This document shows, piece by piece, positions 1-64,000 of a stretch of DNA of 64,000 bases. This DNA comes from Candidatus Nitrotoga fabula. Lineage in GTDB: Bacteria; Pseudomonadota; Gammaproteobacteria; Burkholderiales; Gallionellaceae. The notes under the pieces are model-generated. The model was not told the origin of the DNA, made no database searches, and saw nothing but the letters and a program-made list of their open reading frames with translations. How positions within the stretch are numbered: the stretch's first letter is position 1; each line of letters opens with the position of its first letter. A program made the translations under genes and the position numbers. The DNA lies in contig NZ_CAJNBL010000005.1 in NCBI RefSeq assembly GCF_905221025.1, forward strand, positions 62,001 through 126,000, read 5' to 3'.

Positions 1-23
1 CAAATGATTCATTGGAGAAAGAA

Positions 24-1208
24 TTGTCCGTAATCAAAATGACTGATCTGGATCTCAAGGGCAAACGCCTCCTGATCCGCGAAGATTTGAACGTTCCCCA
101 GGCCGATGACGGTACGGTCACCGACGATACCCGCATCCGGGCCAGCCTTCCCACCATCCGGCATGCCGCAGATGCAGGTGCCAAGGTAATGCTGATGTCC
201 CACCTCGGCCGTCCCGAAGAAGGCGTGTACTCCGAAGCCGATTCCCTGAAACCCGTGGCCGATTGCCTGTCCAGGCTGCTGGGCCAGGAAGTCCGGGTAA
301 TCCGTGACTGGCTGGATGGTAACTTCAGCGTGGCCGACGGGGAAGTCGTGCTGTTTGAAAACGTGCGCTTCAACCAAGGCGAAGGAAAGAACAGCGACGA
401 GCTGTCCCAGAAAATGGCCAGATTGTGCGACATCTTTGCCATGGATGCTTTTGGCACCGCTCATCGCGCGCAGGCTTCCACCCACGGGGTGGCGAAATAC
501 GCGCCCGTCGCATGCGCCGGTCCGCTGCTGGCAGCGGAGCTGGATGCTCTGGGCAAGGCCCTGCAAAGCCCCGCACACCCGCTGATCGCCATTGTCGGAG
601 GTTCCAAGGTTTCAACCAAGCTGACCGTCCTGGAATCACTGTCCCATATTGTGGATCAGCTGATCGTAGGCGGAGGCATAGCCAATACCTTCATCAAGGC
701 GGCAGGATACAACGTCGGTAAATCCCTGTATGAAGCCGACCTGGTAGCCGAAGCACAACAACTGATCCAGGCTGCCAAGGCCAAGGGCGGCTCCATTCCG
801 GTTCCGACTGATGTGGTTGTCGGCAAAAAATTCGATGCGAACGAGCCGGCCGTCATCAAGAAGGTTGCAGACATCAGCGATGACGACATGATTTTCGATA
901 TCGGCCCCGAAACCGCCCGGACCTATGCAGACTACCTGAAAAAAGCCGGCACCATAGTCTGGAACGGCCCGGTCGGGGTGTTCGAGTTTGACCAGTTTGG
1001 CGCAGGCACCCGGACCCTAGGCATGGCCATTGCGGAAAGTCCCGCATTTTCCATAGCCGGCGGCGGAGACACGCTGGCAGCGATTGCAAAATACGGGATC
1101 GGCAGCCAGGTAAGCTATATTTCCACGGGAGGCGGAGCATTCCTGGAGTTTCTTGAAGGAAAGAAATTGCCCGCGGTAGAAATTCTTGAGCAACGTGCCG
1201 CACAGTAA
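24..1208 (+). CDS. pgk: phosphoglycerate kinase
   Basis: Cytosolic enzyme interconverting 1,3-bisphosphoglycerate + ADP and 3-phosphoglycerate + ATP, in glycolysis and, run in reverse, in the Calvin cycle and gluconeogenesis. The N-terminus has the family signature [10 protein letters not shown], followed by MSHLGRP and, near the C-terminus, [20 protein letters not shown] and GGGDTLAA, covering both lobes of the kinase. The 394-residue length is normal. The start is TTG at 24, preceded by GGAG at 14-17 with 6-nt spacing; this gives the family-typical beginning [13 protein letters not shown]. Another in-frame TTG at 12 lies upstream of that ribosome binding site. pyk follows after 16 nt, so the two are probably cotranscribed. 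Confidence 0.97.
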
Positions 1209-1224
1209 ACAAAACGAGAAATTT

Positions 1225-2664
1225 ATGTTACGCAGAACCAAGATCGTTGCCACCCTTGGACCCGCCTCCAGCGACCAGAAAGTGCTGGAAAAAATGATAC
1301 AGGCCGGCGTGGATGTGGTGCGCATGAACTTTTCCCACGGTTCCGCAAAGGACCATGTGGCCCGGGTGGAAAAAGTGCGCGCAGCAGCGGCTGCATGCGG
1401 CCGCATTGTAGGTATCCTGGCCGACCTGCAGGGTCCAAAGATCCGTGTGGGCAAAATCGAGAATGACAAGATCATGCTCAAGCAGGGTGACACATTTATC
1501 CTGGACGCGGAATGGACCGGGCTCGGCAACCAGGAGCGTGTCGGCCTCGACTACAAGGATCTGCCCAAAGATGTCAGCAAGGGTTCCGTGCTGCTTCTGA
1601 ACGACGGTATGCTGGAATTCGACGTGATCGAGGTCAAGGGCGCGCAAGTGATCTGCAAAGTGGTGTGCGGCGGCATTCTGTCCAACAACAAGGGGATCAA
1701 CCGCAAGGGCGGCGGCCTGACTGCGCCCGCGCTGACCGACAAGGATAAAAAGGACATCAAGACTGCCGCCCTCATCCAGGCAGATTATCTGGCAGTTTCC
1801 TTCCCGCGCTCGGCAGAAGACATGAAACTTGCGCGCAGGTTGATGCACGAGGCTGGCGGAAAAAGCCTGCTGATGGCAAAAATCGAGCGCGCCGAAGCCA
1901 TCGGCGTGCTGGACGAAATCATCGATGCATCCGATGCGATCATGGTTGCCCGCGGCGACCTTTCGGTGGAAGTCGGAGATGCGGCCGTACCCGGCCTGCA
2001 AAAACGCATGATCCGCATGGCGCGCGCAAAAAACAAGCTGGTGGTCACCGCCACCCAGATGATGGAATCCATGATCACCAATCCGATCCCTACCCGCGCG
2101 GAAGTTTCCGATGTAGCCAACGCTGTGCTGGATGGAACCGATGCCGTCATGCTGTCTGCGGAAACCGCAGTGGGCGATTACCCGATCGAAACGGTCAAGT
2201 CCATGGCACGCATCTGCATCAAGGCGGAAAACGAGATGGAGGACAACGAAACCAGCCACCGTCAGCACCTGAAGAAATTCTCGCGCATTGACCAGTCCAT
2301 CGCCATGTCCGCGCTTTATGCAGCCTCGCACTTCAATGTCAAGGCGATTGTCGCGCTTACGCAATCCGGCTCGACGACGCTGTGGATGTCGCGCATGAAT
2401 GCGCGGGTACCCATCTTTGCGCTGACACCGACAGAATCCACCCTGAGCAAGGTGACCCTGTTCAGCGGCGTGCATCCAATCTCGTTCGACATCACCTCCG
2501 ATATCCCATCGGTGGAATTGCGCGCGGCGGAAGATGAGCTGGTGCGCCTGGGGCTGGTGCAGGAAGGAGACATGATTGTGATGACCATCGGCGAAGCCGT
2601 AGGCAAGGCAGGACACACCAATACCATGAAGATCGTACGGGTAGGCGATCACAAGAAAAACTGA
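1225..2664 (+). CDS. pyk: pyruvate kinase
   Basis: Converts phosphoenolpyruvate + ADP to pyruvate + ATP, the last step of glycolysis. It begins RRTKIVATLGPAS, typical of the family; the catalytic core includes VVRMNFSHG, the metal-binding MAKIERAEA and the VARGDLSVEVG and TATQMMESM segments that contribute to the active site. An ATG at 1225 gives 479 residues, the usual bacterial size; a longer frame reaching back into pgk adds only non-conserved residues. It sits between pgk and fba, a glycolysis/Calvin cluster common in chemolithoautotrophic betaproteobacteria. Confidence 0.97.
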   Translation: MLRRTKIVATLGPASSDQKVLEKMIQAGVDVVRMNFSHGSAKDHVARVEKVRAAAAACGRIVGILADLQGPKIRVGKIENDKIMLKQGDTFILDAEWTGLGNQERVGLDYKDLPKDVSKGSVLLLNDGMLEFDVIEVKGAQVICKVVCGGILSNNKGINRKGGGLTAPALTDKDKKDIKTAALIQADYLAVSFPRSAEDMKLARRLMHEAGGKSLLMAKIERAEAIGVLDEIIDASDAIMVARGDLSVEVGDAAVPGLQKRMIRMARAKNKLVVTATQMMESMITNPIPTRAEVSDVANAVLDGTDAVMLSAETAVGDYPIETVKSMARICIKAENEMEDNETSHRQHLKKFSRIDQSIAMSALYAASHFNVKAIVALTQSGSTTLWMSRMNARVPIFALTPTESTLSKVTLFSGVHPISFDITSDIPSVELRAAEDELVRLGLVQEGDMIVMTIGEAVGKAGHTNTMKIVRVGDHKKN

Positions 2665-2753
2665 AGAGTTGAAATACAGGCGGGTTTGCCCTTACACTGC
2701 CCGGTTGCACGTTTAGATTTTGTTGGATAACTTTAATCTGTTAGGAGAAAAAA

Positions 2754-3818
2754 ATGGCTCTTGTTTCATTACGCCAGCTGCTGGATCATGCAGCCGAAAA
2801 CGGGTACGGACTGCCCGCATTCAACGTCAACAATCTGGAGCAGGTCAAGGCAATCATGGAGGCCGCGGATGAAACCAACAGCCCCGTAATCATGCAGGGC
2901 TCCGCCGGCGCCCGCAAATATGCAGGCGAGGCGTTCCTGCGCCACCTGATCCAGGCTGCCGTAGAAACCTACCCGCACATCCCGGTTGTCATGCACCAGG
3001 ATCACGGAGCCTCTCCTGCAGTATGCATCAACGCCATCCGTTCCGGATTTTCCAGCGTGATGATGGACGGCTCCCTAAAAGAGGACGCCAAGACCCCCTC
3101 TTCCTATGAATACAACGTCGAAGTCACGCGCAAGGTCGTGGAAATTTCCCATGCAGTGGGCGTATCCGTTGAAGGTGAACTCGGCTGCCTGGGCTCTCTG
3201 GAGACCGGCATGGGCGAACAGGAAGACGGTCAGGGCGCAGAAGGCAAGCTCGACCACTCCCAGCTGCTGACCGATCCGGAAGAAGCCGCCGACTTCGTCG
3301 CGAAAACCGGCGTGGATGCGCTGGCAATCGCCATCGGAACCTCTCACGGCGCATACAAGTTCACCCGCCCGCCTACCGGCGACATCCTGGCCATTGACCG
3401 GGTCAAGGCGATCCACGCCCGCATTCCAAACACCCACCTGGTCATGCACGGCTCTTCTTCGGTTCCGCAGGAATGGCTGAAGATCATCGACCAGTATGGC
3501 GGCGACATGGGAGAAACCTACGGCGTGCCGGTTTCAGAAATCGTTGAGGGCATCAAGCACGGCGTGCGCAAGGTAAACATCGACACCGACCTGCGCATGG
3601 CCTCCACCGGCGCGATCCGCCGCCACCTCGCGCAAAACCCGAAGAACTTCGACCCGCGCAAATTCCTGGCCGATTCCACCGTTGCAATGAAGGAAATCTG
3701 CAAGGCCCGTTACGAAGCCTTCGGCTCTGCCGGCCAGGCTTCCAAGATCAAGCCGATCTCGCTGGATGCGATGTCCATCCGTTATACCAAAGGCGAGCTG
3801 AAAGCCATCATCAAGTAA
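2754..3818 (+). CDS. fba: class II fructose-1,6-bisphosphate aldolase (Calvin-cycle subtype)
   Basis: Zn-dependent aldolase joining dihydroxyacetone phosphate and glyceraldehyde 3-phosphate into fructose 1,6-bisphosphate (also called cbbA or fbaA). It shows the N-terminal GLPAFNVNN, the metal-binding [29 protein letters not shown] with a metal-ligand histidine, [10 protein letters not shown] and [11 protein letters not shown] motifs. The 354 residues and the long insert after VEGELG fit the class II subtype found next to pgk/pyk in autotrophs. A strong ribosome binding site (AGGAG) lies about 8 nt before the ATG. It is separated by 89 bp from pyk and followed by a clear terminator, so it is the end of the cluster. 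Confidence 0.97.
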
Positions 3819-3840
3819 TTGAGACAACCGGCATGAACGA

Positions 3841-3870
3841 AAAAAGCGGCCAAGAGGCCGCTTTTTTCTT
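3841..3870 (+). terminator. rho-independent terminator after fba
   Basis: AAAAAGCGGCC (3841-3851), loop AAGA, then GGCCGCTTTTTT (3856-3867): an 11-bp GC-rich stem with a U tract. The A-rich 5' arm means it may also work for the minus-strand lipoprotein gene that ends at 3902. Confidence 0.9.
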
Positions 3871-3901
3871 TCCAGGACAATGAAAAAAACCGTACAGGTT
3901 C

Positions 3902-4093
3902 TCAATCCTGCTCCTCCTTATCCTCGTCACCATCAGGAATCACCGCATCCGCAACCGCCCCGACGGCCTTGGCAGTAACCTTGACCCCCGTGGCAACAAC
4001 CGTAACCGCAGTATCAGCAACGGTATATACGGCGCATCCGGACACGCTCAATACCAAAGCCAGCAGTATGAGCAACCGGGAAGCCGAAATCAT
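3902..4093 (-). CDS. small putative lipoprotein
   Basis: A 63-residue protein with a lipoprotein signal: a short positively charged start (MISASR), a hydrophobic stretch LLILLALVLSV and a lipobox ending SGC, after which only about 43 residues remain. The mature part is alanine/valine-rich (repeated TAVT/VKVT/AKAVGAVADAV) and ends with the acidic tail DGDEDKEEQD. It resembles the short 'NF038104-type' lipoproteins seen in beta- and gammaproteobacteria, but function is unknown. Start chosen at the ATG that places the hydrophobic segment near the N-terminus; a TTG 15 nt further upstream is possible, and neither has a good ribosome binding site. It shares the intergenic terminator with fba. Confidence 0.7.
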   Translation of the reverse strand: MISASRLLILLALVLSVSGCAVYTVADTAVTVVATGVKVTAKAVGAVADAVIPDGDEDKEEQD

Positions 4094-4187
4094 GGGGTCG
4101 CGTAACAATATGACTTTTGAAAACTAAAAATCAACGTGCAGGGTGCAGGCGCTCATCCTCTCCGCACCCGGTTTTTGCAGGTAAAGA

Positions 4188-6029
4188 CTATATGACATTG
4201 CGCCAGACCCGCCCGTAATTGGATGGAATGCTCAACCATCGCTCCTGCGATCCCCCGATGACAAAATTATCCTGTCCGTGCAATTGTTCCATATAACGAC
4301 CGCCACGCTCAAACCGGAACGGCACATGCTGTTCGGCGTCCGTGAAATTCAAGGCAACCAGGCTCGTTTTCGTTTCCGTCCTGCGCTCGAACAATAACAG
4401 GCCGCGCGACAGGTAACGCTCATAATCATTGAAAAAATAATGCTGCCCGCGGCGAAACTCCTCGCAGTTCCTGCGCAGGCTGATCAGTCTGCGCACCAAC
4501 CAGATAAGGCTTTTTCCGACTTCGTCATAGAAATAATCCCAGCGCAATGGCCGGAGGAGCATCACCCGTCCAAGGCCATCCTCGGGAAGAAAATAATTTT
4601 CTCCGAATTCCTGCCCCTGCCAGAGCATCGGGATGCCCTTTGCACAGAGCAGGCCGATCAGGTACGGCTGCATCCTGTACCAGTGCGCACGCTCGCCTTC
4701 CGCGAACAACGGATTCCAGTCAGGCTGGCGAAGGCCAAATTTGCACAGGAAGCGGCTATGATCATGGTTTTCAATATATTGCAAAGGAGCCTTGGACAAA
4801 ACCTCCCCGTTATGGGTCGCCTGGCCAATGTAACCCAGCGCGCCAAAGCGCATGCCGAGATTTTCAATTGCTCCGGCGGCACCCTGTGCGCAAGAACCCG
4901 CAGCGGCAAAAGTTGCATTCTGCCAGGTGGCATTACTGTAGCTCTCTGCAAGAACCTGCTCCGGAGCCTCCAGCTGTTCCGCAATCTGAATCAGGCGTGG
5001 TCCGTCCGGCGCATCAAACCGTGAAAAACCGGCCATTTCTCCCTTGACGTACTGATAGGTATGGAAGACCAGGTTTGCATACCCCATACCCGTTGCACCA
5101 TCCCAGTAATTGGGCACGCAGTCGTAACGAAATCCGTCAATATGATAGGTCTCCAGCCAGTGCCGGTTTACCGTAAAAAAAAAGTCGCGGGTCAGGGCAC
5201 GGTTGAAATCGGTGCTGACGCCAAAATAATCCTTGGCGAACGGGCCCATGAACGGGTTTTCCCGGTACTGAAGGCGCCGGTAAACATCGGCGTAAGGAAA
5301 GCTGTCGGCGGTATGGCCATACACCGCATCCACGATCACCGCCAGCCCGCGCTGGTGCGCAGCATCCACAAAATGCTGGAAATCCCCGCGCCGGCCAAAG
5401 CGTTCATCCACCCCCAAATACCCCAGCGGCAGATATCCCCAGTCCACCTCCAGCGCAACATTGCTCACCGGCATGACCGACAATGCATTCACACCCAGGT
5501 CCGCTAGATAATCCAGCCGATCCATGGCCCCTTGAAGTCCCGCCCCGAATTCGGAAAGGTTCAGTTCATACAGAATCAGGTCATGCAATGCCGGGGTTTT
5601 CCAGCTTGCCTCGGCCTGGCTCCAGCGATACGGGACGTAGCCGAGCGTGAAGGCAGAAAGCTTTCCAACTGCGTATTCCCGCGCAAATGGGTCCACAATC
5701 CAGTCCAGTATTCCGCAATTCGGGTTGTGCAGTTCATACCGGTACACATGCCGCCCCGCCGAACCGAAACGTGAGCCCGGCTGGACATCCCGGGAAACGT
5801 TGAAATCAACCGTCCCGAACCAGGCATCACCGTATTCCGGGTCGATGCGATGCTGAAGCTCGAAGGTAAGCGGCTGCACCGACTGGATGAACTGGTCATG
5901 CTCGTGAATGATTTTTACATAAAGCCGGTTGCCATCCCGTGCCGAAACCCAGGGCAGCAACAGACCAAAACTAACCACACCCGCTGGAAATTCTTTGGGG
6001 CCCAACTGGTTCAGGGCAAGACTTTTCAA
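4188..6029 (-). CDS. GH13 family glycoside hydrolase (alpha-amylase-like)
   Basis: A 613-residue member of the alpha-amylase superfamily, probably acting on alpha-glucans such as glycogen or maltooligosaccharides. Residues ~1-115 look like an N-terminal beta-sandwich (CBM48/E-set), as in branching and trehalose-releasing enzymes. The (beta/alpha)8 barrel shows the four GH13 regions: VIVDAVYGHT (~231-240), IDGFRYD with nucleophile D303, IAEQLEA with acid/base E351, and IENHDHSRF with D423. A C-terminal beta domain follows. WGYLPLGYLGVDERFG resembles the substrate-path segment of trehalohydrolase/branching enzymes, but exact specificity cannot be told. Start is TTG at 6029, with AGGAG 10 nt upstream. 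No glycogen genes are adjacent; it is probably monocistronic. Confidence 0.85.
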   Translation of the reverse strand: MKSLALNQLGPKEFPAGVVSFGLLLPWVSARDGNRLYVKIIHEHDQFIQSVQPLTFELQHRIDPEYGDAWFGTVDFNVSRDVQPGSRFGSAGRHVYRYELHNPNCGILDWIVDPFAREYAVGKLSAFTLGYVPYRWSQAEASWKTPALHDLILYELNLSEFGAGLQGAMDRLDYLADLGVNALSVMPVSNVALEVDWGYLPLGYLGVDERFGRRGDFQHFVDAAHQRGLAVIVDAVYGHTADSFPYADVYRRLQYRENPFMGPFAKDYFGVSTDFNRALTRDFFFTVNRHWLETYHIDGFRYDCVPNYWDGATGMGYANLVFHTYQYVKGEMAGFSRFDAPDGPRLIQIAEQLEAPEQVLAESYSNATWQNATFAAAGSCAQGAAGAIENLGMRFGALGYIGQATHNGEVLSKAPLQYIENHDHSRFLCKFGLRQPDWNPLFAEGERAHWYRMQPYLIGLLCAKGIPMLWQGQEFGENYFLPEDGLGRVMLLRPLRWDYFYDEVGKSLIWLVRRLISLRRNCEEFRRGQHYFFNDYERYLSRGLLLFERRTETKTSLVALNFTDAEQHVPFRFERGGRYMEQLHGQDNFVIGGSQERWLSIPSNYGRVWRNVI

Positions 6030-6104
6030 AATGCAGGTTCTCCTGTAAAGAAACGCACCATTACACTACTTACTCCTGCCGATCAATACAGCAGCCAACT
6101 ATAA

Positions 6105-6364
6105 AGAATCGACACCTGCGAACAAACTGCGCAGGGAATCACGTTAGGCAGGGCTACTCGGTATTGGAATTGGGGGTTAAATTCCGCCAAGGGGTTTCCC
6201 CTTTGAACCTAAACGATAACAACCAATAGTAACATCGCATTAAAGGCCATTCACATAAACCCAATAGCCTCCGCCAAACCCAAGGCTACTCAACCGGCTT
6301 GGCTTTAATCGATGGCCGTTGAGTTTTCCTGAATCCAGAAAAATGAACGATTATTCATTTCAAT
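6105..6364. other. intergenic region, no gene seen
   Basis: 260 bp between the upstream end of the GH13 gene and the stop of the repeat-protein gene. It contains a short GC hairpin AAGGGGTTTCCCCTT near 6188-6203 and two similar GGCTACTC motifs, but no coding frame, tRNA or clear promoter. It marks the left edge of the accessory island. Confidence 0.5.
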
Positions 6365-6817
6365 CTATACTTCCGAGTCTTCTATTGAGGTACGTCTGCT
6401 CGCTGCAGAACCATAACCCACTTCATTTTCGACATTTAGATTGGCACCCTCAGAAATCTGCTCGATGACTCCATCACTATCTGGAAAATTTCCTGATCCT
6501 TCTTTATCCGTCCCTGCTTCCGAGTCTTCTATAGATGTACGTCTGTTCGCTGAAGCGCCATAACTCGCTTCATTGTCTACATTTACATTAGCACTCTCAG
6601 AAACTTGCTCAACGGCTTCATCTGCATCAAGAGAATTTCCTGATCCTTCCTTACCGCGTTGTATAGGGTTTATCGCGTTCTTTTCTGGTACCCCGCTTAT
6701 GCTGGAAGTTGCAGCGCTTCCATGCGGTTTAATCGTATGTTTATTTTTTTTGATCAGTGCGTGACCTGATGTATGTGATTGTGCACCCTCATTACTGTTA
6801 TTTTTTCCTGCCTTCAT
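6365..6817 (-). CDS. hypothetical low-complexity protein with two tandem 49-residue repeats
   Basis: A 150-residue hydrophilic protein with no recognised family. Residues 1-55 are rich in Lys, Asn, Ser and His; residues 56-104 and 105-150 are two copies of one repeat, each starting KEGSGN and ending with RRTSIEDSE, with a middle of pattern xxEQxSExANxNVxNE. No signal peptide, membrane segment or cysteine is visible; composition suggests an intrinsically disordered protein. The start is fixed by an excellent ribosome binding site (GGGAGGA, 6 nt before the ATG at 6817); the frame stays open to 7054 but that upstream part overlies decayed IS3 sequence. Function unknown. It may be expressed from a promoter within the IS remnant. 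Confidence 0.65.
   Translation of the reverse strand: MKAGKNNSNEGAQSHTSGHALIKKNKHTIKPHGSAATSSISGVPEKNAINPIQRGKEGSGNSLDADEAVEQVSESANVNVDNEASYGASANRRTSIEDSEAGTDKEGSGNFPDSDGVIEQISEGANLNVENEVGYGSAASRRTSIEDSEV
6368..6652 (-). repeat. tandem 147-bp coding repeat (two copies)
   Basis: Two in-frame direct repeats inside the gene at 6365-6817: copy 1 at 6506-6652 and copy 2 at 6368-6505. For example TTCCGAGTCT occurs at 6371 and again at 6518, exactly 147 bp (49 codons) apart. Copies have diverged at silent and conservative positions (Val/Ile, Asp/Glu), with RRTSIEDSE fully kept. Confidence 0.85.
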
Positions 6818-6977
6818 GATAAATCCTCCCGCGAGTTCAAGTCTGAAGTGCAACGCCTGGCTTGAAGAATACCTGATTAGGCGTCTGGCATCCAAATCTC
6901 TATTCTGGGGCGGTTGTTTATTTTTGCCATCACGGTATCCATTTACTGTTGAATGATCGTGATAAAGCCCCGATTCT

Positions 6978-7184
6978 TCAAAAACACGAACGCATTGATC
7001 CATTTTTGTTTTTATTGACGCTGATCCTGGGCGCAATCGATTCTGTGCCCCCATAGAGAGGGATACTCACCACTGTACTCTTGCACCATACGGGCTGCGC
7101 GTTCCTTTACTTCAGGACAAGCATCTTTGATTTGTTCATAACCCCATCTTCTCAGAGAGACCTCCTCAAAACCCGGGAGATTCA
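6978..7184 (-). pseudogene. decayed IS3-family element: left inverted repeat and orfA fragment
   Basis: Reading the minus strand from 7184, a sequence starting TGAATCTCCCGGGTTTTGAG looks like the left terminal repeat of IS3-type elements (TGAACCGCCCCGGG...), followed about 45 bp later by a degenerate OrfA. One frame (7140 to ~7047) reads PEVKERAARMVQEYSGEYPS, the typical helix-turn-helix start of IS3 OrfA; the family continuation ESIAPRISVNKN then appears in another frame, ending in a stop at 6978. A frameshift has therefore destroyed the gene and no orfB is present. The fragment abuts the cyclase gene, whose stop is 27 bp away. This assignment is from motif recognition only. Confidence 0.7.
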
Positions 7185-7211
7185 GTCGGCTATGCCCGAC
7201 CTATCCCGGCC

Positions 7212-8018
7212 TCATGAAGATTTCAAAGTCGCGATTATCCGCAGCGGCGCACCGCTACTTTTTGCTATTTTCATAGGCAAAGCCACAATATAAATGCCTT
7301 TGGCAGGCAGTCGGTCTAAATTGGCCAGATTTTCGAAACCCGGTTTGTTTCGGCCCAGTAAAATCCGATGCGTTGTAAACTCTTGCGATTGGCCGTAATC
7401 CAGGCTGGGGGTATCCAGCCCCAAGGCTTTGATATTTCTATTTTCAACCAGCCACTGCGTCGCGGCCGGAGAAATGCCGGGAAAATGCAATTCCGGTATT
7501 GCTGCCGCACCGGTTTTCTGGGTGCCGAAGTATTTTTCCCGGTCAGGGTAAAACTGCCCATAACCGGTTCTGAAAAGTATGATCGTGTTTTCCGGAATCC
7601 TGCCGTAGTCTTTTTCCCAGTTTTCAATATCCTGAACGCCTACCTGATAATCCCGATCGGCCAATACATGATGCGATACATCGATCATCACCGCCTCGCC
7701 GGTTAAACTGCTGAGCGGAATCTGGTCTACCGTTAATTTATTTTCCGCAAAATGAATCGGTGCATCCAGATGCGTACCCCCATGTTCAGGCGTACAGAAT
7801 CTGTAGGAAGAATAATAACCAAACGGCGTATTGCCTTCCGCCTCAGTGATGTGTTCAAACCCTTTGATGTTATTCGGCCAATACAAAGTAGCACTGTCAT
7901 AACTATGACTCAAATCTATCCATTCCGGATTATTGGGCAAAGCAACAGAGTGATAATGTTGGGAGCACCCGGTAATGCCTGCTATGAATAGAATGAGTAA
8001 TTTTTTCACTGTAATCAT
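7212..8018 (-). CDS. cyclase-family (kynurenine formamidase-like) lipoprotein
   Basis: A 268-residue member of the metal-dependent cyclase/formamidase family (PF04199). The motif HGGTHLDAP at residues 79-87 supplies the family's metal-binding H79, H83 and D85; DLSHSYD near residue 35 and the C-terminal LGLDTPSLDYG and TTHRILLGRN segments are also family features. Unlike the usual cytosolic members, it begins with VKKLLILFIAGITGC, a lipoprotein signal with Cys18, so it should be anchored in the cell envelope. Start is the ATG at 8018; the frame continues upstream without a better start. Substrate unknown (cyclic amides or formylated amines are typical). Its downstream side has been invaded by the IS3 remnant. 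Confidence 0.8.
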   Translation of the reverse strand: MITVKKLLILFIAGITGCSQHYHSVALPNNPEWIDLSHSYDSATLYWPNNIKGFEHITEAEGNTPFGYYSSYRFCTPEHGGTHLDAPIHFAENKLTVDQIPLSSLTGEAVMIDVSHHVLADRDYQVGVQDIENWEKDYGRIPENTIILFRTGYGQFYPDREKYFGTQKTGAAAIPELHFPGISPAATQWLVENRNIKALGLDTPSLDYGQSQEFTTHRILLGRNKPGFENLANLDRLPAKGIYIVALPMKIAKSSGAPLRIIATLKSS

Positions 8019-8389
8019 TTCTGGAAAATAGTAAAAGAAAATATCCGAAACCGATAATGACAGGGTTATCAACCATGTCAATATAAAGATCACTGGTCAA
8101 AAAATTTTATGAACCACTCCATTATCCATGTACTCAAGTAGACTACGTCGGTTATTCATAATATCAATTTGCGAATTTCCTGACATTACCCGATCAAATT
8201 GAGCAGTCATAAATTTGAAGCCCAGGCATTCTGAATATGAAATCAGCCATCATGTGAAGTTTCCTTAACTCGACTAATTTAAGGAATAACGGTGCTTGTT
8301 TGACCAGTACTTGGTTGCAGAAAATATAATTTAACAAGCTCATAACAGCCTTCAGAAATAGACTAAGGAATATCCATTCCAAACGACTA
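8019..8389. other. intergenic region flanking the IS5 insertion
   Basis: 370 AT-rich bp between the cyclase gene and the IS5-type element. No convincing gene. On the minus strand one frame stays open from the island side through this segment (stop at 8194) and, if the IS element and one TA are removed, continues into the other flank, so a short gene may have been interrupted; nothing in it is recognisable. Confidence 0.4.
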
Positions 8390-9222
8390 GAACCTATCTC
8401 AAAATTACCTAAGTAGAATTCTGATAGTTGCCAACTGCACGAAACCGAGAAAATTCTCGGCATAGTATTCCCGTCGACAAAGGAGACGACGTTGCCACTG
8501 AATCCAGGCAAAGAAGCGCTCGACCAACCAGCGTCGTTCATATCTACGCAGGCGGCGACCATCTTGTGTCTTGGGTTTTACCCGGTTTCTTCTATGTGGA
8601 GCGATCATCTCAATGCCATCCTCGCACAACTCTTCATCCAATTTGTCGCTGTCGTAGGCACGATCGCCAATCAGATTCTCAGGCTTTGCCTCTATCATAT
8701 AGAAGTCAAAACTCAACTGCACTAAGGTGACTTCGTGATGATTTGCGGCGTGCGTGCTTACCGCCAACGGCAGGCCATGGCGATCCACTATTGCCATGAT
8801 TTTCAGGCCCTTACCGCGCTTTGTCGGGCTAATTTCATCGCCCCCACCCTTGGCCGATGCGAAGGTGGCATCAATAAAACACTCCGACTCATCAATGGCG
8901 CCTTCATCACGCAGGGCGTTTGCCAAAGCAGTCATAACCTCCCGCAGAACTTCATTTCGACACCACTGTTGAAAGCGGCGATGAGCCGTTTTGTAATTCG
9001 GGTAACACTGAGGCAGCATGTGCCATTGGGCACCCGTATTAAGAATCCAGAGCACGGCTTCGAGAATTTTGCGTGCGGGGATGGGTTTGCGTCCAACACG
9101 ACCAGAAGCAATATCCTCTTCCGGAAAGTGATTCCGGATGCGGTCCCAATGTTGATCGCTCAACCTTAGCATGACTGAAATTATACGGCATACAGCTCAC
9201 AAGTTAATTTTGAGATAGGTTC
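8390..9222 (-). mobile_element. complete IS5-family insertion sequence, 833 bp
   Basis: Ends are perfect 18-bp inverted repeats GAACCTATCTCAAAATTA (8390-8407) and its complement (9205-9222). It is flanked by TA on both sides (8388-8389 and 9223-9224), the 2-bp target duplication expected for the IS427/IS1031-like part of the IS5 family. One transposase gene fills the element and its stop codon lies inside the left repeat. No internal frameshift is seen, so it may be active. Confidence 0.9.
8405..9172 (-). CDS. IS5-family DDE transposase
   Basis: A 255-residue transposase. N-terminal part: LSDQHWDRIRNHFP and GRKPIPARKILEAVLWILNTG, WHMLPQCYPNYKTAHRRFQQW (DNA-binding, DUF4096-like). Catalytic DDE triad: D101 in CFIDATFASAKGGG, D170 in NLIGDRAYDSD and E218 in the YERRWLVERFFAWIQ (Y-(2)-R-(3)-E-(6)-K-like) signature. 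It is a single continuous frame, in contrast to IS5 members that need a programmed frameshift. It starts at ATG 9172 with little ribosome binding site and ends in the terminal repeat. Confidence 0.93.
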   Translation of the reverse strand: MLRLSDQHWDRIRNHFPEEDIASGRVGRKPIPARKILEAVLWILNTGAQWHMLPQCYPNYKTAHRRFQQWCRNEVLREVMTALANALRDEGAIDESECFIDATFASAKGGGDEISPTKRGKGLKIMAIVDRHGLPLAVSTHAANHHEVTLVQLSFDFYMIEAKPENLIGDRAYDSDKLDEELCEDGIEMIAPHRRNRVKPKTQDGRRLRRYERRWLVERFFAWIQWQRRLLCRREYYAENFLGFVQLATIRILLR

Positions 9223-9345
9223 TACAAAGTATATTTCCAGTCTTTCTGGCAAGGTGCCTTGCTAAAGGCGCTTAGCATATTGTGAAGGGGCGTTTTAGCC
9301 GCATTGCGGCGAAGCAACCCAGTGAACAGTAACAAATAACTTGAT

Positions 9346-10020
9346 CTATTTGTTAAATTTTTTATATCTTAATACTGGCACTACAGAGCGATTTAGCTCA
9401 ATAAAGCCAGTGCCATTTTCAGGCAAAACAAAAAGTGAGTCCCCTAGCTTTCCCAAAAAAATATATTCTCCATTCTTCATTCCAGTAACATTTTCAATTG
9501 TAACTGCCATGTATGAGGATTTTTCATTAATATTGTGGGCTTCAGATAAAGCAAGAAATAAAATTAGTGCTGGGGATGGAAATAGTAATAGACATACAGC
9601 ATAACGCAATGCAGCTGTTTTAAATTGCTCCTTCATGAACTTACTAGATGATAGTATGTTCCCAATTGGAATAAGTGATAAAAAATATCCAACTACAGCA
9701 AGAGGGTATTTCAGTCCAAAATATAATGACACAACACCGCCAATGAAAAACCAAAACAAAGCAAGCTTTAGTATTATTTTTTCATGACCTTTTTCAATCT
9801 CCCGTTTTTTTGGGGAAAGAAACTCAACAACAGCACATGATAAAATGATGCAAAATGCCACAACAGATGAATACCCACCATATGAAAGCAAATCGCTTAA
9901 ACTAATATAGATCAATGGGTTTATATCAAAACTGCACCAATATGCCAGAATATATATCAATGCGCTGACGGGGGACCAGACTGTTAATAATGGAAGTACT
10001 TTTTTAATGTCGTCTAGCAT
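9346..10020 (-). CDS. hypothetical membrane protein
   Basis: 224 residues with about five hydrophobic segments: ~8-27, ~35-64, ~85-105, ~108-121 and ~139-160, then a soluble C-terminal domain of ~65 residues containing ENVTGMKNGEYIFLGKLGDSLFVLPENG, which looks like a small beta-strand domain outside the membrane. No family recognised. It is clearly AT-richer than the housekeeping genes, supporting acquisition by transfer. The stop codon lies in an inverted repeat (TAACAAATA ... TATTTGTTA around 9330-9356). It stands alone; role unknown. Confidence 0.65.
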   Translation of the reverse strand: MLDDIKKVLPLLTVWSPVSALIYILAYWCSFDINPLIYISLSDLLSYGGYSSVVAFCIILSCAVVEFLSPKKREIEKGHEKIILKLALFWFFIGGVVSLYFGLKYPLAVVGYFLSLIPIGNILSSSKFMKEQFKTAALRYAVCLLLFPSPALILFLALSEAHNINEKSSYMAVTIENVTGMKNGEYIFLGKLGDSLFVLPENGTGFIELNRSVVPVLRYKKFNK

Positions 10021-10195
10021 GGATTGCTTGTATCCTAAAGCTGCAATTCACCGGCAGCGAAGAGCGAGCAGCGTTTTTTGTTGTCCGTGTGAAATTGCCT
10101 TATTAGCCTATTCACGATGAAGCTGGGTAGTACACAGAATATAATAGAAAAATAACCTCCTCTTGATCATTCTGACAAGTCAAGAATGACATTGC

Positions 10196-10546
10196 TCAAT
10201 TAGGGCACATTTGGCACGACGAACCTGAAACAAACTCCACCCCGAATAAAACCTGGGTGATTACCCTCTTTAAATTAGAACTAACCCTGATATCGGTATT
10301 AGACAATGTGTCAGGAAATAACCTTCTATCTTCAATATCGATTTTTCCAGTAATGCCGAGAAGATCGAATGCTTGTTAAGCCAATATGAATCTGGCCGAT
10401 CGCCCGTTACCATTAATAAAGTAATGTATCTGCAAAAAACCGTGATAATATTTTGCGCTTTCTTTTATAATTTTCTGCTTCTTTGCAGTTAGCAAACGCT
10501 CATACCGCATCCAATCCTCCTGACCTGCGATACTTAAAATTACACT
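10196..10546 (-). pseudogene. Fic-domain protein remnant
   Basis: On the minus strand a frame open from 10546 includes an ATG at 10510 with GGAGGAT just upstream and encodes a 44-residue peptide that stops at 10376. It contains HYFINGNGRSAR (residues 29-40), which matches the Fic active-site loop HxFx[D/E]GNGRxxR: the catalytic His, GNGR and final Arg are kept, the Pro after His is Tyr and the acidic residue is Asn. The preceding helix AKYYHGFLQI also fits. Beyond the stop the same frame continues open to 10196 (GITGKIDIEDRRLFP), as in the C-terminal part of Fic folds. The rest of the protein is missing. Most likely a decayed AMP-transferase/toxin gene. Confidence 0.6.
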
Positions 10547-10726
10547 TCAAACTTGTATCTGCTCTACCTTTTGCAACAAAAATCCTTAATAAAGGAAAGC
10601 AACGCTTTACATCAAAATCTGCCAATTTAGAGACTAAACCTAGTTTTTGAATAACGTAGATGCCTGTAGTTAAAAATCATCGACAGGCAATTTAAGAAAT
10701 TTTGAGACCTGGCATCAACAACACCA
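10547..10726. other. gyrB downstream region
   Basis: 180 bp between the gyrB stop and the Fic remnant. It holds a 7-bp inverted repeat TGCCTGT (10661-10667) / ACAGGCA (10683-10689) that could form a weak hairpin downstream of gyrB, without a U tract. A frame crossing it (reading FVAKGRADTSLKCNFKYRRS) is not recognised. Confidence 0.35.
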
Positions 10727-13150
<2,424 letters not shown>

Positions 13151-13230
13151 TCAATAATTATAAATATATATCATTTATAAATATAAACAATACCCAGGAA
13201 CCTCCTGAGATAAGGATTTATACTCGATGA

Positions 13231-14337
13231 TCAAATCCGCATCGGCATTACCACATATTTAAATTCTTCGTTTTCCGGGATGGTAATCAGGACGCTGCTG
13301 CTGGAATCGCCAAATGAGAAAATGATGGTTTCTGTGTCCAGATTGGATAATCCGTCCATCAGGTAATTGACATTAAAACCGATATCGAGTTCTGGGCCAT
13401 GATAATCGATTTCCATTTCTTCCAATGCTTCTTCCTGTTCGTTATTATTGCTGCTTATGCTCAGATTCTGATTGGTCAGGACAAGACGGGCTCCCCTGAT
13501 TTTTTCATTGGATAGAATTGCTATGCGCTGCAATACTTGCAGCACCTGGGATCTGTTCAGGATTACCTGATTGCTGTATTTTGGAATCACCCGTTCATAG
13601 TCGGGGAATTTTCCATCAATTACCTTGGAAATCATGACGGACCCCGAGAAAGTCATGCGAACCTGACTGTCAGCCAGTTCCAATGCCATCATTTCATCCG
13701 TATCGGATAAAATCCGGATCAGTTCATGTATGGTTTTTCTTGGCAGGATCACTTCACGTTTTGAATATTCCTGATCCAGCCGGGTAGCAACATAGGCTAG
13801 ACGATGCCCATCGGTTGCCACTAATTTCAGCCAGTCTCCTTCAATTGCCAGCAATATTCCGTTCAGATAATAACGAATATCCTGTTGTGCCATTGCATAT
13901 TGAATCATCGAAAGCAGTTTTTTCAGGGTTTTTTGTTGGATCTGAATTTTGACAGCCTGATTCAATTGTTCAGTAACTTTTGGAAAATCTTGTGCCGGCA
14001 GGGTTTGCAGAATGAATCTGCTTTTATTCGCTTTGATTGTCAGGCGATTTTCCTGAATATCCAGTGTGGTTCTACTTCCTTCCGGCAATACCCTGAGTAT
14101 TTCCTGCAGTTTTTTGGCGCCGGTAGTTATGGCTGTGTCTGGTCCGGATTGGTTTGCATTGGCAATTTGCGTTTCAATCTGAATTTCAAGATCAGTGGTG
14201 ATCAATCGTATATCCGGTCCTTTTTTTTCAATCAATACATTTGAAATAATTGGGAGAGGCCGGGTGCGATCCACAATTCCAATGATTTTCTGCAATGCAT
14301 TCAGTAAGTGTTCTTTTTCAATTTTTTCTATAAACAT
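13231..14337 (-). CDS. dnaN: DNA polymerase III sliding clamp (beta subunit)
   Basis: Ring-shaped processivity clamp for replicative polymerase. 368 residues, normal length, built of three repeated clamp domains; recognisable segments are LLNALQKIIGIVDRTRPLPIISN at the N-terminus, ATDGHRLAY in the middle domain and the conserved C-terminal end YVVMPMRI that lines the protein-binding pocket. It begins MFIEKIEKEHLL. It is cotranscribed downstream of dnaA (199-bp gap) and upstream of gyrB (122-bp gap). Confidence 0.97.
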   Translation of the reverse strand: MFIEKIEKEHLLNALQKIIGIVDRTRPLPIISNVLIEKKGPDIRLITTDLEIQIETQIANANQSGPDTAITTGAKKLQEILRVLPEGSRTTLDIQENRLTIKANKSRFILQTLPAQDFPKVTEQLNQAVKIQIQQKTLKKLLSMIQYAMAQQDIRYYLNGILLAIEGDWLKLVATDGHRLAYVATRLDQEYSKREVILPRKTIHELIRILSDTDEMMALELADSQVRMTFSGSVMISKVIDGKFPDYERVIPKYSNQVILNRSQVLQVLQRIAILSNEKIRGARLVLTNQNLSISSNNNEQEEALEEMEIDYHGPELDIGFNVNYLMDGLSNLDTETIIFSFGDSSSSVLITIPENEEFKYVVMPMRI

Positions 14338-14536
14338 ATTTACTTATCCTTAATAACAATAATTACATTTCAATTTTTAATGAACAATTAACTATTCTTT
14401 TTTATTTTCAATATATTGGAATATAAAAAAGATTGTGGATAAATTCTGTTTTCAAATGGTAAATATTGTGTATAGTTTTTTTGAAGAAAAATTTTGGTTG
14501 TTTATCCACAAAATATGCAGGTCATTTATCAGAATA
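14338..14536. other. candidate oriC segment between dnaA and dnaN with DnaA boxes
   Basis: A very AT-rich 199-bp spacer. It holds two perfect DnaA boxes in opposite orientation: TGTGGATAA (14434-14442) and TTATCCACA (14502-14510), plus a one-mismatch box TGTGTATAG near 14470. AT-rich stretches at 14340-14430 could serve as the unwinding element. Gene polarity diverges around dnaA, as expected near an origin. The dnaA-rpmH spacer is the alternative or second half. Confidence 0.6.
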
Positions 14537-15910
14537 TTAATTTCGCAAAGTCTGATTCAGCAGAATAAAGTCTTCGTTTAGCGCTGTATCCGTATTGCGC
14601 AGACTTTCAATGGTCTTGCAGGCATACATGACTGTTGTATGGTCACGGCTGCCAAATGCCGCTCCGATTTCCGGAAGGCTTAGCTGCGTCAGTTCTCTTG
14701 CCAGGCACATTGCAACCTGCCTGGGCCTGGCAATCAGCCGGGTACGTTTTTTGGACAGAAGATCTGAAACCTTGATGCGATAAAAATCAGCCACGGTTTT
14801 CTGGATGTTTTCCATGGATATCTGTTTGTTCTGGCAGGCCAGAAGGTCTTTGAGCGCTTCTTTGGCCAGTTCAACCGAAATAGAACGTTTATGGAAACGT
14901 GAATAGGCGTCTATGCGTTTAAGAGCCCCTTCCAGTTCGCGGATATTGGAACGGATATGTTTGGCGATGAAAAAGGCCACATCTTCGTTGATTGGATTAT
15001 TGGAAAGAGAAGCTTTCTGCAGCAGGATGGCAACCCGCATTTCTATGCCGGGAGGTTCAACTGCAACCGTCAGACCCCAGCTGAAACGGGAAGTCAGTCT
15101 GGGGGTCATGCCTGATATTTCCTTGGGGAAGGTATCGCAGGTAATGACAACCTGCTTGTGCCCATCGATCAGTGAATTCAGTGTATAGAAAAATTCCTGC
15201 TGGGTTCCGGGTTTATCTGCAATAAACTGAATGTCGTCGATCAGCAGCAAATCCAGCGAGTTGTAGAATTGCTTGAATTCATCGAATTTTTTAGTCTGAA
15301 AAGCGCGGACCACGTCTGAAATATAATTGGTGGCATGAACATAGCAAATTTTTGCATGCCTGTTTTCCTGTTTTATGTAATTTCCAATGGATTGAATTAA
15401 ATGAGTTTTGCCCAGCCCTACTCCACCGTAGATAAACAGGGGGTTGTAGGTTGTACCCGGAGTTTCGGCAACCTGAATGGCTGCCGCATGTGCCAGCTGA
15501 TTGGCTTTTCCGGTTACAAAATTTTCAAAGGTCAGCAACGGATTGAGCTGGCTTTGATTTTTATGTTTATTCAGTGAAAGCAAAGGCACGGAAGGAACCG
15601 GAGCAGAACCGGGTACTTCATCCATGAGTAAAGCTGGAGATTTCGCAGTGAGCGAATCAATGGGTTTGTCTCCCACACGCAAACTGAAGCTGGGTGGACA
15701 GGAAAGATATAATTCTGCTTGCCGTGCAATTTCCGGTAAAAAACGTTCCTGAACAATTTTCAGTGTAAAGCTGTTAGGAGCAATGAGGATTATCTGATTG
15801 CCCTGTACCTCAAACGATAGAGGTTTGATCCAGGAGTTATATTGCTGTGGGGTGAGTGTTTCTTCAAAAAAAAGAAGACATGAATTCCATAATGTATTGT
15901 CTTGCATCAT
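14537..15910 (-). CDS. dnaA: chromosomal replication initiator protein DnaA
   Basis: Initiator ATPase that binds oriC and opens it. 457 residues. Domain I (~1-85) starts LWNSCLLFFEETLTPQQYNSWIKPL; a short linker follows; the AAA+ domain has Walker A GGVGLGKTHL and Walker B LLLIDDIQF; domain IV ends with the DnaA-box reading helix, SLPEIGAAFGSRDHTTVMYA. Start is ATG at 15910 (a second ATG is immediately after it); a near-consensus DnaA box, TTTGGATAA at 15912-15920, touches the start region, suggesting autoregulation. First gene of dnaA-dnaN-gyrB. Confidence 0.98.
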   Translation of the reverse strand: MMQDNTLWNSCLLFFEETLTPQQYNSWIKPLSFEVQGNQIILIAPNSFTLKIVQERFLPEIARQAELYLSCPPSFSLRVGDKPIDSLTAKSPALLMDEVPGSAPVPSVPLLSLNKHKNQSQLNPLLTFENFVTGKANQLAHAAAIQVAETPGTTYNPLFIYGGVGLGKTHLIQSIGNYIKQENRHAKICYVHATNYISDVVRAFQTKKFDEFKQFYNSLDLLLIDDIQFIADKPGTQQEFFYTLNSLIDGHKQVVITCDTFPKEISGMTPRLTSRFSWGLTVAVEPPGIEMRVAILLQKASLSNNPINEDVAFFIAKHIRSNIRELEGALKRIDAYSRFHKRSISVELAKEALKDLLACQNKQISMENIQKTVADFYRIKVSDLLSKKRTRLIARPRQVAMCLARELTQLSLPEIGAAFGSRDHTTVMYACKTIESLRNTDTALNEDFILLNQTLRN

Positions 15911-16350
15911 TTTTGGATAACAGTTCGATTATATCGGTGAATATTCTACTACATCACTGCCATGCAAGTTCTTTGCTGTAGCTAAGTGATTCAGAATGCA
16001 CAAAAAATTTGTTGCCAGTCGGTTTTGTGGAATTCCGGTTGTTTTGGCAATTCTGGAATCATACATTCATTCAGGGAAAAATGGTTTTTCAGTTATTTGC
16101 TGCAAGGGATATTGCAGGTTTGTTTTTTTAATTTTTATTTCAATTCAGTTTTTTAGATGGTAATTTCGAACCAATTCATTGATTTTATTTATTATGTCGT
16201 TCATTCACTGGTTTTGAACATCAGGAATGGATTAGAATTTTATGCAAAATCATTTTTCAGCATGGGGTTCAGTAAAATAAACTTGACATTAATCACCGTA
16301 AATAATGTAATAGCGGGTTTTAAAGCATATATTCATCAGGGACATTCATA
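15911..16350. other. dnaA-rpmH divergent intergenic region
   Basis: 440 AT-rich bp between the divergent dnaA and rpmH genes. It holds a DnaA-box-like TTTGGATAA (15912-15920) and the rpmH promoter (listed separately). T-rich tracts occur around 16120-16160. No gene supported. It may form part of the origin. Confidence 0.55.
16283..16311 (+). promoter_or_regulatory. sigma-70 promoter of rpmH-rnpA
   Basis: TTGACA (16283-16288), 17-bp spacer, TGTAAT (16306-16311): a perfect -35 and a -10 with one mismatch. Expected transcription start near 16318, giving a short leader of about 33 nt before rpmH. Confidence 0.8.
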
Positions 16351-16485
16351 ATGAAACGTACATATCAACCTTCCGTAACGAAAAGAAAGCGCACTCATGG
16401 TTTTTTGGTTCGTATGAAAACTAAAGGTGGAAGAGCGGTAATCGCAGCTCGCAGAGCAAAGGGTCGTGTGCGTCTTGCCGTTTGA
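16351..16485 (+). CDS. rpmH: 50S ribosomal protein L34
   Basis: The 44-residue protein begins [20 protein letters not shown] and ends GRVRLAV, the standard L34 sequence and length. It is very basic and binds 23S rRNA. AGGG lies about 10 nt upstream of the ATG. rnpA starts inside its 3' end, the usual tight coupling. Confidence 0.97.
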
Positions 16486-16825
16486 CGCCAGGAAAACTTT
16501 TCCTGCATGCCGCCGGCTCAGGCAACGGACAGAATTCGAGTTGGCGCTTCGTGCTGATTGTTTCAGTAATAAATGGTTTTCCGTTTACATACGAAAAAAT
16601 GAGAGTGGCTATTCCCGTCTTGGAATAATAGTCAGCAAAAGAAGCATGCCCAAAGCAGTATCCAGAAATTTTGCAAAGCGCCTGATTCGAAATATTTTTA
16701 GGATTCATTTTTCTGCTGAAGCCCCGGTTGATCTGGTGGTTCGTGCAAGGCGACAGTTTGATTCTGAAAATTCTGCCGAGGGACGAAAAGCCCTGATCGA
16801 ACTATTTCAATCTGTCCGCACATGA
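16466..16825 (+). CDS. rnpA: ribonuclease P protein component
   Basis: Protein cofactor of RNase P, which trims the 5' end of tRNA precursors. 119 residues; [17 protein letters not shown] matches the N-terminal helix of the family and the RNR-type motif is present as [14 protein letters not shown]. Start taken as GTG 16466, overlapping rpmH by 20 nt; a TTG at 16475 is an alternative, and the exact start is uncertain. It overlaps yidD by 4 nt. Confidence 0.93.
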
Positions 16826-17034
16826 TGCGGCGACTCTTTATCCGCCTGATCGGTTTATATCAATATCTGTTAAGTCCGATCATGCCGCCAACTTGCCGCT
16901 TTACTCCATGTTGTTCTCAATATGCCCGAGAGGCGATCGAAAAACATGGTGTTTTGCGTGGCGTCTGGCTGGGCATGAAGCGCGTGATTCGATGCAACCC
17001 CTGGAACCCAGGTGGTTATGATCCCGCCCCTTAG
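16822..17034 (+). CDS. yidD: membrane protein insertion efficiency factor YidD
   Basis: A 70-residue protein with [19 protein letters not shown] and GGYDPAP at the C-terminus, the YidD (DUF37) signature. The family is an amphipathic-helix membrane-associated protein that helps YidC-dependent insertion. The ATG overlaps the rnpA stop (ATGATG; the second ATG at 16825 is an equal alternative). It lies 20 bp before yidC in the conserved rpmH-rnpA-yidD-yidC-mnmE order. Confidence 0.95.
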
Positions 17035-17054
17035 ATTTACATAGGCAAAACCAT

Positions 17055-18701
17055 ATGGATTCTCAAAAGGTGTTCAGGTCGTTACTGTTTCTGACATTCA
17101 CAATATCGGTCGTTTTATTGTGGGATAGCTGGCAGCGTGCGCAACATCCGGTGGTGCCGGTTCCTTCTGCGGCTGTTTCAGGCACGGACGTACCTCAGGC
17201 CAGTATGCCAGCTGTCCCGGCTGGCCCTGGAGCGACTGCCGTTACCGTCCAGCCTGGTATTCAGTCCGGCCGTGTTGTTACGGTTCGAACCGATTATCTG
17301 ATTGCAGAAATCAATACGGCAGGTGGAGATTTGCGACGGCTGGAATTTTTGCAGCAGCGCGACAGCAAGGACAGGAATAAACCTTTTGTGTTGTTGCAGG
17401 AGCATGGGTCGCATACCTATATTGCCCAGACCGGTCTGCTGGGCGCCGGATTGCCTAATCACCAAACGGAATTCGCTGCCCAGGCAGAAGAGTATCAGCT
17501 TGCCGAAGGTAAGGATACGGTCGAGGTCCGACTGCAAGCCATGAGCGCGACCGGGGCAAATGTTTCGAAAATATATGTGTTTCATCGTGGCAGCTATCTG
17601 ATCGATGTAGGCTATGAAATTGAAAATACGGGAACCAGCCCGATTTCTTCTTCTGCCTATTTCCAGATTGTGCGCGATAAATCCACTCCAGAAGGTTCGT
17701 CCATGTTCCTGCCTACCTATACGGGAACAGCGATCTATACCGAGCAGGATAAATTCCAGAAAGTGGATTTTGCCGATATTGAGAAGGGTAAGGCCAAGTA
17801 TACCCAGACTGCTGATAACGGTTGGGCGGGCATGCTGCAGCATTATTTTGTGTCGGCCTGGCTGCCACGGGAGAAGGTGCAGCGGGAATTTTATACCCGT
17901 CATCTGAAAAATGACCAGTTTTCGGTTGGTCTGGTTTTGCCGGTGGCGGCGATTGCAGCCGGGCAGACCGGTAAAATCAGCGTGCCGTTTTATGCCGGCC
18001 CGGCGCAAACTTCACTGGATGCAATTGCACCCGGCCTGGGGCTGACGGTGGATTATGGTTGGCTGACGATTATTTCTACGCCATTGTTCTGGCTGCTTTC
18101 CAATTTGCATGGCTGGGTATCCAACTGGGGGGTTGCCATTATCCTGTTGACTGTATTGATCAAGCTGCTGTTTTTTCCATTGTCTGCGGCCAGCTATCGT
18201 TCCATGGCAAAAATGCGGGTTGTGGCGCCAAAGCTTGAGAGAATCAAACAGCAATTTGGGGATGACCGTGAGCGTTTGCACAAGGCCATGATGGAATTGT
18301 ATAAAACGGAAAAGATCAATCCGCTTGGGGGATGTTTGCCAATGATCGTCCAGGTGCCGGTATTCATTGCCTTGTACTGGGCTATCCTGGCCAGCGTCGA
18401 ATTGCGGTATGCCCCGTTCTTCGGCTGGATCGAAGATTTGTCAGTGCCAGATCCCTATTATGTTTTGCCGCTGATTATGGGAGCTACCATGATCCTCCAG
18501 AGCAAATTAAATCCTGTGCCGCCTGATCCTTTACAGGCCAAGCTCATGAAAACCCTGCCTATTATATTCAGCGTAGTGTTTTTCTTTTTCCCGGCCGGGC
18601 TGGTGCTGTATTCCATAGTGAACAATATTCTTTCTATTGTTCAGCAGTGGTACATTACCCGCAGACTGGAGACCAATGCAAAAGGTGTCGCAAAGACCTG
18701 A
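17055..18701 (+). CDS. yidC: membrane protein insertase YidC
   Basis: Inserts and folds inner-membrane proteins, alone or with Sec. 548 residues: TM1 near 8-24 (LLFLTFTISVVLLWD), a large periplasmic beta-sandwich domain (~60-330), then the conserved five-helix core, with LLTVLIKLLFFPLSAASYRSMAKM (helix with positively charged groove region), NPLGGCLPMIVQVPVFIALYW and FFFFPAGLVLYSIVNNILSIVQQW. The length and layout are those of Gram-negative YidC. Its 3' end overlaps the mnmE start by 26 nt. Confidence 0.97.
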   Translation: MDSQKVFRSLLFLTFTISVVLLWDSWQRAQHPVVPVPSAAVSGTDVPQASMPAVPAGPGATAVTVQPGIQSGRVVTVRTDYLIAEINTAGGDLRRLEFLQQRDSKDRNKPFVLLQEHGSHTYIAQTGLLGAGLPNHQTEFAAQAEEYQLAEGKDTVEVRLQAMSATGANVSKIYVFHRGSYLIDVGYEIENTGTSPISSSAYFQIVRDKSTPEGSSMFLPTYTGTAIYTEQDKFQKVDFADIEKGKAKYTQTADNGWAGMLQHYFVSAWLPREKVQREFYTRHLKNDQFSVGLVLPVAAIAAGQTGKISVPFYAGPAQTSLDAIAPGLGLTVDYGWLTIISTPLFWLLSNLHGWVSNWGVAIILLTVLIKLLFFPLSAASYRSMAKMRVVAPKLERIKQQFGDDRERLHKAMMELYKTEKINPLGGCLPMIVQVPVFIALYWAILASVELRYAPFFGWIEDLSVPDPYYVLPLIMGATMILQSKLNPVPPDPLQAKLMKTLPIIFSVVFFFFPAGLVLYSIVNNILSIVQQWYITRRLETNAKGVAKT

Positions 18702-20025
18702 AACGATTGCTGCCATTGCTACCCCTCATGGACAGGGAGGGATAGGTGTGGTCAGGCTTTCCGGTTCTGATCTTGCTTCAGTGGCAGCTCAGCTGCTGGG
18801 AAAAGTACCGGAACCCAGGCGAGCGACGTATGCCTCGTTTCTTGATTCGCACGGACAGGCCATGGATCAGGGCATTGCCCTGTTTTTTCCCGCTCCGCAC
18901 TCTTACACCGGGGAAGATGTCCTGGAATTGCAGGGTCATGGCGGTACAGCCATACTGCAAATGGTGCTTCAGCGTTGTCTTGAACTGGGTGCGCGTCTTG
19001 CGCAACCAGGAGAATTCACCCAGCGCGCATTTTTAAACAACAAGCTGGATCTGGCTCAGGCTGAAAGTGTAGCGGATTTGATCGCAGCGACTACCAGCCA
19101 GGCTGCAAGGAGCGCCATGCGATCCTTGCAGGGAGATTTTTCCCGGGCGGTGCATCGTCTGGTGGATGAGCTGATCCTGCTGCGCATGCTGGTTGAAGCC
19201 ATGCTGGATTTTCCCGAGGAAGAAATTGATGTCCCGGATACCATGCAGCGGGACACGCGCTTATCCGTACTGCTGACCGAGCTGGAAAAAATCCTGAGCC
19301 TCGCAAAGCAGGGTAGTCTGCTGAGGGAAGGCGCCCATATTGTACTGGTCGGGCAGCCTAATGTCGGAAAATCCAGCCTGCTCAACCGGCTGAGCGGAGG
19401 GGATATCGCGCTTGTCAGCGAATTTCCAGGTACGACGCGAGACCTTATCAGCCAATCCATCCAGATCAGCGGGGTTCCGCTGCATATCATTGATACCGCC
19501 GGTTTGCGCGAAGCGGAGGACACGGTGGAAAGGATGGGGATTGCGCGTACGTATGGAGCCGTGAATAAAGCGGATGCCATTCTGGTGCTGATGGATGCCA
19601 GCCGGGGTAAAACCGATCCTGACCAGAAAATACTGGACGAACTGCCGCTGGAAATCCCGCGCCTCTATATTTTCAACAAGATTGACCTGCTTGCCCGGCC
19701 TGGGTTTATGGAAGAACACTGTGGCGAATGCCATATTTATTTATCCGCAAAAACAGGCGAAGGGATCGATTATTTGCATCATAAATTGCTCTCGCTGCTT
19801 GGCTGGCATCAGGAATCCGGAATATACATGGCGCGGGAGCGCCATGTTCAGGCGCTGATGAGCTCAAAAAATCATTTGCAGCGGGCGGCAGGAGAAATCG
19901 TGCGCCCGGAGCTGTGTGCGGAAGAGCTGCGGCTGGCTCAGGAGAGCCTGAATTCCATTACCGGGGAATTCAGTGCAGATGATCTGCTTGGGGAGATATT
20001 TGGGCGGTTCTGCATCGGAAAATGA
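18676..20025 (+). CDS. mnmE: tRNA modification GTPase MnmE
   Basis: With MnmG it installs the (carboxymethyl)aminomethyl group on wobble U34 of certain tRNAs. N-terminal folate-binding domain starts TIAAIATPHGQGGIGVVRLSG; the G domain holds G1 GQPNVGKSSLL, G2/G3 FPGTTRD and DTAGLRE, and G4 NKID; it ends with the invariant FCIGK tail. 449 residues from the ATG at 18676, inside the yidC end; a longer frame from 18637 is not conserved. GTG 18685 is another possible start. Confidence 0.96.
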   Translation: MQKVSQRPETIAAIATPHGQGGIGVVRLSGSDLASVAAQLLGKVPEPRRATYASFLDSHGQAMDQGIALFFPAPHSYTGEDVLELQGHGGTAILQMVLQRCLELGARLAQPGEFTQRAFLNNKLDLAQAESVADLIAATTSQAARSAMRSLQGDFSRAVHRLVDELILLRMLVEAMLDFPEEEIDVPDTMQRDTRLSVLLTELEKILSLAKQGSLLREGAHIVLVGQPNVGKSSLLNRLSGGDIALVSEFPGTTRDLISQSIQISGVPLHIIDTAGLREAEDTVERMGIARTYGAVNKADAILVLMDASRGKTDPDQKILDELPLEIPRLYIFNKIDLLARPGFMEEHCGECHIYLSAKTGEGIDYLHHKLLSLLGWHQESGIYMARERHVQALMSSKNHLQRAAGEIVRPELCAEELRLAQESLNSITGEFSADDLLGEIFGRFCIGK

Positions 20026-20433
20026 TGAAGCAGCTCGGCATTTTTCCCTATTTCAGGGTTTCTTTGCATTTGATCGGAAGGATGCCATTCGATTTCCTCT
20101 TATGTCAAATGGGGTCTGTAACGGATAAGCTTGGGTTTCAGTTTATTAACAGGAAAAGATCATTTTCAGAAATGAGCCGGTTCCGAGGTAATTATCCGGA
20201 AATCCCGGATCGTTCAGGGGAAACAGGTCACTCAACTACCGAAAAAAATGGATAGGAGTGATTGACTGGGATCGGTACGGTTTCAGGGCCAGATGTGGTT
20301 TCACGTGAAACCACAACAGGAAGTGTCCCTGTAGGACAGGATTCAGGGTTGAGCCGGTTTTCATGTATGATGCGCTCATACCTTAAAATAAGGTGCCGTT
20401 GTATTTTTCTGTTTATAGTCGGTCAGTATCAGG
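20026..20433. other. mnmE-mnmG intergenic region with parS
   Basis: 408 bp with no supported gene; a short frame (20022-20255) has no family character. The notable element is the parS-like palindrome at 20294-20315. The promoter for the mnmG-rsmG-parA-parB operon should be here, but no clear -35/-10 pair stands out. Confidence 0.5.
20294..20315. promoter_or_regulatory. second parS-like site
   Basis: A perfect 22-bp palindrome whose central 16 bp are GGTTTCACGTGAAACC, i.e. canonical parS with only the outermost base pair changed. It lies about 120 bp upstream of mnmG and 7.2 kb from the parS near gyrB, on the other side of dnaA. Confidence 0.85.
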
Positions 20434-22374
20434 ATGGATTTTCCAAATAAATTTGACGTAATCGTAGTGGGGGGCGGCCATGCCGGGACCGAGGCTGCGC
20501 TTGCCAGTGCGCGTATGGGGTGTGCGACGCTTTTACTCACCCATAATATCGAGACGCTTGGGATAATGTCGTGCAACCCGTCTATCGGCGGGATCGGCAA
20601 GGGTCATCTGGTCAAGGAGATCGATGCCCTGAGCGGGGCCATGGCGGCAGCCATTGATGAATCGGGCATTCAGTTCCGCATGCTTAATGCGTCGAAGGGG
20701 CCGGCGGTGCGTGCCACGCGCGCACAGGCCGACCGGGTGCTGTATCGGCAGGCTATTCGCAGGCGGCTGGAAAACACGCCGAATCTCTGGCTATTTCAGC
20801 AGGCTGTGGAGGATCTGATGGTAGAGAACCATCGGGTGCAGGGTGTGATGACCCAGCTTGGTCTGAGTTTTAAGGCGAAGACGGTGGTGCTGACCACCGG
20901 GACGTTTCTTTCCGGGCTGGTGCACGTTGGGCAGTCCAGTTACCGGGCAGGGCGGGCCGGCGACCCGCCTTCGGTTAGTCTGGCGCATTGCCTGCGTGAG
21001 CTGGATTTGCGGATGGGCCGACTGAAGACCGGTACTCCGCCGCGCATTGACGGGCGCAGCATAGCGTATTCCGGTTTGATCGAGCAGCCCGGCGATCTTC
21101 CGGTGCCCGTTTTTTCATTCATGGGACGGGTGGAGCAGCATCCGCGGCAGTTGTCATGCTGGATTACGCATACGAATCCGCGCACACATGAAATTATCCG
21201 GCGCGGACTGGATCGTTCACCGATGTTTACTGGGGTCATTGAAGGGGTGGGGCCGCGCTATTGTCCATCCATTGAAGATAAGATCACCCGGTTTGCCGAC
21301 AAGGACTCGCATCAGATTTTTCTGGAGCCGGAAGGTCTGGACACGCACGAGGTGTATCCGAATGGAATTTCGACCAGTCTGCCTTTTGATGTGCAGCTTG
21401 AGCTGGTGCGTTCGATAAAGGGCCTGGAGAATGCCCATATCATGCGACCGGGGTATGCGATCGAGTATGATTATTTTGATCCGCGGGGTTTAAAGCATTC
21501 TCTGGAAACCAAAGCGATCCGGGGGTTGTTTTTTGCCGGGCAGATTAATGGCACCACAGGGTACGAGGAGGCAGCCGCTCAGGGATTGCTGGCCGGGATC
21601 AACGCGGCCCTGCTCGCGCAGGACCGGGAAAGCTGGCATCCTCGCCGGGATGAGGCGTATCTGGGAGTGCTGGTGGATGATCTGATTACGCGCGGGGTAT
21701 CTGAGCCATACCGCATGTTTACCAGCCGCGCCGAATATCGTTTGCAATTGCGCGAGGACAACGCGGATCTGCGTCTGACGGAAACCGGTCGCCGCCTTGG
21801 GGTGGTGGGGGATGTCCAGTGGAAGGCGTTTGAAATGAAGCGCGCGGCAATTGCAGGGGAGGAGGCACGGCTGAAATCGACCTGGGTGAATCCGAAGCTG
21901 TTGCCTGCGGAGGAAGCGGAGCGTGTACTCGGCAAGGGAATTGACCGGGAGTATGCGTTGTATGAACTGTTGCGTCGACCGGATGTGAATTATGTCAGCC
22001 TGATGACGTTGCCTGGAGCGGGGGATGGGGTGGCGGATGAAACGGTTGCCGAGCAGGTGGAAATTCAAGCCAAGTACCAGGGGTATATTGCACGTCAGCG
22101 GGAGGAGATCGAGCGCAATGCGCATCATGAAAACATGCGGCTGCCGGAAGCGATGGATTACCGCACGGTACCGGGCCTTTCGATCGAGGTGCAGCAAAAG
22201 CTGAACCAGCATATGCCGGAAACCCTGGGGGAGGCGGCGCGCATTTCCGGAATTACTCCGGCGGCGGTTTCTCTGCTGTTGGTACATCTGAAACGGGGTT
22301 TTCGCAGTCCGACTGCAGATGCGGAATCCGGGCCGTTGCCAGCAGGGCGCGGTAAAGAGCAGAGAAGCGCGTGA
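20434..22374 (+). CDS. mnmG: tRNA uridine-5-carboxymethylaminomethyl(34) synthesis enzyme MnmG (GidA)
   Basis: FAD-dependent partner of MnmE. 646 residues. The FAD dinucleotide fold is [21 protein letters not shown] near the N-terminus; [22 protein letters not shown] and [15 protein letters not shown] are MnmG signatures, and [20 protein letters not shown] is the second FAD-contacting motif. The C-terminal helical domain binds MnmE. Its stop overlaps the rsmG start (GTGA). It begins the mnmG-rsmG-parA-parB operon. Confidence 0.97.
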
Positions 22375-22991
22375 ATCAGGCTGAGGAACTGGCACTTGGA
22401 GTTGCCCAGCTGGGGCTGGAGTGCCCGCCGGATGTGCAGGGCAAGCTGTTGCGCTATCTGGAACTGCTACAGAAATGGAACCGGGTGTATAACCTGAGCG
22501 CGATCCGGGAACCGGGACAGATGGTAAGTTATCATTTGCTGGACAGTTTGGCTGTGCTGCCTCACCTGTGGCCAGGCCGCTGGCTGGATGTGGGCTGCGG
22601 TGCAGGTTTGCCCGGCCTGGTGCTGGCGCTGATGCGGCCGGAGTGGGAATTTGTTCTGCTGGACAGCAATCGCAAGAAAACGAGTTTTGTACAGCAAGCC
22701 AAAATTGAACTGGGATTGCGGAACCTGAGTGTATGTTGTGCGCGTGTTGAAACCTGGCCGATGGATGAACGGTTCGATGGCATTATTTCCCGCGCCTTTG
22801 CCGAGACGGCCAAGTTTGTGGCGCAAACCGGCCATCTTTTGGCGCCGGGCGGGCGCTGGGCTGCGATGAAGGGGGATGCGCGGCAGGAGCTGGAAAGGTT
22901 GCCTGATACCGTTCTGGTGGAGCAGGTGGTTCCTTTGCAGGTGCCGGGACTGGCTGCGGCACGTAGTCTTGTTGTGTTGAAACGTAACTGA
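22371..22991 (+). CDS. rsmG: 16S rRNA (guanine527-N7)-methyltransferase RsmG
   Basis: SAM-dependent methyltransferase (GidB) modifying G527 of 16S rRNA. 206 residues; [12 protein letters not shown] and [12 protein letters not shown] precede the SAM-binding [17 protein letters not shown], and ISRAFAE and MKGD follow, all typical. Start GTG 22371 overlaps mnmG by 4 nt. parA starts 2 nt after its stop. Confidence 0.96.
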
Positions 22992-22993
22992 AT

Positions 22994-23791
22994 ATGGTCA
23001 AGATACTTGCGATTACCAATCAGAAAGGGGGGGTTGGCAAAACCACCACTTCCATCAATCTGGCCGCCAGCCTCGCTGCCCTGAAGAAGCGTGTACTGCT
23101 GATCGATCTGGATCCCCAGGGAAATGCAACGATGGGCAGCGGGATCGATAAGCTCAGTTTGTCGGCAACCATTTATCATGTGCTGCTGGGAAGCAGGCCA
23201 TTGCAGGAGGTGCTCGTCCGCGCTGAAACGGGAAAATATGATCTGCTGCCCTCGAACCGCGATCTGGCTGGAGCCGAGATCGAGTTGGTTGACCTGCCGC
23301 AGCGCGATACCCGGCTCAAGGATGTGTTGCGTGACGTGTCGGAAGAATATGAGTATATATTGCTGGATTGCCCGCCGGCGTTAAACCTTCTTACCTTGAA
23401 TGGATTGTGTGCAGCGGGGGGGGTCATGATTCCGGTGCAGTGCGAGTATTACGCACTGGAAGGGCTCAGCGATTTGCTGAACACCATCCGCAAAGTTCGG
23501 TCCGGACTGAACCCCCTCCTGGAAATGGATGGGGTGCTGCGCACTATGTACGATCCGCGCAATACCCTGGCCCAGCAGGTATCAGATCAGCTGCAGCAGC
23601 ATTTCGGCGAGAAGCTTTACCAGACGATTATTCCGCGGAACGTGCGGCTGGCTGAGGCACCCAGTTACGGAGCACCGGCACTGCATTACGACAGGACATC
23701 CAAAGGGGCACAGGCTTATCTTGCTCTGGCAAGGGAACTGCTGAAAAGTCAGGGAAATCTGCGCAAACCGAAACGGGAGAAAGTGATTTGA
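22994..23791 (+). CDS. parA: chromosome partitioning ATPase ParA
   Basis: Nucleoid-bound ATPase that moves the ParB-parS complex of the origin (Soj family). 265 residues starting MVKILAITNQKGGVGKTTTS, with the deviant Walker A lysines (KGGVGKTT), Walker A' LLIDLDPQGNATMGSG and Walker B LLDCPPALNLLTLN. The short N-terminus without a helix-turn-helix marks a chromosomal (type Ib-like) ParA. It overlaps parB by 4 nt. Confidence 0.97.
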   Translation: MVKILAITNQKGGVGKTTTSINLAASLAALKKRVLLIDLDPQGNATMGSGIDKLSLSATIYHVLLGSRPLQEVLVRAETGKYDLLPSNRDLAGAEIELVDLPQRDTRLKDVLRDVSEEYEYILLDCPPALNLLTLNGLCAAGGVMIPVQCEYYALEGLSDLLNTIRKVRSGLNPLLEMDGVLRTMYDPRNTLAQQVSDQLQQHFGEKLYQTIIPRNVRLAEAPSYGAPALHYDRTSKGAQAYLALARELLKSQGNLRKPKREKVI

Positions 23792-24633
23792 AAAAACCGA
23801 GCAAGGGATTGGGGCGTGGTCTGGATGTGCTGCTTTCGGGTAATGTTAAAGGACAGGGCGATGTTTTAAGCGAGGTGGAAATCGATGCGCTCAAGCCCGG
23901 AAAGTATCAGCCGCGCAGCAGGATGGACGAGGCTACACTCAGGGAACTGGCTGCGTCGATCAAGGCGCAGGGAGTCATGCAGCCCATTCTAGCCCGTTCG
24001 CTGGAGGATGGTGGTTATGAAATTATAGCCGGTGAACGCCGCTGGCGGGCAGCCCGGCTTGCGGGGCTGGACAGTGTACCGGTGCTGGTGCGCAAGGTTG
24101 CCGACCAAGCCGTGCTGGCCATGGCTCTGATTGAAAACATCCAGCGCGAGAATCTTAATCCTCTGGAAGAGGCTGTCGGGATTCAGAGGCTGATTGATGA
24201 GTTTAAGATGACGCACATTGCGGCTGCGGATGCAGTGGGCCGCTCGCGCAGTGCGGTAAGCAACCTGCTGCGTTTGCTGAAGTTGCCAAGGACGGTACAG
24301 GATATGCTGATGGAGGGCCGGATTGACATGGGGCATGCGCGCGCGTTGTTGGCACTGAACGGTGCGCAACAGGTGGCCGCTTCCAACAAGATTGCCGCTG
24401 AAGGATTGTCGGTGCGCGAGGCAGAAAAGCTGGTACAGGACATGTTGAATCCTGTTTCCCGCAATGCCAAGGTCAAGGTAAGTCGTGATATCCTGCAGTT
24501 GCAGGAACAAATTTCCCAGCAGCTGGGAACGGATATTCAGATCCGGGCAGGGAAAAAAGGCGCGGGCAAAGTGGTAATCCATTACACCAGTCACGATCAC
24601 CTGGCAGAGCTGATCGCTCGTTGGAAAAAATAG
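23788..24633 (+). CDS. parB: chromosome partitioning protein ParB
   Basis: CTP-dependent clamp that loads at parS and spreads. 281 residues: LGRGLDVLL start, PGKYQPRSRMDEATLRELAASIKAQGVMQPI and the CTP-binding GERRWRAARLAGL, the parS-reading HTH around HIAAADAVGRSRSAVSNLLRLLKLP, and a C-terminal dimer domain. Start is TTG 23788, overlapping the parA stop. Its target sites are at 13124 and 20294. Confidence 0.96.
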   Translation: MKKPSKGLGRGLDVLLSGNVKGQGDVLSEVEIDALKPGKYQPRSRMDEATLRELAASIKAQGVMQPILARSLEDGGYEIIAGERRWRAARLAGLDSVPVLVRKVADQAVLAMALIENIQRENLNPLEEAVGIQRLIDEFKMTHIAAADAVGRSRSAVSNLLRLLKLPRTVQDMLMEGRIDMGHARALLALNGAQQVAASNKIAAEGLSVREAEKLVQDMLNPVSRNAKVKVSRDILQLQEQISQQLGTDIQIRAGKKGAGKVVIHYTSHDHLAELIARWKK

Positions 24634-24649
24634 CTGAACAAATAAGTCA

Positions 24650-24679
24650 TTGACGCAAGCAAACTAGATTGTTTATACT
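24650..24679 (+). promoter_or_regulatory. sigma-70 promoter of the atp operon
   Basis: TTGACG (24650-24655), 18-bp spacer, TATACT (24674-24679), immediately after parB and 23 bp before the atpI start. It predicts a very short leader. Confidence 0.7.
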
Positions 24680-24701
24680 AGTAGGCTTGGAAGGATTAAG
24701 G

Positions 24702-25924
<1,223 letters not shown>

Positions 25925-25967
25925 TAATCAACGCATTGATTTAACTTAAACACTTAACTTTTATTGA

Positions 25968-26225
<258 letters not shown>

Positions 26226-26259
26226 GCCTGCATGCGATTAATCAAGGAAAGGTTTTTGC

Positions 26260-26730
26260 ATGAACATTAATGCGACCCTTATCGCCCAGACGATCATGTT
26301 TGCCTTGTTCGTCTGGTTTTGCATGAAGTATGTGTGGCCTCCCATCATGGCGGCGCTGGATGCACGAAATAAACGGATTGCAGATGGTCTGGCCGCGGCG
26401 GAGCGGGGTAAGAACGAATTGGCTCTTGCGTCCAAGCGTTCTGCAGAGATGCTTCGCGAAGCAAAGGAAAAGGTATCGGAAATTATCGCACAGGGCGATA
26501 AGCGGGCAAGCGAGATCGTCGAGGAAGCCAAAGAGCAGGCCAGGGTAGAAGGTGAGCGCATTGTTGCGGCTGCCAAGGCAGAAATTGAACAGGAGGTATT
26601 CCGTGCCAGGGAACAGTTGCGCACACAGGTTACCTCTGTTGCGCTGGCTGGCGCCGGAAAGATTCTTGGCCGGGAAATCGATGCCAAGGCCCATAATGAC
26701 CTTCTAGACAAGCTTGTGGCGGAAATCTGA
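26260..26730 (+). CDS. atpF: F1Fo ATP synthase subunit b
   Basis: Peripheral stalk subunit of 156 residues: one N-terminal membrane helix ([20 protein letters not shown]) followed by a long charged coiled coil rich in Ala, Glu, Lys and Arg. The [20 protein letters not shown] segment after the membrane helix is a family hallmark. Confidence 0.97.
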
Positions 26731-26735
26731 ATATT

Positions 26736-27269
26736 ATGGCTGAAGCGATCACTGTAGCAAGACCTTACGCCCAGGCTGCATTTGAAAGAGCCCGTGAACT
26801 GGGTGACCTTAAAGGCTGGTCGGAAAAATTGCAGGCTGCTGCTGATGCGGTGATGAATACCGACGTTCGCACGATCATAACCAGTCCAGGTGCAGTCAAA
26901 AGCCAGATTGCCGATCTGATGCTTGCGCTGATCGGAAGTACGGTGAACGATAATCAATGCAACTTCCTCAGGTTGCTGGTAGAAGGCAACCGTCTTACCC
27001 TGCTTCCGGAAATCGTAATGCTGTATGAGGCAATGCGGGCGGAGGCAGAGAAAAGCCTGGATGTTGAAGTGGCTTCTGCTTTTGAGCTGAGCGAGGAACA
27101 AAAGCAAAAAATAACCGGTGCGCTGAAAAAACGCATGGGTTGTGAGATTACGCTTCGCTGTAAAACAGACCGTGATTTGTTAGGCGGGATTATTATTCGC
27201 GCTGGCGACAAGGTGATAGATGGTTCTGCGCGCACCCACCTTTCCGAATTGGCCAATGCCTTGGCTTGA
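26736..27269 (+). CDS. atpH: F1Fo ATP synthase subunit delta
   Basis: OSCP-like subunit linking F1 to the b stalk. 177 residues starting AEAITVARPYAQAAFERA, with the C-terminal GGIIIRAGDKVIDGSARTHL typical of the family. It begins 5 nt after atpF. Confidence 0.97.
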   Translation: MAEAITVARPYAQAAFERARELGDLKGWSEKLQAAADAVMNTDVRTIITSPGAVKSQIADLMLALIGSTVNDNQCNFLRLLVEGNRLTLLPEIVMLYEAMRAEAEKSLDVEVASAFELSEEQKQKITGALKKRMGCEITLRCKTDRDLLGGIIIRAGDKVIDGSARTHLSELANALA

Positions 27270-27300
27270 AGACGGATTTATTGAGATTAAGGAAAAATAG

Positions 27301-28842
27301 ATGAAGCTCAACCCTTCTGAAATTAGCAATTTGATTCGTAGTCGCATCGAAAACTTCGAGGCGTTATCCCAGGCGCGCACGGAAGGAACGGTGACCAGCG
27401 TTACCGATGGTATTGTGCGGATACATGGCCTTTCGGATGTTATGCAGGGGGAAATGCTGGAGTTTCCGGGTAACACTTTTGGACTGGCTCTGAATCTGGA
27501 ACGGGATTCCGTAGGTGCGGTGGTGCTGGGAGATTATGAGCACATTACCGAAGGGGATACGGTCAAGTGTACCGGACGCATTCTGGAAGTGCCCGTCGGC
27601 CCGGAACTGGTTGGCCGTGTCGTCAATGCCCTTGGTCAGCCTATTGACGGGAAAGGCCCGATCAATGCGAAGATCACTGACAAGATAGAAAAAGTGGCTC
27701 CGGGTGTGATTGACCGGAAGTCGGTTTCGCAGCCTGTACAGACAGGATTGAAGTCGATAGATTCGATGGTTCCGGTAGGGCGGGGTCAGCGTGAATTGAT
27801 CATCGGCGATCGTCAGACCGGGAAAACTGCTGTAGCCATAGATGCGATCATTAATCAAAAAGGTCAGGATATGACCTGCATTTATGTTGCGGTTGGGCAG
27901 AAAGCATCTACTGTTGCCAATGTGGTTCGCAAACTGCAAGAGAATGGTGCGATGGAATATACCATTGTGGTCGTCGCTACCGCCTCCGACTCCGCTGCAA
28001 TGCAGTTCCTGGCTCCTTATGCTGGATGCACGATGGGAGAGTATTATCGTGATCGTGGCCAGGACGCACTGATTGTTTATGACGATTTAACCAAGCAGGC
28101 TTGGGCATACCGTCAGATTTCGCTGTTGCTGCGGCGTCCGCCGGGCCGGGAAGCGTATCCGGGCGATGTGTTTTATCTGCACTCCAGGTTGCTGGAGCGA
28201 GCGGCGAGGGTAAACGAAGAGTACGTGGAAAAATTTACAAATGGCGAAGTCAAAGGCATGACCGGATCGCTGACTGCCTTGCCAGTGATTGAGACAGCAG
28301 CCGGAGACGTGTCCGCATTTGTTCCAACCAATGTGATTTCCATTACAGACGGCCAGATATTTTTGGAAACCGATCTGTTCAATGCCGGTATCCGGCCAGC
28401 TATCAATGCGGGTATTTCCGTTTCGCGCGTGGGCGGTGCAGCACAGACCAAGGTTATCAAGAAACTTGGTGGGGGTGTGCGTCTGGCCTTGGCGCAGTAT
28501 CGCGAACTGGCCGCATTCGCGCAATTCGCATCTGATCTGGATGAGGCTACGCGCAAGCAGCTGGAGCGTGGCCGCCTGGTCATGGAGCTAATGAAGCAAC
28601 CACAATATGCTCCATTGTCGGTTTCAGAAATGGCGGTAACCCTGTTTGCAATTAACAAGGGTTATTTTGATGACGTTCCTGTCAATAAGGCTCTGGCATT
28701 TGAAAGCGGCTTGCATGCGTTTGTTAAATCTCAATACAAGGCATTGGATGATGCCATTGCGTCGAGCAAGGATTTATCCGCTGATAATGAGAAAATCCTT
28801 GTTAGTGCAATTGAAAAATATAAGTCCACTGCAGTCTTTTAA
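27301..28842 (+). CDS. atpA: F1Fo ATP synthase subunit alpha
   Basis: Non-catalytic nucleotide-binding F1 subunit, 513 residues. N-terminal beta barrel followed by Walker [19 protein letters not shown], the [36 protein letters not shown]-type stretch (ATP synthase signature) and [17 protein letters not shown]. Normal length; 31-bp gap from atpH. Confidence 0.98.
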
Positions 28843-28857
28843 GCTGGGGTCCGTATA

Positions 28858-29727
28858 ATGGCTGGCAGCAAAGAAATACGCACGAAAATCAAAAGTGTAG
28901 AAAATACACGAAAAATTACGCGAGCAATGGAGATGGTCGCGGCATCCAAGATGCGTAAGGCACAGGATCGCATGCGCGCAGCTCGCCCATATGCGGAAAA
29001 GATCCGTCAGGTTGCCGCGCATTTGTCACGCGCCAATCCGGAATATAAGCATCCGTTCCTGATAAAGCGTGAGGATATTAAAAACATTGGAGTTATAGTT
29101 GTAACTTCCGACAAGGGACTATGTGGCGGGCTGAATACCAATGTTCTGCGTATGGTCATGAGCAGAATGTCGGAGTGGCAAGCTCAGGGCAAGGGCATTC
29201 AGGTGTGTTCCATAGGGAATAAAGGATTCAGCTTTATGACCCGGGTAGGGGCCCAAGTCAAATCGCATATAGTTGGGTTAGGGGATATTCCGCATCTCGA
29301 GAATCTGATCGGTGCGGTGAAAGTAATGCTGAATGCGTATGTTGCCGGTGAAATTGATGCTATTTATATTAGCTATAATGCTTTTGTGAATACCATGAAG
29401 CAGGAGCCGAGAGTGGATCAGCTGCTGCCGCTATCCAGCGATCAGCTGGAGACGGGGAGCGGTAGCACATGGGATTACATTTACGAGCCGGATGCGAAAG
29501 TGGTGGTGGATCAGCTGTTGGTGCGCTACATTGAATCGCTGGTTTATAACGCAGTGACCGAAAATCAGGCTTCTGAGCAGAGCGCCCGCATGGTGGCGAT
29601 GAAGGCAGCTTCAGACAATGCAAAGCAGGTGATTGGAGATCTAAAGCTGATCTACAACAAGGCCAGGCAGGCTGCAATCACCAAGGAAATTTCAGAAATT
29701 GTCGGTGGAGCAGCGGCGGTAAGCTGA
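28858..29727 (+). CDS. atpG: F1Fo ATP synthase subunit gamma
   Basis: Rotor shaft, 289 residues, starting [20 protein letters not shown] with [16 protein letters not shown] (N-terminal coiled coil), [12 protein letters not shown], and the C-terminal [18 protein letters not shown] / [19 protein letters not shown] coiled coil. Starts 15 nt after atpA. Confidence 0.98.
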
Positions 29728-31350
<1,623 letters not shown>

Positions 31351-31398
31351 GTCCGGATTGCTGTATTTGGCAATATTGTTTTAGTAATAAGGAAAATT

Positions 31399-31827
31399 AT
31401 GGCAATGACTGTTCATGTTGATGTGGTGAGCGCGGAAGAGTCCATCTTTTCCGGTCTTGCGGAAATGGTTGTTGTTCCGGGGGAAGTTGGAGAACTCGGG
31501 ATCTATCCGCGACATGCCCCACTTTTATCCCGTATTAAACCTGGATCGGTTCGTATCAAGTTGCCGGATCAAGCAGATTTTGTTCTGATTTATGTTTCGG
31601 GTGGCATGTTGGAAGTACAGCCTAATCTGGTTACCGTTCTGGCAGATACGGCGATTCGTGGCGCAGACCTTGATGAGGTTCGCGCGCTTGAAGCGAAGCG
31701 CAAAGCAGAGGAAGCAATGAAGAACCGCACTTCCGACATTGATTATGCTGCTGCCCAGGCAGAGTTGTCTGAATCGCTTGCCCAATTACAGGCCATTCAG
31801 AAATTGCGTAAGCAGATTCCGCATTAG
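31399..31827 (+). CDS. atpC: F1Fo ATP synthase subunit epsilon
   Basis: Central-stalk subunit of 142 residues: an N-terminal beta sandwich ([45 protein letters not shown]) and a C-terminal two-helix domain ([13 protein letters not shown] to the end) that inhibits hydrolysis. Last gene of the operon; a terminator follows 35 bp later. Confidence 0.96.
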
Positions 31828-31861
31828 GTAAATGTCCGGTCAGATTGATGAATGCATAGGG

Positions 31862-31885
31862 AAAGCGGCTCAGGCCGCTTTTTTT
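31862..31885 (+). terminator. rho-independent terminator of the atp operon
   Basis: AAAGCGGC (31862-31869), loop TCAG, GCCGCTTT (31874-31881) then more T: an 8-bp stem with a U tract, shortly after atpC and before glmU. Confidence 0.9.
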
Positions 31886-31935
31886 ATATGTATTATTATT
31901 TTGATGATTGGTTGGTCAAGGGTGCAAAATTGATT

Positions 31936-33297
31936 ATGAATGCTCTTAATGTCGTTATCCTCGCGGCCGGGAAGGGGACGCGCATGTATTCGGAAACCCC
32001 CAAGGTGCTCCATTCGCTGGCCGGTCGCCCGCTACTGCAGCATGTTCTGGATACGGCCCTTGGACTTTCTGCCTCTCAACTGTGCGTCATTTATGGCCAT
32101 GGGGGAGAGGCAGTTCCCGAGATGATGGCAGGTTATGATGCAGCCTTTATCCTGCAGGAGCCGCAGCTTGGTACGGGCCATGCGGTGCAGCAGGCGCTTC
32201 CGCAGTTGAAGGATGGTTCGGTCACTTTGGTGTTGTATGGCGATGTGCCGCTCCTACAGATTGGCACACTTAAAAAAATGCTGGATACGCCACAAGCGCT
32301 GACGCTACTCACGGTTTTTCTGGATAACCCATCTGGTTATGGACGCATCTTGCGTGATCGTTCGGGCAGGGTGAGTGGTATTGTGGAGGAAAAGGATGCC
32401 AGTACGGAACAGCGTGCTCTGCGAGAGGTCAATACCGGAATTATGTCTGTGCCCACGCATTTTTTGCGGCACTGGCTTTCCGCCTTGCGAAATGAGAATG
32501 CGCAAGGCGAGTATTATCTTACCGATATTGTCGCCATGGCTGCAGCTCAAGGTGTGGATGTGCACACGGTACACCCTAGCCAGGAGTGGGAAATCCTTGG
32601 AGTCAATAATAAGATGCAGCTGGCGGAACTGGAACGTATCTGGCAAAAAAACCATGCCACCGAATTACTATTGAAGGGAGTAACACTGGCTGATCCGGCG
32701 CGTTTGGATGTTCGTGGTCGGCTGGAATGCGGACGGGATGTTGAAATTGATGTCGGGTGTGTTTTTGTTGGCAATGTGCAACTGGGGGATGGGGTAAAAA
32801 TTGGTGCTTATAGCATCATAAGAAATACCTGCATTGGCAAGCATTCGCGCGTGGAGCCATATAGTCATATTGATGAGGCAAAGATCGGCAGCAATTGCCG
32901 CATTGGACCTTACGCACGTTTGCGCCCGGGAAGCCAGTTACACACAGATGTGCATATCGGTAACTTTGTCGAGGTGAAAAACAGTGAATTTTCATCCAGC
33001 AGCAAGGCGAACCATTTAAGCTATATTGGCGACGCCAGTGTGGGTACGCGTGTCAACATCGGGGCGGGCACCATCACCTGTAATTATGACGGTGTAAACA
33101 AGCACCGCACCATTATTGAGGAAGATGCGTTTATCGGGTCCAACACGCAGCTGGTTGCGCCGGTCAAAATTGGGAGAGGTGCTACCATAGGAGCCGGCTC
33201 TACCATTACCCGCGATGCACCGGAGGGTGAGTTGACACTTGCCCGTTCCAGACAGACCACTTTAAAGGGGTGGAGGAGACCTCAAAAAAAGAAGTAG
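31936..33297 (+). CDS. glmU: bifunctional N-acetylglucosamine-1-phosphate uridyltransferase / glucosamine-1-phosphate acetyltransferase
   Basis: Makes UDP-GlcNAc for peptidoglycan and lipid A. 453 residues: N-terminal pyrophosphorylase domain with [19 protein letters not shown] and EVNTGIM; then a left-handed beta-helix of hexapeptide repeats (from ~250) ending with the acetyltransferase site residues in [20 protein letters not shown]. The start is ATG 31936; in-frame codons back to 31852 run through the atp terminator and are not part of it. It converges on hisD. Confidence 0.96.
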
Positions 33298-33380
33298 CAT
33301 TGCTTAATCAGTGCGTAATTTACTGTAGCGGTGGTATAAATATATTGCAGAGAATGCTTCTGCATGGCTGTGTCGTTATT

Positions 33381-34682
33381 TCAGGGGGAATCTGTCCTGA
33401 ACAGGGCGGATTGTGCATGGGCATGCAGTCCTTCCCCGTAGGCTAGCTCTGCAGCGATTTCACCGAGTATGGCTGCGCTTCGTGCTGATACCTGGATTAG
33501 GCTGCTCCGTTTCTGAAAGTCATACACACCAAGCGGGGAAGAGAAGCGAGCCGTTCCGGAGGTGGGCAGGACATGGTTGGGACCGGCGCAGTAATCGCCC
33601 AGTGCTTCTGATGTATGGCGTCCCATGAAAATTGCGCCGGCGTGTTTGATACTGGGTAGCCATTGCTGGGGGTTTTCTACGGAAAGCTCAAGGTGTTCTG
33701 GAGCAATACGGTTGCTGATAGCGCATGCTTCTTCCAAGGTCGCCACTTCAATCAGGGCACCGCGGTTTTCCAGTGCCGTGCAGATAATGTCACGGCGTGG
33801 CATGTCTGCCAGCAAGCGGTCGGCGCTCTGCGCCACGGCGCTGGCGAAAGCAGGGTCAGGTGTCAGAAGAATCGACTGTGCCAGTTCATCATGCTCTGCC
33901 TGGGAAAACAGGTCCATTGCTATCCAGTCTGGGTTGGTTTGACCATCGCAAATCACCAATATCTCGGATGGACCAGCAATCATGTCGATTCCTACCACTC
34001 CGAATACACGTCGCTTGGCTGCGGCTACATAAGCGTTTCCTGGGCCAACGATTTTATCCACGCGTGGTAGGGTTCCCGTGCCATACGCCAAGGCTGCAAT
34101 TGCCTGCGCACCGCCAATGGTAAATACCCGGTCCACTCCGGCCAGATGTGCAGCTGCCAGCACGAGCGGGTTTTGTATCCCGTCCGGGGTCGGCACGACC
34201 ATAATAAGCTCTCTAACCCCGGCCACTTTTGCGGGCAGCGCATTCATCAGTACGGAAGATGGATAGGCTGCCTTGCCGCCTGGCACATACAGGCCAACCC
34301 GGTCTAAGGGTGTCACCTGCTGGCCGAGCAGGGTGCCATCCGGTTCAGTATAGCTCCAGGATTCCTGCAGTTGCTTTTTGTGGTAAGCGGTTATGCGCTG
34401 AGCGGCCTTTTCCAGCGCTGCGCGCTGCGGGCCGCTCAGTCCATTGAAGGCAGTGCGCAGGGTTGCAGGAGACAGTTCAAGCGTGGAGCTGTCCTGTACA
34501 TCCATCCGATCGAAACGCCGGGTGTATTCGAGCAGCGCTGCATCTCCGCGTGTTCTGACATCCGCCAGAATAGCGGCTACTGTGGCGTCCAACTGGTAAT
34601 CCATGGTCTCCTCAAAGGCCAGCAGTTTATCCAGTTGCTTGTGGAAATCAGGCTGCCGGGTAGAAAGCCGTTTTATGTTCAT
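33381..34682 (-). CDS. hisD: histidinol dehydrogenase
   Basis: Zn-dependent enzyme oxidising L-histidinol to histidine in two steps, the end of histidine synthesis. 433 residues; [29 protein letters not shown] and [33 protein letters not shown] match the family, the last including the His/Asp metal ligands. Its start overlaps the hisG stop by 4 nt. The rest of the histidine genes are not in this window. Confidence 0.96.
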
Positions 34683-35317
34683 TGGGTAACCGCCTTGGAG
34701 AATATATCCAGCATGGGCTGAATAGTGGAATGTTTCAGTTTTAGCGACGCCTGATTGACAACCAGACGTGAGGAAATTGCCGAAATATTTTCTACTGCCT
34801 TGAGATGATTGGCTTTGAGAGTGTTGCCGCTGCTGACCAGGTCTACAATTGCATCAGATAGTCCGACCAGTGGCGCCAGTTCCATTGAGCCATATAATTT
34901 GATCAGATCTACATGCACGCCTTTCGCCGCAAAATGTTCGCGTGCAGTTTGCACGTATTTGGTTGCCACGCGCAGTCGCGCGCCCTGACGTACTGCTGAA
35001 TCGTAATCGAACTCATTTCGTACTGCCACCATCATTCTGCAACGTGCAATATTAAGGTCGAGCGGCTGATACAAGCCGATGCCACCGTGCTCGTCCAGCA
35101 CGTCCTTGCCTGCTATGCCCAAGTCAGCTGCCCCATACTGGACATAGGTGGGTACATCGGATGCGCGCACGATAATTAAGCGCACGTCTGGACGGTTCGT
35201 AGACAAAATCAATTTGCGTGAGGGTTCGGGGTCTTCGGTAGGACGGATTCCTGCTGCCTGCAGTAGCGGCAGCGTTTCTTCAAAGATGCGTCCCTTGGAC
35301 AGGGCGATGGTAATCAT
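34679..35317 (-). CDS. hisG: ATP phosphoribosyltransferase, short form
   Basis: First enzyme of histidine synthesis. 212 residues, the short HisG type that lacks the ~80-residue C-terminal regulatory domain and needs HisZ as a regulatory partner (hisZ is not in this window). Family motifs: [25 protein letters not shown] and [15 protein letters not shown]. Sits between murA and hisD, the usual betaproteobacterial arrangement, and is probably translationally coupled to hisD. Confidence 0.95.
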
Positions 35318-35330
35318 AGGATATCTTTCA

Positions 35331-36863
<1,533 letters not shown>

Positions 36864-37619
36864 TCAGTGCCGTAGTTTATATCCGGATTTCAATAGCCGT
36901 AACGCCAGTAGTGTAATGCCCAGTAGGCATACCCCCGTAACAATCAGGCTTAACCAGGGTGAAAAATCAGATAAGCCGAAAAATCCATGACGGAAGCCGT
37001 CTATCATATAAAAAAATGGATTGAAATGCGATATGGACTGCCAGACAGGGGGTAGGGAGTGGATTGAATAAAATACACCGGATAAAAATGTCAGCGGAAG
37101 TATAATAAAATTCTGAAATGCTGCGAGCTGGTCAAATTTTTCAGCCCACATTCCGGCTATTAACCCCATCGTTCCCAGCATCGCACTTCCCAGAATGGCA
37201 AACAAAAAAACCCAGACCGGGGCTACTGGTGCCGGTTGGGAAAACCAGAGTGCGGCTATATAGACCCCCAGGCCGACTACCAGTCCGCGTAACATTGAAG
37301 CGAGCACATAAGCTGCAAAAAACTCCCAATAGGAAATTGGCGCCAGTAACACAAAAACGATATTCCCGGTAATTTTTGATTGAATCAGGCTGGAAGAGCT
37401 ATTGGCAAAAGCATTTTGTAAAATGGACATCATAACCAGCCCCGGAATTAGAAAGGTGGTGTAATCTATTCCGGGATACACGTTGGTGTTCTGTTCTAGC
37501 ACATGTGAAAAAATCAAAAGGTAGAGCAACGTTGTCAGTACGGGAGCCATAACGGTCTGGAAGCCTACCTTCCACACGCGGAGTATTTCTTTATAAAATA
37601 AACTGTAAAAACTCAGCAT
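36864..37619 (-). CDS. ABC-2 type transport permease
   Basis: Membrane subunit of an ABC exporter (YadH/NodJ-like). 251 residues with six predicted helices; typical segments are YPGIDYTTFLIPGLVMMSILQNAFANSSSS, NFIILPLTFLSGVFYSIHSLP and the C-terminal FNPFFYMIDGFRHGFFG. It starts 7 nt downstream of the ATPase gene. Substrate unknown; the neighbouring mla genes suggest a role at the envelope, but the YadGH pair is known to be conserved without a fixed function. Confidence 0.9.
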   Translation of the reverse strand: MLSFYSLFYKEILRVWKVGFQTVMAPVLTTLLYLLIFSHVLEQNTNVYPGIDYTTFLIPGLVMMSILQNAFANSSSSLIQSKITGNIVFVLLAPISYWEFFAAYVLASMLRGLVVGLGVYIAALWFSQPAPVAPVWVFLFAILGSAMLGTMGLIAGMWAEKFDQLAAFQNFIILPLTFLSGVFYSIHSLPPVWQSISHFNPFFYMIDGFRHGFFGLSDFSPWLSLIVTGVCLLGITLLALRLLKSGYKLRH

Positions 37620-37626
37620 GTCTGTC

Positions 37627-38532
37627 TCATTGCATGTCTCGTCTTACCATACGCAGGAATACCTCTTCCAGGTCTGGCTGCTGCAAGGTCATTTCCTGGA
37701 TGGTAATTCCGAATGTCCGCAGTGTCTTCAACATAGGTTCCAGTGCAGAATAGGAAGGTAATGTCAGCAGGAAATCTTTGTCTGTCTGTTCGATTACCTG
37801 TGGTAGCAAGGAGGCGGGCAATTTTCCCACGAGTTTTAGCCGGACGCGACAACCGGTCAAAGCTCCAAGGAGGTTTTGCGTACTATCTAGCGCGATTACC
37901 CTGCCTTGCTTTAGCATGGCAATCCGTGTACATAAAGCTTCCGCTTCTTCGAGGTAATGGGTGGTCAGCAATATGGTATGTCCATCGCGGTTCAGCTGCC
38001 GGATGAAGTGCCATAGTGACTGGCGCAGTTCCACGTCTACCCCAGCTGTTGGTTCATCCAGAACAATAACCGGTGGTTTGTGCACGAGCGCCTGAGCGAC
38101 AAGCACGCGGCGTTTCATACCGCCGGACAAGCGGCGCATGTTGGTATCCGCTTTGTCGGTCAAACCAAGGTTGTGCATTACTGTATTAATCCAGGTTTCA
38201 TTATGATGCAATCCAAAAAAACCGGACTGTAAACGCAATGTTTCACGTACTGTGAAAAATGGGTCAAACACCAGTTCTTGAGGGACCACGCCCAGCATGC
38301 GGCGGCTAGTGCGATACTGTCTGACTACGTCGTATCCATGAATCCGGAGTTGCCCTGCATCGGGTAATGCAAGGCCGGACAGGAGGTTGATCAGTGTGGT
38401 TTTTCCCGCGCCGTTAGGGCCAAGCAGACCGAAAAATTCGCCTTTTTCAATGCGCAAATTAATACCATTCAATGCCTGTAACTGGCCATAGCGCTTGTAG
38501 GTCTGGCATATCTCAATGGCAGCAGCAGTCAA
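37627..38532 (-). CDS. ABC transporter ATP-binding protein
   Basis: YadG-like ATPase of 301 residues: Walker A GPNGAGKTTLINLLSG, Q-loop VVPQELVFD, signature LSGGMKRRVLVAQAL, Walker B VIVLDEPTAGVD and switch His in TTHYLEEAE. A C-terminal extension of ~80 residues (GCRVRLKLVGKLPAS...) is common in exporters of this class. Pairs with the downstream permease. Confidence 0.93.
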   Translation of the reverse strand: MTAAAIEICQTYKRYGQLQALNGINLRIEKGEFFGLLGPNGAGKTTLINLLSGLALPDAGQLRIHGYDVVRQYRTSRRMLGVVPQELVFDPFFTVRETLRLQSGFFGLHHNETWINTVMHNLGLTDKADTNMRRLSGGMKRRVLVAQALVHKPPVIVLDEPTAGVDVELRQSLWHFIRQLNRDGHTILLTTHYLEEAEALCTRIAMLKQGRVIALDSTQNLLGALTGCRVRLKLVGKLPASLLPQVIEQTDKDFLLTLPSYSALEPMLKTLRTFGITIQEMTLQQPDLEEVFLRMVRRDMQ

Positions 38533-38560
38533 ATGGGTTTCCCAAAATCAGGTGAAATTA

Positions 38561-38851
38561 TTAATCCCCGCAGAGTGGCAGCATCTCTGCTACTCCATAC
38601 AGGCGGGCAAGACTCGACAAATTTTCGGGGATGTGGGCGAAGCACAGTTTTATATTTTTTTGCTGTGCTTCGCGGAGCCAGCTCAGTAATAGGCTGACCG
38701 CAGCGGAATCGACGGTTTTAACCTGGGAAAGGTCTATAACCAGTTGTCCTGAATCGTTTGCATGTAATCCATTGTTATATAGACTGGTAACCGTATCGAT
38801 GGTCAGACGGTCCTGTACCAGGAGATGTCCGCTGTTGTTATTGTGATTCAT
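38561..38851 (-). CDS. mlaB: STAS-domain protein MlaB
   Basis: A 96-residue STAS domain, the small cytosolic subunit of the MlaFEDB transporter. VIDLSQVKTVDSAAVSLLLSWLREA is the STAS core with the conserved Asp-Ser. Its start overlaps the mlaC stop by 4 nt. Confidence 0.9.
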   Translation of the reverse strand: MNHNNNSGHLLVQDRLTIDTVTSLYNNGLHANDSGQLVIDLSQVKTVDSAAVSLLLSWLREAQQKNIKLCFAHIPENLSSLARLYGVAEMLPLCGD

Positions 38852-39489
38852 TTGGGGGTAGCTTTGGATGGCGGTTTGTTGACTTGCGCTTGATTTTTTT
38901 CCACTAATGTCTTGATGAGTCCATCAATACCGCTTTTTTGGATTTGTTCAGCGAAGGTGCCGCGATAGTTGGTAACCAAGCTGATGCCTTCGATCGACAG
39001 ATCATATACTTTCCAGCCGCTAGCGGTTTTTTCCAGATCATAGTTTACAGGGATGGGTTGTTGTTTGGTTTTGTCGTGAATCAACGTTTTGACTGTTACA
39101 TCGGTGTCATCATCCTTCATTTTGAGGGGTTTCACCTCAACTTGCTGATCCTGGTATGTAGTAAAAGCGGTGGTATATGTGCGTACCAATAAATTGCGGA
39201 ACTCGGTTTCCAGTATTTTTTTTTGTTCTGGTGTTGCATTGCGCCAGTTTTTGCCGACGGCAAGCCTGGTCATATGAGTAAAATTAAAATGTGGCAGGAC
39301 TTTGGCATCCACCAGCTCATTAATTTTTTTCTTGTTACCAGCCCGGATATCTTTATCTTCTTTGACAATGGACAGGACTTCGTTCACGGTATCCCTGATC
39401 AGGGCCTCTGGTTCGGGTATGTTCGCATATACGCTGAGGGAGCAGCATGCCATTAATATTAATGTGAGGTATGCAGTAATTTTTTTCAT
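38848..39489 (-). CDS. mlaC: phospholipid-binding periplasmic protein MlaC
   Basis: Carries phospholipids across the periplasm between the OM MlaA complex and the inner-membrane MlaFEDB. 213 residues with a cleavable signal (KKITAYLTLILMACCSLSVYA) and then family features FNFTHMTRLAVGKNWRNATPEQ, and LIHDKTKQQPIPVNYDLEKTASGWKVYDLSIEGISLVTNYR. Second-last in mlaFEDCB. Confidence 0.93.
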   Translation of the reverse strand: MKKITAYLTLILMACCSLSVYANIPEPEALIRDTVNEVLSIVKEDKDIRAGNKKKINELVDAKVLPHFNFTHMTRLAVGKNWRNATPEQKKILETEFRNLLVRTYTTAFTTYQDQQVEVKPLKMKDDDTDVTVKTLIHDKTKQQPIPVNYDLEKTASGWKVYDLSIEGISLVTNYRGTFAEQIQKSGIDGLIKTLVEKNQAQVNKPPSKATPK

Positions 39490-39520
39490 GTCTGTCGTCG
39501 CAATTGATTGGTCGAATGGG

Positions 39521-39982
39521 TTATTGGGTTTCTTCTGCCTTGCTATATAAAAATTTGCTTATTAAGTCTTCCAGTACTACTGCAGATTGTGTTTTTTTGA
39601 TTTCATCTCCTGCTTTTAGCAGCTCCTCATCTCCGCCTGGGATCAGGCCGATATATTGCTCGCCTAACAATCCAGAAGTCAGGATATTGGCAAAAGTATC
39701 CTTTGGAAACTGGAAATGTTTATCGATCGTCATGGTCACCCTGGCTTCATAGCGTTCTGGATCCAGTGTAATTTTATCCACCCGGCCAACTACTACTCCA
39801 GCGCTTTTGATGGATGCCTTGGACTTGAGGCCTCCAATGTTGGAAAAATGCGCTTGTAATTGATACGTTTCTGACATGTTGTATAGATTCAGGTTTCCTA
39901 CCTTTAATGCCAGCACGGTCAGCGCCGTCAGGCCGGCTACGACAAATATCCCGACCCATAAATCCAGTGTGGCACGCTTCAT
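39521..39982 (-). CDS. mlaD: MCE-domain lipid transport protein MlaD
   Basis: Membrane-anchored substrate-binding subunit, hexameric in homologues. 153 residues: an N-terminal helix (WVGIFVVAGLTALTVLALKV), then the MCE domain with YQLQAHFSNIGGLKSKASIKSAGVVVGRV and GLLGEQYIGLIPGG. It ends 2 nt downstream of mlaE. Confidence 0.94.
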   Translation of the reverse strand: MKRATLDLWVGIFVVAGLTALTVLALKVGNLNLYNMSETYQLQAHFSNIGGLKSKASIKSAGVVVGRVDKITLDPERYEARVTMTIDKHFQFPKDTFANILTSGLLGEQYIGLIPGGDEELLKAGDEIKKTQSAVVLEDLISKFLYSKAEETQ

Positions 39983-39984
39983 CG

Positions 39985-40770
39985 CTACTCCCCTTGAAAC
40001 ATAAATGCAGTCAAAATGAAATCCAGAAACAAAATGGTCAGCGAAGACTGAACAACAGTTCTTGTGGTTGCATGAGATACTCCTTCTGCGGTGGGTGGTG
40101 CGTCATAGCCCTCAAAAAGTGCGATAGCAGTAACTGCAATTCCAAAAACGAAACTTTTAATCATGCCGTTCATGATGTCATGCTGGAAGTCCACACTGGC
40201 CTGCATCTGTGACCAGAATGAGCCATAATCCACACCGATCAGTACAACCCCTACTACATACCCTCCAAAGACACCGGTAGCAGAAAACAATGCAGACAAT
40301 AGCGGCATTGATATGACACCAGCCCAGAAACGGGGTGCAATCAAGCGTGCCAAAGGGTTTATTGCCATCATTTCCATTGCAGAGATCTGTTCCGTGGCTT
40401 TCATCAGCCCGATTTCAGCTGTCATTGCCGAACCAGCGCGACTTGCAAACAGCAGGGCAGCCAGAACGGGGCCTAGTTCGCGCACCAGGCTTAGTGCTAC
40501 CAGTGATCCCAGTGCAGATTCCGAACCATAGCGCTTGAGGGTCTCATAGCCTTGTAAGCCCAGTACCATGCCTACAAACATGCTCGCCACCATGATGATA
40601 ATAAGAGACATGACTCCACTATAGAACAGTTCTTTTACGGTCAAGTGGAAGCGACGGAAACTTGTACCGGAGTAAAGCAGAATCATGAAAAAGAAGCGGG
40701 ATGCAAATCCGATGCGCCACACCGCTTCCACAATGCGGTGTCCTATGGAGCGAAGGTTTTCGACAATCAT
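39985..40770 (-). CDS. mlaE: MlaE-type lipid ABC transport permease
   Basis: Membrane permease of the Mla system, 261 residues from ATG 40770, which overlaps the mlaF stop (TAATG). Family motifs are GLQGYETLKRYGSESALGSLVALSLVRELGPVLAALLFASRAGSAMTAEIG, split here for reading, and later LARLIAPRFWAGVISMPLLS. Alternative starts at 40779 and 40815 lie inside mlaF. Five to six membrane helices. Confidence 0.94.
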   Translation of the reverse strand: MIVENLRSIGHRIVEAVWRIGFASRFFFMILLYSGTSFRRFHLTVKELFYSGVMSLIIIMVASMFVGMVLGLQGYETLKRYGSESALGSLVALSLVRELGPVLAALLFASRAGSAMTAEIGLMKATEQISAMEMMAINPLARLIAPRFWAGVISMPLLSALFSATGVFGGYVVGVVLIGVDYGSFWSQMQASVDFQHDIMNGMIKSFVFGIAVTAIALFEGYDAPPTAEGVSHATTRTVVQSSLTILFLDFILTAFMFQGE

Positions 40771-41579
40771 TATCGCCATGGCCGTAACTTTAGATCTTGC
40801 CAGTAATCGCCGCATGGATAATGAAATGGAACGGGACCGTCCATTTCGCCATGGATGAATTGATGCACAAACGGTTTGTCGGAATGGATAATTTCGGCAG
40901 GCGTTCCCTCTGCAACCACCACGCCATCTGCAATAAAATAAATGTAGTCTACGATCTGAAGGGATTCTTTGACATCATGCGTGACTACTACTGAAGTTGC
41001 GCCAAGCGCATCATTAAGGCGGCGTATCAAATTACCCACTACAGACAGCGAGATTGGGTCGAGGCCGGTAAAAGGTTCGTCATACAGGATCAGCATCGGA
41101 TCCAGCGCAACGGTTCTTGCCAGTGCTACACGCCGTGCCATTCCACCAGAAAGCGCGGCAGGCATCAGGTGATGCGTTCCACGCAAGCCCACGGCTTCCA
41201 GCTTCATCAGTACTAAATCCCGGATGATTGGTTCTGGAAGGTCGGTGTGTTCGCGCATTTGAAATGCTACATTGTCATAAACAGACATGTCCGTGAACAA
41301 TGCGCCAAACTGGAATAGCATTCCCATCCTGCGGCGTAGAAGGTACAACCCATGATGGTTTTGTTCATGTATTACCTTGCCATCAACTTTTACATAACCG
41401 CTACTGGGTTTAAGCGCCCCGCCGATCAAGCGTAACAGGGTGGTTTTGCCGCAACCGCTGCCTCCCATGATGGCAATTACCTTTCCTTTATGGAAGGTAA
41501 GATTGACCCCCTTAAGGATAGACCGGCTGTCATAGCCAAAATTGACGTTGCATATTTCGACCAGCGCTTGGGATGACAC
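40770..41579 (-). CDS. mlaF: MlaF-type lipid ABC transport ATPase
   Basis: ATPase driving phospholipid transport that maintains outer-membrane asymmetry. 269 residues: Walker A GGSGCGKTTLLRLIGG, signature LSGGMARRVALARTVAL, Walker B LILYDEPFTGLD and switch His in VVTHDVKESL. The C-terminus (FVHQFIHGEMDGPVPFHYP) is the MlaF-specific tail. First gene of the minus-strand run that continues to hisD. Confidence 0.95.
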   Translation of the reverse strand: MSSQALVEICNVNFGYDSRSILKGVNLTFHKGKVIAIMGGSGCGKTTLLRLIGGALKPSSGYVKVDGKVIHEQNHHGLYLLRRRMGMLFQFGALFTDMSVYDNVAFQMREHTDLPEPIIRDLVLMKLEAVGLRGTHHLMPAALSGGMARRVALARTVALDPMLILYDEPFTGLDPISLSVVGNLIRRLNDALGATSVVVTHDVKESLQIVDYIYFIADGVVVAEGTPAEIIHSDKPFVHQFIHGEMDGPVPFHYPCGDYWQDLKLRPWR

Positions 41580-41988
41580 GTATTCAACACCTTGACTGTT
41601 CGGTAAAAGGCCATTTTAAACCATGCCATTGATGGACTGCAACTCGGGCCTGACGTATTGTGGTCAGGCAGTTAGCTCGTGCCTGCGCCTGATCTTCGAG
41701 TTTGTATTCAGTCTTTGCATTCAAATCAGTTTGTCAAAACCTGTTGCCTAGATGGGGCTTATGGTTTCCTCCGTCTGCTATATGTCTGGAAGAATCTGCG
41801 ACGCGTCGTTTTATTTGTGTCCGGTGTTCGTTGGCCAGGTCGGTTAAATTGGGGAGAGCGTTGCAATATTGCTTTTTAAATCAACACTCATTGGATAATC
41901 TGGCTGTTTATAAATGATCGGGTTGATGAGGCTATAGAACAGGCTATAATGCATCATTATTAATGTACCCTTATTAAGTGATGAACCT
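41580..41988. other. mlaF / OYE divergent intergenic region
   Basis: 409 bp between divergent genes. It contains a hairpin CCTGAC...GTCAGG (about 41649-41668) and the promoter described next. Short frames (e.g. 41679-41879 plus) have no family character. Confidence 0.45.
41923..41951 (+). promoter_or_regulatory. sigma-70 promoter of the OYE gene
   Basis: TTGATG (41923-41928), 17-bp spacer, TATAAT (41946-41951), about 38 bp before the ATG at 41989. Confidence 0.7.
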
Positions 41989-43344
41989 ATGGTAAACGAC
42001 GATAAACATTTATCCAGTGACGACAAGCTCACTTCGAGCGCTGATCATCAAGTTTCTGCTTCCGGAAGCACGAGGCCAAAGAAAGAAATCCCCCTGATTC
42101 CAATGGATGACTGGGATCTGGATGAAAATCCTCCTCTGATTCCAGCATATACGGATGTTCCAAAAGCTTTAAACGAGAACCCGAATCCAGTTGCGGATCC
42201 AAGAAATTACCCTAAGAAAAAGCCGGTACAACGAGAAACCTATCCCTCCGGATGGACAGATATTTCGCATATTCTGCCACCAGAGATCCATCCTTTATAC
42301 AGGAAAGCGTGGCTCGGTTCGCTACAGCTCAACAACAGAATTGTCATGGCGCCAATGACCCGAAGCCGGGCCGGTTTGGGCAATGTCCCTACCGTTATGA
42401 ATGCCACATACTATTCCCAGCGCTGTAGTGCCGGCCTGATTATTTCCGAGCCGACCCAGGTCTCTGATCAAGGGATTGGATATCCAGCTACGCCGGGAAT
42501 ATCCTCTGAGGAACAGATCGAAGGATGGAAAATGGTAACGGCCCGTGTTCATCGGTCGGGTGGAAAAATTTTTATGAATCTGTCGCATGCCGGACGGATC
42601 TCACATCCATTGTGGCAGCCATTCCAGGGTCTGCCTGTTGCGCCTTCCGCCATTAAACCGGAAGGTGAGGTATTCACTCCCAAGGGAATGATGCCATTTG
42701 AAACGCCTCGAGCGTTGGAAACAGCCGAGATACCCAGCATCGTCGAGCAGTACAGGCAAGCTGCTAAGAATGCTGAAGATGCCTGGATGGACGGATTGGA
42801 AATTGATGCTGCAAATGGATATCTTCTTGATCAGTTCCTGCGTGACAGTACCAACCAGCGCGCGGATGAATATGGAGGTTCGATCGAGAACCGTTGCCGG
42901 TTGTTGTTTGAAGTGATTCAGGCGGTATGCAGTGTGTATCCGGCTCAAAAAGTTGGGGTGCGCTTATCCCCGGTCAATCCGCAAAATGATATTTCCGATT
43001 CTACGCCGCAGGAAACTTTTGAATATGTTGTAGAGCAGCTGAATCGCTTTAATCTTGCGTATATACATGTGGTCGAGGAACAGCCTTCCGAGTTTGATTT
43101 TAAGCGTTTGCGCAGTTTGTTCAGAGGCCAGTACATGGCAAATGGCGGCTATGATGCGGTTCGTGCCGAAGCTGCGATAGATGAAAAAACTGCGGACTTC
43201 GTATCATTTGGTGCGTTGTTCATAGCTAATCCTGATTTACCATTGCGATTACGTGAACGCAGGGACTTTAATGTGCCGGATACGACTACATTTTACGGCG
43301 GTGATGCGGCTGGATATATTGATTATTATCCTTTGCCCTATTAG
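41989..43344 (+). CDS. Old Yellow Enzyme-family oxidoreductase with a long N-terminal extension
   Basis: 451 residues. Residues ~103-451 are an OYE/alkene reductase TIM barrel: WLGSLQLNNRIVMAPMTRSRAGLG, NLSHAGRISHP, and GLEIDAANGYLLDQFLRDSTNQR, then a Y-rich end TTFYGGDAAGYIDYYP. In typical OYEs the substrate-binding pair is His-x-x-Asn in HGANGY; here it is Asp273-Ala-Ala-Asn276 with Tyr278 kept. This may change activity or substrate. Residues 1-100 are an acidic/Pro-rich tail without family match. FMN binding appears intact by the overall fold. The start follows from the promoter position; ribosome binding site is weak. Single gene, followed by a likely terminator. Confidence 0.85.
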   Translation: MVNDDKHLSSDDKLTSSADHQVSASGSTRPKKEIPLIPMDDWDLDENPPLIPAYTDVPKALNENPNPVADPRNYPKKKPVQRETYPSGWTDISHILPPEIHPLYRKAWLGSLQLNNRIVMAPMTRSRAGLGNVPTVMNATYYSQRCSAGLIISEPTQVSDQGIGYPATPGISSEEQIEGWKMVTARVHRSGGKIFMNLSHAGRISHPLWQPFQGLPVAPSAIKPEGEVFTPKGMMPFETPRALETAEIPSIVEQYRQAAKNAEDAWMDGLEIDAANGYLLDQFLRDSTNQRADEYGGSIENRCRLLFEVIQAVCSVYPAQKVGVRLSPVNPQNDISDSTPQETFEYVVEQLNRFNLAYIHVVEEQPSEFDFKRLRSLFRGQYMANGGYDAVRAEAAIDEKTADFVSFGALFIANPDLPLRLRERRDFNVPDTTTFYGGDAAGYIDYYPLPY

Positions 43345-43372
43345 TTCCCTATTAGGAATTCAGCAATCAGCG

Positions 43373-43408
43373 GGGATGGTGGCTATAAAATGTCCATCCC
43401 TTGTTCTT
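43373..43408 (+). terminator. possible terminator after the OYE gene
   Basis: GGGATGG (43373-43379) and CCATCCC (43394-43400) form a 7-bp stem with a 14-nt loop, followed by TTGTTCTT. The loop is long and the U tract interrupted. Confidence 0.45.
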
Positions 43409-43527
43409 CGGCTATAGAGGTTGCGGGTAGCACATGGCTTGGAAGGGCGCACGTATTTGATTCTAAAAATTATGAGTTAACCAGGATTAAAGATCGGCAC
43501 ATTTTGTGACGATCTTTATATCAAGAG

Positions 43528-44691
43528 TTACAACCCGGCATCCGCGCGCAGAGCGGATGCCTTATCTGTTGCCTCCCATGTAAATCCGGGTTCTTCGCGA
43601 CCGAAGTGACCGTAAGCAGAAGTATTGGTATAGATCGGACGCAATAATTCCAGCATTTGTACAATGCCTTTTGGGCGTAGGTCGAAATGCTTATTGACCA
43701 GTTCAGCAATTTTTTCGTCGGGAATTTTTCCGGTGCCGTAACTGGTTACCCATGTGCTGGTGGGTAAAGCCAGACCGATCGCATAAGATATCTGGATCAG
43801 GCATTTGCTTGCCAGGCCGGCAGCTACAATATTTTTGGCAATATACCGGCCGGCATAAGCCGCAGAGCGATCCACCTTGGACGGGTCTTTTCCGGAAAAG
43901 GCCCCCCCTCCATGCGGAGCGGAGCCACCATAAGTATCCACAATGATCTTGCGTCCAGTCAGGCCACAGTCTCCCTGCGGACCGCCGATCACAAATCGGC
44001 CCGTGGGATTAACCAGGTATTTGATGTTGCCCCTGATGAGTTCGGCAGGAAGCAGGGGTTTGATGATGTCTTCAATTACGGCTTCACGAATGGTCTCCAG
44101 CGATATGTCAGGGGAATGCTGGGTAGACAGCAAGACCGTGTCTATGGAGTGCGGCTTGTCATTTACATAACGAATGGTGACTTGAGCCTTGGCATCCGGA
44201 CGTAGCCAATTCAGACGTCCATCTCGCCGCAGTTGCGACTGACGCTCAACAATACGGTGCGCCAGATAAATCGGGAGCGGCATGAGCGTGGGCGTCTCAT
44301 CACATGCATAACCGAACATCAGGCCTTGATCTCCAGCCCCCTGATCCAGATATTCATGGGATGCCCGGTCAACTCCTTGAGCGATATCCGGGCTTTGCTT
44401 GTCGTATGCGACCAGCACGGCACATCCTTTGTAGTCTATGCCATATTCGGTATTATCATAGCCGATGCGCCTGATGCAATCGCGAGCCACATGAATGTAG
44501 TCTACGTTGGCTTTGGTAGATATTTCACCGGCAAGTACCACGAGCCCAGTGTTGACCAACGTCTCGGCTGCTACTCGCGCATACGGGTCTTGCGCTAGAA
44601 TAGCGTCCAGAATGGAATCAGAAATTTGATCCGCAACCTTGTCTGGATGACCTTCAGAAACCGATTCGGATGTAAATAGAAATTCACTCAT
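43528..44691 (-). CDS. metK: S-adenosylmethionine synthetase
   Basis: Makes S-adenosylmethionine from methionine and ATP. 387 residues from the ATG at 44691, which is preceded by a GGGGAT ribosome binding site; the frame stays open to 45111 but that part lies over the divergent acyltransferase gene and is not conserved. Motifs: [52 protein letters not shown]-type region (GDCGLTGRK), and [19 protein letters not shown]. Divergent from the lipid A acyltransferases. No SAM/SAH riboswitch is apparent in the 71-bp spacer. Confidence 0.97.
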
Positions 44692-44762
44692 GGATCCCCG
44701 CAATTTAGGTTGGTTCATAAAATAAATTATTATAGCAATAACTTTGGTTGCGTTTACTTCCC

Positions 44763-45647
44763 ATGAAATCTGCTCTTGTAATTTGGCTATGCTCCCTTGT
44801 AGCGAAATTGCCGCTGAGAGTATTGCATTGTTTAGGTGCTGTACTGGGAAAGTTGACGTATAAGCTTTCCCGTGCCTATGCCAAACGAATGCGCGAAAAT
44901 TTGGGTAACGCATTAAAAGGGTATTCCGATGCGGAATTTCGCAAGGTCTTGCATGCGGGTATTGCAGAAGCAGGGAGGGGTGCGATTGAGTTGATCTGGA
45001 TATGGTGTCGCCCCCTGGGTGAAGTGAAAGCCAGCGTCCGGGAGTGCCATGGCTGGGAGCATGTCGAGAATGCTCGTTCGAATGGTAAGGGTATCGTTTT
45101 TTTGACCCCACATTTGGGGTGTTTTGATGTATCCGCCATTTATGCCGCTACATTTATGCCAATGATTGTACTGTATCGCCCACCCAGGCTGGCATGGCTG
45201 GATCCACTGATGCGCCGTGGCCGCGAGCGAGGTCAGTTGCGACTGGCGCGGACCGATGTCAGTGGGGTACGTTTGCTGTACAAAGCCTTAAAGCGAGGGG
45301 AGGCAATAGGTCTTCTACCCGACCAGGTTCCAGGTAATGGTGAGGGGGAATGGGTCGATTTTTTCGGTAGGCCAGCCTACACTATGACGTTAATCGGACG
45401 CTTGGTACAATCCAGCGGTGCTGCGGTGCTGTTGGCATCGGTCGAAAGACTGGAAAAAGGTGCGGGGTATATTTTGCGTATCATTCCGTTGAGGTTAGTG
45501 GATGGCGCTCCCATAAGCAGGCAGGTCAATGCGGCTCTGGAAGAGCTGGTGCTCTCGAATCCTGCACAATATTTATGGAGCTATAACCGGTACAAGACCC
45601 CGCCGGGAGTCAGGCCAGCTATAAATCAAGAAAAAAAATCGCAATGA
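44763..45647 (+). CDS. lipid A biosynthesis acyltransferase (LpxL/LpxM family)
   Basis: Membrane-associated late acyltransferase adding a secondary acyl chain to lipid A. 294 residues with the catalytic HX4D motif HLGCFD (His117-Asp122) and downstream [15 protein letters not shown] and the C-terminal YLWSYNRYK. The start at ATG 44763 is chosen; TTG 44748 is possible. It overlaps the next, paralogous acyltransferase by 4 nt, so two copies act in series or with different chain specificity. Confidence 0.92.
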
Positions 45648-46513
45648 TGGTGCGTTTGGGAATTTTTTTGCTGTGGGTGTTGCATTTTTTGCCCTACCGG
45701 CTGCAAGCATGGATCGGTAATGTCTTGGGAATTTTGTTTTATTTGATTTCTAGCAGGCGTCGCCGGGTGGCCAGTATTAATCTGCGCTTATGTTTTCCCG
45801 AGATGGGTGAAACAGAGCGAAAGCGGCTGGTACGCCAGAATTTTAGGGCATTTGCACGTAGTATTGTAGAGCGTGGAATTTTATGGTGGTCCAGTCGCGA
45901 GCGCATCCAGAAGTTGATTCGTGTTAAAGGTGAGGAGCATTTTCAGAATGCTTTGGGTAGTCCAGTGATTTTTCTGACTGCACATTTTGTTGCGCTGGAT
46001 GTGCTCGGGTCCTGGCTTATACAGCATGGAGATGGGGTCAGTGTTTATTCCAGGCAAAAAAATGAATATTTGCAGAATCTGTTGATTAAAAAGCGGACGC
46101 GTTTCGGCAATACATTAATTTATTCTCGTCAGGCCGGGTTGCGTCCGATCATAAAGGCATTACGTGCAGGCCGGCCATTGTTTTATTTTACTGATCAAGA
46201 CTGGTCAACCAAGGACAGTATATTTGTTCCATTTTTTGGGGTGCCGGCAGCCACGTTAGCGACCTTGCCCCGGCTGGTGACAATGGCGAATGCGAAAGTG
46301 GTGTCGTGTGTCAGCCGCGTATTGCCTGATTACGAGGGGTATGAGGTGTGCTTTTATCCTGCATGGCACAATTTCCCTTCCCATGACCCGATCGCGGATA
46401 CGCGTCGAATCAATGAATTTATCGAGCAGCGGGTCAGGGAAATGCCGGATCAGTATTTCTGGTTACACAGAAGATTTAAAACCCGGCCTGAGGGCGAAGA
46501 AAGCTTTTATTGA
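45644..46513 (+). CDS. second lipid A acyltransferase (LpxL/LpxM family)
   Basis: 289 residues, with HX4D motif HFVALD (His114-Asp119), [22 protein letters not shown] and the C-terminal [13 protein letters not shown] hydrophobic N-terminus anchors it in the inner membrane. It is a paralogue of the upstream gene, 4-nt overlap, and its stop overlaps the ubiD start (TGATG). Confidence 0.92.
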
Positions 46514-47976
46514 TGAAATATCGTGACCTGCGAGATTTTATCTCGCAATTGGAAAAATTGGGCGAGTTGAAATATGTGAGCAGACCGGTATCTCCCGATC
46601 TGGAGATGACGGAAATCTGCGATCGTGTTTTGCGAACGCATGGTCCAGCCGTTTTGTTCAAGAATCCCGAGGGATACAATATTCCTGTTCTGGCGAATCT
46701 CTTTGGCACACCACACCGGGTAGCTCTGGGCATGGGCGAACAAAGCGTAACGGCATTACGGGAAGTAGGGAAGTTGCTGGCTTATCTGAAGGAGCCCGAG
46801 CCACCTAAGGGACTGAAGGATGCATGGGACAAATGGCCGGTATTGAAGCAGGTTTTATACATGACGCCCAAGGTGATATCGAATGCTCCCTGCCAGGAGG
46901 TTATCTGGGAAGGTAGTGAAGTAGATCTGGGTAGGCTTCCCATACAGACTTGCTGGCCAGGGGATGCCGCACCTTTGATAAGCTGGGGTCTGGTGGTAAC
47001 TCGCGGACCCAATAAACCGCGTCAGAATCTTGGTATTTATCGCCAGCAGGTGATCGCACCTAATAAAGTGATTATGCGTTGGCTGGCGCATCGTGGAGGA
47101 GCGCTGGATTATCAGGAATGGCTTCAAATGTATCCCGGCCAGCCGTTTCCACTCGCAGTGGTGATTGGTGCCGACCCAGCGACTATTCTAGGTGCAGTCA
47201 CACCCGTACCGGACAGTTTGTCTGAGTACCAATTTGCTGGTTTGCTTCGAGGATCCAAGACGGAACTGGTTCAATGCATTGGGTGTGATTTGCAGGTACC
47301 TGCCAGTGCCGAGATTGTGCTGGAAGGAAAGATTCATCCCGGAGAAGTCGCCATCGAGGGCCCCTTTGGTGATCACACTGGTTATTACAATGAACAGGAA
47401 ACATTTCCGGTGTTCACCATTGATCGCATTACCATGCGCCGCGATCCAATTTATCACTCAACTTATACAGGAAAGCCGCCAGACGAGCCGGCTATATTAG
47501 GGGTGGCATTGAACGAAGTTTTCGTTCCTCTGCTGCAAAAGCAGTTTCCCGAGATTTCAGATTTTTATCTTCCGCCAGAAGGTTGTTCCTATCGCCTGGC
47601 TATCGTGTCCATGAGAAAACAGTATTCGGGGCACGCCAAGCGCGTGATGTTTGGCATCTGGTCATACCTGCGCCAGTTCATGTATACGAAATTCATAATT
47701 GTGGTAGATAATGATATTGATATCCGTAACTGGCAGGAGGTAATCTGGGCGATTACCACCCGGGTGGACCCTTCACGTGATACATTGCTGGTGGATAATA
47801 CGCCCATCGATTATCTGGATTTTGCCAGCCCTGTGTCCGGTTTGGGCAGCAAAATGGGGCTGGATGCAACCAATAAGTGGCCGGGTGAAACAGCTCGAGA
47901 CTGGGGCACACCAATCAGTATGGATGAAGTGACTAAAAATCGTGTTGATAGGATGTGGTCGGAGCTTGGACTATAG
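46513..47976 (+). CDS. ubiD: 3-octaprenyl-4-hydroxybenzoate carboxy-lyase UbiD
   Basis: Prenyl-FMN-dependent decarboxylase of ubiquinone synthesis. 487 residues with [43 protein letters not shown], and [15 protein letters not shown], the UbiD hallmarks; [12 protein letters not shown]-type end (read [10 protein letters not shown]). prFMN is made by UbiX, not in this window. Start ATG 46513 (overlaps the acyltransferase stop). Its last 44 bp overlap the convergent oxidoreductase gene. Confidence 0.95.
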
Positions 47977-48991
47977 ATACCCACGGCAGTGGGTCTATCA
48001 TCAGTACAATTTTTCCGGTAACCCCCCCCTGTTCCATTAATCGATGTGCCTGGGCAGCATCCTTTAATGGAAGGGTAGCACTTACCAGCACTCCGAGTTT
48101 GCCTGCTTCAATTAGTTTGGCACCTTGCTCCAGAATTTTGCGCTGGCGGATTCGCTCGTCATGCATCTGCATGACTTGTGGAGTAAGCATCAGTTCATAA
48201 CATAGGGATAAATTGCGCAGACGAGCCAGCTGGATGTCCGCCATGGACAGCGGGGTGGACAGCAGGGTGACGATTTTGCCTCCAATGCGCGTTGCTTTGA
48301 GCGATTGCAGGAATACTTCGCCGCCTACAGTGTCCAATACAATGTCCACCCCTTTGCCTGCAGTCCAGGAAAGAATTTCTTGCACGAAGCCCTGGTCGCG
48401 ATAATGAATAATTTTTTCTGCGCCGAGTCCATGCACGAGGCCAGCCTTCTTGTCATCACTTATGGTCACCGCGATGCGTGCGCCAAGGTGGTGGGCAAGC
48501 TGGACAGCGATATGTCCGACCCCTCCGGCAGCTGCATGGATGAGAATGGTTTGTCCGGCTTGCAGGCAAACACGTTCGACCAGAGCTTCCCAGGCAGTGA
48601 TCAGTACCAGAGGTAAGGCTGCACTTTCTTGCAGGCTAAGGTTGGCTGGCTTAAGTGCACAGTAATCTTCATGGACATTGATATATTCAGCATAGCTACC
48701 GGGCTCATCTCCGATTCCTCCGCTACAAAAGTAGATCGTATCACCGATTGAAAAACGTGTTACAGCAGTGCCGATGGATTCGACAGTCCCTGCACCGTCA
48801 CATCCCAGGATGGCGGGCAGTTTGTCGGGATAATAGGCTGGCTTGGTGCGCAGTTTGGTGTCCAGTGGATTAATTCCTGCAGCTGCCAGCTTGATTCGCA
48901 TATGGTGTGCTGATGGCAGTTCAGGTTGGGGAACGTCCTGCAGTTGCAACATGTCGGGGGTGCCAGCCGCAGTCATTACAATCGCTTTCAT
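47933..48991 (-). CDS. MDR-superfamily zinc-free quinone oxidoreductase-like protein
   Basis: NAD(P)H-dependent medium-chain reductase (quinone oxidoreductase/zeta-crystallin type). 352 residues: start [28 protein letters not shown] in the catalytic fold, [15 protein letters not shown] as the NADP-binding turn, and [14 protein letters not shown]. Typical zinc-ligand Cys clusters are lacking. The C-terminus ends about 20 residues beyond the family's VTGKIVL end; these extra residues lie over the ubiD end. Confidence 0.88.
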
Positions 48992-49167
48992 ATCAGATGG
49001 TCCTCAGTGCTGAATGGTTGAGAGAGTGGGCATTGCAATAAATCCAGGCTGTTGCTGTAAGTTTTCGGCATGGGAAAAAATGGATTGTCAAATCATTGGC
49101 ATAGTTGAAGCAGCAGTACAGAGGTGTGCTATGTTAAACTTAACTAAAATATTTTGCGAGTTTAGCT

Positions 49168-50271
49168 ATGTCAGGAAATACATTCGGAACCTTATTCTGC
49201 GTTACTTCTTTTGGCGAGTCACATGGCCCTGCGATCGGATGCGTGGTGGATGGCTGCCCGCCGGGAATGGAACTGAGCCATGCAGACATCCAGCGGGAGC
49301 TGGACCGGCGTAAGCCGGGTACTTCGCGCCATGTCACGCAAAGGCGTGAGTCGGACACAGTAGAAATTTTGTCTGGCATCCATGAAGGGAAGACCACGGG
49401 TACTCCGATCGCGTTGCTAATCCGGAATGAGGACCAGCGTAGCAAGGATTATGGCAATATCGCTGACAGTTTTCGCCCAGGTCACGCTGATTATACGTAC
49501 TGGCATAAATATGGCATTCGCGATCATCGTGGCGGCGGGCGGGCGTCTGCACGTGAAACTGCTGTACGTGTAGCAGCTGGCGCGATTGCAAAAAAATGGC
49601 TAAATGAGCGTTATGGAATAATCATCCGGGGATATTTATCGCAGCTGGGCGAAATTGTGGTGCCATTCATGAGCTGGGAGAGCGTGAACAGCAATCCTTT
49701 TTTTGTCGCGGATGAGAACTATGTTGAACAGTTGGAAAAATATATGGATACGTTGCGTAAATCCGGAGATTCAATTGGTGCAAAGCTTACGGTCGTTGCT
49801 GAACATGTGCCCGTGGGATGGGGGGAGCCTGTATATGACCGGCTGGATGCGGATATTGGCTATGCCATGATGAGCATCAATGCGGTTAAGGGGGTGGAAA
49901 TTGGCGCAGGCTTTTCTTCGGTTACACAGAAAGGCAGCGAACATGGTGATGAAATGACCCCGCAGGGATTTTTATCAAACCATGCTGGTGGTATTCTTGG
50001 TGGTATATCTACCGGGCAGGATGTTGTGGCGCACATTGCCATCAAACCTACTTCCAGTATTCGTCTTCCGCGTAAATCGGTCAATAAGGCGGGTGAGCAA
50101 ACGATGGTTGCAACTCACGGTCGTCACGACCCCTGCGTAGGAATCCGTGCTACGCCTATTGCCGAGGCTATGCTGGCTTTGGTGCTGATCGATCATGCGT
50201 TGCGCCATCGTGCGCAGAATGCAGATGTGGAATGCCCAACGCCCAGAATTCCTGGAAAAATTCAAGGCTGA
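49168..50271 (+). CDS. aroC: chorismate synthase
   Basis: Last step of the shikimate pathway; flavin-dependent elimination of phosphate from EPSP to give chorismate. 367 residues: [20 protein letters not shown] near the start, [30 protein letters not shown] and the C-terminal [19 protein letters not shown], all family signatures. 176 bp upstream is free of genes. Convergent with dsbC. Confidence 0.97.
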
Positions 50272-50443
50272 CAAGAGCGTGAAGGGCATTCAGGGGGCAA
50301 GCTTTCTGAATGGTTAGGATTCCGAGCGAAGCAGCTGTCCAGGCTCTAGGGAACCGGTAACATTTGACAGGGGCATGGAAGACGCAGCTGTTTTTTTATT
50401 CTGTTCCGTTCAATTATGTAAACTATGAAAAGTGCCGGGGTCG

Positions 50444-51145
50444 TTAAGGATTTGTTGTGCTATTTAATGACTTCTCCAGCATGGCAGCAGGTCTGAATCC
50501 GGGAACCTGAACGCCGTCCGCAAAGACCAATACCGGGGTTCCTTTTATTTTTAATTTTTGGCTTAGTTCATGTAATTTGGCTGAAGGCACGTCGCAGGTT
50601 CCGGATACAGGCTGAACATTACTCAGCATCAGATTGTCCCATGCCTTGACAGGGTCTTTGCTGCACCAGACGCCCCGCACTTTTTTGTCGGAACCCGGAA
50701 AAATGGACAGCATGAATATGTATAAAGTGACGTTGTCCACATTCTTTAATTCACTCTCGAGCTTTTTGCAGAAGCTACAGTTTGGGTCGCTAAAGTAAGC
50801 CATTTTTCTCTGCCCGTTCCCTTTCACTTTTTTGATGGCAATGTCGAATGGCAGTGTATTGAAATCGATTGCGAATAATTTACGGGAACGCTCATCCGTA
50901 AGGTTGCGCATATTTTTCAAATCGTAAATATTACCATCAATGAGATATTGTGCATTTTCATCGGTATAAAACAGCTGGTCTTGCACAACCACTTCGTACA
51001 GGTTAAGAATATTGGCCCTGCTGATTTGCTCAACCTTGCCGAGTTGAGGATAATTTTTTTGCAGCAGGTCTTTGACCTTGGATGCATCGGCATGGGCGTA
51101 AGAAAATGAGAAGGAAACAAGTAGTGACAGAAAAAATTTGATCAT
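50444..51145 (-). CDS. dsbC: thiol:disulfide interchange protein DsbC
   Basis: Periplasmic disulfide isomerase. 233 residues with a signal peptide (MIKFFLSLLVSFSFSYAHA), a DsbC/G dimerisation domain (~20-90) and a thioredoxin fold with active site Cys123-Ser-Phe-Cys126. A second pair (GVWCSKD and GTCDVP) matches the structural disulfide of DsbC. Convergent with aroC and 19 bp downstream of ubiH-like. Confidence 0.93.
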   Translation of the reverse strand: MIKFFLSLLVSFSFSYAHADASKVKDLLQKNYPQLGKVEQISRANILNLYEVVVQDQLFYTDENAQYLIDGNIYDLKNMRNLTDERSRKLFAIDFNTLPFDIAIKKVKGNGQRKMAYFSDPNCSFCKKLESELKNVDNVTLYIFMLSIFPGSDKKVRGVWCSKDPVKAWDNLMLSNVQPVSGTCDVPSAKLHELSQKLKIKGTPVLVFADGVQVPGFRPAAMLEKSLNSTTNP

Positions 51146-51164
51146 AATAAACCCGTCAGGTTGG

Positions 51165-52322
51165 TTAATTGAGTGCGTGAAGTGCCAGCATTTTTTTCAG
51201 TGGTGTAATATGGTTTGCAGATGCGAGTCCAAGGTTGCGAATAGATCGCAGTACTGGATTGCCGTTATTGAACAATTTCTTCAACAGGTCAGTAGCATGT
51301 AGCATGGAAAAAATATCCTCCTTGCGTGAACGCTCATAACAACGTAACAGGTTAATGTCGCCGCAATCCCGATGTGCCTCCCGTTCCATCAGTATACGTG
51401 CCAGTTGGCGTGCGTCGCGGAAACCCAGATTAACCCCCTGTCCGGCCAGAGGATGAATGTTGTGCGCGGCATCGCCTACCAGCGCCAACCGTGATTTTAC
51501 GATCTGTGGCAGGTATAGGGAACGTAGCGGGAATGCGACCGGCGGGGTAACGAGCTGCATGGTGCCCAAATGGTGATGTGAGGCAGATGTAACTTGTGCG
51601 CATAGATCTTCATGGGAGAGATTGAGCAATATTTTTGCTTTTTCAGGGCTTACGGACCACACCATGGAAACACTTTTCTGAGGTAACGGCAGCAGGGCCA
51701 AAATTCCGTCCTGCTGGAACCACTGGAAGGCTGTGTTCCGGTGTGTCTTCTCAATCATGAAATTTGCGACTACAGCGTCCTGGTTATAAAGCGTTGGTGG
51801 TGCTACGATGCCAGCCTGCTGTCGTACCCAGGAATTGCCCCCGTCTGCGCCAATTACCAGATTCGTCTTGAGTGTGCGGCCGTCTTCAAGTCGAAGGTAA
51901 GCAGCATCATCCTGCCAGTCAAGGTGGCTGCAGCGTGCAGGGTGGAACAGGGTTAAATTGTCCTGTTCCTGTAATTCTTGCCAGAGTGTTAGTTGCAGCA
52001 CTTGATTTTCCAGGATAAAAGCTAATTCTGGTAAACCCAATGGATAGGCGCTGAAATCGAATTCCATGCCCATGTCACCAAATATGCGCATGGTTTCCAC
52101 CGGTTGGATCCGGCTTTTATCCAGCTGCTGCCAGATATTGCATTGCGAAAGAAAGGCGGCAGTTCCCGGGCTGATAGCATAGATGCGGTTGTCCAGGTCC
52201 TTTTTATGGATGCCGGGTGTCTGTGATTCCACCAGCGCCAGGTTTAGTTCACTGGATTTAAGTGACGCTGCCAGACTGGCTCCAACCAGTCCCCCTCCTA
52301 TGATCAGTACGTCGAAAGTCAT
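51165..52322 (-). CDS. FAD-dependent UbiH/UbiF/COQ6-family monooxygenase
   Basis: Ring hydroxylase of the ubiquinone pathway. 385 residues: FAD fold VLIIGGGLVGASLAASL, the NADPH/FAD motif GADGGNSWVRQQ, and GDAAHNIHPLAGQGVNLGFRDA, the family fingerprint. The exact hydroxylation position (C5, C6 or C1) cannot be told from the sequence. Close to ubiD, supporting ubiquinone synthesis. Confidence 0.92.
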   Translation of the reverse strand: MTFDVLIIGGGLVGASLAASLKSSELNLALVESQTPGIHKKDLDNRIYAISPGTAAFLSQCNIWQQLDKSRIQPVETMRIFGDMGMEFDFSAYPLGLPELAFILENQVLQLTLWQELQEQDNLTLFHPARCSHLDWQDDAAYLRLEDGRTLKTNLVIGADGGNSWVRQQAGIVAPPTLYNQDAVVANFMIEKTHRNTAFQWFQQDGILALLPLPQKSVSMVWSVSPEKAKILLNLSHEDLCAQVTSASHHHLGTMQLVTPPVAFPLRSLYLPQIVKSRLALVGDAAHNIHPLAGQGVNLGFRDARQLARILMEREAHRDCGDINLLRCYERSRKEDIFSMLHATDLLKKLFNNGNPVLRSIRNLGLASANHITPLKKMLALHALN

Positions 52323-52411
52323 CGTTACAATAATTTCATTCCGTGCATTTAGGTGATGATAGCACGGGATGATCGATTAATTTATAATTATCCCTATTTG
52401 GAAAATAGCAT

Positions 52412-53419
52412 ATGCGCATTGGCCCCTACCATCTGAAAAACAACCTGATCGTTGCTCCTATGGCCGGAGTAACGGATCGTCCATTTCGCATGTTATGCAA
52501 AAGCATGGGGGCAGGCATGGCGGTGAGCGAAATGGTTTCATCTAACTCATTGTTGTATGGATCCGAGAAAACCAAGCGGCGCGCAAATCACGAGGGAGAG
52601 GTTGATCCAATATCGGTGCAGATTGTAGGCGCTGATCCCAAGATGCTGGCGCTTGCTGCGCAGTATAACGTTGATCAGGGCGCACAGATTATTGATATTA
52701 ATATGGGTTGCCCGGCAAAGAAGATTTGTAATGTGCTGGCCGGATCAGCACTTTTGCAAAATGAAGCATTGGTCGGTCGCATATTGGAAACGGTTGTGGG
52801 TTCGGTGGATGTGCCGGTAACGCTTAAGATACGGACTGGATGGGATAAGCAGCATCGTAATGCGGCGCGTATTGCTCAAATTGCGGAGGCCAGTGGCATT
52901 CAGGCGCTTGCCATTCATGGGCGGACCCGTGCGTGTGCGTATAGCGGGGACGCGGAGTACGAAACCATTGCTTCGGTGAAATCTTGCGTGACCATCCCGG
53001 TTATTGCAAACGGGGATATCACCACCCCTGAAAAAGCTCGTCACGTACTCCAGAAAACGGGTGCGGATGCAGTGATGATCGGGCGGGCAGCGCAAGGGCG
53101 GCCATGGCTGTTTCGTGAGATTGATCATTATATGAAAACCGGTACGCATTTACCCGCGCCACAGGTAGAAGAAGTGCACCGTGTGCTCATCAAGCATGTA
53201 TACGAGCTTTACATGTTTTATGGGGAATACACGGGGTTACGCGTTGCCCGCAAGCACATCTCTTGGTATACAAAGGGTTTGACCGGTTCAGCGCATTTTC
53301 GTCATCAGATGAATCAGTTGGAGAGCAGTACACAGCAACTGGAAGCGGTAAATGATTTTTTTGAGAGCCAATTAAAATGCGGTGAGCGTCTGTGCTATGC
53401 CGAGGAGCTGGCAGCATGA
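52412..53419 (+). CDS. dusB: tRNA-dihydrouridine synthase B
   Basis: FMN enzyme reducing uridine in the tRNA D-loop. 335 residues: APMAGVTDRPFRMLCK, NMGCPAKKICN with the catalytic cysteine (first Cys of MGCPAK), IHGRTRACAYSG, and the FMN-phosphate site GADAVMIGRAAQGRPWLF. Its stop overlaps the fis start (ATGA), the usual dusB-fis pair. Confidence 0.96.
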   Translation: MRIGPYHLKNNLIVAPMAGVTDRPFRMLCKSMGAGMAVSEMVSSNSLLYGSEKTKRRANHEGEVDPISVQIVGADPKMLALAAQYNVDQGAQIIDINMGCPAKKICNVLAGSALLQNEALVGRILETVVGSVDVPVTLKIRTGWDKQHRNAARIAQIAEASGIQALAIHGRTRACAYSGDAEYETIASVKSCVTIPVIANGDITTPEKARHVLQKTGADAVMIGRAAQGRPWLFREIDHYMKTGTHLPAPQVEEVHRVLIKHVYELYMFYGEYTGLRVARKHISWYTKGLTGSAHFRHQMNQLESSTQQLEAVNDFFESQLKCGERLCYAEELAA

Positions 53420-53769
53420 AAAAAGAAAGTAATTCAATGCTGGTTGAAAATGACGTTGCACAATATGTGCGCAAGGCGGTAGAGGATTATTTTAATGACC
53501 TTGATGGGGAAGATCCTTCGTGTGCGGTTTATGACATGGTGATGAATTGTGTTGAAAAACCTTTGATCGAGGCTGTCCTGAAACATGCATGCGGCAATCA
53601 GACGCGTGCAGCGGAACTATTGGGGCTGAACCGTAATACATTACGTAAAAAAATTCAGCAGCATCGTTTTCCGGGTACGGATTTAAAAATGCGGGTTCCT
53701 GCCAGAAGCGAGCGAAAAGTCTCGCAGAAGGTTAAATTTGTTAACACCAACGACGAAAAGAACATTTAA
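53416..53769 (+). CDS. fis: Fis-family nucleoid protein with extended C-terminus
   Basis: DNA-bending regulator. 117 residues: an N-terminal dimerisation region (~15-55) and the C-terminal helix-turn-helix [24 protein letters not shown] normal Fis ends just after this helix; here about 32 extra residues, mostly basic ([15 protein letters not shown]), follow. The start is ATG 53416, overlapping dusB; a longer frame (53392) is not conserved. purH follows after 2 bp. Confidence 0.93.
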
Positions 53770-53771
53770 TT

Positions 53772-55337
53772 ATGGTAGTAGTGAAACAGGTTCTGATCAG
53801 TGTATCAGACAAATCCGGCATTCTGGAGTTTGCGACTGGGCTGCACCAGCTTGGGGTGAGTATCTTGTCCACCGGGGGCACGGCAAAAATGCTGACCGAA
53901 CATGGTGTTCCGGTTACCGAAGTGTCTGAGTACACCGGTTTTCCTGAGATGCTGGATGGGCGCGTAAAGACATTGCAACCCAAAATCCATGCCGGCATCC
54001 TGGCGAGAAGGGATTTGCCGGAACATGTGGCTACGCTGGAAAAATACCATATTCCAACAATCGATCTGGTAGTGGTGAACCTGTACCCATTTGGCGCTAC
54101 AGTTGCCAATCCTGATTGTACGATTGAAAACGCGATCGAGAATATTGATATAGGCGGCCCTACTATGGTGCGCGCTGCGGCAAAAAATTATCGGCATGTG
54201 GCGATCGTCACCGATGCGAATGATTATGGCAGCATCTTGACCGAGATGCGCGATAATGGCTGCACGATTTCTGGCGATACCTGCTTCGACCTGGCAAAAA
54301 AAGCTTTTTCACATACTGCAGCTTATGACAGCGCGATCAGTAATTATCTGACATCTATGAATACGGATGGGACGCGCAGCCAATATCCGGCACAGATTAA
54401 TTTCAATTTCATTAAGGTGCAGGACATGCGCTACGGGGAGAATCCGCATCAAAATGCAGCTTTTTTCCGCGATTTGAATGCCGTTCCTGGCGGTATTGCC
54501 AGCTATACTCAGCTGCAAGGTAAGGAGTTGTCCTACAACAATATCGGGGATGCAGATACAGCCTGGGAATGCGTGAAGACGTTCGATCGTCCGGCCTGTG
54601 TGATCGTCAAGCATGCGAATCCTTGCGGGGTTGCGATTGCCGAGGAACCGCTCAGTGCCTACAAGCTGGCCTATGCAACCGACCCCACCTCAGCGTTTGG
54701 TGGAATCATTGCCTTTAATTGCGAGCTGGATGCCAATACGGCAGCTGCCATTACTTCCAATCAGTTTGTTGAGGTGATTGTTGCCCCTTCCGTGTCTGAA
54801 GATGCACGGCAAATTGTGGCTGCTAAACAGAATGTGCGGTTGCTTACCGTGCCATTGTTCAAATCCCATAATCAATATGATTTGAAACGGGTGAATGGTG
54901 GTTTGCTGGTGCAGTCGCCGGATATTCTGGATATACAGGCCGAGCAGTTGCGTGTGGTTACCAAGGCACAGCCAAGCGCCGGGCAATTGCAAGACCTGCT
55001 GTTCGCTTGGCGTGTGGCAAAGTATGTAAAATCAAATGCAATCGTGTTTTGTAAAGATGGGCGTACCTTGGGCGTGGGTGCAGGGCAGATGAGCAGGGTG
55101 GATAGCACTCGTATTGCCACAATCAAGGCACATAATGCGGCTTGTAACCTAGCTGACTCAGTTGTTGCATCCGATGCTTTTTTTCCGTTTCGTGACGGTT
55201 TAGATGTATTGAACGAAGCCGGTGCGAGAGCGGTAATTCAGCCGGGTGGCAGCGTTCGAGATGATGAGGTAATTGCGGCTGCGGATGAACACGGGCTGGT
55301 GATGGTATTTACGGGCTGCCGTCATTTCAGGCATTAA
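53772..55337 (+). CDS. purH: bifunctional AICAR transformylase / IMP cyclohydrolase
   Basis: Last two steps of IMP synthesis. 521 residues: N-terminal cyclohydrolase ([48 protein letters not shown]) and C-terminal transformylase ([36 protein letters not shown] and [11 protein letters not shown]). Follows fis by 2 bp. purD is 79 bp downstream. Confidence 0.97.
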
Positions 55338-55416
55338 AATCTATGCAACAGTAACTTAAACCTCTTCTGTCCGTTTTGGGGGTTTTGTATCTGTCGCCTC
55401 CGATTAGGGATTGGGT

Positions 55417-56691
55417 ATGAAAATTCTGGTTGTTGGGAGTGGCGGTCGGGAACATGCACTTGCATGGCGTCTTGCACAAACTGCTAATGTGCAGAAGGTT
55501 TACGTTGCTCCGGGGAATGCGGGTACGGCTCTTGAAAATAAAGTTGAAAATATTGCCCTCTCAGCCATTCCGGATCTCATTGCATTTGTTCAACATGAAA
55601 AAATTCGTCTGACTGTAGTGGGTCCGGAAGCGCCATTGGCGGATGGAATAGTGGATGCGTTCCGTGAAGCCGGACTGAAAATTTTTGGCCCTAGTAAAGC
55701 AGCGGCACAATTGGAAAGCTCCAAGGATTTCGCCAAGTGCTTCATGACACGCCATCAAATTCCCACTGCAGGTTACGAAACTTTCAGTAGCGTGGCAGAT
55801 GCATGCGCTTACGTGAAAAAAACCGGGGCACCCATTGTAATCAAGGCGGATGGCCTGGCTGCGGGGAAGGGCGTGGTAGTGGCAAAAACCGTGCAGGAGG
55901 CATATCAAGCCATTACCATGATGTTGTCCGGGAATAAACTGGGGGATGTCGGTGCACGGGTAGTAATCGAAGAGTTCCTGGAAGGAGAAGAAGCAAGTTT
56001 TATTGTGATGGTCGATGGCAGGCATGTGTTGCCATTGGCAACCAGCCAAGATCACAAGCGCCTGCTGGACGGAGATCAAGGTCCTAATACCGGCGGCATG
56101 GGTGCGTATTCTCCTGCGCCGGCAGTAACCCCAGAGTTGCATGCACGCGTGCTGCGCGAAATCATCGCGCCTGTAGTGCAGGGTATGGAAAAGGAGGGAA
56201 CCTCTTATACAGGCTTCCTGTACGCCGGATTGATGATAGACGCGCAGGGAAATGTCAGGGTGCTAGAATTTAATTGCCGCATGGGAGATCCCGAAACCCA
56301 GCCGATTATGATGCGGTTGAAGAGTGACTTGTTTGTCCTTCTGGAGCATGCGATCAATGGAACCCTGGACAGGGTGGAAGCCGAATGGGATAGCCGTGCA
56401 GCACTAGGGGTGGTAATGGCTGCAGCCAATTATCCGGATGCTCCTCGAAAAGGCGATGTGATTGCCGGCTTGCCAAACGCGATGGATGATGTGCATGTTT
56501 TTCATGCCGGCACAAGTATGCAGGATGGAAAGATCGTCACGAATGGTGGGCGTGTGCTGTGCGTTACTGCACTGGGCGACGATGTGAATACTGCGCAGCG
56601 TCGTGCCTATGAGGTTGCACGGGGGATCCGTTTCGAGGGCTGCCAGATGCGATCGGATATAGGAATCCGCGCCATCTTGCGTAACGGGTAA
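55417..56691 (+). CDS. purD: phosphoribosylamine-glycine ligase
   Basis: Second step of purine synthesis. 424 residues; ATP-grasp enzyme beginning MKILVVGSGGREHALAWRLAQ, with GPEAPLADGIVD, IKADGLAAGKGV, and EFNCRMGDPETQ (metal-binding) motifs. AGGGA lies 7 nt before the chosen ATG (55417); a TTG at 55411 is two codons upstream. Confidence 0.97.
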   Translation: MKILVVGSGGREHALAWRLAQTANVQKVYVAPGNAGTALENKVENIALSAIPDLIAFVQHEKIRLTVVGPEAPLADGIVDAFREAGLKIFGPSKAAAQLESSKDFAKCFMTRHQIPTAGYETFSSVADACAYVKKTGAPIVIKADGLAAGKGVVVAKTVQEAYQAITMMLSGNKLGDVGARVVIEEFLEGEEASFIVMVDGRHVLPLATSQDHKRLLDGDQGPNTGGMGAYSPAPAVTPELHARVLREIIAPVVQGMEKEGTSYTGFLYAGLMIDAQGNVRVLEFNCRMGDPETQPIMMRLKSDLFVLLEHAINGTLDRVEAEWDSRAALGVVMAAANYPDAPRKGDVIAGLPNAMDDVHVFHAGTSMQDGKIVTNGGRVLCVTALGDDVNTAQRRAYEVARGIRFEGCQMRSDIGIRAILRNG

Positions 56692-56795
56692 TGGTGCTGC
56701 TAAATTTTCATTTTTAGAATCAGGTTAGTAAGGACAGATGCATGAATGCCGTCATGGGCCATGCATAAATTAATACGGAACCAATCGGAGGAAGC

Positions 56796-57692
56796 ATGGA
56801 TAGTGCCGCAGTCAAAAAATACTTGTTTGAATTACAGGATATGATTGTGACCCGTTTGGAAGAAGTTGACGGCAAGAAATTTCGGCGTGACAGCTGGGAT
56901 CGCCCGGAAGGCGGGGGGGGGCGAAGCTGTATTCTGGAAGATGGAAATGTGTTGGAACGGGGTGGAGTTGCTTTTTCCCATGTCACGGGAGACAGAATGC
57001 CTCCGTCTGCTACCGCTCATCGTCCGGAACTTGCGGGGAGAAAATGGGAAGCTCTCGGAGTCTCATTGGTGTTGCACCCGCGCAACCCGTATGCACCTAC
57101 TGTGCATATGAATGTGCGCATGTTCATGGCGAAAAATGATCAGGGTGAAATTGCATTTTGGTTTGGTGGCGGGATGGATTTGACCCCGTATTATGGGTTT
57201 GAGGAAGATGCAGTACACTTTCATCAGACTTGCCGGAATGCCTTGGCGCCTTTCGGTGATTCTTTTTTCCCGAAATACAAAAAATGGTGTGACGAATATT
57301 TTTTTCTAAAACATCGTAACGAACCACGTGGTATAGGCGGTATTTTTTTTGATGATTTGAATCAGCCGGATTTCCCTACTGCATTTGCACTTCAACAGAG
57401 CGTGGGCAATCATTTTCTGTCCGCTTATGTGCCGATCCTCGAACGGCGGAAAGATACGTCATATGGTGAACGAGAGCGTGATTTTCAACTTTATCGAAGA
57501 GGACGATACGTAGAATTCAATCTGGTGATTGACCGGGGCACAATTTTTGGCTTGCAAAGCAACGGGCGTATCGAATCCATCCTGCTATCCATGCCGCCGC
57601 TAGTAAAGTGGCGTTATGATTGGCATCCTGAAAAAGGTTCGCCCGAGGCGGAGCTGTATGAAAAATTCCTGGTGCCAAGGGATTGGATCTAG
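56796..57692 (+). CDS. hemF: oxygen-dependent coproporphyrinogen III oxidase
   Basis: Decarboxylates coproporphyrinogen III to protoporphyrinogen IX using O2, indicating aerobic heme synthesis. 298 residues: [28 protein letters not shown] region ([10 protein letters not shown] seen), [23 protein letters not shown] and [21 protein letters not shown], the substrate-binding core. GGAGGA precedes the ATG. Confidence 0.96.
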
Positions 57693-57775
57693 TAATGTGA
57701 ATTGTTGGGTTGCAATTGGTTAATTTTGCACCGTCAGGAATTGTATAGTGGAAATTCCGTGATGGAATGGTATGA

Positions 57776-58633
57776 CTAAAGGAAACATCCGCCACTGACA
57801 CGCTCTATTCCTGCTAGGTCAACAGCTGAAAATACGTGGCTGAAACCGGTTTTCTGGAGCAGCTCGCGAACCTGCGCTGACTGGTTGTAGCCATGTTCAA
57901 GCAGTAACCACCCCTCTGATTCAAGATGACACGGCGCTTGGGCTGTAATATGGCGGATGTCACGAAGACCATCGCTCCCGGAAACCAGTGCAGAAATGGG
58001 TTCAAAGGAAATATCGCCCTGCAAAAGGTGCGGGTCGCCTGCCGCAATGTAGGGAGGATTGGAGACAATAACGCTGAATTTTTGCCTCCTGATTTCGCTA
58101 AACCAGTCACTGGGTATGAATGCAGCATTTGCGATGGATAGCCGTTTTTTATTTGTCTCGGCAACTGAGAGTGCGGCAGTGGAAATGTCGCAGCCTAATA
58201 TTTGTGCATCCGGGCATGAATTAGCGATCGCGAGAGCAATTGCGCCACTGCCTGTCCCCAGATCCAGTATTCGGTGTGTCTCTTGGCGCGGAGAGATACG
58301 CTGCAAGGCCGTTTCGACCAGTAATTCCGTTTCGGGGCGTGGGATCAGGGTGGCATGATTTACTTCAAATATCAAACCAAAAAATTCGCGTTCACCTAGC
58401 AGGTATGCAACCGGCTCTCCATGAATGCGCCTAAGCAACAAATCACGATAACGGCTCTGTTCATATTCATTCGGGCTGTATTCGGGGTGAGCCAGCAACC
58501 AGGCACGTGTAACGCTCAGTACATGCTGCAGTAAACACTGTATCTCAATTCGTGCGCTGCCCGGAATTAATCCCTGCGCCTTGCGTAGAAGCGCTGCATC
58601 CTGAAGCAGGATTTCCTGAATAGTGTTCTGCAA
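57776..58633 (-). CDS. prmC: peptide chain release factor N5-glutamine methyltransferase
   Basis: Methylates the GGQ glutamine of release factors. 285 residues with the SAM-binding ILDLGTGSGAIALAIA and substrate-binding VIVSNPPYIAAGDPHL (NPPY). It lies 3 bp downstream of its target prfA. Confidence 0.95.
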   Translation of the reverse strand: MQNTIQEILLQDAALLRKAQGLIPGSARIEIQCLLQHVLSVTRAWLLAHPEYSPNEYEQSRYRDLLLRRIHGEPVAYLLGEREFFGLIFEVNHATLIPRPETELLVETALQRISPRQETHRILDLGTGSGAIALAIANSCPDAQILGCDISTAALSVAETNKKRLSIANAAFIPSDWFSEIRRQKFSVIVSNPPYIAAGDPHLLQGDISFEPISALVSGSDGLRDIRHITAQAPCHLESEGWLLLEHGYNQSAQVRELLQKTGFSHVFSAVDLAGIERVSGGCFL

Positions 58634-58636
58634 GGT

Positions 58637-59725
58637 TCAGCTACTGCTTTCGTTCGCCAGCGCTGCCAGCTGTTCTGCCTGATATTCTGCCATTAATGCG
58701 TTGCACATTTCACTGATATCGCCATCCATGATTTGGTCCATTTTGTACAGGGTAAGGTTGATTCGATGGTCAGTGACACGACCTTGTGGAAAATTGTAGG
58801 TACGGATGCGCTCCGACCGGTCTCCGCTGCCTACCAGAGATTTGCGTTCGGCAGCCTGTTTGGCGTGAGCACTACGTTCTTCCTGGTCCTTAATACGAGC
58901 GGCAAGGACGGCGAGCGCCTGAGCTTTGTTTTTATGTTGCGAGCGCCCATCCTGGCATTCCACTACGGTGCCGGTAGGCAGGTGCGTTATGCGCACGGCC
59001 GAATCCGTTTTATTGATGTGCTGGCCGCCTGCGCCGGAAGCCCGGAAGGTGTCAATGCGTAAATCAGCAGGGTTCAATACAATGTCGCTGACTTCATCAG
59101 CTTCCGGCAGGACTGCCACGGTACAAGCCGAAGTGTGAATTCTACCTTGCGTTTCGGTGGTCGGCACGCGCTGTACCCTGTGCGCGCCAGACTCAAACTT
59201 GAGTATTGAATAGGCACCCTGGCCGACAATGCGTGCAATGATTTCTTTGTAGCCACCTTTTTCGCCGCAGCTTTCAGAAATGATTTCAACCTGCCAGTGA
59301 TTGCGCTCGGCGAACCGGGCATACATGCGGAACAGGTCTCCGGAAAATAATGCCGCCTCATCTCCCCCGGTACCTGCGCGGATTTCCAGGAAGACATTGC
59401 GATCGTCATTCGGGTCTTTGGGCAACAGTTTTTTCTGCAAATCTGTTTCAATCTGTTCAAGCCGTTCACGACCCTGTTTGACTTCACCGATGGCGAATTC
59501 TCGCATTTCCGGGTCATTGGCCATTTCCAGTGCTGTCGCGATATCTTCAGTGCAGGCTTGATGGGCATGGTATAGATCCACCACCGGTTCAAGTTCAGCC
59601 CGCTCACGATTGAGTTTACGGTAGTTCTCCAGATCGCTAGTAACATTTTCACTGCTGAGGAGATGACTTACTTCATCCAGTCGTTCGCTCAACTGGTTAA
59701 GTTTGGTAACTATACTTGGTTTCAT
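58637..59725 (-). CDS. prfA: peptide chain release factor 1
   Basis: Recognises UAA and UAG and triggers release. 362 residues: GGQ loop in [22 protein letters not shown] and [23 protein letters not shown]-type middle region ([12 protein letters not shown] seen). Start ATG 59725 overlaps the hemA stop by 4 nt. hemA-prfA-prmC is conserved in proteobacteria. Confidence 0.97.
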
Positions 59726-60975
59726 TCAGGGGGATGCATGTGAAAAATACGGTGTACCATTTCAAGAAGTGCTCCACGCTCCTCGGCTTGTGCCTGATTC
59801 AATGTATGGGTTGGCGCGTGTAAAAATTTGTTGGTGAGGGAGCTGCTCATAAATTCAAGCACCTTTTCTGGTTTTTCCCCCCTCGCCAAAAGCCGTAAGG
59901 CTTTTTCCATTTCGTGCCGGCGCTGGCGTTCGGTATGATCGCGCAATGCACGGATCGTAGGTACTACTTCCCGCGATTCCATCCAGTGGATGAAGTCAAC
60001 GACACCGGAGTTGATAATCACTTCAGCTTCCTTGACTGCGCCTTGGCGCATGTCCATGCCATCTCGCACAACTTCGGACAGATCATCGACAGTGTACAGG
60101 AAGACGTCATCCAGTTCCGAGACTTCTGCCTCGACATCGCGTGGAACCGCGAGATCGACAATAAACAGAGGACGGTGTTTGCGCACCTTGAGTGTGCGTT
60201 CGACCATGCCTTTTCCAAGAATGGGTAAAGGGCTGGCGGTGCTGGTTACAATAATGTCGTGCTGCGCCAGTTGTTCGGGCAATTCACCTAGGGTGATGGC
60301 ATGTCCGTTGACACGCCGTGCCAAAATCTGGGCGCGTTCCAGGGTGCGATTCGCTACGGTGATGCTGGCTGGTGATTTGGCTGCGAAATGGACTGCATTG
60401 AGTTCGATCATTTCGCCTGCGCCGATGAACAACACGTTCTGGCTGGCAATACTGGGAAAAATCCGTTCTGCCAATTTTACTGCTGCTGCTGCCATGGAAA
60501 TTAAATTTGAGCCAATTTCGGTTTGGGTTCTTACGTCCTTGGCTACTGAAAAGGTGCGCTGGAACAGTTTGTGCAGCAGAAATCCCAGCGTACCAGCCTG
60601 CTCGGCATAACGTACAGCCTGTTTCATTTGGCCCAGTATTTGTGGCTCGCCCAGTACCATTGAGTCTAGTCCGCTGGCAACCCGAAACGCATGTTTTACC
60701 GCTTGTTCTTGCGGCAGGGTATAAACATAGGGTTCAATTTCATGCGGCTGCAATTCGTGATAATTGGCCAGCCAGTTAACGATCTGTGCAGGTTTGTGCG
60801 TGCTGCAGTACACTTCTGTCCGGTTGCAGGTTGAAAGGATGGTTGCTTCTTTGGCGGCGCCATGCCCGACAAGGTCACGTAGCGCGGGTTCCATAGCATC
60901 AACATTGAACGCAATCTGCTCACGCACGGAAAGCGGTGCGGTCTGATGGTTAATGCCGAGGGCGAATAATTGCAT
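59722..60975 (-). CDS. hemA: glutamyl-tRNA reductase
   Basis: First committed step of C5 heme synthesis: reduces glutamyl-tRNA to glutamate-1-semialdehyde. 417 residues; catalytic Cys50 in [34 protein letters not shown]-binding [15 protein letters not shown] and [10 protein letters not shown] follow. First gene of the hemA-prfA-prmC operon. Confidence 0.97.
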
Positions 60976-61536
60976 AGTCCAAGAAAGACCAAAATTAATC
61001 AGGAGTGTAATTATAGTTGCTAGGCATCATCAATGCCAGTTAGCTAAAATGTAAGTAAAATATTGAGCGGATGAAGCAATCATAATAGGGATAATCCTAA
61101 TTAGAGTTGCATTTTTCATATTGATTCCATCCTACCTTCAGACTGGAAGGAAATTGCCTGCAAGTTGAGCGTCCCGTTATCCAAATTCTGGAAAATTCTC
61201 TTGAATCTGCTCTGAAATGATGGCCGAACACAGGCATCGTTGTCCTGCAACCGGCTTGCGTATTCGTTAGTATTTGTCTTAGTAGCTTCAGTTTTTTGCA
61301 TATGCTCCCACCAGCGTGCAGCGGGTTCGCTTGGGCCATTCATGTCCTTGCATCTGTTTCATGCAAAATGAATGCAGAACTGCATGAAATCCTGGCTGCC
61401 CGGCTGATTTACATTGAGGCTTGAGCCCTGCGCCAGCGAGATATTGGATATAAAAAGCTGGAGTGACCATTCATATTGTTTTTGAAATTTGATTTTATTC
61501 AGCCTTGTCATGCTGAATAAAATGATGTGTAATACC
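60976..61536. other. hemA-apaG divergent intergenic region
   Basis: 561 bp without a strongly supported gene. A minus-strand frame at 61116-61343 (75 codons; a hydrophilic peptide containing FQSRFKRIFQNLDNG) overlaps other open frames, has poor ribosome binding site spacing and no recognised family. The hemA promoter should be between 60976 and 61100 on the minus strand. Confidence 0.4.
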
Positions 61537-61923
61537 ATGATGGAAAAGAATGAACATTACCCAATCAAAATTGCCGTTGAGGTAAATTATTTACCCGAGC
61601 AATCTGACGAATCTGACAATCGATTCGTTTTCGCCTATACCATAACCATAACGAATGAAAGCAATGTTACTGTCAAGCTGGTCAGTCGCCATTGGATCAT
61701 TACCGATGCCAACCAGTATGTGCAGGAAGTTCGTGGGCAGGGAGTGGTAGGAGAACAGCCTGTTCTTCATCCAGGCCAGAGTTTCGAATATACCAGTGGG
61801 ACTGTCCTTGCGACACAGGTAGGTACGATGTCTGGAAGCTATCAGATGGTAGCAGAGGATGGCACCAAATTTGACGCTCCCATTCCTCAGTTTGTGCTCA
61901 GTGTCCCACGTGTGCTGCATTGA
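61537..61923 (+). CDS. apaG: ApaG-family protein
   Basis: A 128-residue fibronectin-III-like beta fold of the ApaG (CO2+/Mg2+ efflux-associated) family. VFAYTITITNESNVTVKLVSRHWIITDANQYVQEVRGQGVVGEQPVLHPGQSFEYTSG-type core; I read RHWIITDA and GVVGEQPVLHPGQSFEYTSG. Function not firmly established. Start taken at ATG 61537; a longer frame from 61489 has a non-conserved start. Confidence 0.88.
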   Translation: MMEKNEHYPIKIAVEVNYLPEQSDESDNRFVFAYTITITNESNVTVKLVSRHWIITDANQYVQEVRGQGVVGEQPVLHPGQSFEYTSGTVLATQVGTMSGSYQMVAEDGTKFDAPIPQFVLSVPRVLH

Positions 61924-62240
61924 AGCAACTTTGATCAAGTTCGCCTGTTCGTTTGATTTCCTTTCTTAAGATTTTTTCCTTGAACAGAGTGCCCTTTCTT
62001 GTCGGGATTATCCAGAAGCATGTGCCATGGATCGCTTTCCCATGTGATGACTGATTGCGCGTGAGCGTGCAGCTTCTGTATTGATTGCAAGTACGAATGA
62101 CAGAACTGAAAAAATATTACCTGTGAATTGTCAAAATGCCTGTCAGTCTTCATGGTGGCAGGGACCGGACTGTTATGATCGGTAAATAGACAGGTTTCTC
62201 GAAAAACTGAGTAAAATAACTGGGTAAATATGATGCGGCG
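61924..62240. other. apaG-vanZ spacer, no gene seen
   Basis: 317 bp. A minus-strand frame crosses it (61935-62276) without family character. Only short, unassigned inverted repeats. No clear promoter found. Confidence 0.4.
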
Positions 62241-63311
62241 ATGAAAGAAATCATGCTTGCTTCTTCTCGCATACATTTGCGAACTTATCTTGCGGCAGGT
62301 TATGCGGCGTTTATAATTTATGCCAGTCTTTCGCCTTTTTCAGGCTGGCAGGAGCAGGGGCTGGAGTTTTTATCCGTGTTGTCCTTGCCATTATGGTCGC
62401 AATATACCTGGTTTGATGCGGTTGCCAATCTGCTCGTCTATTTTCCTTTTGGATTTTTTCTGGGGCTGACATTACGGATACGCTGTGGCATGGGTTGGAG
62501 CATATTGCTTGCAACTATGGGGGGCGCGATACTGTCATTCATGATGGAATACGCGCAAATGTATCTGCCAGCGCGGATCAGTTCCAATCTTGATCTGCTC
62601 ACCAATATTTGCGGTACACTGGCAGGTGCGCTGCTTGCGGCCAGCATTGCGCCACGCATGTGGTTTGTCGTGTATCTGGCGTATTGGCGTACACGCTTGT
62701 TCCATAATGGAAAAGGGGTAGATTTTGGCGTGGCGCTGGTGGCGCTGTGGATGTTTGCCCAAATCAACCCCTCGCTGCCCATCCTGGGCAATGTATTTAT
62801 AAGCGAAGTGGTGCGTGCCCCATTTGTCGTGGTTCAGCCTGAACCCTTCAACTGGATGGAAAGTCTGGCTGTATTGCTTAACATGCTGATGCTGGGGATG
62901 TTGTTGCTGACGTTGCTGCGAATTCGCCGCCACGCTGCAGGCATGCTGCTATTGGTAATGTTTCTGGTGATTGTGGCTAAATTTACTGCTGCAGCCATTC
63001 TGCTTAAGTCATGGGCATTGCTTCTATGGTTGAATGGTGAGGCAATGTTGGGCATTCTTTCCGGGTTATTGTTGCTGGTCGTAGCAAGCCGGTGTTCCCG
63101 GATGCAGCTCCTGAAGTGTGCGGCAGCGGTTACTTTTGGATACTGGGTGCTGGCTCACTGGATTCTGGATAGCGGAGAGCCAGCTGCTGCGATGCGTTTG
63201 TATCAATGGAAGTACGGTCACCTGCTTAATTACAATGGCCTGTCGCATACTGTCATTTTAATATTTCCGTTTCTCATGCTTTGCTATTTATGGCGTGCCA
63301 AGAGCATTTAG
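62241..63311 (+). CDS. VanZ-family membrane protein
   Basis: 356 residues with about eight membrane helices. The N-terminal third is a VanZ-like domain: AFIIYASLSPFSGW, FDAVANLLVYFPFGFFLG, and FMMEYAQMYLPARISSNLDLLTNICGTLAGALL. The C-terminal half is a second hydrophobic domain found in other proteobacterial VanZ proteins. Function is unknown; VanZ originally confers low-level teicoplanin resistance in enterococci, which should not be assumed here. Start at 62241 is uncertain (62253 possible). Confidence 0.85.
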   Translation: MKEIMLASSRIHLRTYLAAGYAAFIIYASLSPFSGWQEQGLEFLSVLSLPLWSQYTWFDAVANLLVYFPFGFFLGLTLRIRCGMGWSILLATMGGAILSFMMEYAQMYLPARISSNLDLLTNICGTLAGALLAASIAPRMWFVVYLAYWRTRLFHNGKGVDFGVALVALWMFAQINPSLPILGNVFISEVVRAPFVVVQPEPFNWMESLAVLLNMLMLGMLLLTLLRIRRHAAGMLLLVMFLVIVAKFTAAAILLKSWALLLWLNGEAMLGILSGLLLLVVASRCSRMQLLKCAAAVTFGYWVLAHWILDSGEPAAAMRLYQWKYGHLLNYNGLSHTVILIFPFLMLCYLWRAKSI

Positions 63312-63357
63312 GGATGGGATGGATTGTAGATTCTGTTTAATTTCTGTGAGGTTTGGA

Positions 63358-63669
63358 ATGGGTTATTATCAAAAGCATGTTTTTTTCTGCACGAACCAGC
63401 GCGAAGAAGGCGCGGACTGCTGTAATAATTTTCATGCTCGATGGATGCGTGATTATGTCAAGGATAAGGTTGCCATGCTTGGGTTGTCCAATGATGCCAA
63501 TCGCATTCGCATCAACTCGGCCGGTTGCATGAATCGTTGTGATGATGGGCCGGTACTGGTGGTTTACCCGGAGGGAGTGTGGTACACGTATACCGATGAG
63601 AAGGATCTGGACGAAATCATCGTGGAACATCTGCAGCATGGGCGTGTGGTAGAACGCTTGAAGATTTAA
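63358..63669 (+). CDS. thioredoxin-like [2Fe-2S] ferredoxin
   Basis: A 103-residue (2Fe-2S) ferredoxin of the NuoE/shethna-like thioredoxin fold. Cluster ligands are probably Cys11, Cys21 or Cys22, Cys57 and Cys61 (HVFFCTN, GADCC, NSAGCMNRCDDGP). A good ribosome binding site (GAGG, 6-7 nt) fixes the ATG at 63358; the longer frame from 63295 overlaps vanZ. It overlaps the next hydrolase gene by 1 nt. Partner unknown. Confidence 0.9.
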   Translation: MGYYQKHVFFCTNQREEGADCCNNFHARWMRDYVKDKVAMLGLSNDANRIRINSAGCMNRCDDGPVLVVYPEGVWYTYTDEKDLDEIIVEHLQHGRVVERLKI

Positions 63670-64000
63670 TGTCACAAATAGAAAAGAAAAGGATATCCGG
63701 CCCGGTCGGCGAACTTGAAATTGCAATGCACTTGCTGGACGCTTCTCCCCGTGCCATTGCAGTGATCGCCCATCCTTTGCCCACCATGGGCGGGACGATG
63801 GAAAACAAGATAGTAACCATGCTTGCCAAGTGTTTTATTGGGCTGGGATTTGCGGCATTGCGTTTTAATTTTCGTGGGGTAGGCGCCAGTAGTGGAGAGT
63901 TTGATCATGGCAATGGAGAAGTAGAAGATGCGATTGCCGTAACGCGATATGCATTGAGGGAATATGGTGAACTGCCGTTGATTCTGTCGGGTTTTTCCTT
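63669..64000 (+). CDS. alpha/beta hydrolase (partial, cut by window end)
   Basis: First 110 codons of an alpha/beta hydrolase of the COG2945 type: VIAHPLPTMGGTMENKIV, LRFNFRGVGASSGEFDHGNGEVEDA, and the start of the nucleophile elbow (GFSF, expected GFSFG) at the window edge. Start ATG 63669 overlaps the ferredoxin stop (TAATG). The C-terminal half is beyond 64000. Confidence 0.85.
   Translation, partial: MSQIEKKRISGPVGELEIAMHLLDASPRAIAVIAHPLPTMGGTMENKIVTMLAKCFIGLGFAALRFNFRGVGASSGEFDHGNGEVEDAIAVTRYALREYGELPLILSGFS

Follow-up and report, generated by a model that had tools for sequence, protein, structure and literature searches.

A small acidic, probably disordered Candidatus Nitrotoga protein with a candidate C-terminal docking unit, doubled in one of its two known carriers

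A short minus-strand gene in a 64,000-nucleotide stretch of Candidatus Nitrotoga fabula (the window) very probably encodes a real protein (Table 1), and a relative with a single C-terminal unit was found in Nitrotoga sp. 1052. Unit number varies between these two carriers, one against two. Our preferred reading, held at a confidence a little short of even, is that the protein is confined to the genus, acidic and disordered, and that its C-terminal unit serves as a docking motif and was duplicated in the window strain. The product would then be a short, hydrophilic, acidic and intrinsically disordered protein of Candidatus Nitrotoga with a C-terminal unit of 46-49 residues; the unit would bind a partner as a peptide docking motif, becoming ordered, if at all, upon binding, and the in-frame tandem duplication would have doubled the binding sites in the window strain.

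The 150-residue serine- and asparagine-rich frame, the good ribosome-binding site and the two in-frame 147-bp repeats described in the first-pass annotation were all recovered. The frame runs from 6817 to a TAG stop at 6365-6367, and the units lie head to tail without gaps, with 81% identity over 137 nt and 64% identity as protein. Tandem Repeats Finder reported this array, one of two in the window, at 1.9 copies with 81% matches and 0% indels. At this base composition, any one frame would stay free of stops over 150 codons with a probability of about 5e-5. Codon usage was scored after training on seven genes; the sense frame was the best of the six, yet its score was low (0.018); the cyclase gene scored 0.044, the IS5 gene 0.033 and the seven genes, each itself part of the training set, 0.17-0.39. 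The frame can also be read upstream to 7054, giving 229 aa. Given that this extension crosses the IS30 and IS3 remnants and that the stretch upstream of 6817 scores -0.046, 6817 is the better start, and the longer reading was rejected.

Table 1. Features of the gene and its upstream DNA (positions within the window)
Feature	Position	Strand	Remark
150-aa acidic, Ser/Asn/Gly-rich, probably disordered protein	6365..6817	-	stop codon included
GGAGG Shine-Dalgarno	6825..6829	-	7 nt before ATG at 6815-6817
N-terminal 54 residues	6656..6817	-	no significant relative found
Repeat unit 1, residues 55-103	6509..6655	-	
Repeat unit 2, residues 104-150	6368..6508	-	of the two units, the closer one to that of Nitrotoga sp. 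1052
RRTSIEDSE of unit 1	6518..6544	-	
RRTSIEDSE of unit 2	6371..6397	-	one residue from the C-terminus
Right end of IS30-family element: transposase gene 3' end and terminus ...TTGAACTCGCG	6830..6978	-	directly abuts the ribosome-binding site
IS3-family remnant	7020..7185	-	IS3 assignment taken from a different part of the matching copy, L033

The gene in Nitrotoga sp. 1052 (genome G009) encodes 122 residues with one unit near the C-terminus, is preceded by AGGAGG, and matches the window protein at 51% over 43 aa (E 2.7e-4 per genome, about 0.016 across the 61 searched). It is this relative in another genome that supports the coding claim and makes a genuine frame so probable. The alignment scored 97 against a shuffle mean of 39.5, and 0 of 2000 shuffles did as well. 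When the two genes were compared in all 36 combinations of frames, sense with sense ranked first (97), followed by two antisense pairings at 79 and 62; since an antisense pairing reaches 79, the frame test alone is not decisive. After EDSE, one residue remains to the end of the window protein and eight to the end of the relative. Between the N-terminal half of the relative and the window N-terminus there was no significant similarity, 843 of 2000 shuffles scoring as well. A chance open frame combined with a chance DNA duplication would agree with a codon usage unlike that of core genes (0.018 against 0.17-0.39), but the relative in the second genome keeps the frame, the motif, its near-C-terminal place and a ribosome-binding site of its own; this explanation is very improbable and was rejected.

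Whole-protein searches (E up to 1) gave matches in 6 of the 61 genomes, counting the window genome itself. Only the Nitrotoga sp. 1052 match was convincing, and weak matches in G021, G034, G036 and G048 (E 0.08-0.45) were set aside. A three-unit profile, built from the window and Nitrotoga sp. 1052 units so that their own E-values are not independent, hit 3 of the 19 genomes of the genus when E up to 1 was allowed (Nitrotoga sp. 1052, G001 and the window genome), 2 of 158 family genomes at E 0.1, and 3 of 399 genomes sampled from the order at E 0.05, namely the window genome and, weakly (0.02-0.04), G272 and G307. The G001 match (E 0.106, 15 residues) was not accepted because its locus has no matching small ORF. 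The unit is known from 2 of the 19 genus genomes, 15 of which are ≥ 90% complete and ≤ 5% contaminated. A pattern search, which requires near-exact short stretches and may miss diverged relatives, picked out 38 stretches in a species-genome collection, of which only that of Nitrotoga sp. 1052 proved to code for a relative. In viral contigs the pattern matched 24 and 25 times with none confirmed, and no match was found in phages searched with the window protein or in plasmids searched with the 229-aa reading and with the Nitrotoga sp. 1052 relative; a phage or plasmid origin was rejected on these results. The earlier remark that no known family shows this pattern holds for the libraries searched: the best Pfam match (E 0.035, 14.6 bits) fell below the curated cut-off of 24.4, PHROGs gave a non-significant best E of 0.11, and NCBIfam gave no match up to E 1. 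PDB sequences yielded no match at the limit used. Titles of papers on Nitrotoga genomes, on Nitrotoga transposases and insertion sequences, on Nitrotoga sp. 1052 and on hydrophilins named no such protein.

Across the three units (two from the window, one from Nitrotoga sp. 1052), 17 columns are invariant, and the core of the 46-49-residue unit reads EQ[IV]SE..N.N[IV][DE].E..Y......RTS[IV]EDSE; with two known carriers, conservation of the unit rests on these three. RRTSIEDSE is identical in both window units, as had been reported. RRxS is a basophilic protein kinase motif, and a kinase target had been tentatively suggested from RRxS followed by acidic residues. The sole relative reads GRTSVEDSE and does not retain RRxS, and glycine in place of the first arginine weakens the kinase idea. 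Several homologues with varying repeat number had been named as the mark of a real repeat family; repeat number does vary, one unit against two, in a single homologue rather than several.

The window protein is likely to be disordered, as the first-pass annotation proposed. Both it and the relative fall on the disordered side of the charge/hydropathy boundary, by a formula that follows composition, and AlphaFold gave a mean pLDDT of 51.4 and a pTM of 0.09 with no residues at ≥ 70, a low score that is weak evidence for disorder because the alignment held two sequences. Conservation sits at fixed near-C-terminal positions in otherwise free sequence, a pattern that in a low-complexity protein favours specific binding, and for this reason the C-terminal unit may be a docking motif, a role that we consider plausible but somewhat less than probable.

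The main rival to a docking role is a hydrophilin-like stress protein, made when water is short or growth is stationary and acting as an unspecific disordered shield, for which bulk composition would matter and the exact motif would not. Hydrophilin cut-offs, as they appear in an excerpt of one paper, are a hydrophilicity above 1.0 and a glycine content above 6% (PMC7448490). Glycine makes up 10.7% of both the window protein and the relative. The hydrophilicity index, taken as minus the Kyte-Doolittle mean, is 1.36 in the Nitrotoga sp. 1052 protein and thus above the cut-off, but 0.90 in the window protein and thus below it. At the relative's locus, an EF-hand protein gene sits about 0.3 kb away and a CsbD-like gene 1.2 kb away; YjbJ, a CsbD-like protein, is listed in a table where sigma-S controlled coding sRNAs are treated for Salmonella (PMC5437024). 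These neighbours occur in one genome only, however, the EF-hand gene is antiparallel, and neither adjoins the window gene. A generic shield would also have no need for a fixed RTS[IV]EDSE. We regard the shield as unlikely, though it deserves weight.

Under the docking reading as under any other, the upstream DNA bears on whether the window gene is expressed. The window query 5800-8400 gave at least 16 matches in the window genome, comprising itself, 12 to 6827-6978 and 3 to about 7020-7185, and at least 13 more in five other genus genomes, all to 6827-6978. Better preserved copies of the repeated DNA at 6827-6978 encode an IS30-family transposase (7.3e-72, 2.2e-66), and in one copy matching 7020-7185 a neighbouring stretch belongs to an IS3-family transposase (5.4e-49). 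Together with an IS5 transposase gene at 8405-9172, these remnants bear out the description of the region as an IS-rich island. The IS30 terminus ...TTGAACTCGCG is followed immediately by GGAGGATTTATCATG. A leader shared by many genes was considered and rejected, since the multicopy DNA is the IS30 end followed, by eye, by differing DNA, as judged in the 14 of 16 loci where the script found the terminus. In genome G008, six contig ends on five contigs (L021, L026, L028, L030, L032, L034) carry an IS30 match 33 bases from the edge, and the assembly therefore seems to break at the IS30 repeat.

The DNA before the ribosome-binding site of the relative differs from that of the window, and blastn with the window upstream DNA gave no match at the Nitrotoga sp. 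1052 locus, which suggests to us that the window lacks the original upstream region. A crude scan for sigma-70-like promoters in 6150-7300 found none, where shuffles average 1.4. The sole sigma-70-like match at the relative's locus lies downstream of the gene, so the absence of a promoter does not separate the two carriers. Because the IS30 end directly abuts the ribosome-binding site, expression of the window gene is doubtful: either transcripts start in the IS remnant or run through it, or the gene is silent, and the window copy may be on its way out. A rival account is that a once-functional gene of the genus was cut from its promoter by IS30 in the window strain and is drifting, the tandem copy being a neutral replication slip. 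The abutting terminus and the lack of a promoter-like site would fit such decay, as would the 17 of 19 genus genomes without an accepted match, but IS ends can also bring outward transcription.

The flanking genes would also fit this decay account. An amylase-family gene (4188-6029), which lies downstream of the ORF at a distance of 335 bp, and a cyclase-family gene (7212-8093) flank it, and searches of the 18 remaining genomes of the genus found no counterpart of either (E 1e-30 for the former, E 1e-10 for the latter). The region is an accessory stretch between core genes, which we take to be pgk, pyk and fba on one side and gyrB, dnaN and dnaA on the other. From the ORF lists inspected, the two carriers have no neighbours in common, and window 5800-9500 gave no blastn match to the relative's locus. 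The relative's surroundings (L013:2741-3820) hold the EF-hand protein gene on the opposite strand and the CsbD-like gene on the same strand. Elsewhere in the window, a 17-bp AT-rich tandem repeat of 2.8 copies lies at 13146-13191, between the gyrB-like and dnaN-like genes.

Comparison of the units themselves bears on both decay and function. The first-pass annotation had seen selection in the conservative differences between the repeats, and this was upheld in part: the substitutions are of a more conservative kind than chance would give (P 0.013-0.019) and the two window units have a mildly low dN/dS of 0.46, but the number of amino-acid differences, 16, is close to the 17.2 given by random substitution (P about 0.36). 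The near-random count would suit a drifting gene, whereas the conservative changes would not; nor would the 150 codons that are still open, given that 27 random substitutions would introduce a stop into a unit in about half of all trials. Decay is a minority possibility in our judgement. Between the relative and unit 2, pS is 0.745 (saturated) and pN 0.245, with 10/10/21 differences by codon position, so that third positions hold 21 of 41 (P 0.014). For the relative and unit 1, dN/dS is 0.52 and the differences are 15/14/17. Protein-level constraint is visible in these sequence comparisons, resting on 38 codons, and is clearer between species, especially for unit 2, than between units. The window units differ from each other by a dS of 0.40, while dS to the relative is 0.96 for unit 1 and saturated for unit 2, so the duplication appears to postdate the separation from Nitrotoga sp. 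1052.

A second small Nitrotoga protein, with a hydrophobic tail, is encoded at L016:1435-1755 (G003, 106 aa) and L039:1501-1830 (G009), the two copies being 82% identical; the L016 copy had no Pfam match up to E 1. The N-terminal half of the relative aligned with this protein at scores of 74 (G003; shuffle mean 28) and 61 (G009), with 0 of 2000 shuffles as good in each case, although the G003 match had been picked from a search (E 0.007 for one genome of 19). The window protein was not significantly similar to it (for L016, 421 of 2000 shuffles did as well, and for L039, 780). The initiation regions look alike, but the similarity of the window N-terminus to the G003 and G009 starts was not significant either, with 114 and 156 of 2000 shuffles as good. 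A search with the 106-aa protein at E up to 0.1 matched 24 of 158 family genomes, namely G003, G009 and 22 weak ones (0.002-0.09), of which 12 are antisense to one conserved gene (LGGLS..EFLRDYWQKKPLLIR) and 9 showed nothing convincing. The same protein found the Nitrotoga sp. 1052 relative gene at E 0.0086, and because antisense noise reaches a better value of 0.002, a module shared between the relative's N-terminal half and the small protein is suggestive only. With a profile of the N-terminal stretch, 9 of the 19 genomes in the genus gave matches when E up to 5 was allowed, but below 0.01 there were only the three source places of the profile (one in G003, two in G009), and three of 399 genomes sampled from the order matched at 0.05, all weakly (0.02-0.03). 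A Nitrotoga-specific modular set, in which a shared N-terminal module is joined to either a membrane-helix-like tail or a disordered acidic tail that ends in RTS[IV]EDSE and acts as a multivalent docking tail whose unit number varies between strains, is accordingly a long shot; if true, the two proteins would possibly be membrane-bound and soluble partners of one process.

Many unexplained genes encode small disordered proteins that are confined to a single genus. Here, the position-specific motif, the single-unit relative and the possible link to a second family would offer concrete baits for a partner search, and the single-unit relative also suggests when the duplication arose. The practical weight is limited, with two carriers, a putative function and a window copy that is possibly silent. 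Compared with the small protein of G003 and G009, the relative possibly shares the N-terminal part; the small protein ends, by eye, in a hydrophobic stretch and not in the unit. Compared with hydrophilins (disordered stress proteins such as RMF and YciG), the window protein is likewise small, glycine-rich, hydrophilic, free of cysteine and predicted to be disordered. The likeness is one of composition, and the window protein differs from hydrophilins in its lower hydrophilicity index, its fixed motif and its tandem unit.
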